A stretch of DNA of 64,000 bases from Sutcliffiella horikoshii DSM 8719. GTDB taxonomy: Bacteria > Bacillota > Bacilli > Bacillales > Bacillaceae_I. The notes under the pieces were generated by a model. It had not been told where the DNA came from. It ran no database searches and saw nothing but the letters and a program-made list of their open reading frames with translations. The position numbers and the translations under genes were made by a program. This document shows positions 1 to 64,000 of the stretch, one piece after another. The first letter of the stretch is position 1, and the number at the start of each line of letters is the position of its first letter. The stretch is taken from positions 186,001 through 250,000 of the forward strand of contig LQXN01000061.1 in NCBI GenBank assembly GCA_001648575.1, read 5' to 3'.

Positions 1-748
1 CCAGTGTTATATGGACAACTTTCTCGTTTTGTCCTGCCTCAATGGTTTCGACAGTCGCATTATAGAGTATATCCAGCTCTTTAGATAATACCTCTTGCAT
101 GAGCCGCTTTACTTCCCCATCCTCTTTGGCTAATATAGCTTCAGATCTCTCGACAACTGTCACTTCACTCCCTAATCTCGCCATCGCCTGTGCCATTTCG
201 ATCCCGACCGTGCCTCCGCCTATCACTAATAGCCTTTTGGGTAATTTGGATAAAGAAAAGATGGTTTCATTTGTGATAAAACCATTCTCCTTCAAACCAG
301 GAACTTGTGGTATAAAAGGCTTGGACCCGGTAGAAATGACGATTCTCTTACCATATATGATTTCGCTATCATTGATAATTACTTCGTTCTTGGAGTGAAA
401 CGCCCCCGTTCCAATATAAACATCCACCCCAAGTTGACGAAAGCGATCCACACTATCATGTACTTGAATATGGTCAATGGCTTCCTTGACTTTTTTCATG
501 ACGGATTCCATTCGGATATTATCTGCTGAAATCTGGACCCCAAACATTTCAAGGGAACGTGCGCTTTTTATTCGGTTTGCAATCTCAATTAAAGCTTTAG
601 AGGGGACACAACCGTAATGCAGACAGTCACCACCAGGCTGTTCCTCTTTTTCGATTAACGCGACCTTTCCTCCTAAAGAAGCGGCACCGGCGGCAACTGT
701 TAATCCCCCCGAGCCTCCCCCGATGACAATGAGATCATACTTTTTCAT
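1..748 (-). CDS. MerA-like FAD/NAD(P) disulfide oxidoreductase, 3' end outside window
   Basis: The N-terminal 249 codons are present; the protein runs off the left edge of the window. It starts at ATG 748 behind AGAGGTGA. An N-terminal FAD-binding glycine motif (VIGGGSGGL), the redox-active disulfide motif GGDCLHYGCVPSKAL and a second NAD(P)-binding motif (VIGGGTVGIEMA) place it in the pyridine nucleotide-disulfide oxidoreductase family (dihydrolipoyl dehydrogenase, mercuric reductase). The usual length is about 460-480 residues, so roughly half is missing. It lies 14 bp downstream of a TVP38/TMEM64 gene on the same strand, an arrangement I know from other bacteria where a MerA-like protein accompanies a membrane protein. 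The substrate is not known, and no metal-binding N-terminal domain is seen. Family call is firm; specific reaction is not. Confidence 0.88.
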   Translation of the reverse strand, partial: MKKYDLIVIGGGSGGLTVAAGAASLGGKVALIEKEEQPGGDCLHYGCVPSKALIEIANRIKSARSLEMFGVQISADNIRMESVMKKVKEAIDHIQVHDSVDRFRQLGVDVYIGTGAFHSKNEVIINDSEIIYGKRIVISTGSKPFIPQVPGLKENGFITNETIFSLSKLPKRLLVIGGGTVGIEMAQAMARLGSEVTVVERSEAILAKEDGEVKRLMQEVLSKELDILYNATVETIEAGQNEKVVHITL

Positions 749-762
749 GTTAGTTTCACCTC

Positions 763-1422
763 TCATCCGTTGTTCTTCATAAAGCCGAATTTAGATTGGA
801 TTTTTTTGCTGAAAATTAATGGAAGAATACTTATCAATACAAAGATAACAACTGCCAAGAGAATGACTGATTTATTATAGCCGATGAAACTAGAACCTAG
901 GAAATTGAAGGCAAAGGTTCCAGGAATGATCCCTATAGCTGTAGCTGAAATAAAATGCGATAGCTTCAATTTAGATAGCCCCGCAAGGTAACTGACCAGA
1001 TCAAAATTGATAAATGGTATCAGGCGGAGGAGCAGCACGTAGAAAAATCCATTATCCTTCATCTGTGATTGAATCATTTGGATCCTCACATTCGAGGTCC
1101 GTGGTTTAATCACGGTTTTTCCAAATTTCTTTACAAGCAGAAAAGAGATGATTGCCCCAAATGTTGCTCCAATGATGGTGTATACAGTTCCCCATAACGC
1201 CCCAAAAGCCAGTCCTGCTGTAATAGAGAGGATAGAGGCAGGGAATAAGACCAATGGCCGAATCGTGTACAAAACAATGTAGATAATAGGTGCGAATACA
1301 CCAAAGGACAGGATCCATTCGCGTATTCCGTCTGGTTTGATATTCAGATAGTTATGATTGATGAATAATAAGGCACCTACTATGACAACAAGCAATAATG
1401 CTTTTGGCCAATTCTTTTTCAC
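763..1422 (-). CDS. TVP38/TMEM64 family (DedA-like) membrane protein
   Basis: The 219-residue protein is hydrophobic throughout, with about five or six membrane segments, and carries the family region around FGALWGTVYTIIGATFGAI and the later RLIPFINFDLVSYLAGLS. Proteins of this family are thought to be membrane transporters or lipid-handling proteins. I place the start at GTG 1422 because AGGGAGGAAGG lies about 10 bases before it; the longer frame from GTG 1452 would put that ribosome binding site inside the gene. It is the first gene of a probable two-gene operon with the disulfide oxidoreductase 14 bp downstream. The pairing suggests a shared role across the membrane, but none can be named from sequence. 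Confidence 0.85.
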   Translation of the reverse strand: MKKNWPKALLLVVIVGALLFINHNYLNIKPDGIREWILSFGVFAPIIYIVLYTIRPLVLFPASILSITAGLAFGALWGTVYTIIGATFGAIISFLLVKKFGKTVIKPRTSNVRIQMIQSQMKDNGFFYVLLLRLIPFINFDLVSYLAGLSKLKLSHFISATAIGIIPGTFAFNFLGSSFIGYNKSVILLAVVIFVLISILPLIFSKKIQSKFGFMKNNG

Positions 1423-1503
1423 CAAGGACCCTTCCTCCCTGTATAGCTTCACCTTCCATTATTAACCCATGAGCCCAGAGCTTAGCAACAAATAAGGTGC
1501 TGG

Positions 1504-2427
1504 CTAATAAACTATTTCATCAGTTTCCTTTTTTCCGTGAGTTTCCATTATAGCACCGGCTTGCATCGATCCTATATTTCCAAATATGATCCCGCATAAT
1601 ATAAGCCCTACCCCAGTCCACTGGGACATACTGATATATTCTGATAATACGACTGCTGACAAAATTATTGCTACAGGGAGTTCTGAGGCTGTAAGGATTG
1701 TTCCAAGGCCAGGCCCAACATGCGGCATCCCGATGGAAAAGAGCAACGGGGGAAGAACCACACCAAATATTCCCAGGATCAAACCATAAGGCGCAACTCC
1801 TATCACGGTAGTGAAATCCGCTAAAAATACTGGAGGGAAAAATATAAAAGTCACCAACAAGGCACCAGTTGAAAGTAGTGCACTTTTTTGAACCGCAGGT
1901 ATATCATTTCCAATGATACCGCTCAAAAAGATAAAAATAGAAAAAGTAAAAGCGGAAAGCATCCCCCATAGAGCCCCTTGCCATGAGATGGAATCGAGAC
2001 TTCCCCCAAACAGGCCGGCTGCTAGAACAGATCCCGAAAGTAAGATTACTATTGAGATAACCTTATTCAATGAAGGCTTTCTTCTATAGTAAATCCATTC
2101 GATCAATGTCCCAATCCAGATAAATTGAAACAAACAAATGATAGCTAGTGAAGCTTCAAGAGTTTGCAGTGATTGGTAGTAAAGTAAACCTGTCAGGCCC
2201 ATAGGTATACCAGCTGATACTAGCTTCAGTGTTTGATTGAAGTCGAATTTTTTCTTCCTGATAAAGAAAGTGACGATCCAAATAATGATAGTTCCAACTA
2301 ACACCTGGCTGCCAGTTACCTCACCCATGGAATATCCGGCTGCATATGCAAGCTTCACAAATGTAGAGAGGATTCCGAGGCAGCACCCCCCTAAAAAAAC
2401 AATCAAGGCATAATGCCAAGTCTTCAT
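1504..2427 (-). CDS. EamA/DMT-family transporter
   Basis: The protein has 307 residues with about ten membrane segments arranged as two EamA repeats, the usual layout of drug/metabolite transporters. Motifs such as GIPMGLTGLLYYQSLQTLEA and the late HVGPGLGTILTASELPVAI are typical of the family. The reading frame is open for another 71 codons upstream, but ATG 2427 has AAGAGGG at the right distance, and the upstream part is low-hydrophobicity leader that contains a terminator hairpin, so I start it there. A promoter and a strong leader terminator precede it, implying control by transcription attenuation. The substrate cannot be deduced. Confidence 0.88.
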   Translation of the reverse strand: MKTWHYALIVFLGGCCLGILSTFVKLAYAAGYSMGEVTGSQVLVGTIIIWIVTFFIRKKKFDFNQTLKLVSAGIPMGLTGLLYYQSLQTLEASLAIICLFQFIWIGTLIEWIYYRRKPSLNKVISIVILLSGSVLAAGLFGGSLDSISWQGALWGMLSAFTFSIFIFLSGIIGNDIPAVQKSALLSTGALLVTFIFFPPVFLADFTTVIGVAPYGLILGIFGVVLPPLLFSIGMPHVGPGLGTILTASELPVAIILSAVVLSEYISMSQWTGVGLILCGIIFGNIGSMQAGAIMETHGKKETDEIVY

Positions 2428-2460
2428 ATTATTTACCCTCTTTCTTGATGTAATAAATAC

Positions 2461-2497
2461 AAAAAGCCACACGACTGCCCGAAGACAATCGTGTGGC
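2461..2497 (-). terminator. Leader terminator (attenuator candidate) before the EamA gene
   Basis: On the minus strand a 14-bp stem (outer arms GCCACACGA and TCGTGTGGC, inner arms TTGTC and GGCAG) is capped by a TTCG tetraloop and followed directly by TTTTTG. It lies between a good promoter and the EamA start codon, about 34 bases before the gene. No minus-strand gene ends upstream, so it is not the terminator of another gene. A regulated attenuator is the natural reading; the antiterminating signal is unknown. Confidence 0.75.
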
Positions 2498-2560
2498 GAA
2501 AATAGAGATATCTCTAGAAAAATCCACAAATGAAATTTTAATATGAAACTTTCCAAACAA

Positions 2561-2589
2561 ATTATAACGAATTGATTGCTATATTTCAA
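2561..2589 (-). promoter_or_regulatory. Sigma-A-type promoter for the EamA transporter
   Basis: Read on the minus strand, TTGAAA and TATAAT are separated by exactly 17 bases. The predicted transcript starts near 2554 and has a leader of about 125 bases containing a 12-bp palindrome (AGAGATATCTCT) and then the terminator hairpin. Confidence 0.7.
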
Positions 2590-2680
2590 TGGAGATATTT
2601 TGAATATTGGACAACACATTAAAAGTTGTTTTTTTATCAAATCAGAATCAAAATTGGTAATTACAGGAGGGGGCGGAAGA

Positions 2681-2887
2681 ATGAACTTTAGAAATTCAAT
2701 TTCAGATACTAAATTGAAAATGGTACATTTAGAAAGGGAAATGAAAAGGCTGGAAAATTTACAAAGAGGGGAAGACCTTCACAAATTACATGAGAAACTG
2801 TTGGGAATAAATAGGGAAATAGACCAGCTTATTATTGATGCTAATAGGAGCACAGGAAGAATTCGGGGAAGTATTTCTTCGATATAG
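2681..2887 (+). CDS. Small coiled-coil hypothetical protein, 68 aa
   Basis: ATG 2681 follows the strong site GGAGGGGGCGG. The product is charged, with no cysteine and no membrane segment, and its heptad-like spacing of leucine and isoleucine (KLKMVHLEREMKRLENL, KLHEKLLGINREIDQLI) predicts a helical coiled coil. I do not recognise the family. It stands alone between the divergent EamA leader and sqhC. It may be a small structural or regulatory protein; no function can be assigned. Confidence 0.65.
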   Translation: MNFRNSISDTKLKMVHLEREMKRLENLQRGEDLHKLHEKLLGINREIDQLIIDANRSTGRIRGSISSI

Positions 2888-2913
2888 GCTTCTGAATACA
2901 CCCTTCTAAATTT

Positions 2914-2938
2914 TATATACACACATAAGGTGTATATA
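2914..2938. promoter_or_regulatory. Palindromic operator candidate upstream of sqhC
   Basis: Perfect 9-bp arms TATATACAC and GTGTATATA flank a 7-bp centre. The site ends 23 bases before the sqhC start codon, where a repressor would block transcription. The arm size and A+T-rich symmetry resemble binding sites of GntR- or PadR-type regulators, but the protein is unknown. Confidence 0.5.
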
Positions 2939-2961
2939 AACAATACATCGCGGAGGGAAGT

Positions 2962-4857
2962 ATGAAGACGATAGATCACGTAAACGCCTCGCTGAATGAA
3001 CTGATAAGGGAGATCCTAGGGAAGCAATCGAATGATGGTTCATGGAATTTTTGTTTCGAAGGAAGCAGTATCATGACAGATGCCTATATGATCATCTTAA
3101 TAAAGACGCTTAATAGGACAGGTGAGGAACAGCTTGTCAAAAGGCTTGTAAAAAGGATCCTCTCCAAGCAAACATCGAACGGATCCTGGAAGGCCTTTAA
3201 AGATGAAAATGAAGGCAATCTAAGTGCAACAATAGAGGGATATTTTTCTTTATTGTACTCAGGATACGTTACAAAAGATTCAGATTTAATGCAAAAAGCG
3301 GAACGTTTCATCCAAAATCATGGAGGGCTTACTAAAAGCGATTGGCTGACAAAAATGATGCTGGCTCTGAATGGACAGATTAAGTGGCCGGCAATCGTTA
3401 AGAGCATACCGATAGAAATTATGGCAGTACCCAAATGGGCTCCCGTAAATATCTATCACCTTGTAGGTTATGCTAGGGCACACTGGATCCCTATTATCAT
3501 TTGCAGTAATTTGGATGCATCCTTTGTACATTCACAGACCCCAAATATGTTTCATCTTCAATCAAGGGAAACGCCAGAAGATCACCGCTTACTAGATGGA
3601 TTGAATATCCTCAGTCATTATATAAAGAACACCGTAAAAAAACTAGCCGCCTCACCAGTCCACCTTCGAAGAAAAGCCTTAATAAAAGCCGAAAACTACA
3701 TTTTAGATAGAATAGAAGATAATGGAACCCTTTACAGTTATTTTAGTGCAAGCTTTTTTATGATTTATTCTTTAATGGCACTTGGCTATGAGAAGGACCA
3801 CCCGATTATCGAGAATGCTTTTTTAGGAATGAAATCCTATCTATGCAGAAATCTTTCCGACGACTCTGTCTTTCTTCAGAACTCTCCATCAACCGTTTGG
3901 GATACTGCATTATTGACTGGAGCATTAATAAATGCAGGAGTTCCAATACATAATGATGCTGTCACTAAAGCCGGCAAATATCTCCTTTCCAGACAACATG
4001 ACAAATATGGAGATTGGGCAGTCAAAAATCCAGATGCCCCGCCAGGTGGATGGGGGTTCTCCGATATCAATACAATTGTCCCTGATATAGATGATACCGC
4101 CGCTGCTTTAAGGGTCATTACACCATTGGCGCAGTCTGATGAACGGTATAAGGAATCATGGAACAAAGGGGTGCAATGGCTTCTTTCCATGCAAAATGAT
4201 GATGGAGGCTGGTCGGCATTCGAGAAAAATACCGATAACTATTTCCTCTCACTCATCCCATTTCGTTACGAGGACAGGGTCCTTTTTGATCCATCCACAG
4301 CAGATCTGACTGGCAGGGCCATGTACTTCCTTGGAGAATGCACAACCATAGCAAAGGATTCCAATACAATCGCAGAAGCAATAAAATGGCTAGAACATCA
4401 TCAACAGAATGATGGTTCCTGGTACGGACGTTGGGGCAATTGTTATATTTATGGAACCTGGGCGGCTGTGACCGGCTTGAAGGCAGTAGGTGTACCTAGT
4501 GCACATTCAATGATCAGGAATGCTGTAAATTTGCTTAATTCCATTCAAAATAGTGATGGGGGCTGGGGCGAATCCTGTTCTAGTGATATCCAAGAAAAAT
4601 ATGTCCCCCTTCATCATAGCACTCCTTCTCAAACAGCCTGGGCTTTGGATGCATTGATTGCCAGTTCTGAGACTCCAACACCCCAAATAGAAAAAGGGGT
4701 CCATGCATTAACAGCATTAATGGAAACATCTGATTGGAGAACCGAGTATCCGACAGGCGGGGCCATACCCGGTGGATACTATATCAACTATCATAGCTAT
4801 AAATATATATGGCCTCTGCAAGCTCTGGGTAACTATCGGAAGAAATATGGAAGTTGA
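2962..4857 (+). CDS. sqhC: Squalene-hopene/sporulenol cyclase
   Basis: This 631-residue protein matches the length of the Bacillus sporulenol synthase and hopene cyclases. It has the catalytic acid motif PDIDDTAA (Asp375, Asp377, Asp378), which protonates the polyprene, and many QW-type repeats (for example QSNDGSWNF, QQNDGSWYGRWG, QNSDGGWGES), which stabilise the alpha-toroid barrel. In Bacillus subtilis SqhC cyclises tetraprenyl-beta-curcumene to sporulenol during sporulation, at the membrane face. ATG 2962 follows GGAGGGAAGT. In B. subtilis the gene is linked to sodF; here the next gene is unrelated. A palindrome just upstream suggests a dedicated regulator. No terminator follows, and a small repeat element lies in the gap. 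Confidence 0.95.
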   Translation: MKTIDHVNASLNELIREILGKQSNDGSWNFCFEGSSIMTDAYMIILIKTLNRTGEEQLVKRLVKRILSKQTSNGSWKAFKDENEGNLSATIEGYFSLLYSGYVTKDSDLMQKAERFIQNHGGLTKSDWLTKMMLALNGQIKWPAIVKSIPIEIMAVPKWAPVNIYHLVGYARAHWIPIIICSNLDASFVHSQTPNMFHLQSRETPEDHRLLDGLNILSHYIKNTVKKLAASPVHLRRKALIKAENYILDRIEDNGTLYSYFSASFFMIYSLMALGYEKDHPIIENAFLGMKSYLCRNLSDDSVFLQNSPSTVWDTALLTGALINAGVPIHNDAVTKAGKYLLSRQHDKYGDWAVKNPDAPPGGWGFSDINTIVPDIDDTAAALRVITPLAQSDERYKESWNKGVQWLLSMQNDDGGWSAFEKNTDNYFLSLIPFRYEDRVLFDPSTADLTGRAMYFLGECTTIAKDSNTIAEAIKWLEHHQQNDGSWYGRWGNCYIYGTWAAVTGLKAVGVPSAHSMIRNAVNLLNSIQNSDGGWGESCSSDIQEKYVPLHHSTPSQTAWALDALIASSETPTPQIEKGVHALTALMETSDWRTEYPTGGAIPGGYYINYHSYKYIWPLQALGNYRKKYGS

Positions 4858-4888
4858 AAATAAAGCAGTCCTAGCAGTAAAAGGAGAA

Positions 4889-5027
4889 GGATCTTTTCTC
4901 AAAGATTGTTGCTTTAATACCCTTGAAATTTTAAGCAATATTCTCAGCACAACAAGGAAAAGAGCATGTCAGTACGTAATATATTGATTGGAAAATATGA
5001 AAAAGCAACAAAGTATACGAAAACAGC
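4889..5027 (+). repeat. MITE-like element B1 with 9-bp target duplication
   Basis: A 139-bp non-coding element starts with GGATCTTTTCTCAAAGATTG and ends with an inverted match (reverse complement begins GCTGTTTTCGTATAC and ends TTGTTGC). It is flanked by perfect 9-bp direct repeats AAAGGAGAA at 4880-4888 and 5028-5036. The right copy supplies the ribosome binding site of the gene at 5043. Related copies are at 52181-52351 (minus) and 52471-52653 (plus), both with extra central sequence that this copy lacks. Confidence 0.8.
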
Positions 5028-5042
5028 AAAGGAGAAAGAAGA

Positions 5043-5741
5043 ATGATTGACTATATTTGGTTAACAGGTAAATCCCCCTTGTTAAAACAGCTTCCCGAAC
5101 AGTTCATATCCGCTGCATTCCTTCTACATCCATTTGAAAAGATGCCTGATGGCTGGGAAGGAAAAAGACGGATGAACAAACAAGAACGTTTTTTTTCTAC
5201 AGATGAGGAAAAGCTCGTTCTTGGTAAAGCGGTCAAATGGGAAGAGGTTAGAAATGCGAGTGGTTTAAACAGTTTGGATGAGGTGGCGATTGCTCTTCAA
5301 ACATTTATCGGGGCACTGAATAGAGAGTATGAAAGAAAGGACCTTAAAGAGAAGCTATCCGCCTATGTGAGTACAGATCTTTATCTACCTGTGGAAGACA
5401 GCCCATCCTTATTTATTGCAGAAAATTTAATGAGGATATTATCTTCAAAAGGCGCTAATAAACTTATCTATTCAGATCCGATTCATAATAAAAGCGGATC
5501 ATTAGAAATATCAAGTATTACCCCACTTGAGCTAAGTGGATTGGCATACAAAGAAATTTTGATAACAGATGAAAATCAGGATTTCGCTTTCATGAATGTA
5601 ATTGATTCTTTTGCTACCGTCCTGATGTCCAAAGAGGAAAACTTGGATGAAATTTTAAACGCAATGAAAATGGAAGCAGTCATTTGTGATGAGAATACTT
5701 ATGTGGATTGGTATTTTGATAAGTATTTTGGAAGAAGATAA
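5043..5741 (+). CDS. Hypothetical protein, 232 aa
   Basis: ATG 5043 follows AAAGGAGAAAGA. The product is soluble, without signal peptide or membrane segment, and I do not recognise the family. Residues 1-60 are mixed and include a short basic patch (EGKRRMNKQ); the C-terminal half alternates predicted strands and acidic helices, ending VDWYFDKYFGRR. Its ribosome binding site is one copy of the 9-bp target duplication made by the element upstream, so the insertion separated the gene from any original promoter but kept its translation signal. A terminator follows at 5794. Confidence 0.7.
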   Translation: MIDYIWLTGKSPLLKQLPEQFISAAFLLHPFEKMPDGWEGKRRMNKQERFFSTDEEKLVLGKAVKWEEVRNASGLNSLDEVAIALQTFIGALNREYERKDLKEKLSAYVSTDLYLPVEDSPSLFIAENLMRILSSKGANKLIYSDPIHNKSGSLEISSITPLELSGLAYKEILITDENQDFAFMNVIDSFATVLMSKEENLDEILNAMKMEAVICDENTYVDWYFDKYFGRR

Positions 5742-5793
5742 ATAGAAAAAGCTCTCTTTTTAGTGATACGGGTATAGGTGAAAGTTAGTTGAG

Positions 5794-5822
5794 GTGATTC
5801 TATTAATAGGATCACTTTTTTG
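5794..5822 (+). terminator. Intrinsic terminator
   Basis: A 22-nt near-perfect palindrome (arms GTGATTCTAT and ATAGGATCAC, one G-T pair) is followed by seven T. It ends the gene at 5043-5741. Confidence 0.8.
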
Positions 5823-5826
5823 TTTG

Positions 5827-5843
5827 CTCACACATTATTCACA
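5827..5843 (+). promoter_or_regulatory. Candidate response-regulator direct repeat, site 1
   Basis: CTCACA at 5827 and TTCACA at 5838 are spaced 11 bp start to start, the layout used by OmpR/PhoB-type regulators. A similar pair (TTCATT, TTCACA, again 11 bp, both followed by ATT) lies before the PepSY gene at 8937-8953. The pair sits next to a TAGAAT -10-like sequence at 5853, so activation of the operon coding the regulator itself is plausible. Confidence 0.45.
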
Positions 5844-5890
5844 ATTTTGGAGTAGAATAAGGTTAATATTTCTGTTTAGGAGTGTTACGG

Positions 5891-6868
5891 ATGAAGAATC
5901 CATTTATTATAATCGCAGCATTACTTACAGTGGCCTTATCTGCGTGTACAAGCTCTGATATTGCATTGCCGAAAACGGAGAATTCAGAATCGGTTATATA
6001 TGTGAGTCATCTGAAAGAGAATGCCCTGACGGCGTTAGATCTGTCTACAGGAGATCAGGAAAAGGTAAGTTTGCCTTTCAGGTTTTCATCGATTGTAGAA
6101 ATAGAGCCTGGAAAGTTCATGGCTTCCGTCAAGGATGAAGAAAGCCTTTATGAGATAAACACCATGGAAGGTAAAGTCACCGAGTTCATGGAGAGCGAAG
6201 AGGGAGTCCTTGAACTACTCTATGACTCGGAAAATAAGTCGCTTTATACCGTCAATGGTAAGAGCAGTAAATTACAAGTGATTGATCTCGAGAAAAAAGA
6301 AGTTCTCCAGGAGATAACTGTTGGTGAGTATCCTTCCAAAATGGCCAAGGATGGAGATCGGATCTTTGTTCTTGCCGCAGGAAGTGGAGAAGTATATGTA
6401 ATAGATTCATCAAAATACGAGATAAGCCATTCATTTTCGGTAAATGCAAGACCAGAGGGATTGCATTTTGACGGGGAGTATATTTGGACAGGTGGCCATG
6501 GAGCGGCAGGTGAAATGAATGAGAAGGTGTTTGCCTATGATCCACAAACTGGCGAAGAGATGCTTGCAAAGGAAACAGGGCTTATGCCAATTCAGATATC
6601 TCAGGTTGCTGATGCTTCCTCCATCTACGTACTTAGCCACGGAGATCACAGCTTGACGAAGTTGAATAGGGATACATATGAGGTGGAGAGGAAAATTTAT
6701 GTTGGCGATAATCCAAGTTATATGATTTCCAATGGGACCTACTTGTATATTTCAAGCCTTGATGGTGACGAGGTATCGATTCTTGAAAAGGATAGCTTGG
6801 ATGTTGTGGATGAGTATGATGTTCCGAGTGGTCCCTTCCTATTATTTAAAGGAGGCGATGGAGAGTGA
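5891..6868 (+). CDS. YncE-like beta-propeller lipoprotein
   Basis: The 325-residue product begins with a lipoprotein signal ending ALSAC (lipobox, Cys about 18) followed by TSS, so it should be anchored on the outer face of the membrane. The rest consists of recurring propeller-type strands (YVSHLKENALTALDLSTG, YTVNGKSSKLQVIDLEKK, YVLSHGDHSLTKLNRDT), as in YncE/WD-like seven-bladed propellers. I choose ATG 5891 with AGGAG eight bases before; an in-frame GTG at 5882 overlaps that site. It overlaps the response regulator gene by 4 bp and is the first gene of a sensor operon, so it may bind the ligand or modulate the kinase. Confidence 0.85.
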   Translation: MKNPFIIIAALLTVALSACTSSDIALPKTENSESVIYVSHLKENALTALDLSTGDQEKVSLPFRFSSIVEIEPGKFMASVKDEESLYEINTMEGKVTEFMESEEGVLELLYDSENKSLYTVNGKSSKLQVIDLEKKEVLQEITVGEYPSKMAKDGDRIFVLAAGSGEVYVIDSSKYEISHSFSVNARPEGLHFDGEYIWTGGHGAAGEMNEKVFAYDPQTGEEMLAKETGLMPIQISQVADASSIYVLSHGDHSLTKLNRDTYEVERKIYVGDNPSYMISNGTYLYISSLDGDEVSILEKDSLDVVDEYDVPSGPFLLFKGGDGE

Positions 6869-7548
6869 AGAACGCCTTTCAAATATTAGTGGTAGATGAT
6901 GAAGCAGAGATGAGAGAAATGCTTGGTATCTACTTAAAGAAGGAAAACTATCAAGTTCTCCATGCTGAAAACGGGGAAGAGGCCCTGGATTTACTTTTTG
7001 ATCATGAGGTGGACTTGATCATTCTTGATGTGATGATGCCTATAATGGGTGGATTTACTGCATGCAAGAAAATTCGTGAAAAGTACATGATGCCTATCCT
7101 GATGCTGACAGCTAAAAGTGATGAATGGGACAAGGTCAGGGGGCTGAAGCTTGGCGCAGATGATTATGTGATGAAGCCATTCAGTCCAAAAGAGCTCCTC
7201 GCAAGGGTGGAAGCATTGCTCCGCCGTTCGAACCAGTCCTTTTTCGATGTGGTTTCTAATTCTGAGATTACCGTTCAAAAGAGTGCCCGGCAAGTGCTTG
7301 TCGGGGGAGAAAGGGTAAACCTTGCCAGAAGGGAATATGACTTATTACTTTTTTTGATGGAACACGCGGGCAAAGTATTCACCAGAGAACAACTTCATGA
7401 TGTCATCTGGGGGTTGGATACAGAGAAAGGTTCATATCGCACGGTGGATACCCATGTGAAAACGTTGAGGTTCAAACTTAAAGCTGCAGGAGACAAAATT
7501 AAAACAGTCTGGGGAATCGGCTACAAATTTGACGGTGAAGAGGAATGA
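6865..7548 (+). CDS. OmpR/PhoB-family response regulator
   Basis: The 227-residue protein has a receiver domain (residues about 5-118) with the acidic pair Asp11-Asp12, phosphoacceptor Asp55 in LDVMMP, Thr82 and Lys104 in the MKPF motif, followed by a winged-helix output domain (about 130-225, with RREYDLLLFLMEHAGKVFTR and the terminal WGIGYKF). GTG 6865 follows AGGAGG and overlaps the lipoprotein stop by 4 bp; its own end overlaps the kinase start by 4 bp, so all three are translationally coupled. Candidate 11-bp-spaced targets lie before this operon and before the PepSY gene. Confidence 0.95.
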   Translation: MKNAFQILVVDDEAEMREMLGIYLKKENYQVLHAENGEEALDLLFDHEVDLIILDVMMPIMGGFTACKKIREKYMMPILMLTAKSDEWDKVRGLKLGADDYVMKPFSPKELLARVEALLRRSNQSFFDVVSNSEITVQKSARQVLVGGERVNLARREYDLLLFLMEHAGKVFTREQLHDVIWGLDTEKGSYRTVDTHVKTLRFKLKAAGDKIKTVWGIGYKFDGEEE

Positions 7549-8930
7549 AGCCTTTATCCATCCGGAATAAAATATGGCTTACCATTATCTCCGTATCTGT
7601 CCTGACGATCCTACTGATGGGTGGCATCTCCTATTACTTATACCAAACATTGTACATCGAAAAACAGACGGAGATGTTGTTGAAGCAAGGTCAAGCGTTG
7701 GAACAGATTTATTTCGAAGAAAGCAGGGAGAATTTCTCCGACCGGTTGAACTGGTTAGAAGGCAGCTCCGAAACCTCTGTCATATTTACAGATGACCCGA
7801 TGCAGCTTGCGAGTGGAGCGCCATTTGATTCCTTTGCGGATGAAAACCTCATCACTTTTGGCGAAAGACAGGAATTACTGAAGGGGGAAACATTGACCTT
7901 TACTAAATTCCATACCGGATTGAATCAGGAAATACGTGCAGTTGTCATCCCGTTGATTGTAGATGATAGACTGGAGGCAGTTATTTTCCTATATATGCCC
8001 TTAACCGCAATTGTGGAAGCTTTTCAGCCAATAAGAACCTTACTTCTAGTGGGGATGTTTCTTTTAATTATACTACTTACCTTTGTTGGAACGAAAATGA
8101 CGAACAGGATTGTACAGCCAATCAAACAAATGGAAATAGTGGCAAAAGATATCGCACAAGGTGATTTTTCTAAAAGATTGTCGTTAAAAGGGGAAGATGA
8201 AATCGCAAGCCTTGGAAGGTCCATCAATAAGATGTCATCCAATCTTGATGAGGTGGACAGGAACAGGCGTGAATTCCTAGGGAATGTATCCCATGAATTA
8301 AGGACGCCGATCAGCTACTTAAAGGGATATAGTGAGGCATTGGACGAAGGAATCATAACAACCGAAAAGTATACAGAAACTGTTCGGAAAGAAACCGACC
8401 GGATGAATCACCTTGTCCACGATCTTTTGGATCTTGCCCAGTTGGAGGGGGACTCGTATCCGATTAATAAGGAACCAGTCATATTGGCAGAACTAGTAAA
8501 AGAGGTGCTCGATCGCTTACGATTGAAGCTGGAAGACAAGAATCTGTTAACCGAACTCCAGCTTGATGAAGAGGTAGTGGTGAATGGTGATTACGGGAGA
8601 CTGGATCAGGTGGTTGACAACCTTTTGAGCAATGCCATCAAATATACCCCTGACGATCGAACAATCAGAATTTCTGTTGCTGAGGGTGAAGATAAAGGAG
8701 TCTTGAAAATTGAGGATGAGGGAATTGGTATTCCAGAAGAGGATGTTCCCTACATTTTCGAAAGGTTTTACCGGGTGGAAAAAGCCCGGACAAGAAAAAG
8801 CGGTGGTACCGGTCTTGGGTTATCCATTGTTCAGCAAATAATAAACAAGCATGATGGCGATATCATGGTTGATTCTAAGCTTGGTAGAGGAACCTTGGTT
8901 ACCGTTGAAATTCCATTGTTTAAATTTTGA
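7545..8930 (+). CDS. Membrane sensor histidine kinase
   Basis: The 461-residue kinase has a first membrane segment at about 12-34, an extracellular sensor region of roughly 130 residues, a second membrane segment at about 163-183, a HAMP linker, a HisKA domain with the phosphorylated His250 in SHELRTP, and an ATPase domain with N box (DNLLSNAIKYT), DEGIGIP and GGTGLGLSIV. It is coupled by an ATGA overlap to the response regulator. The upstream exported propeller lipoprotein and the downstream PepSY and YtkA-like genes suggest an envelope or metal-related signal; this is inference. Confidence 0.95.
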   Translation: MKPLSIRNKIWLTIISVSVLTILLMGGISYYLYQTLYIEKQTEMLLKQGQALEQIYFEESRENFSDRLNWLEGSSETSVIFTDDPMQLASGAPFDSFADENLITFGERQELLKGETLTFTKFHTGLNQEIRAVVIPLIVDDRLEAVIFLYMPLTAIVEAFQPIRTLLLVGMFLLIILLTFVGTKMTNRIVQPIKQMEIVAKDIAQGDFSKRLSLKGEDEIASLGRSINKMSSNLDEVDRNRREFLGNVSHELRTPISYLKGYSEALDEGIITTEKYTETVRKETDRMNHLVHDLLDLAQLEGDSYPINKEPVILAELVKEVLDRLRLKLEDKNLLTELQLDEEVVVNGDYGRLDQVVDNLLSNAIKYTPDDRTIRISVAEGEDKGVLKIEDEGIGIPEEDVPYIFERFYRVEKARTRKSGGTGLGLSIVQQIINKHDGDIMVDSKLGRGTLVTVEIPLFKF

Positions 8931-8936
8931 TAATCC

Positions 8937-8953
8937 TTCATTCTTTCTTCACA
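8937..8953 (+). promoter_or_regulatory. Candidate response-regulator direct repeat, site 2
   Basis: TTCATT at 8937 and TTCACA at 8948 are spaced 11 bp and followed by ATTGAC; the pair matches site 1 at 5827-5843 (shared TTCACAATT). A TATAAG -10-like hexamer lies 14 bp further on at 8968. This suggests that the regulator encoded just upstream controls the PepSY gene. Confidence 0.45.
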
Positions 8954-9003
8954 ATTGACTGGCAAACTATAAGCATACGAAGAAAAGATGAAGGAGTATA
9001 CTT

Positions 9004-10383
9004 ATGGAAAATACAACAAATCAAGAAAAGGGTAAAAATCAGACAAGAAATGGCTTCTACCAGACAATGTGGAGATGGCATTTCTATGCTGGGATCATTT
9101 TTGCCCCTTTTTTAATTATCTTGGCATTCAGTGGTGCCGTATACTTATTTAAACCTCAGATTGAATCCTATATATATAAGGACCTTTATTATGTAGAGGA
9201 GGCAAAGGAAACACGCTTGTCTCTAAATGCACAAGCTGATAAAGTGCGTGAAGAATATCCTGGAGCTTCCATTAGTGGTGTTTCGATCTTTGAAGAGGAA
9301 GAGCGTACAACCAAATTTTCTACCATGCAAGAAGGCCGGCCTGTCAGTGTTTTTGTGAACGCTTATACTGGAGAGGTCAAGGGGGATTTACCGGTAGAAA
9401 AAGAATTGATGACCATTTTCAAAAAATTGCACAGTGAACTGATAGTAGGAGGAACAGTTGCCAACCGTTTCGTGGAGCTTGCTGCATGTTGGGCAATAAT
9501 ACTTATTTTAACCGGTTTGTATATTTGGTGGCCACGAAACCGGGCATCAATTTGGGGAACCGTTCTGCCAAGGTTAAGAAGCAAAGGCAGGGTGTTCTGG
9601 CGTGACATGCACGCTGTACCGGCATTCTGGTTGTCCATCGGGCTTTTGGTGATGATTTTGACTGGACTGCCATGGTCCGGTGTGATGGGAGAACAGATTA
9701 ACCGAGTGGCGACTGCGACGAATACAGGATACCCTGCATTCTCTTTCAGCTTTGGACCAAAGCCTGAATCGGTCACGGTTGCAAAAGATGTTGCCGAAGA
9801 TGTACCTTGGGCAGCTGAAAATGTACCAGTGCCTGCATCTGTAAACAATCAATATGTGTCAATGACATTAAATGACGCAAGAGGTATCGCAGAAATGAAA
9901 GGTATTCAAAAGCCATACACCATCTCTGCGCCTCAAGGGGAAACAGGCGTTTATACCATTGCTACCTCTCATTCCAGACCGTTTGATAATGCAACTTTGC
10001 ACGTAGACCAATACAGTGGAGCTGTATTGACAGATGTCAGATATGCGGACTATGGTGTTATGGGTAAAGCGATCACGCTTGGAATCGCATTGCATGAAGG
10101 TAAATTATTCGGGTTGGCCAATCAGTTGCTAGGGCTTCTGTTATGTGTCGGCCTTATTGGAATGATGGTTAGCTCCTTGATTATGTGGAGAAAAAGAAAA
10201 CCGGATAACGGTTTAGGTGCCCCAGGCAAAAATGTGGATATCAAGACAAAAAGGGCCGTTACCATTATCATGTTACTGCTCGGTCTCATCATGCCGTTGG
10301 TCGGCATCTCCATCATTGTTGTGCTGCTATTAGATAAACTTGTTTTTGTAAGAATAAAACGTTTGAAAGCCTGGTTAGGGTGA
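9004..10383 (+). CDS. PepSY domain membrane protein (PepSY_TM/PiuB-like)
   Basis: The 459-residue protein begins with a short basic tail and the segment WRWHFYAGIIFAPFLIILAF typical of PepSY-associated membrane proteins, has membrane segments near residues 25-46, 155-178, 203-225, 363-392 and 420-450, and two extracellular PepSY regions between them. Family members are linked to iron, siderophore or heme metabolism (PiuB) in other bacteria. ATG 9004 follows GAAGGAG. It is 73 bp after the histidine kinase, has its own candidate operator, and is followed at 19 bp by a His-rich lipoprotein. A role in metal or heme handling is likely but not shown. Confidence 0.88.
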   Translation: MENTTNQEKGKNQTRNGFYQTMWRWHFYAGIIFAPFLIILAFSGAVYLFKPQIESYIYKDLYYVEEAKETRLSLNAQADKVREEYPGASISGVSIFEEEERTTKFSTMQEGRPVSVFVNAYTGEVKGDLPVEKELMTIFKKLHSELIVGGTVANRFVELAACWAIILILTGLYIWWPRNRASIWGTVLPRLRSKGRVFWRDMHAVPAFWLSIGLLVMILTGLPWSGVMGEQINRVATATNTGYPAFSFSFGPKPESVTVAKDVAEDVPWAAENVPVPASVNNQYVSMTLNDARGIAEMKGIQKPYTISAPQGETGVYTIATSHSRPFDNATLHVDQYSGAVLTDVRYADYGVMGKAITLGIALHEGKLFGLANQLLGLLLCVGLIGMMVSSLIMWRKRKPDNGLGAPGKNVDIKTKRAVTIIMLLLGLIMPLVGISIIVVLLLDKLVFVRIKRLKAWLG

Positions 10384-10402
10384 GAAAGGTGTTGTATTTG
10401 AA

Positions 10403-10882
10403 ATGAACAAATTAATGCTGATTGTTGCCCCGCTATTATTATTATTGGTAGGGTGTACAAGTGCACCAGAAGAGAAAACCTCATTAGAAATCGTCGAGGT
10501 GGATATACAATTCCCGGAAAGTGTGGATGAAGCAGAAGAGGTTGCAATAAAGACCTTTGTCACACAAGGGGAGGAGAAAGTGGAAGACGCCCAGGAAGTG
10601 CAGATCGAGATCTGGAATGTGGAAGAAGGAAAAGAGAATAGTGTTCTTGTTGATGCTGAACATGTTGGTGACGGGGTTTATGAAGTGAAGTACTCTTTTG
10701 AAGCGAAGGGGGTTTATCGTGTTCAATCCCATGTAACTGCACGTGACTTGCATGTGATGCCTACCAAGCAATTGGTGGTCGGGGATCTGAGTCAGGAAGA
10801 AATCGATGCAATTGTGGAAAGTGTAGAGGAAAATGAGAATCATGAAGAGGGGGACCATGGAGATCATGGGCACCATCACTGA
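10403..10882 (+). CDS. YtkA/FixH-like lipoprotein with His-rich tail
   Basis: A lipoprotein signal ends LLVGC (Cys about 18). The central part (residues about 30-125) has the strand pattern of YtkA/FixH-like domains, including DGVYEVKYSFEAKGVYRVQ. The C-terminus is strongly metal-binding in appearance: NENHEEGDHGDHGHHH, with six histidines in the last sixteen residues. It should sit on the outer membrane face and could bind copper, zinc or nickel. It follows the PepSY gene by 19 bp and ends at a terminator, closing the sensor-linked cluster. Confidence 0.82.
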   Translation: MNKLMLIVAPLLLLLVGCTSAPEEKTSLEIVEVDIQFPESVDEAEEVAIKTFVTQGEEKVEDAQEVQIEIWNVEEGKENSVLVDAEHVGDGVYEVKYSFEAKGVYRVQSHVTARDLHVMPTKQLVVGDLSQEEIDAIVESVEENENHEEGDHGDHGHHH

Positions 10883-10899
10883 TAGGTAAAGAAAATAAG

Positions 10900-10952
10900 T
10901 TCAGTTAAGAGATAGGAGTGTGGCGACTCTTTGATCTTGACTGAGCTTTTTT
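10900..10952 (+). terminator. Intrinsic terminator
   Basis: Arms TCAGTTAAGA and TCTTGACTGA pair across an inner GAGT/ACTC hairpin, followed by GCTTTTTT. It ends the PepSY-lipoprotein unit. Confidence 0.8.
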
Positions 10953-11128
10953 GTTGTATTCCCGTTCCCTAAGGCTGAAAAAAAAGATAACGGGGGGCAA
11001 ACACACTACTCCTTAAATACCTTCCATCTTACAGATTTAGAAATTTCTCCTATTCTTATAGGAATATTCTTACTATTAATGATAGATATAATTTATATTA
11101 ATACTAGAAGCCCTCCTTTTATTCAAGA
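10953..11128. other. Intergenic stretch with no recognisable gene
   Basis: This A+T-rich stretch leads up to the repeat at 11129. I see no coding region, clear promoter or RNA here. Confidence 0.6.
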
Positions 11129-11347
11129 AGGCCACTGAAAAAGTACAATATTTTAGGTATCTGTTTCATACCGCTGTTGATTTCCGCAAACGGCTTCGCT
11201 TTCCACGGGGCGACCTTGAGCCTCCTCGGGCTTACGCCCTGCGGGGTCTCAAGATTGTCGCTATCCCCCGTAGGAGTCTTCGCCTATTGCTCCAATCAAC
11301 AACTAGAAATCGTAATAATGATAAGTTATTGCGTTTTTCAGTGGCCT
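11129..11347. repeat. GC-rich element A5 with AGGCCACTGAAAAA ends
   Basis: Inverted terminal repeats AGGCCACTGAAAAA lie at 11129-11142 and 11334-11347. The interior (about 11175-11310) is a divergent relative of the GC-rich cores at 12.3, 33.6, 38.3 and 41.1 kb: it starts GTTGATTTCCGC, contains GAGCCTCCTCGGGCTTACG and CTGCGGGGTCTC, and ends CAATCAAC. The ends differ from those of the other copies. No clear target duplication is visible. It is not coding. Confidence 0.75.
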
Positions 11348-11505
11348 CTATTCATTAAGCGAGGCTTTAATATAACAGAAAAGGGAGGGAGCCCATACAT
11401 AATTAAAACTAGTAATCTCTTATTCTAGCAATCAATCGTTGTCGGAGCTGCAGTTTATTTGAACAAGTCATTCAAAAAAATATTGTGGTTGGGAGAGATG
11501 GGAAG

Positions 11506-12228
11506 ATGATACAAGCTTATAAGAAGATGTTGGTTTTCAGTTTCGCCTTGATGCTTGGAATGGTACTATCCTTAGTGGCAGCGGATGAGGCTTCTGCTTA
11601 TAACTGGACAAGGACGCTTAGTGAAGGTTCTAGTGGAGCGGATGTCAGAGAATTGCAGATCCGTGTAGCCGGATGGGCGGCGGATTCTCCGCAACAGACA
11701 GTCGTCGGTGTTGATGGTCAGTTTGGACCAGGAACGAGAGCGGCAGTCATCCGTTTTCAACGTGCTTATGGATTGAGTGCAGATGGTGTAGTCGGGCCGC
11801 AGACACAAGCCAAGTTAAATGAGTTGGAATCACCAAATGGAACGAAACACTTCAGTTATAGTGAATTTTATTCTAAAGACGGAAGCCGCTTCAACGGAGG
11901 GAATGTTTCTGCTGCAACCGTGCAGGAGAATGTCCGACGTATGATGTACAAGCTGGAAGCGATCCGTGTAAAATTGGGGAACCGCCCAATGAACGTCAAC
12001 TCCGGATTTAGAAGCATCTCTCACAATCGCAATGTCGGCGGCGCATCAAACAGTCAGCACACGTATGGGATTGCAGCAGACATCAGTGTTTCTGGTGTAA
12101 GTACTACTACTGTACGAAATGCTGCGAAAAGCTCAGGTTTTAGTGGGATCTATAGTGAAGGAAGCTTTACACATATGGATAGCCGAGTGGAATATCCATA
12201 CGGTACACAGTCTTGGTGGTGGGAATAA
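11506..12228 (+). CDS. Exported peptidoglycan-binding M15-type peptidase
   Basis: The 240-residue protein has a signal peptide (residues about 1-32, ending ADEASA), a peptidoglycan-binding domain 1 (about 38-105, GSSGADVRELQIRV to ADGVVGPQTQAKL) and a C-terminal peptidase M15 domain. The zinc ligands of that family are visible as SQHTYGIAADI (His and Asp) and THMD (His). It should cleave peptide cross-links of the cell wall. I start it at ATG 11506, ten bases after GGGAG; the longer frame from GTG 11485 overlaps that site. It stands alone and ends at a terminator hairpin that a mobile element has duplicated. Confidence 0.88.
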   Translation: MIQAYKKMLVFSFALMLGMVLSLVAADEASAYNWTRTLSEGSSGADVRELQIRVAGWAADSPQQTVVGVDGQFGPGTRAAVIRFQRAYGLSADGVVGPQTQAKLNELESPNGTKHFSYSEFYSKDGSRFNGGNVSAATVQENVRRMMYKLEAIRVKLGNRPMNVNSGFRSISHNRNVGGASNSQHTYGIAADISVSGVSTTTVRNAAKSSGFSGIYSEGSFTHMDSRVEYPYGTQSWWWE

Positions 12229-12250
12229 GTGTTGATGGGTAAATAAAAAG

Positions 12251-12288
12251 AGCAGAGGTACTTATCTAAATGGTAAGTACCTCTGCTT
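12251..12288 (+). terminator. Terminator hairpin, left copy, T-tract lost
   Basis: A 14-bp stem (AGCAGAGGTACTTA and TAAGTACCTCTGCT) ends the peptidase gene. The 27 bases 12256-12282 are repeated exactly at 12494-12520. Element A1 begins inside the right arm, so no T-run follows this copy. Confidence 0.75.
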
Positions 12289-12493
12289 GTAGACAAACTA
12301 TAAATAAGTTAAGTTATCAGTTGGAACAGTTGATCTCCGTTGCAGGAGCTACGCTTATCCGAAGGGCGGTCCGTAAGCCTCCTCGGCTACGCCTGCGGGG
12401 TCTTACATGTCCCTTCCTCCCGCGGGAGTCTACGCTCCTTCCACTGCGATCAACTAGGAAATTTCATTATTCTATAGCTTTGTCTACACACTG
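12283..12493. mobile_element. Element A1, terminator-duplicating repeat
   Basis: This 211-bp element has ends CTGCTTGTAGACAAAC and, inverted, CAGTGTGTAGACAAAG. The GC-rich core runs from GTTGATCTCCGTTG to the ATCAAC near 12454, and includes GTAAGCCTCCTCGG and CCCTTCCTCCCGCGGGAG. It is flanked by a perfect 27-bp direct repeat (12256-12282 and 12494-12520) that is exactly one stem-loop. It has no coding capacity for a transposase, so any movement needs an enzyme from elsewhere. Confidence 0.8.
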
Positions 12494-12530
12494 AGGTACT
12501 TATCTAAATGGTAAGTACCTTTGTGCTTTT
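12494..12530 (+). terminator. Terminator hairpin, right copy with T-rich tail
   Basis: The arms AGGTACTTA and TAAGTACCT enclose a 9-base loop. The hairpin is followed by TTTGTGCTTTT, the tail that the left copy lacks. This copy probably carries the original terminator tail. Confidence 0.7.
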
Positions 12531-12652
12531 ATTTTTCAAAAAAGGATTTTTTTTGAAGGTGAAAAGAACTTATTAAGATATATTTCGTCTAATATTTAGA
12601 GATAGGTGAAGAAGAAAACAAATGCTACAAGTTTCATAAGGGGGTGCGTGAA

Positions 12653-12931
12653 ATGCCGTTTGCAGTAATCATACTAGTGTCTTCACTGATATTGGGTGTT
12701 TTGCTTAGCAGGAAGTATCATGAGAAAAAGCTGATCATATGGGGATTTGTTACGATGCTGTCGATTGCTCCATTTTTCAGCTGGATTGTCGCGATACTTA
12801 TTGGATTGAGTGTAGGAGATGGGTTTGCAGCAGTTGCAGTCCTATGGTTGATGGTCCCGCTATTGTTCTTGATAGGAGTGGGGATGGTAGGTGCTGGGCT
12901 GTATAAGACAGTGACAGGTGAGAACCTATAA
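12653..12931 (+). CDS. Small membrane protein, 92 aa
   Basis: Three hydrophobic segments are seen at about residues 1-18, 28-52 and 60-88. ATG 12653 follows AAGGGGG; the GTG at 12644 overlaps that site. The family is not recognised and there is no catalytic motif. It lies between element A1 and another small gene, in the accessory part of the window. Confidence 0.65.
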   Translation: MPFAVIILVSSLILGVLLSRKYHEKKLIIWGFVTMLSIAPFFSWIVAILIGLSVGDGFAAVAVLWLMVPLLFLIGVGMVGAGLYKTVTGENL

Positions 12932-13027
12932 GGTAGGCGGGAAAGGCTAAGGTCACCTTCACAGTGAAATCTTATCTTAGCGGATATCTGTTCGGACAAT
13001 CAAGAGTTGTCCGAGAAAGGGTGCCCA

Positions 13028-13282
13028 ATGAAAAATATCGATAAAAGAAACAGGCTGGATGAATCACCTTTCAGCTACCGGCTTTCCAAAGACAATACTG
13101 TTTTCCTTAATTATGAAGGTCGACAAATTAAAATTCTCAAAGGAAAAGAAGCTAATAAATTTTTGGAGCGGATGGAAGCAGCCGAAGATGATGTAGCCAA
13201 GCAATTGATAATGGCGAAAATAACAGGGAATTTCAAAAGAGGCAATGAGCGTAATTTGAACTCCATCAAGCATAATAAGTAA
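13028..13282 (+). CDS. Small basic hypothetical protein, 84 aa
   Basis: ATG 13028 follows AAAGGGTG. The product is soluble, charged and rich in Lys and Asn, with the stretch FLNYEGRQIKILKGKEANKF suggesting a small strand-helix fold. A perfect 7-bp hairpin (CGGACAA and TTGTCCG at 12993-13013) lies right before the ribosome binding site and has no T-run, so it could tune translation. The family is not recognised. Confidence 0.65.
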   Translation: MKNIDKRNRLDESPFSYRLSKDNTVFLNYEGRQIKILKGKEANKFLERMEAAEDDVAKQLIMAKITGNFKRGNERNLNSIKHNK

Positions 13283-13338
13283 CCATGAATTCTTCATTCT
13301 CTGAGTTTCTTATGGCCACAAACTAATAGGAGGAAATT

Positions 13339-13644
13339 ATGAAAAAGAATTTAATTGTACTGCTCTCTCTTATTTTTATCATTATATTATTGCACTCCAC
13401 GCCCCACGTGGCATTAAGAACATATGTCTTTTTCAGTGGCCATCCAATAATCGCTCTTTCAACTGATATTGTGGATGATGAGTATCATAACAAGGTAAAT
13501 AAGGAAAATTATGATGAACTGAACGCAAAAGCATATACACTGACAAATCCGCCTATTGAGAAAGCCACCCAAGGGGAACTGAGGAATTATCTTGTCAGGA
13601 AGTTTGGCATTCTTCATTATGTGGAGTTCTTAGGTGAAGGATAA
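13339..13644 (+). CDS. Small signal-anchored hypothetical protein, 101 aa
   Basis: ATG 13339 follows AGGAGG. An N-terminal hydrophobic segment (residues about 4-21) is a signal peptide or anchor, and the remaining 80 residues would be outside the cell. I see no known domain. The small genes around it are on the same strand but separated by 50 bp or more. Confidence 0.65.
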   Translation: MKKNLIVLLSLIFIIILLHSTPHVALRTYVFFSGHPIIALSTDIVDDEYHNKVNKENYDELNAKAYTLTNPPIEKATQGELRNYLVRKFGILHYVEFLGEG

Positions 13645-13770
13645 TATGACAGCTCTTGATAATAAGGTCTGTACAAGCAAATATATAATGGTATGAAGTC
13701 CGTAGATGTTATAAAAATATCGATAAATTTATCAGAATTTTATGATATAGTAATATATGTAAATAGTAAA

Positions 13771-13805
13771 AGAGGCGCATCGGGGATATCCGATGCTCTT
13801 CTTTT
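13771..13805 (+). terminator. Intrinsic terminator
   Basis: Arms GCATCGG and CCGATGC within a longer A/T-flanked stem are followed by TCTTCTTTT. It separates the small genes from the MFS gene. Confidence 0.75.
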
Positions 13806-13877
13806 AGTTAGCCGCTTTTCCAAAAAGAAAGATTGTTGTTATACGGAAATAGCCTTAGATAAAAAAAGGGTGGTTGC

Positions 13878-15092
13878 ATGTCTTCTTGGAAATATCCATT
13901 TCTTCTTATAGCCGGTATAGGGATATCATATTTGGGAAGCTGGATTTACTTAATTGCACTCAATATATCCATATTAAATATGACAGGTTCAGCAGCGGCG
14001 GTTGCTGGATTGTACATTATCAGGCCGATCGCCATCTTGTTGACCAATACGTGGGCGGGAAGTGTCATTGACAGGGTGAACAAAAGAAAGCTGATGATTT
14101 GGGTGGATGTTGCCCGCGGGGGATTGGTCTTTCTTATTCCATTCATTGATTCTTTGTGGGTAATCTACATTCTGTTATTAGTGATCAATATGGTCGGAGC
14201 ATTTTTCGGACCTAGTTCTTCTGTATACATAACGAAACTTGTTCCTGTCTCAGAACGTAAAAGATTTAACTCGCTATTGAGCATGACAAGTTCTGGTGCG
14301 TTCCTTTTGGGTCCGGCAATTGCCGGGTTCCTCATCATGTATGTGAGCACAGACATATGTATCATGATCAACGCTGTGACGTTCTTAGTATGTGCATTCT
14401 TTATTTTCCTGTTGCCGGATGTGGATGTAAAGGCTGAAAGCGTCAGGGAACCCATCCGTTTGAAAACTCTAATGGGAGATTGGAAGGTAGTAAAAGATTT
14501 CTCCAAGAAAGCAAGATTTTTCATCACTGTCTACCTCTTGTTCCAATCAGCTATGCTAATTGGATTTGCTTTGGATTCACAAGAGGTGACCTTCATCAAA
14601 AAAGTCCTGGAGTTGACTGATCGGGATTATGGGCTAATCGTAAGTTTAACGGGACTCGGTGCCTTGGGCGGTGCGTTTGTTTCGGCTTTGGTGGCAAAAA
14701 AAGTGCCGCTGAAAATTTATATAGGAGTCGGAATGCTCCTCACCTCCGTCGGATATGTAGCCTTTTATGCTTCTTATGACTTTTTGACCGCTACCACTGC
14801 CTTTGTATTCCTGGGATTCTTCATGGCGTTTGCCAATGCAGGGTATGCGACATTTTTTCAAAACACTGTACCTGTTGAAATCATGGGGAGATTTGCCAGT
14901 ATCGCAGAAATGTTTCAAGGAATGGTGCAGATCGCACTTACCTTATTCCTTGGATTTGCAGCTGAGCTGTTTTCATTGCAGTTTGTTTGTCTGGTATTTT
15001 CAGGTGTATCCACCATGTTTGCAATGTTTTTGTTAATCACCATCATAAGGCCTTCCAAGGCAAGTTATTTTAGTGAAGAGGTATCTGTTTAA
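13878..15092 (+). CDS. MFS transporter, drug-efflux type
   Basis: The 404-residue protein has about twelve membrane segments. Its first loop region (TNTWAGSVIDRVNKRKLMI) corresponds to the MFS motif A between segments 2 and 3, and SERKRFNSLLSM precedes segment 5. The pattern is that of the MFS_1/MFS_3 efflux group. ATG 13878 follows AAAGGGTGG. A terminator stands just upstream, so it should have its own promoter, and a phosphatase gene follows at 16 bp and may be co-transcribed. The substrate is unknown. Confidence 0.88.
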   Translation: MSSWKYPFLLIAGIGISYLGSWIYLIALNISILNMTGSAAAVAGLYIIRPIAILLTNTWAGSVIDRVNKRKLMIWVDVARGGLVFLIPFIDSLWVIYILLLVINMVGAFFGPSSSVYITKLVPVSERKRFNSLLSMTSSGAFLLGPAIAGFLIMYVSTDICIMINAVTFLVCAFFIFLLPDVDVKAESVREPIRLKTLMGDWKVVKDFSKKARFFITVYLLFQSAMLIGFALDSQEVTFIKKVLELTDRDYGLIVSLTGLGALGGAFVSALVAKKVPLKIYIGVGMLLTSVGYVAFYASYDFLTATTAFVFLGFFMAFANAGYATFFQNTVPVEIMGRFASIAEMFQGMVQIALTLFLGFAAELFSLQFVCLVFSGVSTMFAMFLLITIIRPSKASYFSEEVSV

Positions 15093-15108
15093 CCTTTAAG
15101 GGGGTAAT

Positions 15109-15666
15109 ATGTTGACTAATCTTTATTTCATAAGACATGCTCATTCAACTTACACACAAGATGAATTGGAGAGGCCATTATCAGAAAAGGGTTGCAAGGA
15201 CGCAGAGAGAATTCTGGCCTTGATACAAACGGACAATATTGATGTGATGGTTTCAAGTCCTTATAAAAGAGCTGTTCAAACAGTGGAAGGTGTGGCACGA
15301 CACTACCATTTGGAAATTGAGATCTTCGAGGATTTGAAAGAACGCACATTGACAGCTAAGCCCGCAGAAGATTTTACAAAAGCCATCACAAAGGTCTGGA
15401 AGGAGCCGAATTTTGCATGGGAAGGCGGTGAATCCAATATCGAGGCTCAGGCTAGAGGTGTGGGAGTCATCCGCCAATTGCTGAAAAAGTACGAAGGGAA
15501 AAACGTTGTAGTTGGTACACATGGAAATATCATGGTGTTGATTATGAATCATTTTGACAAGCAATATGATTTTTCGTTTTGGAGAGGGTTGGATATGCCC
15601 GATATTTACAAGCTAACATTTGACGGGGAAGTGTTGCTGAAGGTTAATCGGTTGTGGCAGAGGTGA
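15109..15666 (+). CDS. Histidine phosphatase family protein
   Basis: The N-terminal motif FIRHAHST provides the phosphohistidine, and the later HGNI supplies the second catalytic histidine, as in phosphoglycerate mutase-like phosphatases. Length (185 residues) fits the short PhoE-like group. ATG 15109 follows AAGGGGG. It lies 16 bp after the MFS gene and probably shares its transcript. The substrate cannot be told from sequence. Confidence 0.88.
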   Translation: MLTNLYFIRHAHSTYTQDELERPLSEKGCKDAERILALIQTDNIDVMVSSPYKRAVQTVEGVARHYHLEIEIFEDLKERTLTAKPAEDFTKAITKVWKEPNFAWEGGESNIEAQARGVGVIRQLLKKYEGKNVVVGTHGNIMVLIMNHFDKQYDFSFWRGLDMPDIYKLTFDGEVLLKVNRLWQR

Positions 15667-15700
15667 AAGCTTTGACAATTTGCAAGAATTGGAGAAAATC

Positions 15701-16057
15701 ATGAGCATCTTTCAAAAGATTAGTAAGTTTCTATACATGAGTGAACTTAAACAAAAGCTTTATTTCGAAGGTAATAATGAAATGACAAGGGAAGAAAAAG
15801 ATTATATCAACCAAATAAAACGGCAAAACCCCTTTGGATTAATAGTCTTCCTACTGGGTGGAGCATCATTTGCCTTTGGTCCTAAGTTTATCTTGTTGCC
15901 ACTCCTTACAATCATATTGTTTTTCCTTACATTTGGAACGTTTGATAAAGAAAAAGAGGATAATCCTTGGACTTTTTATATTGGGCTGGGTTTAAGTGTT
16001 ATTGGATTATATATGAATCTTTATGAGCTATTACATGAGGACTACTTATATTATTGA
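15701..16057 (+). CDS. Small membrane protein, 118 aa
   Basis: A soluble, charged N-terminal third (residues 1-45) is followed by membrane segments at about 48-64, 66-82 and 91-108. ATG 15701 follows TTGGAGA. I do not recognise the family. It is 34 bp behind the phosphatase. Confidence 0.65.
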   Translation: MSIFQKISKFLYMSELKQKLYFEGNNEMTREEKDYINQIKRQNPFGLIVFLLGGASFAFGPKFILLPLLTIILFFLTFGTFDKEKEDNPWTFYIGLGLSVIGLYMNLYELLHEDYLYY

Positions 16058-16134
16058 GGGCGCTAAGCTAGGAAAAGATTGGGATTTTTTTTGTGAGTTG
16101 GGAAGCCTCTAAACATTGGGAAGGTGTGGGATGG

Positions 16135-16860
16135 ATGTTATTACATACAGTAATTTTAGGTGATGGAGAACCAATCGTTTTTTTACATACGGGTTTACAG
16201 ACGGGGATGACCGATTTTGAAAAACAATGGGAGTATTTTCAGTCTCGATATAAAGTGGTTTTGCCGGATTTGAGGGGGCATGGGAAATCAACATCCCGAA
16301 ATCTCTCAAACTATTATGAGGATGGTGCCATCGACTTAAAAGAAACGCTTGACCACTTAGGGGTGGAATCTGCTCATATCGTCGGCTGTTCCATTGGTTC
16401 TTTGGTTGGATTGTTCTTAGCTAAAAGATTTCCTGAAAAAGTGAAAACTTTAACTCTCTCCGGAATGATGCCAGACAAACCAGCTGATTGGACGGAAATA
16501 CATAAAAATATGGTTGAACAGCAAAATACTCTTTTAGAAAATGAACAAATCAGAGCTTATTTTGACCAGCTTCATGGCGAAGGTTGGGAAGAATTTCTTG
16601 GCTTGGCTAGTCAAGAGGATTCCTATCCGTTTGAAGAAACCAGTGATTTAAGTGGGTTGAAAATGCCGACTTTGTTCATTGTGGGAGAGGAAAATGTTAT
16701 TGAAACAAAAGGAGCGATCACTTACGGAGGGTTAAATAAGCACATTCACATATCAGTCATTCCATTTGCAGGACATCTTGTCCATTCACAGCAACCAGAG
16801 GTATATAACCAAGTTTTGAATGGATTCTTAGAGAAATATAGTGTGGTTGGTGTAGATTAG
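16135..16860 (+). CDS. Alpha/beta hydrolase
   Basis: The 241-residue protein has the alpha/beta hydrolase layout: an oxyanion strand (GEPIVFLHTG), the DLRGHGKS motif, nucleophile elbow GCSIGS (Ser about 101), and the catalytic histidine in FAGHLVH near the C-terminus. I choose ATG 16135 behind GGAAGGTG. The substrate is unknown. It is followed by the 20-bp repeat array and then by a GNAT gene. Confidence 0.85.
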   Translation: MLLHTVILGDGEPIVFLHTGLQTGMTDFEKQWEYFQSRYKVVLPDLRGHGKSTSRNLSNYYEDGAIDLKETLDHLGVESAHIVGCSIGSLVGLFLAKRFPEKVKTLTLSGMMPDKPADWTEIHKNMVEQQNTLLENEQIRAYFDQLHGEGWEEFLGLASQEDSYPFEETSDLSGLKMPTLFIVGEENVIETKGAITYGGLNKHIHISVIPFAGHLVHSQQPEVYNQVLNGFLEKYSVVGVD

Positions 16861-16939
16861 CAAATGGACTTAGGAAACTGAAGGGCATATTACCTAATCA
16901 TAAGGAGGAAACTGGAGAAATTTCAGTGTCATGGTGATA

Positions 16940-17119
16940 TTTATCCTGAAATCTATGGATTTATCCTGAAAACTCAGAGTTTATCCGGAAATCTATGGGT
17001 TTATCCTGAAATCTATGGATTTATCCTGAAAACTCTGAGATTATCCTGAAAACTCAGAGTTTACCCGGAAATCTCAGGATTTATCCTGAATTCTATGAAT
17101 TTATCCGGAAATCTACGCA
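16940..17119. repeat. Nine tandem degenerate 20-bp repeats
   Basis: Nine units of exactly 20 bp run without gaps. Each starts with the near-constant core TTTATCCTGAA (variants ATTATCC, TTTACCCGG, TTTATCCGG) followed by a variable 9-base tail of two main types, ATCTATGGA and AACTCAGAG (also AACTCTGAG). The period is not a multiple of three, so it is not a coding repeat; it equals about two turns of DNA. The last unit abuts the ribosome binding site of the GNAT gene. Arrays with the same period but other cores lie at 23507-23638 and 43398-43501. Confidence 0.92.
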
Positions 17120-17137
17120 GGAGAGGGTGTGGGAATT

Positions 17138-17653
17138 GTGAAATCCATAAGAAATCCCCTTCTTGAACTTAGAGCACTTCAGTTGGAAGACTTTCACTTA
17201 GTCAAGAATTGGAGTGAGGATGAAGCTTTTTGCCAAGCGAATGGCTGGGAAACCGGAAGAAGTGAGTGTGAGCTGTATGCTTGGTGGAGTAATTGTGTTA
17301 AAAGAAAGTCCCAGGACTTCTTGAGAATAGGAATCCAATATGAAACAAGATTAATCGGTTATGGCGATTTGGCAAACATCAATGATAATAGCGCTGAACT
17401 TGGCATCGCAATAGGGGAAAGCGGATTATGGGGACATGGAGTCGGTACTAGAGCGTTGATGCTATTGATAAATTTTGCAACCGAAAAATTTGGCATTCAG
17501 GTTTTTGAAGCCGAAACGCATGAATGTAATACTCGCTCTCGAAAAATGTTAGAGAATCTGGGATTTTTCGAAATTAGTAGAATTGGATCTGAAAGTTACA
17601 TGGGAAAAGAGAGTCAGTTGATTCAATACAGATATGAGAGGGGGATGAAATGA
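17138..17653 (+). CDS. GNAT-family N-acetyltransferase
   Basis: The 171-residue protein carries the GNAT acetyl-CoA region (GIAIGESGLWGHGVGTRALM) and the late NTRSRKMLENLGFFE segment typical of RimJ/RimL-like acetyltransferases. GTG 17138 is chosen with AGGAGAGGG about ten bases before; GTG 17129 is too close to that site. The repeat array ends directly at the ribosome binding site. The gene overlaps the following Nudix gene by 4 bp, opening a run of closely spaced small enzyme genes. Confidence 0.85.
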   Translation: MKSIRNPLLELRALQLEDFHLVKNWSEDEAFCQANGWETGRSECELYAWWSNCVKRKSQDFLRIGIQYETRLIGYGDLANINDNSAELGIAIGESGLWGHGVGTRALMLLINFATEKFGIQVFEAETHECNTRSRKMLENLGFFEISRIGSESYMGKESQLIQYRYERGMK

Positions 17654-18078
17654 TGGTGCAAACTAAAAGAGTGACACCGAAACACATTATTTCAGCAGCA
17701 ACAGTTGTTTTGAATGACAAGAATGAAGTCCTTTTAATTAAGGGACCGAGCCGTGGATGGGAGATGCCTGGCGGGCAAGTGGAAGAGGGGGAATCGTTAA
17801 AAGAAGCAGCAATCAGAGAAACAAAGGAGGAATCGGGGATCGACGTGGAAATCGTGAAATTCTGCGGGGTTTTCCAGAATGTCAGTGGCTCCATATGTAA
17901 CACACTGTTCTTGGCCAGAGCGGTTGGTGGGACTCCGACCACTTCACCCGAGAGTTTGGAAGTTGGTTTTTACCCTGTTGAGAAAGCTTTGCAAATGGTC
18001 ACTTTTAAGAATTTCAGGGAACGAATTGAATATTGTTTAAAGGAAGAAATGATTCCGTTTTATATAGAGTTTAATTAA
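17650..18078 (+). CDS. Nudix hydrolase
   Basis: The 142-residue protein contains a full Nudix box, from the glycines of MPGGQVEEGE to the RETKEESG metal-binding glutamates, residues about 38-60. It would hydrolyse a nucleoside diphosphate linked to another group. ATG 17650 overlaps the GNAT stop; a second ATG at 17653 is possible. It is 14 bp upstream of a phosphotransferase gene. Confidence 0.88.
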   Translation: MMVQTKRVTPKHIISAATVVLNDKNEVLLIKGPSRGWEMPGGQVEEGESLKEAAIRETKEESGIDVEIVKFCGVFQNVSGSICNTLFLARAVGGTPTTSPESLEVGFYPVEKALQMVTFKNFRERIEYCLKEEMIPFYIEFN

Positions 18079-18092
18079 CTGGAGTGATCACG

Positions 18093-18878
18093 ATGAAACC
18101 AATCCTGCTTGAAGAAATTCCAATTTTAATAAAAGATTATGTAAGAAACATCCACTCCATATCCTTCCCCCGCCAAGGGTGTACTTCTGATGTGGGGATC
18201 ATTCAAAGTGACAAAGGCCGGTTTGCTCTAAAACGAACCAAGAAACCACAATTCAACGTATGGTTAAAAAAAGAGATAATGGTATTAAGAAGCTTGAATA
18301 AAGAAACTTCATTGCCTGTTCCTAAAGTTGAAAAGTTTGTTGAGGCAGATGGACAATCTTGGGCGTTGTTTGAGTATATGGAAGGGGAAACGGTCAGGGC
18401 TGCATTAACCAAAACGGAAAATAAAAAGAAACGGGAAGAGTTATTAATAAACTTCGGCAAAATCGTTTCTGATATCCATGCCACCCCATGTCCAGAAGTA
18501 TTGAGGAAGGAAAAAACGTGGCTGGATGGTATGCTCGATGATGCAACATACAATCTTCTAAACTATGAGGTGGATGGTTCCGAGGAATTGCTGGAACAAA
18601 TAAAGGGAAGACTGCCTAGTAAAATGAAACAATCCCTAATCCATGGAGATCTGACGGTTGATAATGTGTTAGTACATAACGGAGTAGTCACAGGAATCAT
18701 TGACTGGAGCGGTGGTGCTTTTGGGGATCCAAGGTATGATCTTTCTTTAGCTATCAGGCCAAAATCAAACATTTTTGAGTGGGAAACAGATAAGGTATCT
18801 TTTTTTGAAGGGTATGGAAGCAACATTTTGACTAAAGGGGATTATGACTATTTCATCAATTTATATGAATACTTTTAA
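18093..18878 (+). CDS. APH-family phosphotransferase
   Basis: The 261-residue protein has the kinase-like fold of aminoglycoside and choline phosphotransferases: N-lobe lysine in FALKRTK, catalytic loop HGDLTVDNVL and metal-binding IIDWSGG. ATG 18093 follows GGAG by eight bases; the GTG at 18084 overlaps that site. A second APH-like gene follows at 15 bp, and a Nudix gene precedes. The substrate is unknown; resistance cannot be inferred from the fold alone. Confidence 0.86.
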   Translation: MKPILLEEIPILIKDYVRNIHSISFPRQGCTSDVGIIQSDKGRFALKRTKKPQFNVWLKKEIMVLRSLNKETSLPVPKVEKFVEADGQSWALFEYMEGETVRAALTKTENKKKREELLINFGKIVSDIHATPCPEVLRKEKTWLDGMLDDATYNLLNYEVDGSEELLEQIKGRLPSKMKQSLIHGDLTVDNVLVHNGVVTGIIDWSGGAFGDPRYDLSLAIRPKSNIFEWETDKVSFFEGYGSNILTKGDYDYFINLYEYF

Positions 18879-18893
18879 AAGGGGGAGTGAGTA

Positions 18894-19661
18894 ATGAACC
18901 TAGGGAAACCCATTGCTTCTGGAAACACTGCCAATATTTATCTTTATGAAAATAAAATCATCAAAATCTTTAAAGACCATCTCCCAGACACCGAACCTGA
19001 ATATGAAACGCGTAAACAAAGGTTTGCTTATGGAAGCGGACTTCGTGTTCCCAATATTATTGATATAAGAAAAGTAAATGGAAAACAGGCAATCATCATG
19101 GAATATGTGGAGGGGCACACATTAGGTGAACTTGTGATGAAAAACATGGAGAATGTGGAATCTTTTCTAGAAATGTCGGTTGATATTCAGATGGAGATAC
19201 ATAATGTGCGGGCTGATGAATTGGAATCAATGAATAGAAAACTCCAACGGGAAATTGAATCTGTCAAAGGATTGGATGTTGAGATTAAGAGTTCATTAAT
19301 TAAAATATTGGAATCGAAGAACTCTGAAAATAGGCTTTGTCATGGAGATTTCCACTTTTACAACTTGATAAAATCAGATGATGAGGTATTCATCATCGAT
19401 TGGGTAGATGCAAGTGCGGGGGACCCACTGGCAGATGTTTGCCGTACATTTATACTATATTCCCAAGTTTCAGTGGAAATAGCCGAATTGTATTTGAAGC
19501 TATATTGCGAGAAAAGTGGTAGGAATCAAAAAGAAATACTGGATTGGGCACCAATTATTGCTGCAGCGAGGCTATCGGAAAATGTGGCCACAGAAGATTC
19601 GAATAGATTAATGAAGTTCATTCAAAATAATACAGATATACATGTTAATGGAGGCGAATAA
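18894..19661 (+). CDS. APH-family phosphotransferase, second copy
   Basis: The 255-residue protein has an ASGNTANIYLYENKIIKIF N-lobe, the catalytic loop CHGDFHFYNL and IIDWVDASAGDP. It is only distantly similar to the upstream phosphotransferase, so this is not a recent duplication. RBS GGGGGAG precedes ATG 18894. Its stop overlaps the next start by one base. The substrate is unknown. Confidence 0.86.
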   Translation: MNLGKPIASGNTANIYLYENKIIKIFKDHLPDTEPEYETRKQRFAYGSGLRVPNIIDIRKVNGKQAIIMEYVEGHTLGELVMKNMENVESFLEMSVDIQMEIHNVRADELESMNRKLQREIESVKGLDVEIKSSLIKILESKNSENRLCHGDFHFYNLIKSDDEVFIIDWVDASAGDPLADVCRTFILYSQVSVEIAELYLKLYCEKSGRNQKEILDWAPIIAAARLSENVATEDSNRLMKFIQNNTDIHVNGGE

Positions 19662-20110
19662 TGATGAATCAAGCAACATTAGCGTATTGGAACGACTATT
19701 GGAAAGATCAAGAAAAACCGGAAAGAGTGACTGCATGGCAGTTCGGAGGCAATCCGGACTATCTTGCACAATTAGTGATAGATGGAGTGAAAAAAGCAAC
19801 ATGTTCAGGATATGTCTTTTATGAAGTAGAAAATGAACCACCTCCAACGACAGAGGATTATAGCGTTATCTTAAACAGTAAAGATGAACCTGTTGCCATC
19901 ATCAAAACGGTGGATGTTCAGATCATGCCGATGAACGAAGTGCCGGAAGAGTTTGCGATATCAGAAGGAGAAGGAGACCGTACATACCAATATTGGTGGG
20001 ATGTCCATGTTGAGTTCTTTACAGAGGAATTGCGTAAGATTGGTAAGGAATATTCTGAGGATATGCTATTGCTCTGTGAGCGGTTTGAATTAGTGGATAT
20101 CAAAAAGTGA
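19661..20110 (+). CDS. ASCH domain protein
   Basis: The 149-residue protein has the ASCH domain outline: WQFGGNPDYLAQLVIDGVKK near the start, then a beta-strand region with DEPVAIIKTVDVQIMP. ASCH proteins form a PUA-like fold and some cleave modified cytidines or bind RNA. ATG 19661 lies in the stop of the preceding phosphotransferase, with GGAGG before it; ATG 19664 is an alternative. Confidence 0.82.
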   Translation: MMNQATLAYWNDYWKDQEKPERVTAWQFGGNPDYLAQLVIDGVKKATCSGYVFYEVENEPPPTTEDYSVILNSKDEPVAIIKTVDVQIMPMNEVPEEFAISEGEGDRTYQYWWDVHVEFFTEELRKIGKEYSEDMLLLCERFELVDIKK

Positions 20111-20136
20111 GAAAATAAGAATAGTGAGGTGGTTAC

Positions 20137-20337
20137 ATGGATGTCAAATATTATTGCGATGGTGAGCTAATCTATGAAACTCATACATCTGATTTGAGCG
20201 GGTTGATGATGGCGATCGAAAAATCAAACAGCATTCATTTCGAAGACGACTCTTATTCGTTTGACGCCTTTTTCCTTAATCATTATGAGCAAGACGGAAT
20301 ATGGTATGAGGAATTAGTGGTTTATTTGGTTAAATGA
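20137..20337 (+). CDS. Hypothetical protein, 66 aa
   Basis: ATG 20137 follows GTGAGGTGG. The protein is acidic and soluble (IHFEDDSYSFDAFFLNHYEQ). It is the last gene of the closely packed enzyme run. The family is not recognised. Confidence 0.6.
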   Translation: MDVKYYCDGELIYETHTSDLSGLMMAIEKSNSIHFEDDSYSFDAFFLNHYEQDGIWYEELVVYLVK

Positions 20338-20469
20338 AAATAAACCTTAGCATATGCGGAAGAATAAGGAATATTGTTCAACAAACGGGCAGTTTAGTGC
20401 AAAAGCAATGATTAACCGATGTTCTACAATCGGGGCATTTAACAAAATAACTTATTGGGGGTGAAAAAT

Positions 20470-20664
20470 GTGGGTAGAACATATTATCAAGGCAAATTTT
20501 TATCTCTTAAAATAGTGACTACGCTTCTCATACTCTTATTTTTAACGATGCCATATTTTAGTTTGATTTCTCACAGTGTAAGCACATTTTTAATACCTAT
20601 AACATTACTATTATTTTTCGTGGTAGACTACTTACTTGTTAAAACAACTCTGAATGATAAATGA
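20470..20664 (+). CDS. Small membrane protein, 64 aa
   Basis: Two hydrophobic segments (residues about 12-31 and 37-57) leave little outside the membrane. GTG 20470 is seven bases after TTGGGGGTG; in-frame TTG 20455 and GTG 20461 overlap that site. The preceding spacer contains GTTCAACAAACGGGC, and the spacer after it has related words. A similar two-gene arrangement lies at 46.8-47.4 kb. The family is not recognised. Confidence 0.6.
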   Translation: MGRTYYQGKFLSLKIVTTLLILLFLTMPYFSLISHSVSTFLIPITLLLFFVVDYLLVKTTLNDK

Positions 20665-20771
20665 TATAAAACATATTTATTGAAAATGATTTTATATTAA
20701 GGTGAATAATTTTCCTTCCGCAAACGGATGCGATTGTGGAGTAAAACGTCACTTTTCTTATTCAACAAACT

Positions 20772-20804
20772 GGAGCGATTGTGGCATAATGGATTGCTCC
20801 TTGC
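20772..20804 (+). repeat. GCGATTGT hairpin spacer, copy 1
   Basis: GGAGCGATTGTGGCATAATG and the following GATTGCTCCTTGC form an imperfect hairpin (GGAGCGAT with ATTGCTCC). It matches 25 of 33 bases at 47051-47083, and a shorter relative (TGCGATTGTGGAGTAA) is at 20729. Each full copy lies between two small membrane protein genes. Confidence 0.6.
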
Positions 20805-20847
20805 ACTGCAATAAGGCAGCCTGAGGAAAAATTTTAGGGGGTAGATT

Positions 20848-21036
20848 ATGAAGAAGGGGTTAATTTTTTTTGGATTATTATTATTTATGGGGTTTGGAAC
20901 TAATTTTCTAATTCGGTTCCTGAGAGATGGAGACTTTTATTATGCTGAATTTCTCATGAGCATGATTGGTGTAATTTTGATAAGTTTAGGGGTGTTCTTA
21001 AAAAAGAGCGATAATGCATCAAATAATCCTTATTAA
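20848..21036 (+). CDS. Small membrane protein, 62 aa
   Basis: Two hydrophobic segments (about residues 4-22 and 34-51) are followed by a charged tail KKSDNASNNPY. ATG 20848 follows TTAGGGGG. It ends at a terminator very similar to that at 47372. The family is not recognised. Confidence 0.62.
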   Translation: MKKGLIFFGLLLFMGFGTNFLIRFLRDGDFYYAEFLMSMIGVILISLGVFLKKSDNASNNPY

Positions 21037-21071
21037 ATTACAGGGAGTTTTAATAGAACATCGAAATAAAG

Positions 21072-21106
21072 AAAAAGGCTTAAAGAAAAAACCTCTAAGC
21101 CTTTTT
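21072..21106 (+). terminator. Intrinsic terminator
   Basis: Arms AAAAAGGCTTA and TAAGCCTTTTT enclose a small loop. The same AAAAAGGCTTA/TAAGCCTTTTT arms occur at 47372-47409 after another pair of small membrane protein genes. Confidence 0.85.
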
Positions 21107-21214
21107 GATATGAAAATGTTGTAATTTTTTTATGAAATGCCTTGTGGTTAGTTTTTTCTAGATCACAGGTTAATCCGTCAGCTCAATATAATCTGCTTAT
21201 CTCGTTCTTCATAA

Positions 21215-21862
21215 TTAGAAACTTTTAGAACCGATATATTTGTCCTTCCAATAGGAACTTCCAATCTCGCTTGTGATGACGCCATTTGTTGATGATGAAT
21301 GGATGAACTGATTATCGCCGATGTATAGGCCAGCGTGGCTTGGTCCGTTTCCTTCTACATCAAAGAATACGATGTCCCCGACAGATGGTGAGTCTACTTT
21401 TGTGCCTTCTGCATATATTTCTTTTACCGTTCGAGGTAGGTCTTTGTTTTCTGCTTCATCAAAGATATAGTTTAAGTAACCGCTGCAGTCAAAGCCTTCT
21501 TCTGGTGTCTCCCCGCCCCATTGATAGGGCGTGCCTTCATATTTCTTGGCTACTTCAACAATGTTTGATTCGCCACTTTCAATACCTAACGCTTCAAATG
21601 TTTCCTCGCCAGCGATTCCATTTACTGTAATTCCTTTATCAGCCTGAAATTTCTTCACGGCATCTGTGGTATATTCTCCATAGTATGTAGTTGTTTCACT
21701 ATAGCCGAAATAACCTTTTTGGTCTAAAATTTCTTGTAGTTCTTTTACATCTTCATGATAAATTCCAGGTTCGAGCGTTTGATCTCCCAGTGCCGCATGG
21801 CCAATCACTGGATTGAACGCCAATACACCTGCTAATGCTAATCCTGCTGCAATTCGTTTCAA
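21215..21862 (-). CDS. Exported NlpC/P60 endopeptidase with peptidoglycan-binding domain
   Basis: I start the gene at TTG 21862 behind AGGGGATGG; the frame is open 31 codons further but that extension has no signal peptide character. The 215-residue product has a signal peptide (KRIAAGLALAGVLAF, cleavage near HAA), a peptidoglycan-binding domain 1 (residues about 35-95) and an NlpC/P60 domain with the catalytic Cys in FDCSGY and His in SHAGLYIG. It should hydrolyse wall peptides. It is a single gene facing a run of plus-strand genes. Confidence 0.9.
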   Translation of the reverse strand: MKRIAAGLALAGVLAFNPVIGHAALGDQTLEPGIYHEDVKELQEILDQKGYFGYSETTTYYGEYTTDAVKKFQADKGITVNGIAGEETFEALGIESGESNIVEVAKKYEGTPYQWGGETPEEGFDCSGYLNYIFDEAENKDLPRTVKEIYAEGTKVDSPSVGDIVFFDVEGNGPSHAGLYIGDNQFIHSSSTNGVITSEIGSSYWKDKYIGSKSF

Positions 21863-22059
21863 ACTACCATCCCCTATTCTTAAGATACTGACCTGTCCCA
21901 TACTAACAGGCGGATATGACAGGGAGATTTTAAAGCAATTACATCGGGATAACAATAGATGGACGGAAATTTGCTTGTTTGTAATATTTATTACTATCGG
22001 TGGAATGCGGTTATAATTAAGCTAATTGCTCATGTTCAATTGTGAAAGAAGGTGATTTT

Positions 22060-22566
22060 GTGAATGTCTATCAATCAGAGCGTTTGGCCATAAGGGTATT
22101 CGAAGCTAATGATAAAAAAGCCCTTGAGAGAATTTGGGGAGATGAAGAGGTAATGGGACTCTGCTCAGGGGCAACCGACCATGAAAAGTTTCCCAGAATA
22201 ATAGAATACTATGCAAGGTGTCATGATGAAAAAGGATTATCGGTGTATGCGGTTGTGGAGAAAGCTTCGGGGAAGCTCGTAGGGACTGCAGGGTTCAATG
22301 TGGAGGATACTCTTGATAAAGTCGAGTTGATTTATCATTTTGCTAAAGATTATTGGGGAAAAGGTTATGCTTCTGAAGCAGCCGGGGCATGCCTGGAAGT
22401 CGTAAAAGCAAATGAAGGTGTATTCTGTGTGTATGCTTCTGCAGACCCGGCAAACAAAAGCTCTCTGAGAATCCTAGAGAAAATAGGATTTGAATTCAAA
22501 GGTCTGAAGTGGTTTGACGATACCAATCAAGAAGAGCCTTACTATGAAATGTACATAGGAGATTAG
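22060..22566 (+). CDS. GNAT-family N-acetyltransferase
   Basis: The 168-residue protein matches RimJ/RimL-type acetyltransferases: SERLAIRVFEANDKKALERI at the start, acetyl-CoA loop DYWGKGYASEAAG and NKSSLRILEKIGFEFKG near the end. GTG 22060 follows AGAAGGTGA. It stands alone. Confidence 0.86.
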   Translation: MNVYQSERLAIRVFEANDKKALERIWGDEEVMGLCSGATDHEKFPRIIEYYARCHDEKGLSVYAVVEKASGKLVGTAGFNVEDTLDKVELIYHFAKDYWGKGYASEAAGACLEVVKANEGVFCVYASADPANKSSLRILEKIGFEFKGLKWFDDTNQEEPYYEMYIGD

Positions 22567-22752
22567 GTGCAAAACCAAGGTATTGTCTAAAAAAGATAGA
22601 AAATCTCCGCTGGACAGTGTAAAATTATCTCAATCAAAATTTATTGTTAACAGGGGGAAATGAACGACAAATAGAATAGAGTTGACTATCGTTGCACAGA
22701 GTTTCGCTTTTTTTTCAGAATATTATTAATACGAAAAAGAGGTTGATGTTAG

Positions 22753-23406
22753 TTGGCTATGGATACAAAAGGCGTCACTGTTAAAGAACAGACTATTTTC
22801 CCTCATGTTGGCAATAAAATAAAAACAGAAGATAGAGAGGTAGCTATCATTGCAAGAATGGAAGAGCCACTTGTCGTGGTGCTTGCAAATGTACTCAGTG
22901 ATGAAGAGTGTGATGAGCTGATTCAATTATCCAGAGATAAGATGAAGCGTTCGAAAGTTGCCGATGGGCAAGAAGTGGATGCGATCAGGACAAGCAGCAG
23001 CACTTTTTTTGAGGAAGGCGAAAATGAGCTTGTTGCTAGGATCGAGAAAAGAGTCTCACAGATTATGAATGTACCGGTGGAACATGGAGAAGGTTTGCAG
23101 ATTCTGAACTATCAGGTAGGGCAAGAATACAAAGCGCATTTTGATTTCTTCAAGTCTTCCAAAAAGCCCGTAACCAACCCGCGCATCAGCACACTTGTCA
23201 TGTACCTCAACGATGTCGAAGAAGGTGGAGAAACATATTTTCCTAAGCTGAAATTATCAGTTTCACCGCAAAAAGGCATGGCTGTGTATTTTGAATACTT
23301 CTATGATGACCAGGAATTGAATGAACTTACCTTACATGGTGGATCGCCGGTTGTGGTCGGAGATAAATGGGCGGCAACACAGTGGATGAGAAGGAAGAAA
23401 TACTGA
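22753..23406 (+). CDS. 2OG-Fe(II) oxygenase, prolyl 4-hydroxylase type
   Basis: The 217-residue protein has the iron-binding HFDFF motif (His, Asp), the distal histidine in LTLHGGSPV and the 2-oxoglutarate-binding lysine in GDKWAATQW, with the core YNYQ-type strand ILNYQVGQEYKAHFD. Bacillus species carry related prolyl hydroxylases that act on collagen-like or other proline-rich peptides. TTG 22753 is placed seven bases after GAGGTTGATG; ATG 22759 is an alternative. A terminator follows. Confidence 0.88.
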   Translation: MAMDTKGVTVKEQTIFPHVGNKIKTEDREVAIIARMEEPLVVVLANVLSDEECDELIQLSRDKMKRSKVADGQEVDAIRTSSSTFFEEGENELVARIEKRVSQIMNVPVEHGEGLQILNYQVGQEYKAHFDFFKSSKKPVTNPRISTLVMYLNDVEEGGETYFPKLKLSVSPQKGMAVYFEYFYDDQELNELTLHGGSPVVVGDKWAATQWMRRKKY

Positions 23407-23420
23407 ATTTTTTCACAGCG

Positions 23421-23446
23421 CTAATCTCTTGGGAGGTTAGCGTTAT
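23421..23446 (+). terminator. Intrinsic terminator
   Basis: Stem GCTAATCTC with GAGGTTAGC around a TTGG loop, followed by GTTATTTC. The T-run is weak. Confidence 0.6.
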
Positions 23447-23506
23447 TTCATTTGAAGGTTCAGACCTCAAAAAAGGGACTGTCTCGAGCATGAAATAGCG
23501 CATTCG

Positions 23507-23638
23507 TAAAATACTGGCGGTTATGCGATGAATACTGTCGGAAGGAAACTCATCAAATACTGTCGGGAAATTTAATATACTAGCCAAACCGGCTTAAATA
23601 CCGCCGGAAACCACTACAATACAAGCCGCTCGACAAAT
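23507..23638. repeat. Degenerate repeat array, about 21-bp period
   Basis: The core AATACTGTCGG (variants AATACTGGCGG, TATACTAGCC, AATACCGCCGG, AATACAAGCCG) begins at 23510, 23531, 23556, 23576, 23597 and 23618, a spacing of 21, 25, 20, 21 and 21 bp. No coding frame is kept. It lies between a terminator and a Nudix gene. Confidence 0.75.
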
Positions 23639-23727
23639 TCTCTGTGAATCCGCCACGCCGCCTGAAGAAACTTATCCCGCAACCTTTACGTCATATTATA
23701 GATACATAGAAAAGGACTGATACCCAA

Positions 23728-24297
23728 ATGGATTACATAACACATATAAGATCAATGGTAGGCAAAGAAAAAGTGATTATGGTTGTCGCTGGAGCCTTTG
23801 TTTTTGATAAAGATGAAAAGTTACTCCTGCAGCAACGTACAGATAATGCCCAGTGGGGACTGCCAGGCGGTTTCATGGAGCTTGGTGAGAACTTATCTGA
23901 TGCCGCAAGAAGAGAAGTCCAGGAAGAAACAGGTCTCCATTTAGAACAGCTGGAACTTTTCGGGATCTACTCAGGGCCACAGTACGATAAGACATTCCAA
24001 AACGGAGACCAAGTAGCATTAGTCCAAGTGCTTTTTACCTGTAAGCAATATAGTGGAGAACTAGTCACCAGTAATGATGAGTCACTAAAAAATGAATTTT
24101 TTCATCTACATAGTTTACCTGAAGATATCTTTACCGATCATCGATTATTCATTGAGGATCTTTTGACAACACAGAGCCGCCCCATTAAAGGAGAGGTTGG
24201 AACTAATGGCTATTTCAGATTATTACCGCACGTTACGAGAAAAAGTGGGGACCGACCTTCTGCTGCTGCCGAGTGTAGCAGCAGTCATCAGAAATGA
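23728..24297 (+). CDS. Nudix hydrolase with run-on C-terminus
   Basis: ATG 23728 follows AAAAGGA. A complete Nudix box lies at residues about 46-70 (LPGGFMELGENL to REVQEETG). The expected domain ends near LFIEDLLTTQ (residue about 150); the remaining 35-40 residues (GYFRLLPHVTRKSG and on) are read out of frame over the start of the next Nudix gene, giving a 92-bp overlap. This suggests that the original stop was lost, or that the genes overlap naturally. Confidence 0.85.
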   Translation: MDYITHIRSMVGKEKVIMVVAGAFVFDKDEKLLLQQRTDNAQWGLPGGFMELGENLSDAARREVQEETGLHLEQLELFGIYSGPQYDKTFQNGDQVALVQVLFTCKQYSGELVTSNDESLKNEFFHLHSLPEDIFTDHRLFIEDLLTTQSRPIKGEVGTNGYFRLLPHVTRKSGDRPSAAAECSSSHQK

Positions 24298-24667
24298 TAA
24301 GTCGGAAATATTGTTTCAGTATCCTCGGGACAGTGAGTACTGGAGTTTGCCGGCAGGTGCCATTGAACCAGGAGAGTCACCAGCGGAAGCGATAGTAAGA
24401 GAAGTTTGGGAAGAGACAGGGTTATCGGTAGTGCCAATAAGAATAATTGGTGTTTTTGGAGGAAAGGGGTTTCGCCACACCTATGCAAATGGAGATCAAG
24501 TGGAATACCAAGTAACAGTGTATGATTGCAAAGTAGTCAGCGGATTCTTGGTAGCGATGGATAGAGAGTCAGAGATATTAAAGTATTTTAATGAAGACAA
24601 TCTTCCTAAACTTGCGTTGCCGTATCCAGAAAAGGTTTTTAAATCAAACTTAGAACGTGGGTGTTAG
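24206..24667 (+). CDS. Nudix hydrolase
   Basis: The 153-residue protein has its own Nudix box (residues about 46-68, LPAGAIEPGESP to REVWEETG) and a hydrolase-typical YANGDQVEYQV strand. ATG 24206 follows AAAGGAGAGG. It is the second of two tandem Nudix genes; the two are divergent, sharing the box and GDQV strand only. Confidence 0.88.
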   Translation: MAISDYYRTLREKVGTDLLLLPSVAAVIRNDKSEILFQYPRDSEYWSLPAGAIEPGESPAEAIVREVWEETGLSVVPIRIIGVFGGKGFRHTYANGDQVEYQVTVYDCKVVSGFLVAMDRESEILKYFNEDNLPKLALPYPEKVFKSNLERGC

Positions 24668-24669
24668 TG

Positions 24670-25134
24670 TTGAAAAGAAGTCTATCTTTATTGAATATTT
24701 TCATGATTTTCACTTTACTGCTAGCTGGGTGTTCGATAGAAGAGGGGAAAGCGGCTGTTGTGGATGAGGATATAAAAGAAGCTGTAGAATATTACGCTAA
24801 AGAAGCCATTGACCAGGTTGTCATTAATGAGATGGAGAGCTTCTCTGTAGTGAAAGTCGATTCGGAAAAGACGCTCACAAAACAAGAGGAAATAAAAACT
24901 ATTCAAGACGCTTTCTTGAGTGCAAACAAAGAACCTGGTGTGGCGGACATGGCAGATCCACAGTTTAAGCTGAAATTAGGCAGGGATTACTTTTTCCTTT
25001 GGATTCATGAATCCAAAGGAACCATTATGAAAACAAAGGATACCCATGTCATATATTCACTTTCCGAAGAAAAGGCACAAGGTGTATATACATTATTGGA
25101 TAGGATGTACGGGGGGAATAACAATGACGAATAA
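24670..25134 (+). CDS. Hypothetical lipoprotein, 154 aa
   Basis: A lipoprotein signal ends LLLAGC (Cys about 21). The rest is mixed and acidic, with no recognised domain. I choose TTG 24670 about seven bases after GTGGGTG; GTG 24661 would overlap the preceding Nudix stop. Its end overlaps the next gene by 11 bp. Confidence 0.72.
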   Translation: MKRSLSLLNIFMIFTLLLAGCSIEEGKAAVVDEDIKEAVEYYAKEAIDQVVINEMESFSVVKVDSEKTLTKQEEIKTIQDAFLSANKEPGVADMADPQFKLKLGRDYFFLWIHESKGTIMKTKDTHVIYSLSEEKAQGVYTLLDRMYGGNNNDE

Positions 25135-25519
25135 ATTCTACATAGCATCAAGCTTCATCAATATAGATAAAGTAAGAGAAGTAAGTAACCTCCTCAAAGA
25201 TAAAGGCTTCGTCCAAACCTATGATTGGACCCAAAACGACCGCGCCGCCTCTCTGACAGATCTAAAAGAGATCGGTGAGAAGGAACTATCTGCAGTGTTG
25301 AGGGCTGATTTTCTAATCATCTTACTTCCCGCCGGCAAAGGCAGTCATATTGAATTCGGTATTGGCCTTGGACAAGGGAAGAAAATATATTTGTTTTCCG
25401 AGAATGATTATATAGATAATTTTGAAACGACGAGTACTTTTTATCATCTAGACAATGTCGAGAAGGTTATTGGAACGGTCGAAGAACTCGTGAAGAGGGT
25501 TACTATAGAAAAGTGGTAG
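25124..25519 (+). CDS. Nucleoside 2-deoxyribosyltransferase-like protein
   Basis: The 131-residue protein begins FYIASSF, has ADFLIILLPAGKGSHIEFGI (the active-site region with a conserved Glu of the family) and GQGKKIYLFSEND. This pattern fits nucleoside 2-deoxyribosyltransferases or DUF4406-like relatives, which transfer deoxyribose between bases or hydrolyse nucleosides. ATG 25124 follows GGGGGGAA. It overlaps the lipoprotein gene by 11 bp. Confidence 0.75.
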   Translation: MTNKFYIASSFINIDKVREVSNLLKDKGFVQTYDWTQNDRAASLTDLKEIGEKELSAVLRADFLIILLPAGKGSHIEFGIGLGQGKKIYLFSENDYIDNFETTSTFYHLDNVEKVIGTVEELVKRVTIEKW

Positions 25520-25618
25520 AATAGTAGTGAATTGGCGTAATTTAGTGGCAGCGTTCGTTTTGTTGACCATATTGAAATTTGCTATTTTAGACCAACTTTA
25601 ATAATGGAGGAACACTCT

Positions 25619-26299
25619 ATGAAAATCGCATGCATCGGTGACAGCTTAACAGAAGGGAAGCCAGGCGTTTCCTTCTTTAATATGTTGAAAAAGAAATATC
25701 CAGATATAAAGTTTGTTAATCTTGGGAAAGCGGGAGAAACAGTTAAGAGTCTACATACTAGGCTTACCAAGAATAAATTAGAACAAGATTATGATCTTGC
25801 CTTCCTTTGGATCGGAGTCAATGATATTTATTCGAGATTGCTGAAGGTACAGGCTCAGCCGATTACTAGAAATTCAGAAGAGTTTCGGGAATACTATGAA
25901 AGCTTAGTTGATTTAGTCTTGCAATCTTCCAAAGATGTTATAGTCGTATCGCCTGCGGTGATCGGGGAAAACATCAATTCTTCCAACAGGGGGTTGCTCA
26001 ATCTTTCCATGATTATTGAAGAAATATCAAAAGAGCACAGGAATGCAACGTTTATAGATTTGCACCAAGTGTTTACAAAGCAGTTAGAAACCCTGCATAC
26101 GACAGATTACCTGAGTACTGGGGTTGGCAGATTGGTGAAGGATGTTTTCTTTTACAGAAGCCCGAAGCGAGTGGACCGGTTGGCAACGGAGAGAGGCCTT
26201 CATTTGACGATTGATGGAGTACATCTGAATAGTCACGGTGCTGGGGTTGTTGTGGATGAATATGCTAAGGTGATAGACCAATTTCTAGCTCAAAGATAA
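25619..26299 (+). CDS. SGNH/GDSL hydrolase
   Basis: The 226-residue protein starts with block I GDSLTEG (nucleophile Ser), has block III WIGVNDIY and, near the end, DGVHLNSHG with the catalytic Asp and His. It is a lipase or esterase of the SGNH fold, cytoplasmic as it lacks a signal. ATG 25619 follows GGAGG. It ends at a strong bidirectional terminator. Confidence 0.88.
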   Translation: MKIACIGDSLTEGKPGVSFFNMLKKKYPDIKFVNLGKAGETVKSLHTRLTKNKLEQDYDLAFLWIGVNDIYSRLLKVQAQPITRNSEEFREYYESLVDLVLQSSKDVIVVSPAVIGENINSSNRGLLNLSMIIEEISKEHRNATFIDLHQVFTKQLETLHTTDYLSTGVGRLVKDVFFYRSPKRVDRLATERGLHLTIDGVHLNSHGAGVVVDEYAKVIDQFLAQR

Positions 26300-26364
26300 T
26301 AGGAAACATGGCCATCATCTTAACAGTGGTTGGAACAGACGATGGCAATGAGGCAATACAGAGA

Positions 26365-26414
26365 AAAGCTTGAAGGCAGGATGGGTTTACCAGTCCTGCC
26401 TTCAAGCTTTTTAT
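26365..26414. terminator. Bidirectional terminator
   Basis: A 16-bp stem (AAGCTTGAAGGCAGGA and TCCTGCCTTCAAGCTT) has T-rich tails on both strands. It lies between the convergent SGNH gene and the Cys-rich protein gene. Confidence 0.9.
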
Positions 26415-26420
26415 TATTGA

Positions 26421-26756
26421 TTAGTGATTTATCATTTCACGACATGCTGCAGCACAACGTCTACATGCTTCCGCACATTTTAAGCAATGATCATGAGTGT
26501 GCTTCTTGCATTCCTCCTCGCAGGCTTCACATACTTCGGCACAAAGTTTGCAAATTTGTTCCATAAAAGGACTGTTGGATAGGATGGCTCTTGCTGCAAA
26601 TGCACAAATATCGGAGCATTCCCTATCCAGCCTGATGCAGGCGGCCATCATGTTTATGTCCTCTTCGTTTAAACATGCATTAAAGCAAGTATTGCACGCC
26701 TCCATACATGCCAAGCATTCCTCTAAACACTTTTGGTGCAATTCATTATTCATCAT
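26421..26756 (-). CDS. Four-helix-bundle copper-binding protein (DUF326 type)
   Basis: The 111-residue protein is rich in cysteine in repeated Cys-x3-Cys and Cys-x2/3-Cys spacing (CLEECLACMEACNTC, CKLCAEVCEACEEEC, CLKCAEACRRCAAAC). This is the signature of the Cys-rich four-helix bundle family (DUF326, related to copper storage proteins), which hold Cu(I). ATG 26756 is placed behind AAAGGAG; a second ATG follows directly. It is a lone gene. Confidence 0.85.
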   Translation of the reverse strand: MMNNELHQKCLEECLACMEACNTCFNACLNEEDINMMAACIRLDRECSDICAFAARAILSNSPFMEQICKLCAEVCEACEEECKKHTHDHCLKCAEACRRCAAACREMINH

Positions 26757-26963
26757 AAGAAAAAAGCTCCTTTCTGGTATTTGTAGTTGTTTACCCTTTA
26801 AGAATTTAAAAAAACGAAAGTAGTAGAACTGCTCAAATATAAGAACAACTAACTCAGAAATAAGAAAAATCAACAAAGTTTATGAAAATTAGGGATTGTT
26901 TAATAATGAGGATTTTGAAATAATTGGTACAAGAAGATAAGTTTGGGAGGGGTCTTTATTACA

Positions 26964-27434
26964 ATGAACCTGATAAACAAACCAGTTATAAGGATCATAG
27001 ATGAACTCAGCCTTGTTGGCTTTAGAGTAGTATGCACAGGGGAGAGGTATGCCCTGGAAATTCCCCAAGCATCTAAGAGATTGGCAGACCGACTTCATGA
27101 AATAAAAAACGTAATCAATAAAGACCTACAATATGGGGCATTCATGGTGGATGCGAAAACCGTGGAGGATGATGGCTATTGGGTAATGGTGGAAGTGGAA
27201 TCATTTGAAAATCTTCCAGAAGATATGGACAGGCTTGTCATTCCTTCCCAAAAATATGCCGCCGCAAAGTATCAAGGTACTAACAAAGGAATATTCAATG
27301 CGTATGAGGAATTACATAAATGGATTGATGGGCAAGGGCATAGAAGGCTTGTAGATAGATGGCATGTTGAGATCTTTGAATCTTGGATGAATCCTGATAA
27401 TTTATTAGTCGAATTATTGGATACAATCGAATAA
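26964..27434 (+). CDS. GyrI-like effector-binding domain protein
   Basis: The 156-residue protein has the features of a stand-alone GyrI-like or AraC effector-binding domain (ALEIPQASKRLADRL, YGAFMVDAK, VEVESFENLPEDMDR, QKYAAAKYQGTNKGIFNAYE, WHVEIF). It would bind a small molecule. ATG 26964 is eleven bases after GGGAGGGG. A VOC-family gene follows after 14 bp, suggesting a shared transcript. Confidence 0.78.
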   Translation: MNLINKPVIRIIDELSLVGFRVVCTGERYALEIPQASKRLADRLHEIKNVINKDLQYGAFMVDAKTVEDDGYWVMVEVESFENLPEDMDRLVIPSQKYAAAKYQGTNKGIFNAYEELHKWIDGQGHRRLVDRWHVEIFESWMNPDNLLVELLDTIE

Positions 27435-27448
27435 AGGAGGAAGTTGAA

Positions 27449-27871
27449 ATGGCTGAGAAACTATGGAGAGTGGGAACGACCTATATTCCTGTAACGAACG
27501 TAGAAGAGTCTGCTGTATGGTATGTTAGTAAATTGGGGGCGGAATTAAACTACCAAGACCAGGACAAAGCTATTATTAACCTTGCAGATCAAAGCCTTTT
27601 CCTTGTAAAAGCGTCTGCAGGTCAGTCTGCAAACTTTACTGATTCCTATGGAAATGTCCGTTTTTCTTTAACATTCGAAGTGGATGGCTTATCAGCATTG
27701 GAAAAGCTTCACGACGATTTGAACCAAAAAGGTATAAAAGTGGGAGAGATAGAAAACAGAGGTCATGCAGGAAGAAATTTTGTTTTCGACGATCCGGATG
27801 GAAACAGGTTTGATGTATGGAGTGAACTAAGCCCCTCATTCAAAGAGAAGTATTTTACTGATCAAAGATAA
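27449..27871 (+). CDS. VOC family (glyoxalase/bleomycin-like) protein
   Basis: The 140-residue protein shows paired beta-alpha-beta modules: TYIPVTNVEESAVWYVSKLGA at the start and FVFDDPDGNRFDVW at the end, the usual metal-ligand segment. ATG 27449 follows AAAGGAGG. It lies 14 bp after the effector-domain gene. The substrate is unknown. Confidence 0.85.
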   Translation: MAEKLWRVGTTYIPVTNVEESAVWYVSKLGAELNYQDQDKAIINLADQSLFLVKASAGQSANFTDSYGNVRFSLTFEVDGLSALEKLHDDLNQKGIKVGEIENRGHAGRNFVFDDPDGNRFDVWSELSPSFKEKYFTDQR

Positions 27872-27959
27872 AAATCCACTCTTCATTTAAAGGAGATTGG
27901 TGTTTCTCTAATATTAATGGTATAAGGATATTAGAGTAATTATCGGGAGGGAAAGTACC

Positions 27960-28541
27960 TTGACTAAAACAAATCAAACGAATGAAAAACAAGAGCTATC
28001 AGCTGTACAACGTGAAGAATTGCTCAGTATTCTGAACACTAGATTTGAGAAAAATATGAACCGACATGAGGGACTTGAGTGGGAGACAGTCCTAGCAAAG
28101 CTTGAAGCTAATCCTGAAAAACTTTGGTCGATCTACGAGATGGAACGAACCGAAGGGGAACCAGATGTCATAGGTTATGTTAAAGAGAAGGACGAGTACT
28201 TATTTTGCGATTGTGCAAAAGAGAGTCCCAAAGGGCGCAGAAGTGTATGTTATGACAGGGAAGCACTTGAGGCAAGAAAAAAACATAAGCCGGAAAATAG
28301 TGCAATGGATATGGCAGCTGAGATGGGAATTGAAATGTTAACTGAGGAACAGTACCGAGAGTTACAAGGGCTTGGGGAATTTGACCTGAAAACATCCAGC
28401 TGGGTCCTTACACCGGACGAGATCAGAAAGCTTGGCGGTGCATTATTTTGCGACCGTCGCTTTAATCATGTTTTCGTATATCACAATGGAGCTGACTCCT
28501 ATTATGGCGCACGGGGGTTTAGAGGAATGTTGAGAGTTTAA
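27960..28541 (+). CDS. DUF4256 family protein
   Basis: The 193-residue protein has the features I associate with DUF4256: WSIYEMERTEGEPDVIG, FCDCAKESPKGRRSVCYDRE, WVLTPDEIRKLGGALFCDRR and a C-terminal YHNGADSYYGARGFRG. No enzymatic activity is established for the family. TTG 27960 follows GGGAGGGAAAG. It ends at a terminator. Confidence 0.82.
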   Translation: MTKTNQTNEKQELSAVQREELLSILNTRFEKNMNRHEGLEWETVLAKLEANPEKLWSIYEMERTEGEPDVIGYVKEKDEYLFCDCAKESPKGRRSVCYDREALEARKKHKPENSAMDMAAEMGIEMLTEEQYRELQGLGEFDLKTSSWVLTPDEIRKLGGALFCDRRFNHVFVYHNGADSYYGARGFRGMLRV

Positions 28542-28560
28542 ATTGAAAACTCTTATTAGT

Positions 28561-28595
28561 AGACGTAGAAGTCGATCCTTCTGCGTCTTTTCTTT
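28561..28595 (+). terminator. Intrinsic terminator
   Basis: Stem AGACGTAGAAG with CTTCTGCGTCT (one G-T pair) and a TTTCTTT tail, just after the DUF4256 gene. Confidence 0.75.
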
Positions 28596-28690
28596 ATACG
28601 TATTGAGAAAAATGAATATGAATTGTAAAAAAAGGAAAACCATTCCGTTTCTGAATCGTATTTAAGGTATCTACTTTGGGAGGTACTGCT

Positions 28691-29803
28691 ATGAAGATAT
28701 TTCTATGGGTTCTGTTGGCACTTGGTATTGTAAGTGGAATCGGTTTTTGGTTGTTTCATAATTTAGTTGGTAAAGAAAATCCAGAATACATACTCAAGCT
28801 TATGGATGAAAAGGCTAAAGACGGTAAAATAGCCATGACTATTAACTTCAATGATGAGAACATGGTGAGCGTTAATGCTAATAGTGAGCTGCCGTTGGCA
28901 AGTACGATGAAAATTGTAGTGGCGATTGAGTTTGCCAGGCAAGCAGCGGAGGGGAAGCTTGATCCAAACCAAGAAGTTAGTTTAAGGGAATTGGAGCATT
29001 TTTACATCCCAAATACGGATGGAGGGGCGCATCCTGCGTGGATAAAAAGCCTAGATGCCAGCAAAAAATCAGATAGTGTAGTATCGCTTTATGAAGTAGC
29101 TAAAGGAATGATTGGATACAGCTCCAATGCCAATACAGACTATTTAATGGATGTGTTGGGACTGGAGAATATCAATAACTTATTGAATGATCTTGAGTTA
29201 ACAACCCATGACCCATTGTATCCAATTGTCGGAGCTTTATATATTCCCCTCCAGCTATTGCATGAGGAACAGGTCACAAAAGATTTTCTATTGGATGAAC
29301 TACAAGGAATGGAAATGAACGAGTACAGAGAACGTGCCATAACCATTTCAAAAGAGTGGAAAGCTAACCCCCTTTCAAGTGAGAAGAAAGAAGAAATGGT
29401 TAAGAATTTAGGGATGGATATTCAAAGGGTTTGGTCAGATCGGCTGCCGGGATCTTCTGCTAATGATTATATGGTGATTATGGAAAAATTGAATAACAAG
29501 GAATACTTTAGTGAAGATGTACATCGCTATCTTGATCCGATCATGGAACAACTTATGGAAAATAGTGCGAATCAGCAATGGCTTGAGCATGCCGGACAAA
29601 AAGGTGGCTCCACCGCATTTGTACTGACTATGGCAATGTATGCAACCGATAAACAGGGAAACAAGACTGAGATGGTCTTCTTAGCAGATGATCTAAGTCG
29701 CTTACAACAACAAAAACTCTCCAGAAATATAAACAGTTTCCAACTAAGGATTCTCAGAGAAGAAGCTTTCCGAGAGAAAGTAAAAGAAGAGCTGGCAAAT
29801 TAA
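28691..29803 (+). CDS. Membrane-anchored serine hydrolase, class A beta-lactamase fold
   Basis: The 370-residue protein has one N-terminal membrane anchor (residues about 2-22). The catalytic region begins with ASTMK (Ser-x-x-Lys about residue 70), then YSSNANTD (the SDN-like motif) and a QKGGST segment in place of KTG, as in class A beta-lactamase-like proteins. ATG 28691 follows GGGAGG. It is longer than secreted beta-lactamases (about 290 residues), so a cell-wall or unknown role is possible; no resistance should be assumed. Confidence 0.8.
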   Translation: MKIFLWVLLALGIVSGIGFWLFHNLVGKENPEYILKLMDEKAKDGKIAMTINFNDENMVSVNANSELPLASTMKIVVAIEFARQAAEGKLDPNQEVSLRELEHFYIPNTDGGAHPAWIKSLDASKKSDSVVSLYEVAKGMIGYSSNANTDYLMDVLGLENINNLLNDLELTTHDPLYPIVGALYIPLQLLHEEQVTKDFLLDELQGMEMNEYRERAITISKEWKANPLSSEKKEEMVKNLGMDIQRVWSDRLPGSSANDYMVIMEKLNNKEYFSEDVHRYLDPIMEQLMENSANQQWLEHAGQKGGSTAFVLTMAMYATDKQGNKTEMVFLADDLSRLQQQKLSRNINSFQLRILREEAFREKVKEELAN

Positions 29804-29878
29804 AAGGATGATGATTGATCCAAATAAAATATGAAAACGAAACGAGTAAACAAATCGTTATCCTAGAGGGAGGTTCCC

Positions 29879-30508
29879 ATGTTTATAAGAAAAGAAAGTC
29901 TACGGGATTACCTCCTAAAGTACCCTCTAACAACGATTCTTATTGTACTGAATATGATTGTCATGTTGTATGCAGTGTTAATCCTGGAAGCTTGGAACAA
30001 TCATAGAGTGGTTTATGATGTCGGAGGAGTAAGTGATTTTTATCTAAGGGAAGGAGAACTATGGCGACTTTTCACATATGCCTTTTTCCATGATGGGATT
30101 TATCACTTTTTATTTAATATATTTGCAATTATTATTTTCTCTCCCCCTGTAGAAGTAATGTTAGGAAGAATGAAATATTCAATCTTCTTAGTTTCGAGCA
30201 TTCTCCTGACACCTTTCCCTATAATTCTAGTAACTACTGATGCGGGAGTAGGGGCTTCGGGATTTATATTTGCTTTGTTAGGGTTTTATTTTACCCTCAT
30301 TATTTTCAAGACAATACAACTAGACGAATTTAATCAAAAGCTCATTAGTCAATTTATCATTTTCGTTTGGGTTTTCACTTTCGTTTTTTCAGCTTTTAAT
30401 TGGCAGGTGGTTACGATCTTCGGTCACTTGGGTGGCTGGATTGCAGGAATGATATTCGGGTTTGCATTCATGAAATATAAAGTAAAGGCTGATTATAAAG
30501 CGATGTGA
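29879..30508 (+). CDS. Rhomboid family intramembrane protease
   Basis: The 209-residue protein has six hydrophobic segments with the rhomboid motifs: WRLFTYAFFHDGIYHFLFN (loop 1 and the HxxxN region), VGASGFIFALLG (catalytic Ser in GASG, about residue 126) and FGHLGGWIAGM (catalytic His). It cleaves membrane proteins within the bilayer. ATG 29879 follows GGGAGG. The next gene overlaps its end only if that gene started at 30505, which I do not favour. Confidence 0.9.
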   Translation: MFIRKESLRDYLLKYPLTTILIVLNMIVMLYAVLILEAWNNHRVVYDVGGVSDFYLREGELWRLFTYAFFHDGIYHFLFNIFAIIIFSPPVEVMLGRMKYSIFLVSSILLTPFPIILVTTDAGVGASGFIFALLGFYFTLIIFKTIQLDEFNQKLISQFIIFVWVFTFVFSAFNWQVVTIFGHLGGWIAGMIFGFAFMKYKVKADYKAM

Positions 30509-30570
30509 AAATAATAACACCAAGAAGAATCTATCATGAAAAAAGAATGCATGGGAGAGGAATGGTGTTG

Positions 30571-31548
30571 ATGTGGAAAGGCTTATTAGTTTGGATGTTG
30601 TTGATATTAGTAGGGTGTGAGGCGAATGTGGAGAAAGTTGAAGTGGAAGGGAAAGGCAATCAAAAAAATCGGATTATAATTCAGAACACTTCTCCAGAAT
30701 CGGTTATCATCCATGAAGAGGACTATGAAATCATTCCGTTCTACGAGCCTTATGTGGAATTCTTAGAGGAACCAGATCAGGTGAAAAGAAAGGAGATTTT
30801 CACAGAAAGGGTGGTGAAACCCTTCAGCACATCGCTTTTTGGCAATGAATACACCTTACAGAATGATCCATTGTATGTTGCTCCACGTAATGTAGATAAA
30901 CTCAGGAAAACAATTGAACAGCTGGATAAGGAACATGATGAGATTAGCATCTTAATTAAAGATGCCCTAAAAGATTCGAGTCTCAAGCTGTCTGGTGGTA
31001 GCACAAAAATCTATCTTCAACCGTATCATGCAGACTACAGTTCGAAAGAGATGACAGGTGTCGCTGGATTTGCCTATGGTTCAGGTGGTGGTATCGTCTT
31101 GCAAATTGACCCTGAGAACTACACCGAGGAGAGTATTAAACAGACCATAGCCCATGAGTATCATCATATTGTATATATGAAAGATTCTGATTGGTTATCT
31201 CGTTCACACAACTTATTGGATAAAGTGATTATGGAAGGAAAAGCTGATACATTCACTAAGATTGTCTATCCGGACTATGCATCTCCATGGATTGAGCGAT
31301 TGGACGAGAACGCACAGGATAAGGTATGGCAATTCATCCAGGAAAATAAAACATCAATCGATGATGGGAATCGACTTTTGCTGCATCACGGACGGGCATC
31401 CATGGGAATTCCGAAATGGTCAAATTATAAAATCGGTTACCTGATCATGGAGGATTTCCTTGAAAATAATCCTGATGTAACCATTGCGGAATGGACAGTT
31501 ATGCGGGCGGATGAAATATTGGAGTTGAGCGGATTTGATGAATATTGA
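30571..31548 (+). CDS. DUF2268-type zinc protease lipoprotein
   Basis: The 325-residue protein begins with a lipoprotein signal ending LILVGC (Cys about 16). The metallopeptidase motif TIAHEYHHIVY (HExxH) and the later EGKADTF (third ligand region) match DUF2268 predicted zinc proteases. I choose ATG 30571 with GGGAGAGG ten bases before; the frame extends back to 30505 but that part lacks signal character. It should act on the outer membrane face. Confidence 0.84.
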   Translation: MWKGLLVWMLLILVGCEANVEKVEVEGKGNQKNRIIIQNTSPESVIIHEEDYEIIPFYEPYVEFLEEPDQVKRKEIFTERVVKPFSTSLFGNEYTLQNDPLYVAPRNVDKLRKTIEQLDKEHDEISILIKDALKDSSLKLSGGSTKIYLQPYHADYSSKEMTGVAGFAYGSGGGIVLQIDPENYTEESIKQTIAHEYHHIVYMKDSDWLSRSHNLLDKVIMEGKADTFTKIVYPDYASPWIERLDENAQDKVWQFIQENKTSIDDGNRLLLHHGRASMGIPKWSNYKIGYLIMEDFLENNPDVTIAEWTVMRADEILELSGFDEY

Positions 31549-31591
31549 AAATAATTCATGGAATCGATTAAATTAAGAGAGGAATTTTATC

Positions 31592-31780
31592 ATGCAATCC
31601 TTTGAAGCAATTTTACCTTTTATTTTTATTGCACTTTTACTTTTAGGCTGTATTTCGTTCACGATGTTCATTAGAAGATTATTAATCAATTCTTCCTATA
31701 AAAACGAGAGGTTATATAATATTGAAAAGAAATTGGATGAGCTTTTAGATAGAATGGAAAATGATAAGGTTTCTAAATGA
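31592..31780 (+). CDS. Small membrane protein with coiled coil, 62 aa
   Basis: One membrane segment (about residues 7-27) is followed by a charged helix NIEKKLDELLDRMEN. ATG 31592 follows AGAGAGG. This layout is common in small Bacillus proteins; the family is not recognised. Confidence 0.65.
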   Translation: MQSFEAILPFIFIALLLLGCISFTMFIRRLLINSSYKNERLYNIEKKLDELLDRMENDKVSK

Positions 31781-31911
31781 TTAAGTTAACAGATGTTTAC
31801 TTAAAAATAAGCGTGCAAAATATGGCTTTTTTGAAGTGAAACTCTTTCCCTTGTCTATTGAAATTCCCGGAAGATTGTATTTAGTAATTAAAAATTGAGG
31901 AGAGAGTCCCT

Positions 31912-32409
31912 ATGGAACTAAGACGGTTAACAGCAACAGATGCAGATGACTATAAAATCATTAGGCTTGAAGCATTGAAGAATAATCCAGAAGCTTTCAG
32001 CTCAAGTTTCGAAGAGGAATTAGAGTACTCTACTGAAATTTTTGAAGGAAGATTGTCCACCGAGCACATCCACACCTTTGGAGCATTTGTGGAGAAAAGA
32101 TTGGTGGGTACTGTAACTTTGATATGTGAAACTAAAAACAAAATTAAACACAGGGCTACTATAGTGGCGATGTACGTTTTATCTGAACAGAGAAAATCAG
32201 GTGTTGGAAAAGCACTCATGAACGAGGCTATCACCAAGGCAAAAGAACTAAAGGAAATAGAACAAATATATCTAGCGGTAACGGCAAGCAACGAACCTGC
32301 GAAACGTCTTTATGGATCACTTGGATTTGTTACTTATGGAGTGGATAGAAACGGATTGAAAATAGGCGATACATATTTTGATGAGGAATTGATGGTGTTA
32401 AAGGTATAG
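31912..32409 (+). CDS. GNAT-family N-acetyltransferase
   Basis: The 165-residue protein has the acetyl-CoA motif SEQRKSGVGKALMNEA and the late ASNEPAKRLYGSLGF, typical of GNAT enzymes. ATG 31912 follows GAGGAGAG. It stands alone; the substrate is unknown. Confidence 0.88.
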   Translation: MELRRLTATDADDYKIIRLEALKNNPEAFSSSFEEELEYSTEIFEGRLSTEHIHTFGAFVEKRLVGTVTLICETKNKIKHRATIVAMYVLSEQRKSGVGKALMNEAITKAKELKEIEQIYLAVTASNEPAKRLYGSLGFVTYGVDRNGLKIGDTYFDEELMVLKV

Positions 32410-32630
32410 AAGAGTTGATTCAGGGTTCTATTTGTCCGAAGAACTGGAAGAATCCGTTGAAAGGTCAAATAGAAGAGTTTTTCGGCTTGAAGCCTAAAAG
32501 TCACCTCTAAAACCGTCTACCAGAAGAGCTGTTCAGATCAAAAGGAGAATTATCCTATATACTTTGCATTTTTGTGCGATAGTGTAAATAAATGCAGTAG
32601 AAATACGTGATTATAGAAGGGGAGAATTGG

Positions 32631-33500
32631 ATGTCGATAACAGAGGGATTTATAGAAGTTACAGGTGGGAACGTGTGGTTTCAGAAACATGATTCGAACA
32701 CCGATAAAGCACCGGTAATCATTTTACATGGCGGGCCAGGCTCTTCGCATTATTCCTTACAGGGCCTGCGGATACTGGCAGAGGAGCGGCCGGTGATCTT
32801 TTACGATCAATTGGGGTGTGGAAAATCTGATCGACCAACTGACACCACATTATGGAATCTTGACCGATTTGTGGAGGAACTAGGGCAGATTAAAGAGGCA
32901 CTTTCTTTAAATGAATTCCATATTCTTGGCCATTCCTGGGGCACTACCTTGGCTGCGGCCTATTATTTATCCAAACCCGATGGAGTAAAGAGTATCATCT
33001 TCTCAAGTCCTTGCTTGAGTGCTCCTTTATGGGCAGAGGACCAAGAAAGAAACCGGAAACTGCTTCCATTGGAAGTGCAGCAGACATTAAGGGAATGCGA
33101 GGAGAATGACACGACCGGCTCGAAAGCATACAAGGACGCAACAAAAATTTTCAATAAGCATTTTGTATGCAGACTTGACCCGTTTCCGGAGTTTCTAAAA
33201 AAAGGGGCAGAGTTTAAGAATCCGGAAGTATACAATATCATGTGGGGGCCATCCGAATTCCATGTGACCGGAAACTTGAAGAGTTTTGATTGTACCTCAC
33301 AATTAAAGGATATCAAAATCCCCACACTATATACTTGTGGACGTTACGATGAAGCAACTCCTGAATCAACGGAGTACTTCCGTTCATTGACGCCTGATGG
33401 TAAGTTTCATGTATTCGAGCAGAGTGCACATATGCCGTACCTTGAAGAGCCGGAAGAGTATGTTAAAGTGATCGGGAACTTCTTGCAGTCTGTAGAGTGA
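32631..33500 (+). CDS. Alpha/beta hydrolase, proline iminopeptidase type
   Basis: The 289-residue protein has the HGGPGSSH oxyanion motif, DQLGCGKSD, nucleophile GHSWGT (Ser about 106), the catalytic Asp in CGRYDEATPE and His in QSAHMPYLEEP, all characteristic of the S33 proline iminopeptidase family. It would release N-terminal proline or related residues. ATG 32631 follows AAGGGGAG. It ends at a terminator that element A2 has duplicated. Confidence 0.9.
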   Translation: MSITEGFIEVTGGNVWFQKHDSNTDKAPVIILHGGPGSSHYSLQGLRILAEERPVIFYDQLGCGKSDRPTDTTLWNLDRFVEELGQIKEALSLNEFHILGHSWGTTLAAAYYLSKPDGVKSIIFSSPCLSAPLWAEDQERNRKLLPLEVQQTLRECEENDTTGSKAYKDATKIFNKHFVCRLDPFPEFLKKGAEFKNPEVYNIMWGPSEFHVTGNLKSFDCTSQLKDIKIPTLYTCGRYDEATPESTEYFRSLTPDGKFHVFEQSAHMPYLEEPEEYVKVIGNFLQSVE

Positions 33501-33505
33501 TAGAC

Positions 33506-33539
33506 AAAGGACGCATTCCGTAGGTGGAACGCGTCCTTT
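33506..33539 (+). terminator. Terminator hairpin, left copy
   Basis: The arms AAAGGACGC and GCGTCCTTT extend inward with one mismatch. The right copy at 33750-33783 differs by two bases and pairs better (13 bp). Element A2 starts at the next base. Confidence 0.75.
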
Positions 33540-33749
33540 CAGACTGTTGACTAACTATAAACTAGTTAAGTTATCTGGTGGAACAGTTGATCTCCGTTTC
33601 AGGAGCTTCGCTTTCCAGTGGGCGGTCCGTAAGCCTCCTCACTTCGTTGCGGGGTCTTACCTGTCCCTTCCTCCCACGGGAGTCTACGCTCCTTTCACTA
33701 CGATCAACAAGGGATTTTATAACTCAAAAACTTCTTTGTCTACAAACTC
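33540..33749. mobile_element. Element A2, terminator-duplicating repeat
   Basis: A 210-bp element with ends CAGACTGTTGACTAAC and, inverted, GAGTTTGTAGACAAAG. The core has AACAGTTGATCTCCGTT, GTAAGCCTCCTCA, GGGGTCTTACCTGTCCC and CGATCAACAAGG. It sits precisely between two near-identical 34-bp stem-loops. It has no coding capacity for a transposase. Confidence 0.8.
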
Positions 33750-33783
33750 AAAGGACGCATTCCGTAGGTTGAATGCGTCCTTT
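33750..33783. terminator. Terminator hairpin, right copy
   Basis: A perfect 13-bp stem (AAAGGACGCATTC and GAATGCGTCCTTT). T-rich sequence follows and the convergent permease gene is on the other side, so it may work on both strands. Confidence 0.75.
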
Positions 33784-33821
33784 GAGTTTATTCTGTTAAT
33801 CAATTGCGCAATATTATTGAT

Positions 33822-35012
33822 CTAACTCCCTATATTGCTTGGTTTACTGACCAGTTTATTTTCCTGATTATCCAGAAAAATATAATAGAGGTAAATGCTG
33901 ATTGTACCGACTAGGGCGGAGTATCCAAGTACACGATAAAGTACAAAGCTATTAAAGTACTCGATGATGCTTCCCCCTGCTAAGGAGCCAATCATACCAC
34001 TTAGGCCAAAGACAATCGTGATGAAGAAAACATGACCAGTCGCCTGCAGCTCTTTTGGAAGTATTTTTGTAACATATTGAAAGGCAGCCAGGTAAAACAA
34101 GCCGAATGCGATGCCATGGAATAGCTGCAGATATAAAATTATCTCAGGAGTCGTGATAACGGACATGAGAAACCAGCGCAATGCATAAATGAGTCCGGAT
34201 AATCCAATGAAGAAAAATTCATGGAACTTTCTGAACCAAAGCCAGCTTGTGGCCAGGATGATGACCTCTACCATGATCCCGATAAAAGTAGCCAGGCCGA
34301 TTAGCGATTCCTTTCCACCAAGCTGAACAATATGGATGCCTAAATAATTATCATTTGTCCGATGGGTGATCGAGATGAACATCGCCAGCAGGAGAAATCC
34401 AAATAATTTAGGATCTGCCCCGAGCTTCACAGCATCCATAAGGGTGACCTGTTTCTTAGATGTGGTTTTTATATCTGAAATTTTAAGACTGAGAAGAAAG
34501 GTGAAAAAACAAAAAAATAAAAAGGGATATAAAATATTTTGAATCCCGATAACAGCAAATATATATCCGCTTATTAAAGCGGTAACTCCAAACCCAAAGG
34601 CACCCCACATTCTAATCGAACCGAATGTTCGTCCTTCCTCTGTAGCGGACTTCAATGCCAGACTTTCTGCCAAAGGATTGATGGGTGAAAGAAAACAAAA
34701 GAACAGAAACATCACAACGACAAATGCAAGAAAGGATTGAACCTGAAATAATACAATACTGACAGTAATCGCTCCTGCAATACATACTATTAAAGTCTTC
34801 TTTGTTGATCTTAATCTATCACTCATAAACCCCCATAGTGGCTGGGTCAGAATCGCTGCAAGAGGTCCAACCGCAAGCAAGAGCCCAATCTGTGAAGTAG
34901 GTAATCCTATATCGCGAAAATACACAGGCAAATAATTACCGGTGATGGTAATAGTGGAAAAACTGAAGAACAGAAAAACCATCAAAGCAGTACTTTTATT
35001 CTTATTAAACAT
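33822..35012 (-). CDS. MFS transporter (MFS_1-like, nucleoside/sugar type)
   Basis: The 396-residue protein has about twelve membrane segments. GLPTSQIGLLLAVGPLAA and PLWGFMSDRLRSTKKTL (motif A region) fit the LacY/PPP-like MFS_1_like group, in contrast to the drug-type transporter at 13878. ATG 35012 follows AAGGGG. The gene is alone and convergent with the iminopeptidase. The substrate is unknown. Confidence 0.85.
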   Translation of the reverse strand: MFNKNKSTALMVFLFFSFSTITITGNYLPVYFRDIGLPTSQIGLLLAVGPLAAILTQPLWGFMSDRLRSTKKTLIVCIAGAITVSIVLFQVQSFLAFVVVMFLFFCFLSPINPLAESLALKSATEEGRTFGSIRMWGAFGFGVTALISGYIFAVIGIQNILYPFLFFCFFTFLLSLKISDIKTTSKKQVTLMDAVKLGADPKLFGFLLLAMFISITHRTNDNYLGIHIVQLGGKESLIGLATFIGIMVEVIILATSWLWFRKFHEFFFIGLSGLIYALRWFLMSVITTPEIILYLQLFHGIAFGLFYLAAFQYVTKILPKELQATGHVFFITIVFGLSGMIGSLAGGSIIEYFNSFVLYRVLGYSALVGTISIYLYYIFLDNQENKLVSKPSNIGS

Positions 35013-35183
35013 ATACAGCCCCTTGTCTCTAAAAGATTGCCAATAGCTATTTTAGCATCAGGCAGTGTATGAATGAAATAGGCCATTGGATGGACCATGA
35101 TTTGGTCAATACTTTTCCAACTCCTAATAATATAGGATACTCTAAGACATACTTAGGAATATGATTCGGTGGAGGTGAAGGTG

Positions 35184-35357
35184 ATGAAAGATTGGAATGG
35201 GCAAACTGCAAAGAATAACAATATCCAGCCTGATTTAAAATTCAGCACGGAACAATTGGCTGATAAAAAGGTGCAATTTGATGTACAAGAGCTAATTGGA
35301 ATGGAAGCGATGGGGCAGGAAGAGAAAGATGTACCACCTGGCAGTATTAATCCATAG
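35184..35357 (+). CDS. Small hypothetical protein, 57 aa
   Basis: ATG 35184 follows GGAGGTGAAGG. The soluble product is rich in Asn and Gln (NGQTAKNNNIQPDLKF) and has no cysteine. The family is not recognised. It ends at a bidirectional terminator. Confidence 0.62.
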   Translation: MKDWNGQTAKNNNIQPDLKFSTEQLADKKVQFDVQELIGMEAMGQEEKDVPPGSINP

Positions 35358-35366
35358 GTTACAAAT

Positions 35367-35397
35367 AAAAAAGGTAAGCATAAGCTCACCTTTTTTA
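35367..35397. terminator. Bidirectional terminator
   Basis: AAAAAAGGT and ACCTTTTTT flank AAGC/GCTC, with one mismatch. It serves the small gene on the plus strand and the dehydrogenase on the minus strand. Confidence 0.8.
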
Positions 35398-35408
35398 CTT
35401 TAAAAATC

Positions 35409-36191
35409 CTAAAGGAGGGATTCAGCTCCATCAATAAAGATCTGGCTGCCGGTAATATGACTGGAAGAATCCGATGCCAGAAAAGAAATGAGGTCTGCAA
35501 CCTGCTCCGGCTTGCCTGGTTGGTGTTCTAAGGGGTGGGAACCATCAGGATACTCTATGGGAATCTTAATCTTTTCGAGTTCCTCTTCTTCTGGGAAAGT
35601 ATTTTTTCCTATATTCGTTTCTATCGCCCCGGGACAAATTATGTTGACCCGAATATGATATTTTGCCAATTCAAGCGCTGCCATTTTCCCAAAAGCCACT
35701 TGCCCTGCTTTGGAGGAACTGTATGCTGACATCCCGAAACCGCGGAAGGTTCTTGTACCATTGATGGAGCTGGTGATAATGATGCTGCCACCATGGTCTT
35801 TCATATGCGGAATTGCATGCTTTACAGTAAGGAATGTACTTTTTAGATTGGTGTTCAGCGTCTGATCCCAATCCTCTTCATCCAAGTCTTCAATTGGTGC
35901 AACTTTCCCGTTTATACCTGCATTGGCAAAGACAATATCAAGCTGCCCCCAGTGATCGAGCACCTGCTTGAAGCTTGCCTCAAGATTTTTAGCATCAGAA
36001 ACATCAGTCTGAAGTGCCATCGCTTCTCCACCGGCTTCTGCGATTTCCTGTCTGAGCCCTTCTGCATCCTCTTCCTTCAAATCAAGTATCGCTACCTTTA
36101 CCCCGTTTTCGGCAAGTCTTATTGCACTAGCCCTGCCAATTCCGGATGACCCTCCAGTAATGATGGCAACCTTCTCTTTGTTCCTATTCAT
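35409..36191 (-). CDS. Short-chain dehydrogenase/reductase
   Basis: The 260-residue protein has the classical SDR features: NAD(P)-binding TGGSSGIGR, NAGING near residue 90, catalytic YSSSKAG (Tyr and Lys) and the end GSQIFIDGAESLL. ATG 36191 follows GGAGGAG; GTG 36200 overlaps that site. Such enzymes are often called glucose 1-dehydrogenase-like, but the substrate cannot be told here. Confidence 0.92.
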   Translation of the reverse strand: MNRNKEKVAIITGGSSGIGRASAIRLAENGVKVAILDLKEEDAEGLRQEIAEAGGEAMALQTDVSDAKNLEASFKQVLDHWGQLDIVFANAGINGKVAPIEDLDEEDWDQTLNTNLKSTFLTVKHAIPHMKDHGGSIIITSSINGTRTFRGFGMSAYSSSKAGQVAFGKMAALELAKYHIRVNIICPGAIETNIGKNTFPEEEELEKIKIPIEYPDGSHPLEHQPGKPEQVADLISFLASDSSSHITGSQIFIDGAESLL

Positions 36192-36444
36192 TTTTTTCAC
36201 TCCTCCAAAAACAAGTTATGAGAATCATTTACCCATTTCTGAAAAGAAGCACACATGGGACCCATTGTCCCGAGATGCAAATCCTGATTTATCGATAGAA
36301 GAATGGACTGAGCTGTGAAGATAAGTGGAGAAAAATCAAATGATGAATTTTGAGTAAGGAATTGGAAAAAACTGTGGAACTAATTCAGTGTACATTTCGT
36401 ATAGTTAATGAATGTAATTTTCATAAAAGAAAGTAGAGGAAAAG
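36192..36444. other. Intergenic region with a possible gene remnant
   Basis: No full gene is seen. At 36244-36318 the plus strand reads KKHTWDPLSRDANPDLSIEE then WTEL and a stop, with protein-like composition, but no start or ribosome binding site lies upstream in this frame. It could be the tail of a decayed gene, or chance. Confidence 0.35.
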
Positions 36445-37419
36445 ATGAACACTAAGAAGAAATTTAGTTTCCGCAAAGCATTTAAGTATATATCAGTAGG
36501 CTTAATAAGTATGGTTCTACTGTGGGTGGCGTTTCATCAGGTAATGGTCTTTTTCGAAAAGAAAAAGTATGAAGCTTCTGGGCAACTGGTGGATGTGAAT
36601 GGTACCAAGATGCATGTTCATGCTGAAGGGGATGGGTCTAATACTATTGTTCTTCTTCCTGGATTGGGAACATCAGCTCCTGTACTGGATTTTGAGCCGC
36701 TGGTGGGTGAACTAAGCAAGAATCATAGAGTGGTAGTCGTCGAGCCATTTGGTTATGGATGGAGCGAGAAGACGGATAAAGATAGAACGGTAGAAAATGT
36801 AGTGGAAGAGGTAAGGACGGCGTTGCAGGAAGCGAAAATTGAAGGTCCATATATTCTGATGCCTCATTCTATTGGTGGAATCTATAGTACGTACTATGCA
36901 AATACATATCCTGAAGAGATAAAAGCGATCGTGGGTATTGATCCAACACTTCCGGCTGCGGTGGAATATTTTGATGTGCCGGTTCCTACTATGCCAGGTT
37001 TCCTTAGGGCTGTAGCTCCGAGTGGTATTGCAAGGATTGTGGTAGCTGGAAATGAGGAAGATTTTTTACCACTGGCAGAAGAAGGGACATACTCGGCTGA
37101 TAACCTAGAAATAACAAAAACTCTGACTGTCTGGAATGGCTACAATAAAAATATCATCATGGAAGCAAATGAAATCAGTAATAATATCGCCAAAACAATT
37201 AACATGACGTTTCCTTCCGATATACCAGTAATGATTTTTACACCGAAGGACGAAAAGGTAAATCCGGCTGGAAGATCTACCATGACCTTTTATGAAGAGC
37301 AATTAACTAATGTAGTGAAAAGTAAAATTGTACCATTAGATGGCCATCATTATTTGCATTGGACAAATGCAAAAGAGATGAGTAAGCATGTTGGGGAGTT
37401 TATTAGCGGGGGGGAATAA
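36445..37419 (+). CDS. Membrane-anchored alpha/beta hydrolase
   Basis: The 324-residue protein has a single N-terminal membrane segment (residues about 14-33), then the hydrolase fold with LLPGLGTSAP, EPFGYGWSE, nucleophile MPHSIGGIY (Ser about 141) and the catalytic histidine in PLDGHHYLHW. ATG 36445 follows AGAGG. The next gene starts 2 bp after its stop, so they form an operon. The substrate is unknown. Confidence 0.85.
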   Translation: MNTKKKFSFRKAFKYISVGLISMVLLWVAFHQVMVFFEKKKYEASGQLVDVNGTKMHVHAEGDGSNTIVLLPGLGTSAPVLDFEPLVGELSKNHRVVVVEPFGYGWSEKTDKDRTVENVVEEVRTALQEAKIEGPYILMPHSIGGIYSTYYANTYPEEIKAIVGIDPTLPAAVEYFDVPVPTMPGFLRAVAPSGIARIVVAGNEEDFLPLAEEGTYSADNLEITKTLTVWNGYNKNIIMEANEISNNIAKTINMTFPSDIPVMIFTPKDEKVNPAGRSTMTFYEEQLTNVVKSKIVPLDGHHYLHWTNAKEMSKHVGEFISGGE

Positions 37420-37421
37420 GG

Positions 37422-38063
37422 ATGGCCAAACAGATAAAGTGGCTTGTAGTAGCGTCGATGGCAATGGGCTTAGTGTTTTCCCTTTTTACTTTTACTTTGT
37501 TTAAAGAGAGTAGAGGATATGCACAGTATCATTCCCAATCATTAATGAATGATACTTCCCATCTGATAGGGAGCTTTCAAAGGAAACAAGAAGTCCTACA
37601 GCAAATTCTCCAAACAAGGACTTTGACACAAGTTCAAGTAGATCTCATTCGTGAAGACAGCTATACGCTTATAAACTATTATGAAGACTATAATCGCTTG
37701 GCTATGAATTTGGATCGATACGAAAATACAGGATATTCCATCGCAGAGGCGGCCTTTGTAACAGAAGCAGTCTTTAACCGGAAAATAGCCGAAATTCAAG
37801 AGACAGATAATGCGAAGATAAAACTGGATAACGAGTTTCTTGAAAAAGTAGAATTTTTAACGGCATTCAACGAGCGTTGTCTTCATACCTTAGGAAAACA
37901 TGTGAGGGGATTCGTGATCACAGATACTTCGGTGGAGACTACGGAGGAGAGGGAAGAATTGAGTGAAAATGGGATAAAAGAAGACTTTTGGGTGGAAATC
38001 CTGAAGCGCCTGGATAGAGAGGCATTTGAAAAGCAAAGGGATTTGGAGATGCTAGTAGATTAA
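37422..38063 (+). CDS. Hypothetical membrane-anchored protein, 213 aa
   Basis: An N-terminal membrane segment (about residues 6-28) is followed by a long, mostly helical, charged region likely outside the cell. No cysteine pair or catalytic motif is seen and I do not recognise the family. ATG 37422 follows GGGGGGGAA and is 2 bp from the upstream hydrolase, its likely partner. Confidence 0.7.
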   Translation: MAKQIKWLVVASMAMGLVFSLFTFTLFKESRGYAQYHSQSLMNDTSHLIGSFQRKQEVLQQILQTRTLTQVQVDLIREDSYTLINYYEDYNRLAMNLDRYENTGYSIAEAAFVTEAVFNRKIAEIQETDNAKIKLDNEFLEKVEFLTAFNERCLHTLGKHVRGFVITDTSVETTEEREELSENGIKEDFWVEILKRLDREAFEKQRDLEMLVD

Positions 38064-38150
38064 AAGAGAGAAGCAAAAACGCTTGGATTTGTATTAGAGT
38101 GTCAGGACCTAGAAAATTCCTCGGGGGACATTATCTACTTAACATTTATA

Positions 38151-38173
38151 GAGCAAAGATTGTTTCTTTGCTT
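38151..38173 (+). terminator. Hairpin, left copy of 23-bp duplication
   Basis: AGCAAAG and CTTTGCT pair around ATTGTTT. It is repeated without change at 38394-38416 on the far side of element A3. It likely terminated the operon ending at 38063. Confidence 0.7.
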
Positions 38174-38393
38174 CAGTGTGTAGACAAAGTTATTTTATCT
38201 TTGAGATATGCAAAACCTGTGTTGATCGTAGTGGAAGGCTCGCAGACTTCTGCGGGAGGAAGGGACAGGGAAGACCCCGCAGGGCGTAAGCCCGAGGAGG
38301 CTTCCGGACCGCCCGCGAAAAGCGAAGCGCCTGGAACGAAGATCAACAGCAGGATGCAAATTTAATAATATTTAGGGCTTTGTCAACAGTCTG
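38174..38393. mobile_element. Element A3, terminator-duplicating repeat
   Basis: A 220-bp element with ends CAGTGTGTAGACAAAG and, inverted, CAGACTGTTGACAAAG. The core, in the opposite orientation to A1 and A2, runs from GTTGATCGTAGTGG to GATCAAC and contains CTGCGGGAGGAAGGGACAGG, CCGAGGAGGCTTCCGGACCG and CCTGGAACG. It is exactly flanked by two identical 23-bp stem-loops. Confidence 0.82.
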
Positions 38394-38416
38394 GAGCAAA
38401 GATTGTTTCTTTGCTT
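38394..38416 (+). terminator. Hairpin, right copy of 23-bp duplication
   Basis: Identical to 38151-38173 over all 23 bases. The sequence after it is TAGGTATAC. Confidence 0.7.
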
Positions 38417-38496
38417 TAGGTATACTGATGTTGCTTATGGAAATAGTCTTGTCGGGGCCATCGAAAATAATGCTTAACTCCTAAATTTTCAAATGA

Positions 38497-38537
38497 AAAG
38501 CTCGGGGCACAAAGTTGATGTGCTCCGAGCTTTCTTT
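38497..38537. terminator. Bidirectional terminator
   Basis: AAAGCTCGGGGCAC pairs with GTGCTCCGAGCTTT. T-rich tail on the plus strand; the minus strand reads toward the anti-sigma gene's end as well. Confidence 0.8.
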
Positions 38538-38594
38538 ACTGTCTAAAAATAAGACCTCTGAAACGAGAATACCGCGGGGGGAGGCCTTCACTAT

Positions 38595-39344
38595 TTACAA
38601 CCCCGCTGAAAGGTGGATATTCCCTTCAGGCAATTCGTTCCCACTTTGAGGTTCCAATGTAATAGCGATGGTATCCCAATCTTCAGCTGTCGTCTGCTCA
38701 ATGTTATGGAATACATATCCTTTACCTTGGTCATCAACGGTGAAGTCGCCGGCGGGTATTGGAACACCATCCTTAAGCAGCCATACCTGATACACTTCGT
38801 TTCCGGTAGGTTCAGGCAGGTCTTGCGTCTGAATCATCACGGACAGTGCTTGCTCTTGTTGGAAAAGTGCTGCAAATCCGCTGCCTGCAGTATCAGATGG
38901 CTGGAGGGTGACGACATTGTCTGGTTGCTTCAATTCTTCAGTTACCGTTTCTGTTCCATCGTCGTTTTGCATCATCAGGTAGCCGTTTCCGACCAAAGAA
39001 AGCAGGAGGGATGCGGCTAGCAATGTGGTCAGCCATGGTTTAGTTCTTGGTGCATTCTTGACAATTTGATTTTCCATTTCTTTATTAGAAGAGATTGCTT
39101 TGACAGTGGTTTCTTCTGAATGATTGTCTTCAGCAAAAATATTCTCCAATATTCTTTTCTTCATTTCCGGTGGGGGTGAGGCCTGCTCTGACACAAGGGC
39201 AACATCTCCTAACAGATCTTGAAGTTCCATCAATTCTTCCTGACATTCGGGACAGGTGGCTAAGTGCTGCTCAAATTCTTCTCTCTCTGTTTGTGTTAGG
39301 TGACCATTGAAATAGTCCAACACTAACTCGCATTTCTGACTCAT
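38595..39344 (-). CDS. Anti-sigma factor with zinc-binding ZAS domain
   Basis: The 249-residue protein has an N-terminal ZAS domain (zinc ligands in HLATCPEC), a membrane segment (about residues 105-124) and an exterior RskA-like domain (VYQVWLLKDGVPIPAGDF). It overlaps the sigma factor gene by 4 bp, the standard arrangement. It would hold the sigma factor inactive at the membrane until a signal arrives outside. Confidence 0.9.
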   Translation of the reverse strand: MSQKCELVLDYFNGHLTQTEREEFEQHLATCPECQEELMELQDLLGDVALVSEQASPPPEMKKRILENIFAEDNHSEETTVKAISSNKEMENQIVKNAPRTKPWLTTLLAASLLLSLVGNGYLMMQNDDGTETVTEELKQPDNVVTLQPSDTAGSGFAALFQQEQALSVMIQTQDLPEPTGNEVYQVWLLKDGVPIPAGDFTVDDQGKGYVFHNIEQTTAEDWDTIAITLEPQSGNELPEGNIHLSAGL

Positions 39345-39895
39345 ATACTCCCCCTCCTATCTGCAAGCAACGGTTTCAGCTTTTTCAGTGCCAGTCTTAT
39401 CCTTCCTTTAACGGTCCCAAGCGGTATCCCGGTCAGTTCGGCGATTTTTTGTTGGGTATATCCTTTAAAGTACATATAATGTACCATCTTCCGCTGGTCG
39501 TCGGACAGGGTCGAAACCGCATCGCGTATGACTTGTCGCTCTTCCTTCCACTCTGTCTCTTTTTCGGTGGAATCAGAAGATTGAAGGAACGGTTCGACAT
39601 CTTCTATCGGGGCACTCTGTGTACGTTGCTGCTTGCGAATAATATCCAAGGCTTTATTTCGTGCAATGGTGAACAGCCATGATCGGAACTTGCCTTTTGA
39701 CTCGTCATAGATTCCTGTTCCATGCCAAATCTTAATAAATACATCCTGCATTGCTTCTTCGGTTATGTCATGGTCATTGGTGATTTTCAATAAAAAGGAA
39801 TACAAGATTTTTTCGTACCTGTCATACAGTTCTTCGAGAGCGGTCTTGTCTTTTTGCCTGATCCGCTCATAAAGAAGATAGTCCTTATTCTGCAT
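39341..39895 (-). CDS. ECF sigma factor (sigma-70 family, region 2 and 4)
   Basis: The 184-residue protein has region 2 (LYDRYEKILYSFLLKI to FRSWLFTIARNKALD) and region 4 (LSDDQRKMVHYMYFKGYT to TVKGRIRLALKKLK). ATG 39895 follows AAGGAG. It is cotranscribed with the anti-sigma factor. A TATAAT-like hexamer upstream on the minus strand could be its promoter; no autoregulatory ECF motif was identified with confidence. Confidence 0.93.
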   Translation of the reverse strand: MQNKDYLLYERIRQKDKTALEELYDRYEKILYSFLLKITNDHDITEEAMQDVFIKIWHGTGIYDESKGKFRSWLFTIARNKALDIIRKQQRTQSAPIEDVEPFLQSSDSTEKETEWKEERQVIRDAVSTLSDDQRKMVHYMYFKGYTQQKIAELTGIPLGTVKGRIRLALKKLKPLLADRRGSI

Positions 39896-40044
39896 AGAGT
39901 TTCTCCTTTTTTATGTGATTAGTCTATTATATCTTTATTTGTTTGATTAAAAGAAGAAATAAGGCTTTCTTACTTTCCTAACGTTAAAAAAGGGGGTTTG
40001 GATCAGTGTTCATTAGAACACCATCATCTGGAAAATTTGCTCGC

Positions 40045-40073
40045 TTGACTATGCCCTCTCTGTAGCGTACTTT
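40045..40073 (+). promoter_or_regulatory. Promoter candidate for glcT
   Basis: TTGACT and TACTTT are separated by 17 bases, ending 39 bases before the glcT start. Confidence 0.6.
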
Positions 40074-40112
40074 AGTATATATTGCAGTTTTAGATACACC
40101 GGAGGAATAGCC

Positions 40113-40943
40113 ATGCGTGTGAAGAAAGTCTTGAATAATAATGTGTTGATTGCTGCCCACCCGGAGTACAATGAAGTGATCCTGACAGGAAAAGGAATCG
40201 GCTTCGGAAAACGTACAGGAGAAGATATTACTGTCGAGAGTGCCGAGAAGTTTTTTGTGCTTCGCGACCAGGAAGAACAACAACAATACAAACAGTTACT
40301 TAATTACATCGATGAGTCGTTCATCGGTTTAATGAATGAATGTATAGAGCGAATTGAAAAACGTTTTGAGGTTCGGTTGAATGAACATATCCATGTAGGA
40401 TTGACGGACCATCTTTATTTTGCAGTGAAAAGGATTCAGCAGGGGCTCGATATCAAAAATCCTTTCCTTACCGAAACGGAGCTTGCCTATCCTAAGGAAT
40501 ACACGGTGGCCCTTGAGATTGTCGAATGGCTGAATGAAAAACTGGGGATCTCGGTCCCAGTTGGGGAAGTAGGTTTCATCACCTTGCACATCCATAGCGC
40601 GTTAACCAACCGCGATTTGTCAGAGGTCAATAAGCATACCCAGCTGATCAGCAGAATGGTGGATGTCATTGAGGAATCCCTGAAGATTTCCGTTGACCGG
40701 GCAGATGTGAACTACTTGAGGCTAATTCGTCATTTTCATGCATCGATCGAAAGGGTACAAAAAGACGAGAACCGTCCCGAAAATCAGGAAGCACTCGCAA
40801 AAGTGTTGCAAGCTGAATACCCTGTGTGCTACAATCTAGCATGGAAATTGATTAAAATTATGCAACAGAACTTACACAAGCCAGTCCCAGATGCCGAGGC
40901 AGTATACCTGACCCTACATTTGCAAAGGCTTGCAAAACAATAA
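40113..40943 (+). CDS. glcT: GlcT, transcription antiterminator of the pts operon
   Basis: The 276-residue protein has an N-terminal RNA-binding CAT domain (residues about 1-58, RVKKVLNNNVLIA), then two PRD domains with the conserved histidines in HIHVGLTDH, TLHIHSAL, RHFHASIER and TLHLQRL. It binds the RAT hairpin in the downstream ptsG leader and lets transcription pass the terminator when not phosphorylated by the glucose enzyme II. ATG 40113 follows GGAGG. The order glcT-ptsG is that of Bacillus subtilis; length agrees. Confidence 0.95.
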   Translation: MRVKKVLNNNVLIAAHPEYNEVILTGKGIGFGKRTGEDITVESAEKFFVLRDQEEQQQYKQLLNYIDESFIGLMNECIERIEKRFEVRLNEHIHVGLTDHLYFAVKRIQQGLDIKNPFLTETELAYPKEYTVALEIVEWLNEKLGISVPVGEVGFITLHIHSALTNRDLSEVNKHTQLISRMVDVIEESLKISVDRADVNYLRLIRHFHASIERVQKDENRPENQEALAKVLQAEYPVCYNLAWKLIKIMQQNLHKPVPDAEAVYLTLHLQRLAKQ

Positions 40944-40948
40944 ATAAT
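40920..40948 (+). promoter_or_regulatory. Promoter candidate for the ptsG leader
   Basis: TTGCAA and AATAAT are separated by 17 bases and overlap the end of glcT. Transcription from here would give a short leader opening with the RAT. Read-through from glcT is the alternative. Confidence 0.4.
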
Positions 40949-40962
40949 CTAGAACACTTTTT

Positions 40963-40990
40963 TCACGTGTTACTGGTCATGCAGGCATGA
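40963..40990 (+). promoter_or_regulatory. RAT antiterminator site bound by GlcT
   Basis: CACGTGTTACTGGTCATGCA and the following GGCATGA closely resemble the ptsG RAT of Bacillus subtilis (CACGTGTTACTG). It overlaps the terminator's left arm, so the two RNA structures exclude each other. Confidence 0.88.
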
Positions 40991-41075
40991 GCGGAAGAAA
41001 GGTTAAACGAAGAAACACGGTAGAAGTCCATCTACCTTTCCTTCGTATACCTTTTCTTTTGACTCATGCCTTTTT
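40984..41075 (+). terminator. Conditional terminator in the ptsG leader
   Basis: Outer arms GGCATGAG and CTCATGCC, with inner pairing AGAAAGGT/ACCTTTTCT, ACGAAG/CTTCGT and GGTAGA/TCTACC, make one very long stem followed by TTTTTGTTG. It stops transcription unless GlcT holds the overlapping RAT. Confidence 0.85.
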
Positions 41076-41105
41076 GTTGTCGTTTTAGAGTTAAAGGGAT
41101 TAGAT

Positions 41106-41226
41106 GATTATAGTGGAAGGTGCTTGACTCCTGCGGGAGGAAGGGACAGGGGAGACCCCACAGGCGAAGCCGAGGAGGCTCCCGGACCGACCGCGGAAAG
41201 CAAGCACCTGGAACGGAAATCAACGA
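41106..41226. repeat. Solo core A4 of the GC-rich element, inside the ptsG leader
   Basis: The sequence from ATAGTGGAAGGTGC through CTGCGGGAGGAAGGGACAGG, CCGAGGAGGCTCCCGGACCG and CCTGGAACGGAAATCAAC matches the core of element A3, but no CAG-TGTAGACAAAG ends or flanking duplication are seen. It lies between the regulated terminator and the ptsG start codon, so it is transcribed in every ptsG mRNA. Confidence 0.8.
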
Positions 41227-41281
41227 TCAAACTCAAACGGAGTTCTGCCACGCATATAAAAATACCTAGGAGGAACAACAA

Positions 41282-43324
41282 ATGTTTAAGAAATCATTCG
41301 GTTTACTGCAACGTATCGGGAAAGCCCTCATGCTTCCTGTCGCATTGCTACCCGCAGCAGGAATCCTGCTTGCATTCGGTAATGCCATGCAAAACCCGAA
41401 CTTAACTAGCCGCCTCGGCTTTCTAGAGGCAGACTCAATCGTGCTACTGGCACAAATCATGGAACAGGCGGGAAACATCGTATTCTCCAACCTGCCATTG
41501 CTTTTTGCCGTCGGGGTAGCCATAGGACTTGCTGGAGGAGACGGGGTTGCCGGTCTTGCAGCAATGATCGGTTACCTAATCATGAACGTTACGATGAGTG
41601 TTATCAGTGGGGTTACTGCTGATCAGGTCGGAAGTGACCCTGCACTTGCTAATGTATTAGGGATTCCAACCCTTCAGACCGGGGTATTCGGGGGTATCAT
41701 AGCCGGGGTGCTCGGTGCCTATATGTACAACAAGTTTTACAATATTGAAATGCCATCATACTTAGGATTCTTTGCCGGTAAGCGCTTCGTACCGATTGTG
41801 ACAGCGGCATCCGCTCTTGTCCTTGGGGTGATCATGAATTTTATCTGGCCGTTCGCGCAAGAGGGTCTGAATACCTTCTCTTATTTTATGACAGAATCAA
41901 ACCGTACTTTGGCAGCATTTATTTTTGGTGTCATTGAACGTGGACTGATTCCATTTGGCTTGCATCATATTTTCTACTCTCCATTCTGGTTTGAATTCGG
42001 TTCATACACAAACGCAGCAGGAGATTTGATTCGTGGGGACCAACGTATTTTCATGGAGCAGGTGAAAGACGGTGCCGAGCTTACGGCAGGTACGTTCATG
42101 ACTGGTAAATTCCCATTCATGATGTTCGGTCTTCCGGCAGCAGCGCTGGCAATCTATCACTGTGCACGTCCTGAAAACAAGAAGTATGTTGCTGGTATCA
42201 TGGGTTCAGCGGCATTAACATCTTTCTTGACAGGTATCACAGAGCCACTTGAGTTCAGTTTCTTATTTGTAGCACCAGTATTATTCGCCATTCATGCAGT
42301 GTTTGCAGGACTTTCCTTCATGGTCATGCATATTCTGGATGTGAAAATCGGGATGACGTTCTCCGGTGGTGTAATTGATTACATCCTATTTGGTGTCCTT
42401 CCACATGCAACTGCATGGTGGTTGGTGATTCCTGTTGGTCTAGTATTCTCGGTTATCTACTACTTCGGATTCCGCTTTGCTATCAAGAAGTTCAACCTTA
42501 TGACACCAGGTCGTGAGGAAAAAACGGAAGAAACTGAATCTACTTCCGGTTCCGTTGATGAACTGCCATTCGGAGTATTAGAAGCACTTGGTGGAAGAGA
42601 AAACCTTACAAACCTTGATGCTTGTATCACCCGTCTTCGAGTAAGTGTGAAAGACGTTGAGCAAGTAGATAAAGAGCGCTTGAAAAAGTTAGGTGCAGCA
42701 GGCGTTATGCAAATCGACCGCAATATCCAAGCGATTTTCGGACCTCGTTCTGAAACGATTAAAGGACAGATTCAAGATATCTTGAGTGGGAAAACGCCAG
42801 TTAAGCAAGAAGTGGCGGCAACGTCTGAAAAGGAATCCGTGGATGCTGGGGCAGTTGCTACTTCCACTTCAGCTGAGTTTGACGTAGTAATGCCGATGAC
42901 TGGTAAACTACTTCCTATTTCTGAAGTTCCTGATAAAATTTTCTCTCAAAAAATGATGGGTGACGGCTTTGCCATCGAACCAACTGAAGGCAAAGTGGTA
43001 TCACCTGTTGCAGGGAAGATTGTGAACCTGTTCCCGACAAAACATGCGATTGGCATCGAAACGGCTGACGGCCGCGAAGTCCTTGTGCATGTGGGAATCG
43101 ACACAGTCAACCTAAAAGGAAAAGGCTTTGAAAGTTTAGTAGAACAAGGCGACACAGTGGAGCAAGGACAAGCGTTACTGAACGTAGACCTGCGTATTGT
43201 GTCAGAAGAAGCGACATCCATCATCACACCGATCATCTTTACTAACTTGGCTGCTGGAGAAGCGGTTGAGATTAAGGATGGGAGTGTAAGAGTTGGGGAA
43301 AAAGGTCGGGTAGAGATTCGATAG
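41282..43324 (+). CDS. ptsG: Glucose PTS permease, enzyme IICBA
   Basis: The 680-residue protein joins an EIIC membrane domain (about residues 10-400, with VPLGIP-like and [12 protein letters not shown] motifs), an EIIB domain (about 425-500; phosphorylated Cys448 in LDACITRLR) and an EIIA domain (about 540-665; His588 area and phosphorylated His603 in VLVHVGID). It takes up glucose and phosphorylates it. ATG 41282 follows AGGAGG. The RAT-terminator leader and adjacent glcT show induction by glucose. The upstream core element lengthens the leader. Confidence 0.95.
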
Positions 43325-43335
43325 AGTTTTAGAAG

Positions 43336-43370
43336 AACCGCTTAGCGTGTGAGTGCGCTGAGCGGTTTTT
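43336..43370 (+). terminator. Intrinsic terminator of ptsG
   Basis: AACCGCTTAGCG pairs with CGCTGAGCGGTT, followed by TTT. The ptsHI genes do not follow as they do in B. subtilis. Confidence 0.88.
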
Positions 43371-43397
43371 CTATATCATGAATGGGGTGTGGCGAGC

Positions 43398-43501
43398 GAA
43401 AAGTCACAATAACTCCTGAAAATGTCACAATCATCGCTGTAAAAGTCACAATAACTCTTGGAAAAGTCACAATAACCTTCAAAATTGTTACAATCCCTAA
43501 A
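43398..43501. repeat. Degenerate repeat array, 20-21-bp period
   Basis: Five units begin at 43398, 43418, 43439, 43460 and 43481. Each contains AAAAGTCACAATAA or a close variant (AAAATGTCACAATCA, AAAATTGTTACAATC), followed by 6-7 variable bases. Lengths are 20, 21, 21, 21 and 21 bp. The array lies between the ptsG terminator and the phosphorylase promoter. Confidence 0.88.
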
Positions 43502-43573
43502 TTTCAGTCAATTTTAATAGTAAAGGTGATGCTTATTTTTAATTCGACTTGTTACCGATACCATTCAATGGAT

Positions 43574-43604
43574 TTGAAAACCTTCAATTTTTGTCTTCTA
43601 TAAC
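43574..43604 (+). promoter_or_regulatory. Promoter candidate for the phosphorylase gene
   Basis: TTGAAA and TATAAC are 19 bases apart (18 if the -35 is read as TGAAAA). The cre-like site follows at once. Confidence 0.45.
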
Positions 43605-43606
43605 AT

Positions 43607-43620
43607 TGTAAGCGTTTTTC
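43607..43620 (+). promoter_or_regulatory. cre-like catabolite response site
   Basis: TGTAAGCGTTTTTC matches 12 of 14 positions of the CcpA consensus. It overlaps the predicted start of transcription of the sugar phosphorylase gene, where CcpA binding would repress. Confidence 0.5.
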
Positions 43621-43673
43621 CTAACGTGTAGCATTAAGGTTAAGAAGCAACTAGCAACCAGGAGGGATTCCTT

Positions 43674-45410
43674 TTGAAAAAACAACAGGTTACAGAAGAG
43701 ATGTTCAGCAAGTTCGAGTTTGTGTATGGTAAAGAGACAGCAGTTTACTTACAAGATAAATTAACCAACCTAATGAATGAATATAGCTCTAAACTGGCAA
43801 CACCAAACACTCCGATTGAGTTTGTTACTGAAAAAGATGCGGTTCTTATCACTTACGGTGATTCCATTAAGGAAGAAGGCAAAGCCCCCCTTCAAAGCTT
43901 GCATGAATTCCTGAATGAAAATATCGGGGATAAACTATCTGGCGTTCATATTTTGCCATTCTACCCTTTCAGCTCCGACGATGGCTTTTCCGTCATCGAT
44001 TACTACGAGGTGAACAAGGATTTAGGGGACTGGGAGGATATCAAGTCGCTATCAGGTAGTTATGACTTGATGTTTGACGGGGTCATCAACCATATTTCGG
44101 CAAAGTCAGAATGGTTCCAAGAGTATTTGAAAGGTAACGAAAAGTACAAAGAGTACTTCGTGGAAGCTGATCCATCCCTAGACTACAGCAAAGTGACCCG
44201 TCCAAGGGCACTGCCGTTGTTAACTGAATTTGAAACGGCAAACGGGCCCAAGCATGTTTGGACGACATTCAGCGAGGACCAAATTGACTTGAACTATCGT
44301 AATCCGGATCTATTTTTACAGATTGCAGAACTCCTGCTTTTCTATATCAGCAAGGGAGCGAAGATGATTCGTTTGGATGCTATCGGGTTCATGTGGAAGG
44401 AGATGGGGACTACTTGTATCCATCTAGAGGAAACACATCAAATAATTCAAACATACAGAGATGTTGTCGATGCGCTTGCACCTGAAGTAATCCTTATCAC
44501 GGAAACGAACGTACCACATAAGGACAATGTAAGTTATTTCGGAAACGGCTACAATGAAGCGCGCATGGTGTATCAGTTCCCATTACCACCATTGACATTG
44601 AACACATTCCTTACAGGGGACGCGACTCACCTTCAAAATTGGGCGAGCAACCTGGAAGACACGACAGAAGAAACCACCTTCTTCAACTTCCTTGCCTCTC
44701 ATGATGGTGTTGGCGTGAGACCGGTGGAAGGCATTCTTTCTAAAGAAGAAGTGGACTTCATGATTGAGAAGGTTCATGCCCATGGTGGGAATGTTTCCTA
44801 TAAAGATAATGGAGATGGGTCAATAAGTCCTTATGAGTTAAACATCAACTACTTTGATGCATTGTCCCACCCGGAAGAAGAGCAGACTGTACAGGTGAAG
44901 CGATTCCTTGCTGCACAGTCCATACTATTAGCAATGGCGGGGGTGCCGGGAATTTATGTGCATAGTTTGCTCGGTTCACGCAATTATCAAGAAGGTGTAG
45001 AGGAAACTGGCAGGTTCCGATCCATAAACCGCGAGAAGCTGGATCGTCCACAATTAGAGGTGGAATTGAAGGACGCATCTTCTCTAAGATACGAAGTCTT
45101 ATCCAATATGAAAAAAATGCTGGAAGTGAGAACTAACGAGAAGGCGTTCCATCCAAACAGTCCGCAACAAGTAGTATTGGAAAGCAACCAAGTGTATGCA
45201 TTGGTGCGAACGGACAAGGAAACGGGGGAGAAAGTGGTTACCCTTGTGAATGTATCCAATGAAGAGCAATCGATCAAATTGTCTGCTGACAAATATGAAT
45301 TAAATGCACAAACCTATACAGATCTATTTTCAAAAAACGAAATAGAGATAACAGATGAAGCGTTGTCTGTTACATTACAACCTTATGAAGTAATGTGGTT
45401 GAAAGGATAG
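43674..45410 (+). CDS. GH13_18 sugar phosphorylase, probably glucosylglycerate type
   Basis: The 578-residue protein is of the sucrose phosphorylase family: GVHILPFYPFSSDDGFSVID, FDGVINHIS, MIRLDAIGF (nucleophile Asp), ITETNVPH (acid/base Glu) and FLASHDGVGVRP are all visible. Members phosphorolyse alpha-glucosides to glucose 1-phosphate: sucrose, glucosylglycerol or glucosylglycerate. The next gene, 13 bp away, encodes glycerate kinase, which points to 2-O-glucosylglycerate, releasing glycerate for that enzyme. TTG 43674 follows AGGAGGG. A cre-like site suggests catabolite repression. Family is firm; substrate is inference. Confidence 0.9.
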   Translation: MKKQQVTEEMFSKFEFVYGKETAVYLQDKLTNLMNEYSSKLATPNTPIEFVTEKDAVLITYGDSIKEEGKAPLQSLHEFLNENIGDKLSGVHILPFYPFSSDDGFSVIDYYEVNKDLGDWEDIKSLSGSYDLMFDGVINHISAKSEWFQEYLKGNEKYKEYFVEADPSLDYSKVTRPRALPLLTEFETANGPKHVWTTFSEDQIDLNYRNPDLFLQIAELLLFYISKGAKMIRLDAIGFMWKEMGTTCIHLEETHQIIQTYRDVVDALAPEVILITETNVPHKDNVSYFGNGYNEARMVYQFPLPPLTLNTFLTGDATHLQNWASNLEDTTEETTFFNFLASHDGVGVRPVEGILSKEEVDFMIEKVHAHGGNVSYKDNGDGSISPYELNINYFDALSHPEEEQTVQVKRFLAAQSILLAMAGVPGIYVHSLLGSRNYQEGVEETGRFRSINREKLDRPQLEVELKDASSLRYEVLSNMKKMLEVRTNEKAFHPNSPQQVVLESNQVYALVRTDKETGEKVVTLVNVSNEEQSIKLSADKYELNAQTYTDLFSKNEIEITDEALSVTLQPYEVMWLKG

Positions 45411-45423
45411 GGGGAGATGAAGT

Positions 45424-46566
45424 GTGAAGATTGTGGTTGCGCCAGACTCCTTTAAAGGTTCGATAGAAAGTAAGGACGCTGCACACATCATCTCCCAAGC
45501 CATTAAGGATTTCGATGCCTCTATTGAGGTAGTAGAAATCCCGATGGCAGACGGGGGAGAGGGAACGGTAAAAGCGATGATGCATATTCTAGGCGGAGAA
45601 GAAATCATTTGTCAGGTGGAAGACCCGTTAGGAAGAAGAATTAATGCAGGCTATGGTTGGCTTCCAATAGAAAAAACGGCCATCATTGAAACCGCTTCTG
45701 CTTCTGGCCTTCCATTGCTGACAAAAGAAGAGCTCAATCCTATGGGGGCGTCTAGCTTCGGAACAGGGCAACTTGTGAAAGATGCTTTGGACAAAGGAGC
45801 GGAAAAAATCATCATTGGTCTTGGTGGAAGTGCAACAGTGGACGCAGGTGTGGGACTTTTCCAAGCACTTGGTTTAAAAGTAATGGATGCCAAAGGAGAA
45901 ACTCTCGGGCGCGTAGGTGGAAATTTGGGATCGATCCAAGGGTTGGATGTAAGCAATTTGGACGATAGACTCCAACGAGTGAAGGTTATTGTAGCTTCAG
46001 ATGTTACGAGTCCCTTGCTTGGCCCAGAAGGTTCAATATATGTATTTGGCCCCCAAAAAGGTGTCAGGACAAGCGAGCTGGAAGCATTTGAAGCTGGCAT
46101 GGCTTCATTTGCAGGAGTGATGAAAAGAACAACGGACAAGGATTGTACCCTCATGCCTGGAAGTGGTGCTGCAGGGGGGATTGGCTTTATTCTACAGTCC
46201 TTGGTGGATGTGGAATTCAAAAGCGGACTCGACCTTGTCGTGGAAATGAGTGATTTTCAGAAGCATTTAACTGGAACTGACTTTGTCATCACCGGAGAAG
46301 GGAAAATTGATGGGCAGTCGGCCCTTGGCAAGGTTCCAGTGGGGCTTTCAAGAATAGCTAAGGAAAGAGGAGTTCCATTGGTTGCCATTGCAGGAGGCAT
46401 TGGAGAAGGTACGGATATGTTGAAACAAGAAGGCATAAATGCAATCCTATCCATTGTTGACGGGCCGATGACAATCGAAGAGGCAATGCTTAACGGAAAA
46501 AGTTTATTATATGAAGCAACAAAGAGGATGTTACAGTTCATTTACCTTGGTAGAAATCTAAAATAA
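45424..46566 (+). CDS. Glycerate kinase (GlxK/GarK family)
   Basis: The 380-residue protein has the class II glycerate kinase motifs: VVAPDSFKGSIESKDAA, ADGGEGTVKAM, LGGSATVDAGVGLFQALG, GSGAAGGIGFIL and TGEGKIDGQSALGKVPVG. It phosphorylates glycerate, probably at O-2, feeding glycolysis. GTG 45424 follows GGGGGAG. It is cotranscribed with the phosphorylase and lies upstream of a CdaR-type regulator, which in other bacteria controls glycerate or sugar diacid genes. Confidence 0.92.
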   Translation: MKIVVAPDSFKGSIESKDAAHIISQAIKDFDASIEVVEIPMADGGEGTVKAMMHILGGEEIICQVEDPLGRRINAGYGWLPIEKTAIIETASASGLPLLTKEELNPMGASSFGTGQLVKDALDKGAEKIIIGLGGSATVDAGVGLFQALGLKVMDAKGETLGRVGGNLGSIQGLDVSNLDDRLQRVKVIVASDVTSPLLGPEGSIYVFGPQKGVRTSELEAFEAGMASFAGVMKRTTDKDCTLMPGSGAAGGIGFILQSLVDVEFKSGLDLVVEMSDFQKHLTGTDFVITGEGKIDGQSALGKVPVGLSRIAKERGVPLVAIAGGIGEGTDMLKQEGINAILSIVDGPMTIEEAMLNGKSLLYEATKRMLQFIYLGRNLK

Positions 46567-46572
46567 TGTTGA

Positions 46573-46603
46573 AAACCAGTGTCTCAATATGGGTCACTGG
46601 TTT
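46573..46603 (+). terminator. Terminator candidate after glycerate kinase
   Basis: AAACCAGTG and CACTGGTTT are perfect arms, followed by a weak T-rich tail. Confidence 0.55.
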
Positions 46604-46692
46604 CAGCCTGTTTATTTTATTTGGAAAAGGAAAACGTTTAAAGTGAACAAGAAATAAAGTTTTGCATAAGTATAGATAGTTCTCCACTCCAT

Positions 46693-46735
46693 AAAAAAGA
46701 AGCTTATCTGCAACTAGGTAAGCTTCTTTTTTATG
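46693..46735 (+). terminator. Intrinsic terminator
   Basis: AAAAAAGAAGCTTA and TAAGCTTCTTTTTT pair around a 12-base loop. It separates the sugar genes from the small membrane protein pair. Confidence 0.85.
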
Positions 46736-46823
46736 GAAAATTTATCTTGAGTATATGTCTGTTATTTGAAATAATTGGTATTAAACGATAGGGCAGGATT
46801 ATTGAAGAAAGGGGAGAGTTTTC

Positions 46824-47027
46824 TTGAGAAAAGCTAAAACTAATTCGTTAATAATATTGGCTTTAATAATAAATTCTATTGCGATGTCACTATACGCTTA
46901 TCGAAACTTTAACAATCAGGATATAGGCTATGGCATAGTATTTACAACATTAGCCATCTTTCTAATCGGACTGGTCATTTATAGTATTATAAGGGACGCA
47001 AAGTTATACAATCAAAATACCAATTGA
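46824..47027 (+). CDS. Small membrane protein, 67 aa
   Basis: TTG 46824 follows AAAGGGGAGAG. Two hydrophobic segments (about residues 8-27 and 37-57) flank a short polar loop. I do not recognise the family. With the next gene it forms a pair that mirrors the pair at 20470-21036, including a related spacer hairpin and terminator. Confidence 0.62.
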   Translation: MRKAKTNSLIILALIINSIAMSLYAYRNFNNQDIGYGIVFTTLAIFLIGLVIYSIIRDAKLYNQNTN

Positions 47028-47050
47028 ATTCATTAATATTACACAATCTA

Positions 47051-47083
47051 GGTGCGATTGTAGCATAGGTAATTGCTCTTTCC
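47051..47083 (+). repeat. GCGATTGT hairpin spacer, copy 2
   Basis: GGTGCGATTGTAGCATAGGT then AATTGCTCTTTCC matches the spacer at 20772-20804 in 25 of 33 bases. GCGATT and AATTGC pair. It sits between two small membrane protein genes. Confidence 0.6.
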
Positions 47084-47142
47084 ATACTTAAGAATTGAGC
47101 AGGATTGTAGAAGATAGAAATACCAAGTAAAGGGGAGTACAT

Positions 47143-47310
47143 ATGAAAGACCCAATTAGAATTATGCTGTTAGGTATTGCAATATTGATTGTAAGTATAT
47201 TTATTCAGCTCATACCCACAGGCGGTACAGACTCTCATTGGAACCTTGTGCAAGTTGTATTTGCGATAGGTTTTATTACTACATTAGTAGGTTTCTTTTA
47301 CAAGAAATAG
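47143..47310 (+). CDS. Small membrane protein, 55 aa
   Basis: ATG 47143 follows AAAGGGGAG. The product has two hydrophobic segments (IMLLGIAILIVSIFIQLI and VVFAIGFITTLVGFFY) and ends KK. It is short enough to be missed by size-limited gene calling. It is followed by a spacer containing ATTGTTCAACAA and a terminator. Confidence 0.65.
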   Translation: MKDPIRIMLLGIAILIVSIFIQLIPTGGTDSHWNLVQVVFAIGFITTLVGFFYKK

Positions 47311-47371
47311 AGGGGAAATTACTCTGTTGTATTCAATAGCATAGGAGCTATTGTTCAACAATGAAAAAAAT

Positions 47372-47409
47372 AAAAAGGCTTAGAGGGTAAAACTCTCTAA
47401 GCCTTTTTT
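47372..47409 (+). terminator. Intrinsic terminator
   Basis: AAAAAGGCTTAGAG pairs with CTCTAAGCCTTTTT. The arms resemble those of the terminator at 21072-21106. Confidence 0.88.
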
Positions 47410-47548
47410 ATGTGAAAAATCTCGTGATTTTCAATGTGATTTGGCTGTTTGTACCTCACAAGAAAACCATTATATTAAAGCTCACTGGTTTTTTAAAATT
47501 AGTTTGTTTATAGTGTAAGGAAAGATGACGATTATGGAGGCAACATGG

Positions 47549-48688
47549 ATGGCAGGACTTTCAAGTAAGCAAGCACAACAGATCGTCTACGAAATGGAAA
47601 AGATCATAGAGAAAAATATTAACATCATGAATAATGACGGGATCATCATTGCGAGTAAGGATACCGACAGGATAGGGATTTTTCATGAAGGAGCCCGAAA
47701 TGTCATTGAACATGGCGAGACTGTGACGATCTTTCCAGAAGACACCCTTCTTGGCTCCAAGCCTGGTGTGAACATGCCTATTTATTTTCATAAGGAACTA
47801 ATTGGAGTCATCGGGATTACGGGGCATCCGAATGAGGTTCGGGACTTTGCGAAGATCATTCAGAAAATGACAGAGGTAATGGTAAAAGAGGCATATGTGA
47901 GCAGAGAGCTGGACCTTGAAAAGCGGGCGAAAGAACTTTACTTACAAGAATGGATGCGCAGAAGATGGGACAGCATGGAAGCCTTCGGGTTGCGGGGGCA
48001 AACCCTTTCTATTCAAACGAATGTCAAAAGGCAGGCTTTTCTCTTTCGGTTGGACACTGCATTAGAAACTGAAACCGAAGTGTCACGACAGCAGAAGATG
48101 AGTGAATTGTTAAAAAAACTTCAACAAGTGCTGGCAGTCTCTGAAACAGATCTGATTACATTATGGAAGTCCAACCAAATACTTTTGCTGAAGCATACAG
48201 AGGGAACCGCTTTTTCTAGATGGTATGGAGAGGTCGAGAAGGTGTTAAGTATGCTGAGAGGGGATTTCGGTGTCGTCATTTGTGGTGTAGGAAGGGAATA
48301 TGAAGGTTTGGATGATGTTGTGAAATCCTTTGAGGAAGCAAGACTGGCATTGCAATTCGTGGATCGAAGGGAAGGGAATTTGTTGCTTTTCAAGGATCTA
48401 GGTATTGAATCCATCATATACGAAATTCCAGAAGAGAAGATGGATGATTTTATTGAGCGCTTTTTTCCTTTCTTTCACGATCCAGAATACAAGCAACTTG
48501 TGGACACATTGAAGGTTTTCTTGCAGCTGAACCAGAGTATTGCATCTGCGAGTGAAGCGCTTTTCATTCACAAGAACACCCTGCAATATCGCTTGAAAAA
48601 GATGAAAGAGCTGACCGGCTATGATCCCAGGGTTTTTCAGGATGCCGTATTGTATTGGGTGGGGTTGGTTGGACTTGGGAAGGGCTAG
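47549..48688 (+). CDS. CdaR/PucR-type transcription regulator (sugar diacid family)
   Basis: The 379-residue protein has an N-terminal diacid-recognition domain (AQQIVYEMEKIIEKNINIMN, IGIFHEGARNVIEHGE, GVNMPIYFHKELIGVIGITG) and a C-terminal HTH_30 domain (SASEALFIHKNTLQYRLKKM). CdaR in Escherichia coli activates glycerate/galactarate genes. ATG 47549 is preceded by GGAGG; ATG 47525 lies upstream of that site. It is 1 kb downstream of the glycerate kinase gene and may control it. Confidence 0.9.
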   Translation: MAGLSSKQAQQIVYEMEKIIEKNINIMNNDGIIIASKDTDRIGIFHEGARNVIEHGETVTIFPEDTLLGSKPGVNMPIYFHKELIGVIGITGHPNEVRDFAKIIQKMTEVMVKEAYVSRELDLEKRAKELYLQEWMRRRWDSMEAFGLRGQTLSIQTNVKRQAFLFRLDTALETETEVSRQQKMSELLKKLQQVLAVSETDLITLWKSNQILLLKHTEGTAFSRWYGEVEKVLSMLRGDFGVVICGVGREYEGLDDVVKSFEEARLALQFVDRREGNLLLFKDLGIESIIYEIPEEKMDDFIERFFPFFHDPEYKQLVDTLKVFLQLNQSIASASEALFIHKNTLQYRLKKMKELTGYDPRVFQDAVLYWVGLVGLGKG

Positions 48689-48720
48689 AATAATGTGATT
48701 ATTAAATGGAGGGGGAAGCA

Positions 48721-49290
48721 ATGGCAACGAAAATGAAATTTTCCAATGTGAAAAAGGAATTAAGCAATCTTACACAAAAAGAACTGATTACCATCTTTTC
48801 AGATTTATACAAAAGAAATAAAGATGTACAAAAATATTTTTCTGTTAAATTTGGCGGAGAAGATGCTGCGGAAGAGTTGTTTATAGAAGCATATGAGAAG
48901 GTGAAACATCAATTTTTTCCTAATAAAGGTGACGGTGCATTAAAGTTAGGTGAAGCTAAGAAGGAAATCCAGCATTATAAAAATCTGACTGGAGATGAAG
49001 AAAGAACTCTAAGACTGAAAATCGCGTATGTGGATTTTGGTACTGAATTCACGGCGATTTATGGAGATATTTCGAGTAGTTTTTATGACAGCATGGCTTC
49101 TATGTTTGATTCTATAGTAGATGAATGCTGCAAGAAGGAAATATACTATGAAAAATACAAAGACAAGTTGTATGATGTTGTAAAAAAATCGGATGGAGTA
49201 GGTTGGGGGTACTCAGATTTTTTGTATGATACCTTTTATAATGCGTTCGATGTGGATGATGAGGAAGAGGACGACGACATTTTGGACTGA
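48721..49290 (+). CDS. DUF6155-like hypothetical protein, 189 aa
   Basis: ATG 48721 follows GGAGGGGG. The N-terminus KKELSNLTQKELITIFSDLY matches DUF6155, a small soluble helical family, and the C-terminus is very acidic (DVDDEEEDDDILD). The function is unknown. It ends at a terminator. Confidence 0.78.
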   Translation: MATKMKFSNVKKELSNLTQKELITIFSDLYKRNKDVQKYFSVKFGGEDAAEELFIEAYEKVKHQFFPNKGDGALKLGEAKKEIQHYKNLTGDEERTLRLKIAYVDFGTEFTAIYGDISSSFYDSMASMFDSIVDECCKKEIYYEKYKDKLYDVVKKSDGVGWGYSDFLYDTFYNAFDVDDEEEDDDILD

Positions 49291-49381
49291 GGGAAAACGT
49301 GATAACAGGAAGGGGTGTTGACTGCTGAATCGTGTTGGTACGAACTTAATCAAAGATTGAGAATAGATTTAGATATAAAGA
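49291..49381. other. Intergenic stretch, nothing recognised
   Basis: Short non-coding stretch before the terminator at 49382. I see no gene or RNA. Confidence 0.5.
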
Positions 49382-49429
49382 AAAGATGCCGGTGCGCCTT
49401 TTACGAAGGGTCTCGGGCATCTTTCTTTA
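49382..49429 (+). terminator. Intrinsic terminator
   Basis: AAAGATGCC and GGGCATCTTT pair around a long loop with further inner pairing, followed by CTTTAT. Confidence 0.75.
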
Positions 49430-49524
49430 TACCTATATAAGTTCGGAATTCTTAAAGGGTTTATTAGGGTTGTTTTACAATATAAGTATTTATGCCCGAA
49501 ACTTTGTAATATCCTTGTTGTTTT

Positions 49525-49578
49525 TTGTCAAATTCAGTCCTTTCTGATTATTTCTAAACTTCTAAGACTCTCTATAAT
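49525..49578 (+). promoter_or_regulatory. Promoter region candidate for the 5'-nucleotidase
   Basis: A TTGTCA hexamer (49525) and a perfect TATAAT (49573) lie here, but each has only a weak partner at normal distance. The site is the only clear promoter-like region in the 330-bp gap. Confidence 0.35.
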
Positions 49579-49621
49579 TAGAAGAGTATGACAACTAAAC
49601 TTCAAAAAGGAGCTGTTTGGT

Positions 49622-51592
49622 TTGAAAAAGGCATTTCAACATCTTGGGAGAAAAGTCTTGGCTATGACGATGGCGGCATCATTGCTTGCAGGTACAGCTA
49701 TGATGGACACAGCTGAGGCTGCAAAGAAAGGGCCGAAAGACAAAAAAGGAAAACATGATGTGGAGCTTCGGGTGATGGGAACGACGGATATTCACACACA
49801 CTTATACAATTATGACTATTATAAGGATGAGGAAGTCGAGGACTTTGGGCTAGCAAAAACAGCCACATTGATCAAGCAGGCCCGCGCAGAAGCAACCAAT
49901 ACGATGCTTTTTGATAATGGAGACCTTATCCAAGGGAATCCATTGGGCGATTACAAAGCAAAGGTAGATGTTTTGCAACCAGGAGAGGTTCATCCGGTAT
50001 TCCAAGCTATGGGATTACTGGACTATGATGCTGCCACTCTTGGAAATCATGAATTCAACTATGGGTTGGATTTCCTTGATACTGTATTAGAAGGATCTCC
50101 ATTCCCTTATGTAAGTGCGAACGTATTCTATGATGATGGCCGTAAAAATAATAAGCATTATGTCGAGCCATATAAAATCATCAAGAAGAAATTCAAAGAT
50201 AAAAAAGGGACAAATCAAGTGGTCCGTGTGGGTGTGACAGGTGTAGTGACTCCTCAAATCACACAATGGGACAAGGCACATCTTGATGGGGAAATTATTA
50301 CAAAGGACATTGTCAAATCTGTGGAAGCAGTAATTCCTAAGATGAAAAAGGCAGGTGCTGACATCATCATCGTCCTAGCTCACTCAGGAATCGGTGAAGT
50401 GGAATATGTGGAGATGGCAGAAAACGCAACATATAATCTTACACAGGTTGAGGGAGTGGATGCCATCATCACAGGTCATAACCATCTGAATTTCCCTGGA
50501 GACTTTCAGGACATGCCTGGTGTAGATTCAGAAAAAGGAACGATTAATGGTGTACCAGTAGTGATGCCAGGAAACTGGGGGAATAATTTAGGGGTAATGG
50601 ACCTAACTCTTTCTAAAAAGAAAGGCGATTGGAAAGTAACGGATTCTGCAACAAAGCTAATGAATGTCAATGATGTAGAAGCAGACCCGGCAATCCTAGA
50701 AGCAGTAAGAGAAGCACATGAGGGAACAGTTAACTATGTCCGCACACCAGTTGGAACCACTACAGCCGATATCCACAGTTACTTTGCATTGGTCCAAGAT
50801 GACCCTTCCATTCAAATCGTGACAAATGCACAGAAGTGGTATATTGAAAAGCAGCTTGCAGGAACAGTAGATGAGTCAACTCCTGTGTTATCTGCCGGTG
50901 CACCATTTAAAGCTGGCGGAAGAAATGGTGCAGGCTACTATACGTACATCCCTGAAGGGGAAATCGCTATTAAAAACGTAGCAGACTTATATCTTTATCC
51001 AAACACTGTTGCAACAGTAAAAGTAACTGGTGCTGACGTAAAAGAGTGGCTTGAAATGTCTGCAGGACAATTCAAGCAGATCGATCCGAACAATAGCAGC
51101 GAGCAAGCATTGATAAACGCTGACTTCCCGACTTATAACTATGATGTCATTGATGGTGTTACGTATGAAATTGATGTAACGGAACCAGCTAAGTATGACA
51201 AAGATGGAGTTGTTGTGAACGGGGGAGCGAACCGAATTAAGAATCTGGAGTATAATGGGGAACCAATTGACTCGGATCAAGAATTCATCGTAGTAACGAA
51301 CAACTACCGTGCAAGCGGGAACTTCCCTGGAGTTAGAAATAATACAGGTGTGGAAATGTATCCTGATGAGAACCGTCAGGCGATCATCGACTATATCGTG
51401 GAACAAGGTGAGATAGATCCATCTGCTGACGGAAACTGGACATTTGCACCAATCACCAATACCGTAAATGTAACATTCGACTCCTCACCAAACGCAGTCG
51501 ATGCCCTACCAGAAGACGGCACCATCCAATACGAAGGAGCCTCCCAAAACGGCTTCGCAAAATACAGACTAACACTGCCAACAGCAGAATAA
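49622..51592 (+). CDS. Exported 5'-nucleotidase / 2',3'-cyclic phosphodiesterase
   Basis: The 656-residue protein has a signal peptide (residues about 1-34, ending AEA) and a calcineurin-like metallophosphatase domain (about 45-300) with the ligand motifs GTTDIHTH, DNGDLIQG, LGNHEFNYG, VLAHSG and GHNHLN. The C-terminal 5'-nucleotidase domain (about 370-600) contains NYRASGNFPGV. Such enzymes release phosphate from nucleotides outside the cell. TTG 49622 follows AAAGGAG. No sortase motif is seen, so release or wall-binding is open. Confidence 0.92.
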   Translation: MKKAFQHLGRKVLAMTMAASLLAGTAMMDTAEAAKKGPKDKKGKHDVELRVMGTTDIHTHLYNYDYYKDEEVEDFGLAKTATLIKQARAEATNTMLFDNGDLIQGNPLGDYKAKVDVLQPGEVHPVFQAMGLLDYDAATLGNHEFNYGLDFLDTVLEGSPFPYVSANVFYDDGRKNNKHYVEPYKIIKKKFKDKKGTNQVVRVGVTGVVTPQITQWDKAHLDGEIITKDIVKSVEAVIPKMKKAGADIIIVLAHSGIGEVEYVEMAENATYNLTQVEGVDAIITGHNHLNFPGDFQDMPGVDSEKGTINGVPVVMPGNWGNNLGVMDLTLSKKKGDWKVTDSATKLMNVNDVEADPAILEAVREAHEGTVNYVRTPVGTTTADIHSYFALVQDDPSIQIVTNAQKWYIEKQLAGTVDESTPVLSAGAPFKAGGRNGAGYYTYIPEGEIAIKNVADLYLYPNTVATVKVTGADVKEWLEMSAGQFKQIDPNNSSEQALINADFPTYNYDVIDGVTYEIDVTEPAKYDKDGVVVNGGANRIKNLEYNGEPIDSDQEFIVVTNNYRASGNFPGVRNNTGVEMYPDENRQAIIDYIVEQGEIDPSADGNWTFAPITNTVNVTFDSSPNAVDALPEDGTIQYEGASQNGFAKYRLTLPTAE

Positions 51593-51702
51593 CATGTGGT
51601 AAGAGGGTGGTGACTTTATCGCATTAGAGCGGTGAGGGTCAGACCCCTCTTTACCTCTTTATCTCTTCACTCTGATAAAGAGTTCGTTATTTCAACAACA
51701 TT

Positions 51703-51738
51703 AAAAGGCCTGACTCCAGTGGTGGAGTCAGGCTTTCA
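51703..51738. terminator. Bidirectional terminator
   Basis: AAAGGCCTGACTCCA pairs with TGGAGTCAGGCTTT around GTGG. It lies between convergent genes and overlaps the last codons of the Spo0M-like gene. Confidence 0.85.
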
Positions 51739-52132
51739 TTGATTTGTAACTGAGAACGATGATTTCGTCGTGGTCGTTTCTTATTATGTCGTCTTGGAAG
51801 ATGAGTCTTGTATTTAAACGGTAGCTTATATATTCGGTGGAAGGGTCAATATCTTTTGGGAGTTGATAGCAAAAAGGATATTCCTCCTTGTCATTGGCAT
51901 CGATGCTTTTGGACATAAGGATGGTAGTGACGGCATCAACCGTTTCTATCACATCTCCTTGAAATTCCTTTACCAAGTCACATTCCAGTCTTTTTATATG
52001 TTGCTTGGCCCATCCCCCTTCCACATGAAAGGAGCCTGTCACTTTATCCCCAGGTTTTAACTCATTATTATCCAAAACTAGATCTACATGTGGAGATCCT
52101 ATATTAAAATAGCTCATTACTTTTTTTATCAT
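51728..52132 (-). CDS. Spo0M-like sporulation-control protein, short form
   Basis: The 134-residue protein matches the N-terminal arrestin-like half of Spo0M (VDLVLDNNELKPGDKVTGSF, IKRLECDLVKEF, PFCYQLPKDIDPSTEYISYRLNTRL). Full Spo0M is about 250 residues, so the second half is absent: the stop lies inside the terminator stem and no continuation is seen. ATG 52132 is nine bases after GGAGG; ATG 52138 is too close. It may be a truncated copy or a short family member. Confidence 0.82.
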   Translation of the reverse strand: MIKKVMSYFNIGSPHVDLVLDNNELKPGDKVTGSFHVEGGWAKQHIKRLECDLVKEFQGDVIETVDAVTTILMSKSIDANDKEEYPFCYQLPKDIDPSTEYISYRLNTRLIFQDDIIRNDHDEIIVLSYKSMKA

Positions 52133-52180
52133 ATCCATGAACCTCCGAAGTTAGTGGTTTATAGTAGTTTATCATAATAA

Positions 52181-52351
52181 TAGGCTGTATTTGTTCGGAT
52201 ACTCAAACTAGCCGACATATTACTTGCTGTTGTGATCTTTTCTCTGTTTTGCAAAGCATACTCTTTTCGATCTCCAGAGTATGTAAGCAGTAAAAGTCCA
52301 ATTACCTTCTTTCTATCAGTGAATATCAACAATCTTTGAGAAAGAGTATAA
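52181..52351 (-). repeat. MITE-like element B3
   Basis: On the minus strand this has CTCTTTCTCAAAGATTGTTG, AATTGGACTTTTACTGCTTA and CAAGTAATATG, matching element B2 in the same order, and ends CGAACAAATACAGCC. It shows more decay than B1 or B2. It lies head-to-head in inverted orientation to B2. Confidence 0.75.
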
Positions 52352-52397
52352 TAAAAAGATACGGACAGAAAGATCAAAGGTTTCAAAAAAATAGACA

Positions 52398-52443
52398 AAA
52401 AAGCCTCCATCCGTAAAAATTGGACGAAGGCTTTATTTTTTTC
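52398..52443. terminator. Terminator between two B elements
   Basis: AAAGCCT and AGGCTTT with inner TCC/GGA pairing are followed by ATTTTTTT. T-rich on both strands. Confidence 0.7.
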
Positions 52444-52470
52444 TCGAATTCTAAAAGGCTCTTTTTAATA

Positions 52471-52653
52471 GGCTCTTTTCTCAAAGATTGTTGCTATTTA
52501 TGGATGAAAAGTCGGCAATTGGACTTTTCATTGCTTACAGAGTCTTGAATTTGCAAGAAGTATTCAAAGCATAACAGGGAAAAGAGCACGATAGTAAGTA
52601 ATATAACGGGCTGATTGGAAAATACGAAAAGCAACAAAATATACGAAAACAGC
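52471..52653 (+). repeat. MITE-like element B2
   Basis: A 183-bp element starts GGCTCTTTTCTCAAAG and ends ATACGAAAACAGC. The two ends match as 23-bp imperfect inverted repeats. Flanking sequences TTTTTAATA and TTTTTATAA are a probable A+T-rich target duplication. The central part contains AATTGGACTTTTCATTGCTT, absent from B1. Confidence 0.8.
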
Positions 52654-52672
52654 TTTTTATAATAGGAGATAC

Positions 52673-54103
52673 CTAAAACCACCAAAGTCCCACAAATGTA
52701 GCAACTACCAAACCTATTAAGACCGGTATAAAGCTTCGTCTCACAAGCTCCATTACCGGAACCTTAGCAAAGCCAGCTACCGCAACAAGGGAGGACCAGG
52801 CAATAAGCGTCCCGCCTCCGACCCAAATGGATCCCATCTGTCCGATGGCTGCAAGGGTTGCAGCCTCCACTCCGACGCTATCGGACAGTGCACCAGAAAG
52901 TGCTCCAACAAGGGGAAGTCCAGAAAATCCGGAACCATCCAGACCTGTAATCATCCCTATCAACAAGATCCCAAACCCTGCAATAAAGGAGCTTTCGGGA
53001 ATATAGGCCTGACCTGCGAGAATGAGATCAAACAAGAAGGAAGGGGTTTCTTCAACAGGTGTGCCCAAGATTCTTGCTGCAAGCTCCCCGCTGCCAATAA
53101 AGAAGAACCCTGCGATCGGTATAACAGGCCCCATCGCCTTAAAGGCAAACAAGAAACCTTTAACAATATTGTCGCTTACATTTTGGAGCGAGTTACGGGC
53201 GTTAAGGAAGAACGATGCACCAATCAATAAAATGAGAGAAGCCCCACCGATAAGCGCAGCGCCAGCGCCACCTTCTAGTGAAGGGAGGACATCGGAAAAC
53301 TTAGCAAGTATCATATAGATGATGATGGCTAGAAACGTTCCCGGGACTAAAAAAGCAAACAGCGAGCTGTACTTGCTTTTTGCAACGGATCCGCTTTCTG
53401 CGATGGCTTCCGTATCACCGCTTTGGTTGTCTGTGCTGTTCCATTTAATTAAATGATCATTGGACGGTCGTGCAATAAGCTTCCTTATGGAAACATAAGC
53501 GATTGAGATGGCCACAATACCTGTCACAAGCGATAAAATAAATCCGCGGTCTGCAACTGTTCCAATATCAACCGCAGCGGCGGTCGCTGTTAAAGAAGGT
53601 GCAATCTGAATGATATAGTCTGACGATAAGGCCATACCCTGACCGGCAAGGGAAATAGCGATGGCTGCCCCAATCGGCGGAAGGCCAGCTCTGATTGCAA
53701 CGGGTATCAGGAGTGCACCAACAAGAGGCACCGCTGGAGTCGGCCAGAAAAACAGGGATATCGCATAGGTGACAAACACAAGCACCCAAAAAGATATATG
53801 GCCATTTTTCATGACCCGCTGAAAAGGAGTAATCATTTGTTCATCCGTACCCAGAGACTTCAAAGAATGAAGCAGTGCTGTCATGATAGCGATGATCAGG
53901 AAGATGTTAAAAAGCTCTCCTGCCGCCACTAGACTGGCATTAAAGATGGTTTGCAGTCCAAAGGTGAAAGAACCGCTGAAAATCCAACCCACCAAAAACG
54001 TAACCAAGATAGCAGGGACCACCACATTTTGCCTGAACAGCATCGTTAAAATAATGACCAACGTACCGACCAAATACATCCAATGCGCCGCAGTCAATTC
54101 CAT
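52673..54103 (-). CDS. Multi-pass permease, DcuC/IT-superfamily-like
   Basis: The 476-residue protein has about twelve membrane segments, with a loop rich in Pro and Gly (FWPTPAVPLVGALLIPVAIR) and the repeated late motif GLDGSGFSGLPLVGALSGAL, which resembles ion-transporter-superfamily permeases for organic anions. ATG 54103 follows AAGGGAG. It is divergent from an amidase gene across about 190 bp, which may indicate related control. The substrate is unknown. Confidence 0.78.
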   Translation of the reverse strand: MELTAAHWMYLVGTLVIILTMLFRQNVVVPAILVTFLVGWIFSGSFTFGLQTIFNASLVAAGELFNIFLIIAIMTALLHSLKSLGTDEQMITPFQRVMKNGHISFWVLVFVTYAISLFFWPTPAVPLVGALLIPVAIRAGLPPIGAAIAISLAGQGMALSSDYIIQIAPSLTATAAAVDIGTVADRGFILSLVTGIVAISIAYVSIRKLIARPSNDHLIKWNSTDNQSGDTEAIAESGSVAKSKYSSLFAFLVPGTFLAIIIYMILAKFSDVLPSLEGGAGAALIGGASLILLIGASFFLNARNSLQNVSDNIVKGFLFAFKAMGPVIPIAGFFFIGSGELAARILGTPVEETPSFLFDLILAGQAYIPESSFIAGFGILLIGMITGLDGSGFSGLPLVGALSGALSDSVGVEAATLAAIGQMGSIWVGGGTLIAWSSLVAVAGFAKVPVMELVRRSFIPVLIGLVVATFVGLWWF

Positions 54104-54297
54104 CTATACCAAACTCCCTTCTGAGGCGAACAAGCCCAAGATGTAAAATATGTTTCTAAGTACAATAGCCTATGTTGGGAGATGGGCTTTGGTGTAAAGT
54201 CATGAAAAATTCCTGCCAAAGCAAAGTCAGATATTCCTTAGAAAGCAGAGTTTTATTCCTCTTCATTGCGGAATAAAGTATAGAGAGGTGATAAACA

Positions 54298-55803
54298 GTG
54301 AAGAAGCATGAATATAAAAGCTATGACGGACTTGGACTGGCTGAGTTGGTCCATAAGAATGAAGTCAAACCAAATGAACTGTTGGAAATGGCCATCAGTG
54401 AAATAGAAACTCAAAATCCACAACTGAATGCGGTTATCCATACGATGTATGAGCAAGCAAGAGCTGCCTCTGAAAAAGCCACTGGCCTGTTTGCAGGCGT
54501 TCCGATGTTACTTAAGGATATTGGCCAGGAAGTCAAAGGGGAACCCAAAACACTGGGTTCCAGAGCTTTAGGGAAATATAGGGCTAAAACAGATTCTGAG
54601 TATGTTAAGCGGTTAAAAAAATGTGGTTTTTTATTTTTAGGGCAGACGAATGTACCAGAGTTCGGTTTAATGGCAATAACAGAACCTGTTGTATACGGTC
54701 CGGCCAGAAACCCCTGGGATCGGTCACATACTCCAGGTGGATCGAGCGGCGGATCCGCAGCTGCCGTCGCTTCCGGTATGGTGCCGATCGCTGGGGCGAA
54801 TGATGGCGGTGGGTCCATTAGGATTCCTGCTGCCTATAGTAGTTTGTTCGGCTTAAAACCTACAAGGGGAAGAACCCCGGTCGGACCGCAATTCGGCCGT
54901 TTCTGGCAGGGAGCGGCGGTTGAGCATGCGGTGACAAGGACTGTGCGTGATGCTGCAGCTGTCCTTGATATATTGAAAGGGGAGGAAAAGGGAGCGGCTT
55001 TTTCCACTCCAATGTATGAAGGGAGTTATTTGGAGAAGCTGCAGCATCCTCTTGAAAAGAAGCTGAGAATTGCCTTTACTACAAAATCACCAATCGGAAC
55101 GGAAGTCCATCCGGAATGTGTGGAGGCAGTCAAAAAGACGTTGAAATACCTGGAGGCATTAGGTCATACCATAGAAGAGGTGGAAGCGCCGGTTGATGGC
55201 AAGAAGATTGCCACCAGCTATCTATCCCTCTATTTTGGAGAAGTAAGTGCCACGGTATCCATGCTTGATGAGGTACTAGGCAGGAAGGCTACATTGAATG
55301 ATGTGGAACCCGCGACTTGGTTGCTAGCCCTGATTGGAAAATCCATGTCAGCACAGGAGTTTGTCCTTAGCCTCAGAGAATGGGATATAGGAGCATATGC
55401 AATGGAGAACTTCCATGATACCTATGATTTTTATGTTACCCCTACTACCGCTTTTCCACCTGCAAGGATAGGAGACCATAAACTGAAGCCTCTTGAAAGT
55501 ATTGCTCTTCAAGTTACAGGTAAATTAGGATCGGCAACACTTCTCAAGAAAATGGGGATTGTGGAACAGCTGGTGCAAGAAAGCCTTAAAAGAGTGCCAT
55601 TTACCCAACTGGCAAACCTTACTGGTCAACCTGCCATGTCTGTGCCGGTGCATCTGACCCGGGATGGCATGCCTGTAGGTGTCCAGTTTATGGCTGCCCG
55701 CGGGAATGAAGAGTTGCTTCTACAGATGGCAAGGCTAGTCGAGGAGTCTGAACTGTGGGTGGGGACGGAAAGTTTCATTAAATCAACCACGGGAAGCTTC
55801 TAA
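54298..55803 (+). CDS. Amidase of the amidase signature family
   Basis: The 501-residue protein has the amidase signature: LLKDIGQ (catalytic Lys), GGSSGGSAAAVASGMVPIA and GGSIRIPAAYSSLFGLKPT (cis-Ser and nucleophile Ser). It hydrolyses an amide; it is not the GatA subunit of an amidotransferase, as no gatB or gatC is near. GTG 54298 follows AGAGAGGTG. A terminator follows. Confidence 0.9.
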   Translation: MKKHEYKSYDGLGLAELVHKNEVKPNELLEMAISEIETQNPQLNAVIHTMYEQARAASEKATGLFAGVPMLLKDIGQEVKGEPKTLGSRALGKYRAKTDSEYVKRLKKCGFLFLGQTNVPEFGLMAITEPVVYGPARNPWDRSHTPGGSSGGSAAAVASGMVPIAGANDGGGSIRIPAAYSSLFGLKPTRGRTPVGPQFGRFWQGAAVEHAVTRTVRDAAAVLDILKGEEKGAAFSTPMYEGSYLEKLQHPLEKKLRIAFTTKSPIGTEVHPECVEAVKKTLKYLEALGHTIEEVEAPVDGKKIATSYLSLYFGEVSATVSMLDEVLGRKATLNDVEPATWLLALIGKSMSAQEFVLSLREWDIGAYAMENFHDTYDFYVTPTTAFPPARIGDHKLKPLESIALQVTGKLGSATLLKKMGIVEQLVQESLKRVPFTQLANLTGQPAMSVPVHLTRDGMPVGVQFMAARGNEELLLQMARLVEESELWVGTESFIKSTTGSF

Positions 55804-55808
55804 GAAAA

Positions 55809-55845
55809 TAAGAACCCGTTTCTGAATGACTCTAACGGGTTCTTA
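55809..55845. terminator. Bidirectional terminator
   Basis: AAGAACCCGTT pairs with AACGGGTTCTT. It lies between the convergent amidase and VWA genes. Confidence 0.85.
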
Positions 55846-55859
55846 TGCATTTCTATAGT

Positions 55860-56453
55860 TCATTCCCCTGCATATATCCGTTTCTCTGATACCATTTCAC
55901 AGACCGAATCATACATGACCTCCACCCCTTCACTTGTCGCGTCAAAATTAAATGCTTGATCCTCCTTTATCCCTAAGTTAACAGCTTCCCTTGCCACATC
56001 TATATTCGCCCCCATGAAGATGAACTGCCAGTTGTATTTTTCCTGTTGATGGCGGATCAGCCTTTTCACTTTTGGATAGGTGAATTCTATGCTCGAGTTT
56101 TCCATGCCATCTGTTGTGATGACGAAAATCACATTGCCAGGCTTTAGAGTTTCAGGTGTCCTTGCTAAACGGTTCCCTATATCCAATATGGTTTTCCCTA
56201 CCGCATCCAATAGGGAGGTGGAGCCCCTTACATAATAGTCTTCTCTTGTTAAGATAAGATTCTTGGCATCCACCCCGTTCCATAAGATTTCTACTTCATC
56301 ATCAAATAAAACCGTCGTCACAAGTGTTTCGCCTTCGTGCTGGCATTGCCGCTCCAAAAAGGAGTTGAATCCTCCGATCGTATCCCTCTCCAGGCCTGTC
56401 ATCGACCCGCTTCTGTCCAATAGAAAAATAATCTCCGTAACGTTTTTATTCAT
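55860..56453 (-). CDS. VWA domain protein
   Basis: The 197-residue protein is essentially one von Willebrand A domain with an intact metal site: LLDRSGSM (DxSxS), the mid-domain Thr in RGSTSLLDA, and TTDGMEN. It lacks a signal peptide, so it is cytoplasmic. It is divergent from an HTH-like gene across 86 bp. I recall a VWA protein next to an HTH-like protein of this second type in many Firmicutes, but no function is known to me. Confidence 0.88.
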   Translation of the reverse strand: MNKNVTEIIFLLDRSGSMTGLERDTIGGFNSFLERQCQHEGETLVTTVLFDDEVEILWNGVDAKNLILTREDYYVRGSTSLLDAVGKTILDIGNRLARTPETLKPGNVIFVITTDGMENSSIEFTYPKVKRLIRHQQEKYNWQFIFMGANIDVAREAVNLGIKEDQAFNFDATSEGVEVMYDSVCEMVSEKRIYAGE

Positions 56454-56539
56454 TAATTATCATCCTCCTTCATGCTATAATAATAGCTAACAATATCCAT
56501 TAAATGGTCGCTTCAAAAGCGACATTTGGAGGCGGCGAA

Positions 56540-57043
56540 ATGCTCGATAAAAAGCTTTGGTTGGAGCTTCAGGATTACATTTGGATACATAATAATTTAG
56601 TTCTTGAAGTCAGGGAATCGACCTTCTACAAAGAATCTCCCATTCTACAGGAAAAAAGTGAAGTCCTCGAGCTGGAGGAATTCATTAAAAATAATAGAAA
56701 ACCGACTCTCCAACAAATATTGTTCGATTACATTGACCGCAAGGGTGTAAAGGATTCCGCCATTTATAAAAAGGCAGGCATGGACAGGAAGCACTTTTCA
56801 AAAATCCGTTCGAATGCTGACTACCGGCCAAAAAAGGCTACGGTGGTTTCCCTTGCTTTTGCACTTGAGCTAGATGAAGAGGAAACAGAAGACTTATTGG
56901 GGGTTGCCGGTTATTCCTTGTCAGGAAGCGATACGTACGATTTGGTGATCCGTTTCTTCTTAGAGAAGAAGATCCATGATCTAGATAGAGTGAACGAAGC
57001 TTTAGATGAGATGAAGCTGAAGACTTTGGGGGGAATACAATAA
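56540..57043 (+). CDS. HTH-like regulatory protein, 167 aa
   Basis: The C-terminal two thirds match a family that I recall beside VWA genes: DYIDRKGVKDSAIYKKAG, RKHFSKIRSNADYRPKK, ALELDEEETEDLLGVAGY and FFLEKKIHDLDRVNEAL. The helix-turn-helix-like part suggests nucleic-acid binding. ATG 56540 follows GGAGGCGGCG. A hairpin (GTCGCTT and AAGCGAC at 56507-56523) lies just before that site. A terminator follows, so it is separate from the helicase gene. Confidence 0.78.
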   Translation: MLDKKLWLELQDYIWIHNNLVLEVRESTFYKESPILQEKSEVLELEEFIKNNRKPTLQQILFDYIDRKGVKDSAIYKKAGMDRKHFSKIRSNADYRPKKATVVSLAFALELDEEETEDLLGVAGYSLSGSDTYDLVIRFFLEKKIHDLDRVNEALDEMKLKTLGGIQ

Positions 57044-57049
57044 AAAAGG

Positions 57050-57085
57050 AAACACAGCTTGCGAGTCGGGGAAGCTGTGTTTTTA
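57050..57085 (+). terminator. Intrinsic terminator
   Basis: AACACAGCTT pairs with AAGCTGTGTT, with TTTTTAAT after it. Confidence 0.85.
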
Positions 57086-57144
57086 ATGTGATACAATAAT
57101 AATCATGTGCTAAGAATCGTCTCTTATGAAAGGAGAAAACCACT

Positions 57145-60100
57145 ATGAACATTCATGTTACTCAAAAACTGATCCAAGAACGATGTGGCTCTGTCTCCTT
57201 TAAAAGCGGGGAGGCTTTTTTGCGAGCGGATAAAGTAAAGATTCATACATATACAGAGCGACAATGCGAGGCGACGGTCTCAGCAACAGAGGACTTTCAG
57301 ATTGTCATCACCTCGGAAGGAGAAGGGAGCTTTCACGCTGCGTGTACTTGTCCTAAATTGGCATCTATAAAAAAAGATTGCCAGCATGTTGCCGCAGTCC
57401 TTCTTACCATCTTAGAACTTCAAAAGCAGGAAGGATCATCCACCAACGCACTTTCAGATGAGGTGCTCCGTTTGTTTCAAGGTCAACCGAACTTAAAAAG
57501 CGGACATCAGCGTCATTTTGAAAAAAGGGAAGTCTTAGACCTCTCATTTATCATTAAACCTGTGTTATTGGAAAACGGCGGGAACGCCCTCGGAATTGAA
57601 TTGATGGTGGAAGAGAACTTGGTTAAAGACATTCGCGGCTTTTTAAATGCGGTGAGAAAAGGAACTGCCGGCCCCCTGTTCAACCCTGCAAGACAATGTT
57701 TCCAGCCTCAGGCAGATGTTGTGATACAGGGGCTGGTTGATGTCCTACATGATGAAAGAGCATATCTGGACAAGTTGGGCACCAATATGCAGGGCTTCAT
57801 CATTCCCCCATCCAGCTTCCACAGACTGGAGCCGTTACTTGCCAAAGCACCACATACACGTTTGTTACATGGGGGGGCAGTTAGTAATTTTAAGCTCTCT
57901 ATAGAGCCCCTCTCCCTTCAGTTTCTTTTTACAGAGGAAGTTGGGAAAGGATTCTTGCTGAAAGTAAAAGGCCTGGAAAGCTTAGTGGTCTTCCCGGCTT
58001 ACCAAGCTGTATTAAAAAACGGGAAGCTTCTAACTCTGCCAACTGAGGATTGTCGTCGTCTCAATGAATTGCAAAGGATGCTTGAGGCATCACGGACAAA
58101 GGATATTCCAATCGCCACTGATCAAGTTCAAGTCTTCCTTGACAAGGTTGTACCTGGATTAAGGAAACTTGGCAAAGTAGAGCTGGATGAGTCAGTGACA
58201 AAGAGGATATCCAAGACGCCTTTGGTTGCCAAGCTCTATCTGGACAGGGTGAAAAACCGCCTGCTTGCAAGTATCGAATTTTGTTATGAACAGGTGGTCA
58301 TCAACCCCTTGGATCCGAGAGAGCAGCAGGGGAACGCCATGTTCATCAGGGATCGGGATAAAGAACAGATAATCCTGGAGTTAATGGAAGACAGCGAATT
58401 CGGCAGTACGGAAGAAGGGTATTTCTTGCATAATGAAGAGTTGGAGTATGAATTCCTTTATCATAAGCTGGCAACTTTGCAGCGGTTTGTCCAGGTTTAC
58501 GCAACAACTGCTGTTAGAAACCGGATATTCAGAGAGAATGCCAAGCCCCAAATCCGTGTGCGTGTAAAAAAAGAGCGGACCAACTGGCTGGAATTCAAGT
58601 TTGAGCTGGATGGAATCCCGGAGTCGCAGATCAGGGAGCTGTTAGGGGCACTGGATGAGAAACGAAGGTATTACCGTTTAAAGAATGGGTCGTTGCTCTC
58701 CTTGGAAACAAGGGAATTTGAAGAGATTCAGCGGTTCCTGCAGGCAAATCCCGTGCAGGCTGAGGATCTCGAGCAAGGATTAAATGTTCCTATCATTAAA
58801 GGCTTTAAAATGATGGATACAGTACATGGCGATGGCATTTTCTCCCTCGAGGATTCCTTCCGTCAGTTCTTGGAGGAGATACAGAACCCGAGCAGTGAAA
58901 ACATCCCCGTCCCCAAGCAAGTGGATGATATTTTACGGGATTATCAGAAGCATGGCTTCAGATGGATGAAAACTTTGGCCCATTACGGTTTCGGTGGGAT
59001 ATTGGCGGATGATATGGGACTTGGGAAGACCTTGCAGAGTATCGCATTCATCTTGTCAGAGCTAACAGATATCCGGCATAAACAATGTCCGGTCCTGATT
59101 GTCTGCCCCTCTTCATTAACATATAACTGGCTAAGTGAACTAAAGAAATTTGCGCCGGAGATCGAGGCATTGATTGTGGATGGAACACGAAAGGAACGAG
59201 AACATGCCCTAGCACAGTCAAAGCAAATGGATGTACTCATCACCTCATACCCGTTGTTACGACGAGATATATCGACTTTTTCATCACAAATGTTCCATAC
59301 AATATTTTATGATGAAGCTCAAGCGTTCAAAAATCCGATCACCCAGACGGCACGTGTCGTGAAAAGGTTGGAATCAGATTATAAGTTTGCTTTGACCGGT
59401 ACACCAGTCGAGAATTCTTTGGAAGAGCTCTGGTCCATTTTCCATGTGGTCTTCCCGGAGTTGTTCATGGGCTTGAAGGAGTACAGCAATCTTACTCGGA
59501 AAACGATAGCAAGGCGGATCCGTCCCTTCCTTTTAAGGAGGGTAAAGGAGGATGTGCTGGCGGAGTTGCCGGAGAAACAGGAAAGCTTGGAGTCAGTAGA
59601 ACTTTTACCTGAACAGAAAAAGCTTTATGCTGCATACCTTGCCAAGCTTCGCCACGATACATTGAAGCACCTGAATAAAGATACGTTGAGGAAAAATAAA
59701 ATCCGGATATTGGCCGGACTGACTAGGCTCCGTCAAATCTGCTGTCATCCGACCCTTTTTGTTAACGGTTATAAGGGGAGATCTGCGAAATTTGACATGC
59801 TCCTGCAGCTGATTGAGGAATCCAGGCGGTCAGGCAGAAGGGTGCTGATATTTTCACAGTTCACAAAGATGCTGGAGCTGATAGGCAGGGAGCTTACCTA
59901 TCAGGGGCTTCCCTACTTTTACCTTGATGGACAGACCCCATCGGAAGAGAGGGTGGCGCGGTGTGACCGCTTCAACTCTGGAGAAAGGGACTTTTTCTTA
60001 ATATCCTTAAAGGCTGGGGGAACGGGGCTGAATCTGACTGGTGCTGATACCGTCATCCTTTACGATCTTTGGTGGAATCCGGCGGTGGAAGAGCAGGCGG

Positions 60101-60294
60101 CAGACCGTGCACACAGGATGGGACAAACCCAGACGGTACAGGTGATCAAGCTGGTTACCCGCGGTACGATTGAAGAAAAAATGAATGAACTACAAGATAA
60201 AAAAAGACATTTGATAGAGGAAATAATAGATCCTGATGAGAAAGTGCCGACATCCTTGACTGATGAGGATATCCGGGAGATTCTTTCCATTTAG
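57145..60294 (+). CDS. SWIM-domain SNF2-family helicase
   Basis: The 1049-residue protein has an N-terminal SWIM zinc motif (Cys67, Cys69, Cys79, His81), a middle region of the SNF2-associated type, and a SNF2 ATPase: Walker A ADDMGLGKTLQS (about 620-632), DEAQ box YDEAQAFKN (about 721-729), ALTGTPVENSLEELWS and the C-terminal SLKAGGTGLNLTGAD with DRAHRMGQTQ. It corresponds to the YwqA group of Bacillus helicases but carries the SWIM domain in the same chain. ATG 57145 follows AAAGGAG. The next gene starts 20 bp after its stop. Confidence 0.93.
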   Translation: MNIHVTQKLIQERCGSVSFKSGEAFLRADKVKIHTYTERQCEATVSATEDFQIVITSEGEGSFHAACTCPKLASIKKDCQHVAAVLLTILELQKQEGSSTNALSDEVLRLFQGQPNLKSGHQRHFEKREVLDLSFIIKPVLLENGGNALGIELMVEENLVKDIRGFLNAVRKGTAGPLFNPARQCFQPQADVVIQGLVDVLHDERAYLDKLGTNMQGFIIPPSSFHRLEPLLAKAPHTRLLHGGAVSNFKLSIEPLSLQFLFTEEVGKGFLLKVKGLESLVVFPAYQAVLKNGKLLTLPTEDCRRLNELQRMLEASRTKDIPIATDQVQVFLDKVVPGLRKLGKVELDESVTKRISKTPLVAKLYLDRVKNRLLASIEFCYEQVVINPLDPREQQGNAMFIRDRDKEQIILELMEDSEFGSTEEGYFLHNEELEYEFLYHKLATLQRFVQVYATTAVRNRIFRENAKPQIRVRVKKERTNWLEFKFELDGIPESQIRELLGALDEKRRYYRLKNGSLLSLETREFEEIQRFLQANPVQAEDLEQGLNVPIIKGFKMMDTVHGDGIFSLEDSFRQFLEEIQNPSSENIPVPKQVDDILRDYQKHGFRWMKTLAHYGFGGILADDMGLGKTLQSIAFILSELTDIRHKQCPVLIVCPSSLTYNWLSELKKFAPEIEALIVDGTRKEREHALAQSKQMDVLITSYPLLRRDISTFSSQMFHTIFYDEAQAFKNPITQTARVVKRLESDYKFALTGTPVENSLEELWSIFHVVFPELFMGLKEYSNLTRKTIARRIRPFLLRRVKEDVLAELPEKQESLESVELLPEQKKLYAAYLAKLRHDTLKHLNKDTLRKNKIRILAGLTRLRQICCHPTLFVNGYKGRSAKFDMLLQLIEESRRSGRRVLIFSQFTKMLELIGRELTYQGLPYFYLDGQTPSEERVARCDRFNSGERDFFLISLKAGGTGLNLTGADTVILYDLWWNPAVEEQAADRAHRMGQTQTVQVIKLVTRGTIEEKMNELQDKKRHLIEEIIDPDEKVPTSLTDEDIREILSI

Positions 60295-60313
60295 GCTAGG
60301 TTGGTGTATTTGT

Positions 60314-61033
60314 ATGGCAGAAAAGAAAAAAATGTATGAAGTGGACCTTTATAAGCCCATTCAAAAGTATTTTGTCAAAGAGGGCTTTGAGGTATACGGT
60401 GAAGTGAATGATTGTGATATCGCGATGGTAAAAGGGGATGCCGTTGTAGTGGTGGAGCTTAAGCTGACATTGAATGTGCAATTGCTCATTCAGGCAACAA
60501 AGCGGCAGAAGCTTACTGACCTTGTGTATATTGCGATACCGAAGCCATCGTTCAGCAGGCGTTCGAAGCGTTGGACAGACCTATGTCATCTGATCAAACG
60601 GCTTGAGTTGGGCTTGATTGTCGTGTCATTCAGCGGGAGGGGCAAGCGTGTGGAAGTTATGTTTGACCCTGTTCCCTTTGACCGGGCACGTAGTATGCGC
60701 CAAAACAAGCGGAAGCGTGAAGCTTTGATGAAAGAGATGGATGGTCGTTCCTCTGATGTCAATCTCGGCGGCAGCAGCCGTGTCAAGATCAGGACTGCCT
60801 ATAAAGAGAGCTGCGTACAAATTGCATGCTTACTAGAAAAGTTCGGTCCACTTTCGCCAAAGGCTTTGCGGGAGTTTGGGACGGGGGAAAAGACCTCTTC
60901 CATTTTGGCGAAAAACTATTACAGGTGGTTTGAGCGGGTGAAGCGTGGGACGTATGTGATCAGTGATAAAGGAAAGAAGGAACTCCTTGAACATCAGGAG
61001 CTTGTGGAGTATTTTTTAAAGAAATTGAAGTGA
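60314..61033 (+). CDS. DUF2161 protein, PD-(D/E)XK nuclease-like
   Basis: The 239-residue protein opens with DLYKPIQKYFVKEGFEV, then DCDIAMVKGDAVVVVELKL (the Asp and Glu-x-Lys of a PD-(D/E)XK core) and QATKRQKLTDLVYIAIPKP. The C-terminal half is basic and ends in a winged-helix-like region (YYRWFERVKRGTYVISDKGK). ATG 60314 is chosen as it has the normal DUF2161 start; the frame continues upstream into the helicase gene. Being 20 bp after the helicase, the two probably act together on DNA. Confidence 0.84.
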   Translation: MAEKKKMYEVDLYKPIQKYFVKEGFEVYGEVNDCDIAMVKGDAVVVVELKLTLNVQLLIQATKRQKLTDLVYIAIPKPSFSRRSKRWTDLCHLIKRLELGLIVVSFSGRGKRVEVMFDPVPFDRARSMRQNKRKREALMKEMDGRSSDVNLGGSSRVKIRTAYKESCVQIACLLEKFGPLSPKALREFGTGEKTSSILAKNYYRWFERVKRGTYVISDKGKKELLEHQELVEYFLKKLK

Positions 61034-61255
61034 GCTGCCTTCTATATTACATGGATCCTCCTTTTTCCCTTGCCATTCAGTGGAATTCAATTCAGACTCT
61101 CGCATCACTGGTGGAATAAACCCTTATATAATCAGGACTTTTGCCCCTGAACAGAACAAATGTTTTATTGTAGAATAACTAAAATGTAATGGTGATTTTA
61201 AGTGAAACTAAAATCCCCACACTCCAATATTTCCAACGTCAGAGGTGAACACAAC

Positions 61256-61882
61256 ATGAATGGTACCGCACATGCAGCAATAGGAGCTGCAACTGGTTTT
61301 TTAGTCGCCAACTCATTGCAGACAACGCCAACCACCACCCTGATTCTAGTCAGCCTGGGAACCGTTTCGGCCCTTGTGCCTGACCTTGATATTGAAGGGA
61401 AACTCCGCGGGCGAATCACGTTATCCCATACGGTGACGAGGACGATTGCCCAAATAATAGGAACGATGATGATTCTTTACAGTTTATACGAAGGAAATAT
61501 AGAGGAAAAGCTGCGGGGTGCGGGGATAGGGGCCCTCATGATTATCATTTCTTCTTTTATCAAGCAGAAGCATATGTTGACCATCACGGGAGCGGGGGTG
61601 ATTATGGGGGGAGTCTCCTTGCAGGAGTTATGGATGATCCTTTTCGGCATCTATATCATTATGGCATCCTTGGTGTCCCACAGGAGTTACACTCATTCGC
61701 TTATAGGGGTGCTTTTCTTTGGTTATATAGCTTGGAAGCTTGAACACTCTTTATCTATTGATGGTGTTTTCTACACATCATTGTTTGCATACATAAGCCA
61801 TTTGATAGCAGATATGAAAATCCTTCCTTTCAATAAAAGAGGAATCAAGCTGTTCCTGCCTATTTCATCAAAGGAAGTTTAG
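61256..61882 (+). CDS. YdjM-like membrane metal-dependent hydrolase (DUF457)
   Basis: The 208-residue protein has about five membrane segments and the family histidines: NGTAHAAIGAATG at the start, PDLDIEGKLRGRITLSHTVTR, then SHRSYTHSL and SHLIADM. The family is described as metal-dependent hydrolases; the substrate is unclear. ATG 61256 follows AGAGGTGA. It stands alone before the kinase gene. Confidence 0.87.
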   Translation: MNGTAHAAIGAATGFLVANSLQTTPTTTLILVSLGTVSALVPDLDIEGKLRGRITLSHTVTRTIAQIIGTMMILYSLYEGNIEEKLRGAGIGALMIIISSFIKQKHMLTITGAGVIMGGVSLQELWMILFGIYIIMASLVSHRSYTHSLIGVLFFGYIAWKLEHSLSIDGVFYTSLFAYISHLIADMKILPFNKRGIKLFLPISSKEV

Positions 61883-61993
61883 GAAATGAGATTTGCTCAT
61901 TTATCAGATGAGAAGAGCAATTAACGTTTAATAAATGGCGAAAAAAACTTTCCTTAACAAGAGTATCCAGACTCGACCATGGTTTCCTATTAC

Positions 61994-62002
61994 TGGTATA
62001 AT
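61994..62002 (+). promoter_or_regulatory. Extended -10 promoter for the kinase gene
   Basis: TGGTATAAT fits an extended -10 (TGn then TATAAT), which needs no strong -35. It is 59 bases before the GTG start. Confidence 0.55.
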
Positions 62003-62060
62003 AGATTTAGATATTTATGCGCGTTTTCAGCATCATTAAATTAAGAAAGTGGGAGTTGCG

Positions 62061-64000
62061 GTGAGCTTTAGGAAAAAACAATTCGTCGGGTTGGGAATAA
62101 CTATTTTCTTTCTCGTGCTGCTGTTGACAGTAATTCTATTCATGACCAATTCCATGAAGACAAATATGCTGGAAATAGTAGAGGACAGGTATTATAAAGT
62201 TAATAAAGCGACAGATATCAGGCAATTATTCTATGAAACAGACAGGCAGTTATTATTTGTCATCAATAGAGAGGAATCAGAGGATATTGAATCAAACCTG
62301 GCCAATATAGCTGAAAATAGGGAGGCAGTCAGAAGCAATATCATTGAGCTTGAAGCCGACCTTGACAGGAATGAAACTAAAGTCTTGTTGAACAGAATCC
62401 AGGAAGGTTATAACTCGTACTGGGTTATGGAACAGGAAATCCTTTCTCAGATAAGTAATGAGGCAGCCAATGAGACATTGCAGGGCATTTATGCCTCCCG
62501 CTTGGATAATAGGGCGGAGCTTTTAGAGAATATTTCAGAGTTTAAAACGTTACAGGAAACGCTCATGCAGGAAACTTTGAATCAATCCAGTCAAACCTAT
62601 CAAAACCTGGTTGTCATCTTGATAGCGGCAGTGATCCTTTCCCTGCTAGTCATCGTATCGACGACTCTTTGGGTGATAAGAAGCACTAACTCAAGATTGG
62701 ATGTCGTGAAAAATGGTATCAAAGGAATAAATTACGAAGACCTTTCGACATTACCAAGGTTAAGTACAGACATCAAAGATGAGATCGGGGAAATTTCCGA
62801 GGCGTTCAATACCATGGCAAGCTCGATTGAATCCTACCATGCCAAAGAAAGAGAGTTTACAGAGGAGATCGGCAGACAGAACTGGGTACAGACAAACTCT
62901 GCTGATATCATCAACCTCTATCATCGAAATGTATCCACAGACTCATTGGCGGAAAAATTCATTGCTACTTTGACTCCATTGATGGATGCCAAGCTTGGTG
63001 CATTTTACCTACTGGATGGGGAAGGCGGTAAAGGTGCTACATATAAAAAAGTCGCCACTTATGCTGATGGAGCGGAAGATGTCGGAGGAGAGGCGTATAA
63101 GCTTCGAGAAGGTCTTATAGGGCAGTGTGCGTGGGATAAAAAAGCAATTCATATAGAAGAGGTGCCTGAGAATTATTCCGTTGTAACAACAGGTATAGGC
63201 CATGTCAAACCAAAAAGCATCATCATTGCCCCGGTCATAATTAAAGATGAAGTGATTGCTGTCATTGAAATGGCCACATTGACTCGATTTACTAAAACAC
63301 ACACCCAGCTTTTGAATAAAGTACTGGAGACACTGGGTATTGCAATCACAAACATTCTGGGAAGAATGGAAGTGGAGCGCTTATTGCTTGAATCTCAAGC
63401 ACAGACCGAAGAGTTGCAATCTCAATCTGAAGAATTGCAGGCTCAATCTGAAGAACTCCAAACCCAATCTGAAGAACTGCGCATGATCAATGAGCAGCTT
63501 GAAGAACGCTCCCGTGATGCGGAACAAAAATCAGCTGACCTTCAAAAGGCTAAAACAGAACTTGAAGATAAGGCGAAACAATTACAACTAAGCTCTAAGT
63601 ATAAATCGGAATTCTTGGCGAATATGTCCCATGAGTTAAGAACGCCGCTTAATAGTATCCTCCTTCTATCTGAAATGCTAGCAGAAGATCCAGAGGACCA
63701 ATTGACAGACGAACAGAGGGAATTCTCCCGTGTGATCAATTCCTCCGGTCAAGATCTTCTGAATTTGATCAATGACATCTTGGATCTCTCCAAGGTGGAA
63801 GTGAAGAAGTTAGAGTTAATGTTTGGAGAAGTGAATGTAGAAGAGTTCATCAACCGTTTGGAGCTTCAATTCACTCATATCGCCAAACACAAAAAACTAA
63901 ACTACGAAATTGCAAGAGGCAGCAAGCTTCCAGATGTATTTTTCACAGACGAACAGCGCCTACAGCAAATTGTGAAGAACCTTTTATCCAATGCCTTCAA
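62061..64000 (+). CDS. Multi-domain sensor histidine kinase, 3' end outside window
   Basis: GTG 62061 follows GTGGGAG. The first 646 codons are present. A membrane segment (about residues 9-31), an extracellular helical region of about 150 residues (CHASE3-like), a second membrane segment (about 183-207), HAMP, a GAF domain (about 290-430), a coiled coil and a HisKA domain with His524 in SHELRTP follow in order; the ATPase domain begins as the window ends (KNLLSNAF). The coiled coil contains three 7-residue repeats, EELQ(S/A/T)QS, at 63408-63470. The long layout suggests a hybrid kinase with further receiver domains. Confidence 0.92.
   Translation, partial: MSFRKKQFVGLGITIFFLVLLLTVILFMTNSMKTNMLEIVEDRYYKVNKATDIRQLFYETDRQLLFVINREESEDIESNLANIAENREAVRSNIIELEADLDRNETKVLLNRIQEGYNSYWVMEQEILSQISNEAANETLQGIYASRLDNRAELLENISEFKTLQETLMQETLNQSSQTYQNLVVILIAAVILSLLVIVSTTLWVIRSTNSRLDVVKNGIKGINYEDLSTLPRLSTDIKDEIGEISEAFNTMASSIESYHAKEREFTEEIGRQNWVQTNSADIINLYHRNVSTDSLAEKFIATLTPLMDAKLGAFYLLDGEGGKGATYKKVATYADGAEDVGGEAYKLREGLIGQCAWDKKAIHIEEVPENYSVVTTGIGHVKPKSIIIAPVIIKDEVIAVIEMATLTRFTKTHTQLLNKVLETLGIAITNILGRMEVERLLLESQAQTEELQSQSEELQAQSEELQTQSEELRMINEQLEERSRDAEQKSADLQKAKTELEDKAKQLQLSSKYKSEFLANMSHELRTPLNSILLLSEMLAEDPEDQLTDEQREFSRVINSSGQDLLNLINDILDLSKVEVKKLELMFGEVNVEEFINRLELQFTHIAKHKKLNYEIARGSKLPDVFFTDEQRLQQIVKNLLSNAF

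Follow-up and report, generated by a model that had tools for sequence, protein, structure and literature searches.

Three short elements in the window (the whole 64,000-nucleotide stretch analyzed here) lie between direct repeats that each comprise an entire stem-loop. On the sequence evidence, we consider it very probable that they are MITEs moved by a DDE transposase of the IS1182 family, which would take a stem-loop as its target, attack it at the 5′ feet and, once the gaps are filled, leave the whole stem-loop duplicated. All of the evidence is comparative, and no transposition was observed.

Results

Elements A1, A2 and A3

Element A2 (33540–33749, plus strand) is 210 bp long and carries no transposase gene; it was delimited by sequence readout and used as a query against its own genome. 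Its ends are CAGACTGTTGACTAAC and, on the reverse strand, GAGTTTGTAGACAAAG. It had been predicted to be abutted by two 34-bp hairpin copies with two base differences, and re-reading the coordinates bore this out: the left copy (33506–33539, a putative terminator) and the right copy (33750–33783) are identical at 32/34 positions. The predicted sister elements, with unrelated hairpins of 27 and 23 bp, were likewise recovered, each between identical repeats. A1 (12283–12493, plus strand, 211 bp) lies between 27-bp stem-loops at 12256–12282 and 12494–12520 (27/27 identical), the left of which starts 28 bases past the stop codon of the gene ending at 12228. A3 (38174–38393, plus strand, 220 bp), a member of a younger subfamily, lies between 23-bp stem-loops at 38151–38173 and 38394–38416 (23/23 identical). 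No strand was assigned to the stem-loop copies. The flanking repeats of all three elements fold as stem-loops, and their sequences are mutually unrelated. The window gave no Rfam match at the gathering score. Matches to the MITE core without element ends occur at 11164–11249 and 41105–41224.

The original prediction proposed a 16-bp end consensus. Ends common to the family do exist; they are less variable than was claimed. The left end of A1 and the right end of A2 have drifted. In both cases the outermost five bases diverge from the family sequence: CTGCT in the former pairs with host AGCAG beyond the hairpin (12251–12287), and AACTC in the latter with host GAGTT beyond the hairpin (33745–33788). 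Both ends look as if they had been rewritten by quasi-palindrome correction.

Copies of the MITE and their flanks

The genome containing the window (G000) comprises 4.68 Mb in 67 contigs. At least 46 matches were listed with the A2 query and at least 44 with the A3 query; only 40 of 285 (A2) and 40 of 281 (A3) candidate places were scored, so these copy numbers are lower bounds, and the partial nature of the lists is evident from the absence of A1 itself from the matches listed. With weak cross-matches set aside, at least 41 A2-type and at least 40 A3-type places (at least 81 in total) occur in this genome. The A3 subfamily is young, given that 39 of its 40 listed matches are 94–100% identical. 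Short, devoid of a transposase gene, bounded by terminal inverted repeats and present in many copies, A1, A2 and A3 qualify as MITEs.

Sixty own-genome loci were read out, and removal of L030, which has lost its right end, left 59 copies with both ends; the bounds of L041 were set by hand. These copies span 207–221 bp and match 11–16 of the 16 end positions. Most of the copies read out end in CAGTGTGTAGACAAAG on one side and CAGACTGTTGACAAA(C/G) on the other. The hairpin duplication that had been anticipated for other copies was found at 53 of the 59, where the direct-repeat score of the flanks was 10 or more (median 23). Up to three bases of slack per junction were allowed, for real and mismatched pairs alike. 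As a control, left flanks were paired with right flanks from other copies, and 1 of 1000 such pairs reached this score; the flanking repeats are not a product of chance. Most of the six non-scoring copies carry related hairpins on both sides plus an indel, and L018 has no flanking repeat. In three chains of this genome (C62:120704–121142, C5:353707–354163 and C67:347787–348237), hairpins and elements alternate in the order hairpin, element, hairpin, element, hairpin, such that one terminator is present three times. Chains of this kind are expected if a duplicated hairpin itself serves as a target.

Twenty MITE copies from the matches listed in two other species of the genus gave similar readings, with the score reached in 12/12 copies in G009 and 5/8 in G014. 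Among the G014 exceptions, L299 reaches the score with a repeat that does not form a clean stem-loop; L298 and L302 fall below it but have similar diverged hairpins on both sides; and the element ends of L303 were not found.

Empty sites in relatives

The original prediction held that a strain with an empty site should show one hairpin. We compared syntenic stretches from five relatives, covering six insertions in nine ortholog comparisons, and a single hairpin was present at the empty site in 9/9. The site of A2 in G008 contains a single 36-bp hairpin. The site of A3 in G007 contains a single diverged hairpin, in a weak comparison with a flank identity of 72.6%. Two further insertions of the window's own genome behave alike: at the site of C64:261199, G014, G008 and G003 have a single hairpin and no element, as does G014 at the site of C64:182639 (again a weak comparison, with a flank identity of 70.6%). 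The best case is an insertion in G014 compared with G008, in which the flanks are 96.6% identical and the hairpin matches at 31/31 positions. Another G014 insertion lies in the ortholog of the A1 terminator; G008 and G006 both lack the element there and have a single hairpin. For A1 no usable comparison was available: the automatic empty-site script found no site-spanning ortholog for 3/8 elements (A1, one in G008 and one in G014). The B1 comparisons were made apart from this script, as the B1 repeats are too diverged for it.

At the position of A1 in the window (12283–12493) and at approximately 1057355–1057519 of C1 in G014, the terminator of the orthologous gene is occupied in both genomes; the flanks differ and the elements are 71% identical. 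Judged by their sequences, these are possibly two independent hits on one terminator.

The single hairpin at empty sites bears on two other explanations. We regard it as barely tenable that tandem duplicate terminators existed beforehand, with the element landing between them, or that recombination built the arrangement. A single IS locus (L271), whose two flanking hairpins differ, has the structure that recombination between copies would give; the nine empty-site comparisons contradict this explanation as a general account, and the repeat abuts both motif-defined ends in the 67 IS loci described below. Weaker still, and in our judgment essentially untenable, is a stem-loop replacement like that of IS1272, in which the hairpins would be element-borne or brought by the element. 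The available parts of PMC5678879 and PMC4923244 describe this replacement for the same family and the same kind of target, which speaks in its favor. However, in 67/67 cases the hairpin sequence differs from site to site, yet the two sides of each site match, and the single hairpin already present at empty sites contradicts replacement for the copies examined.

Full-length IS1182-family relatives

The original prediction suggested a search for full-length IS sharing these ends. Such IS, with ends of this kind, do exist; they belong to the IS1182 family and show the same stem-loop duplication. An intact example in G007, of the same genus, encodes a transposase of 448 aa and lies between two identical 30-bp stem-loops (L097). 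It fulfills the criteria for IS1182 membership, as its terminal inverted repeats, CAGCTTGTAGACAAAG and CAGACCGTAGACAAAC, enclose a single transposase gene and this transposase, the one member tested, scores 477.4 bits against the NCBIfam IS1182 equivalog NF033551 (cut-off, 270). Its Pfam domains are DDE_Tnp_1_6, DUF772 and DDE_Tnp_1. Over its 448 aa, the G007 IS transposase shares 99.8% identity with a copy on a Sutcliffiella horikoshii plasmid, which makes Sutcliffiella the probable genus of G007 and of the window. The AlphaFold model of the transposase is poor (mean pLDDT of 64.4). Within L097, hairpins occur at both IS ends. On the left, the inverted repeat pairs with another copy close by, after which comes a T-run, a terminator-like arrangement (1230–1300); on the right, a palindrome adjoins the inverted repeat (2690–2750).

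In G016, an IS (L099) is flanked by identical 22-bp stem-loops. In G011, four copies of one IS with a broken transposase frame each have a different duplicated stem-loop, of 24, 20, 22 and 27 bp as we read them. The window's own genome yielded five DUF772 hits in a transposase search, and only two of these, both degraded or fragmentary, are of this clade: L062 is a degraded full-length IS with versions of one hairpin at both flanks, L061 is an IS fragment, and the CAGCTTGTAGACAAAG end is found in the two. No intact transposase of the clade with CAG...GACAAA ends was found in this genome. In G009, where A3-type MITEs are abundant, L098 has an IS end, CAGACTGTTGACAAAG, that equals the right end of A3 over 16 bases; it contains one in-frame stop, and its other end was not located.

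The MITEs therefore have ends in common with autonomous-type IS, as a MITE should, namely CAGACTGTTGACAAAG of L098 and CAGCTTGTAGACAAAG of the degraded own-genome L062. Similarity between MITE and IS beyond the ends was not found, and descent of the MITE core from an IS interior has no support. Because the own-genome copies of the clade are degraded or fragmentary and L098 has a stop and an unlocated end, mobilization in trans is inferred from the ends alone. With this reservation, IS of the IS1182 family that have 16-bp ends of this kind are the likely autonomous partners of the MITEs.

One candidate for a full-length parent of A1 and A2, L102 in G008, was rejected. Its flanks matched both halves of A1, but it proved to be a different IS1182-like element inside the MITE core, with ends GAGGCCACTGAAAAA and a 9-bp repeat, GGCTACGCC.

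Repeat length and hairpin symmetry in a large IS sample

When named genomes were scanned with an alignment of the L097 and L099 transposases, at least 500 relatives were retrieved, and the best 80 of them were examined. These are the closest relatives, and several genomes supply many of the loci. A direct repeat of 19–42 bp flanks the element in 68 of these 80 loci, which span 13 genus names from Bacillus to Saccharibacillus; 67 were identified by their end motifs, with a repeat of at least 14 bp required, and L258, with a variant end and a 25/25 repeat, makes 68. In the 67 loci, 65 repeats are perfect, all 67 sequences differ, and the repeat touches both motif-defined ends. Twelve of the 80 loci lack a demonstrated repeat: six are truncated by contig ends (L196, L198, L200–L203), ends were not found in four (L205, L206, L241, L242), and two have ends without a repeat (L249 and the aforementioned L271). 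Eight plasmid loci were also read; the repeat is present in two, from S. horikoshii (30/30) and Listeria (21/21), and none was obtained from four E. faecium ISEfa7 loci, one Exiguobacterium locus and one A. citreus locus.

The original prediction that the duplicated length follows the hairpin is supported by near-identical IS copies. In OV166, 11 copies that share at least 99.94% identity with the first carry repeats of eight lengths, from 19 to 33, and in N. drentensis seven copies at least 99.8% identical have five.

It had further been predicted that the repeat runs from the first to the last base of the stem. Read as a palindrome from edge to edge, the repeat pairs at 0.94 of facing positions in the 67 IS loci, and shifting the frame by 1–6 bp lowers this to 0.31–0.49. 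Each junction is fixed by its own IS end, independently of the other; in 66/67 sites the two are symmetric about the hairpin dyad (offset 0), and to this extent the prediction stands. The boundary is less strict than was thought. The edges fall within an A-tract and a T-tract, usually 0–4 A:T pairs beyond the first G/C pair: zero, one, two, three and four such pairs were counted in 12, 18, 18, 14 and 4 sites, and 11 in one (n = 67). The stem often runs a few pairs past the repeat. A strict rule placing the boundary always at the last stem base was rejected, as the first, second and third outer positions are paired in 56, 51 and 49 of the 67 sites; this pairing arises because A-tracts face T-tracts. 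Among the 47 own-genome MITE copies with clean repeats, the dyad offset is zero in 38; the other nine, which weigh against the proposal, depart by half a base in five, one base in two and two bases in two. Thirteen of the 60 loci, including L030 and L018, were left out of this test owing to lost ends or to weak or indel-containing repeats.

We considered whether the A-tract and the T-tract might be read as sequence and cut independently, the hairpin being duplicated merely because it lies between them. Tracts at 66/67 sites, and a repeat that starts with A in 57/67, are what such recognition would give. Cut height nevertheless varies, from zero to four A:T pairs and once 11, and is equal on both sides in 66/67 sites. 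When cuts were drawn independently with the observed heights, an average of 15/67 sites were symmetric, with a maximum of 32 in 20,000 simulations. We judge independent reading of the tracts to be quite improbable; the coupling of the two cuts is best explained by a folded target.

Terminator-like targets

An A-tract before the repeat or a T-tract after it was found at 66/67 IS sites and 45/47 MITE sites; the rate at random places in the window, including those within genes, is 14%. The repeat begins with A in 57/67 IS sites. The genes on either side of 58 own-genome MITE copies are convergent in 29 cases, tandem in 27 and divergent in 2, so that 56/58 copies face at least one gene 3′ end. For this count, ORFs were called mechanically, L030 and L041 were excluded, and no gene-context control was included. 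By these features, the targets look like intrinsic terminators at gene 3′ ends. The A-tract stays with the left copy of the hairpin and the T-tract with the right copy, and hence each strand retains one hairpin with a U-tract. From this we infer that termination is preserved on each strand and that insertion is tolerated.

Discussion

Proposed mechanism

DDE transposition proceeds by attack of the element's 3′ ends on both target strands, followed by filling of the gaps. We propose that A1, A2 and A3 are non-autonomous MITEs that would be mobilized in trans through their common 16-bp terminal inverted repeats (CAG-N4-T-N-GACAAA). The transposase would select a stem-loop, in practice an intrinsic terminator at a gene 3′ end. 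The two 3′ ends of the element would each be joined to a 5′ foot of the hairpin, one on the top strand and one on the bottom strand; strand transfer at these positions is inferred from the filled segment, which equals the whole stem-loop. Filling of both gaps would place a complete stem-loop on each side, with a duplicated length equal to that of the hairpin. Were the target extruded as a cruciform, both 5′ feet would lie close together at the four-way junction for any stem length, and their adjacency would allow a single enzyme to produce repeats of variable length.

A cruciform in duplex DNA is itself an inference, and sequence cannot tell it from other folded forms. The main contender is a folded target that is not a cruciform of resting duplex, with the transposase acting during transcription termination or at a replication fork, where a hairpin forms on one strand or in RNA. 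Terminators are places of RNA polymerase pausing and high torsion, and nearly all of the sites resemble 3′-gene terminators with A/T-tracts, which would suit this account. Against it, the duplication needs mirror-image cuts on both strands (66/67), and a hairpin on one strand offers none. In addition, one of seven targets of TnSha1, of the same family, lies in a coding region according to the accessible portion of PMC4923244. We consider a one-strand or RNA hairpin unlikely, though not negligible, and retain the 5′-foot attack on a stem-loop in duplex DNA as the preferred reading.

If this reading is correct, it is DNA structure, not the transposase, that would determine the length of a target duplication. 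Most DDE transposons duplicate a fixed length of target, set by the spacing of two active sites; here the duplication tracks the folded target, from 19 to 42 bp in one clade. Copying of the terminator would let this duplicating clade insert without cost to neighboring genes: the findings suggest that an element can occupy terminators while leaving one complete terminator per strand, which could explain its abundance. In at least 500 relatives (best 80 examined), the loci also provide a natural record, legible in the sequence, of how a transposase recognizes stem-loops.

Comparison with known systems

Palindromes or terminators are also the landing sites of REP-targeting IS and class C group II introns. 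These depend on different enzymes, and we know of no duplication of stem-loop length by them. Repeat lengths in the ISfinder entry for IS1182 reportedly vary widely, and the lengths seen here may therefore be on record without the hairpin interpretation.

ISEfa7, an IS1182-like element of E. faecium plasmids, has a transposase 58.9% identical to that of L097 and the end CAGACTGTAGACAAAG. In contrast to the present clade, no repeat was seen at the four loci examined, and the sole locus with both ends readable has a hairpin on the right side only; these loci may be few or rearranged insertions. Short repeats are listed in the available parts of other reports on the family: 4 bp for ISCaa15 (PMC3196728) and ISPse1 (PMC3281130), both IS1182 elements, and apparently 4 and 0 bp, as we interpret the columns, for two ISMac2 MITE sets (PMC3852290). 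MITE derivatives are known in this IS family, and the portions of these sources at hand list short repeats and do not mention stem-loop duplication.

Short repeats also characterize a contrasting IS1182-like group with GAGGCCACTGAAAAA-type ends, in which 13/13 loci with both ends found (31 loci tried) have 8–9-bp repeats: L102 in G008; L103, L110, L116, L121 and L124 in G005; and L169–L171, L180, L107, L122 and L125. In G008 and G005, elements of this type are inserted within the repeat that forms the A-type MITE core. The best dyad falls at most one base from the repeat centre in 9/13 loci, and L171 fits by its second-best dyad (no control); in L107, L122 and L125 the dyad does not fit the repeat centre, and the hairpin arms at L103 and L116 are weak. 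The arrangement resembles pathway c, duplication of the loop only, in Figure 13 of PMC5678879, as far as the available text goes.

That some IS1182 members use palindromic targets, as the original prediction noted, is stated for the family in the accessible parts of PMC4923244 and PMC5678879 and is met in the IS loci examined here. The large duplications mentioned with it are not what these sources report in those parts; there, IS1272 deletes or replaces the hairpin, and both IS1272 and TnSha1 target stem-loops that are wholly or partly lost, with no target duplication. The two resemble the present elements in belonging to the IS1182 family, in having 16-bp ends and in targeting stem-loops of unrelated sequence, several of them terminators; they differ in removing the stem-loop, whereas the present elements duplicate it whole. 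Loss of the stem-loop without duplication, the mark of an IS1272-type element, is not met, as the stem-loop is duplicated in 68/80 IS loci and 53/59 MITE copies. The partners of the MITEs are filed as IS1182-family members and not as IS1272-type replacing elements.

Whole-stem-loop duplication has been drawn before, as pathway b in Figure 13 of PMC5678879, an alternative to the hairpin loss of IS1272, and the mechanism proposed here is that pathway; the part of the text available to us presents no actual example. Within the open-licence PMC literature, to the extent that it was accessible, we met no report of such duplication by an IS; ISfinder was not covered. A broader scheme, for which we see no more reason to believe than to doubt, is that the IS1182 family targets the four-way junction formed when a stem-loop is extruded and that its clades join to it differently: IS1272 with loss of the hairpin, the CAG...GACAAA clade at the 5′ feet with duplication of the whole stem-loop, and the GAGGCCACTGAAAAA-type elements near the loop with duplication of the 8–9-bp apex. 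The stem-loop model proposed for IS1272 becomes testable with these loci. As far as the cited sources could be consulted, the targeting of stem-loops by IS1182 members is known, and the variation added here is duplication of the whole stem-loop instead of its loss.
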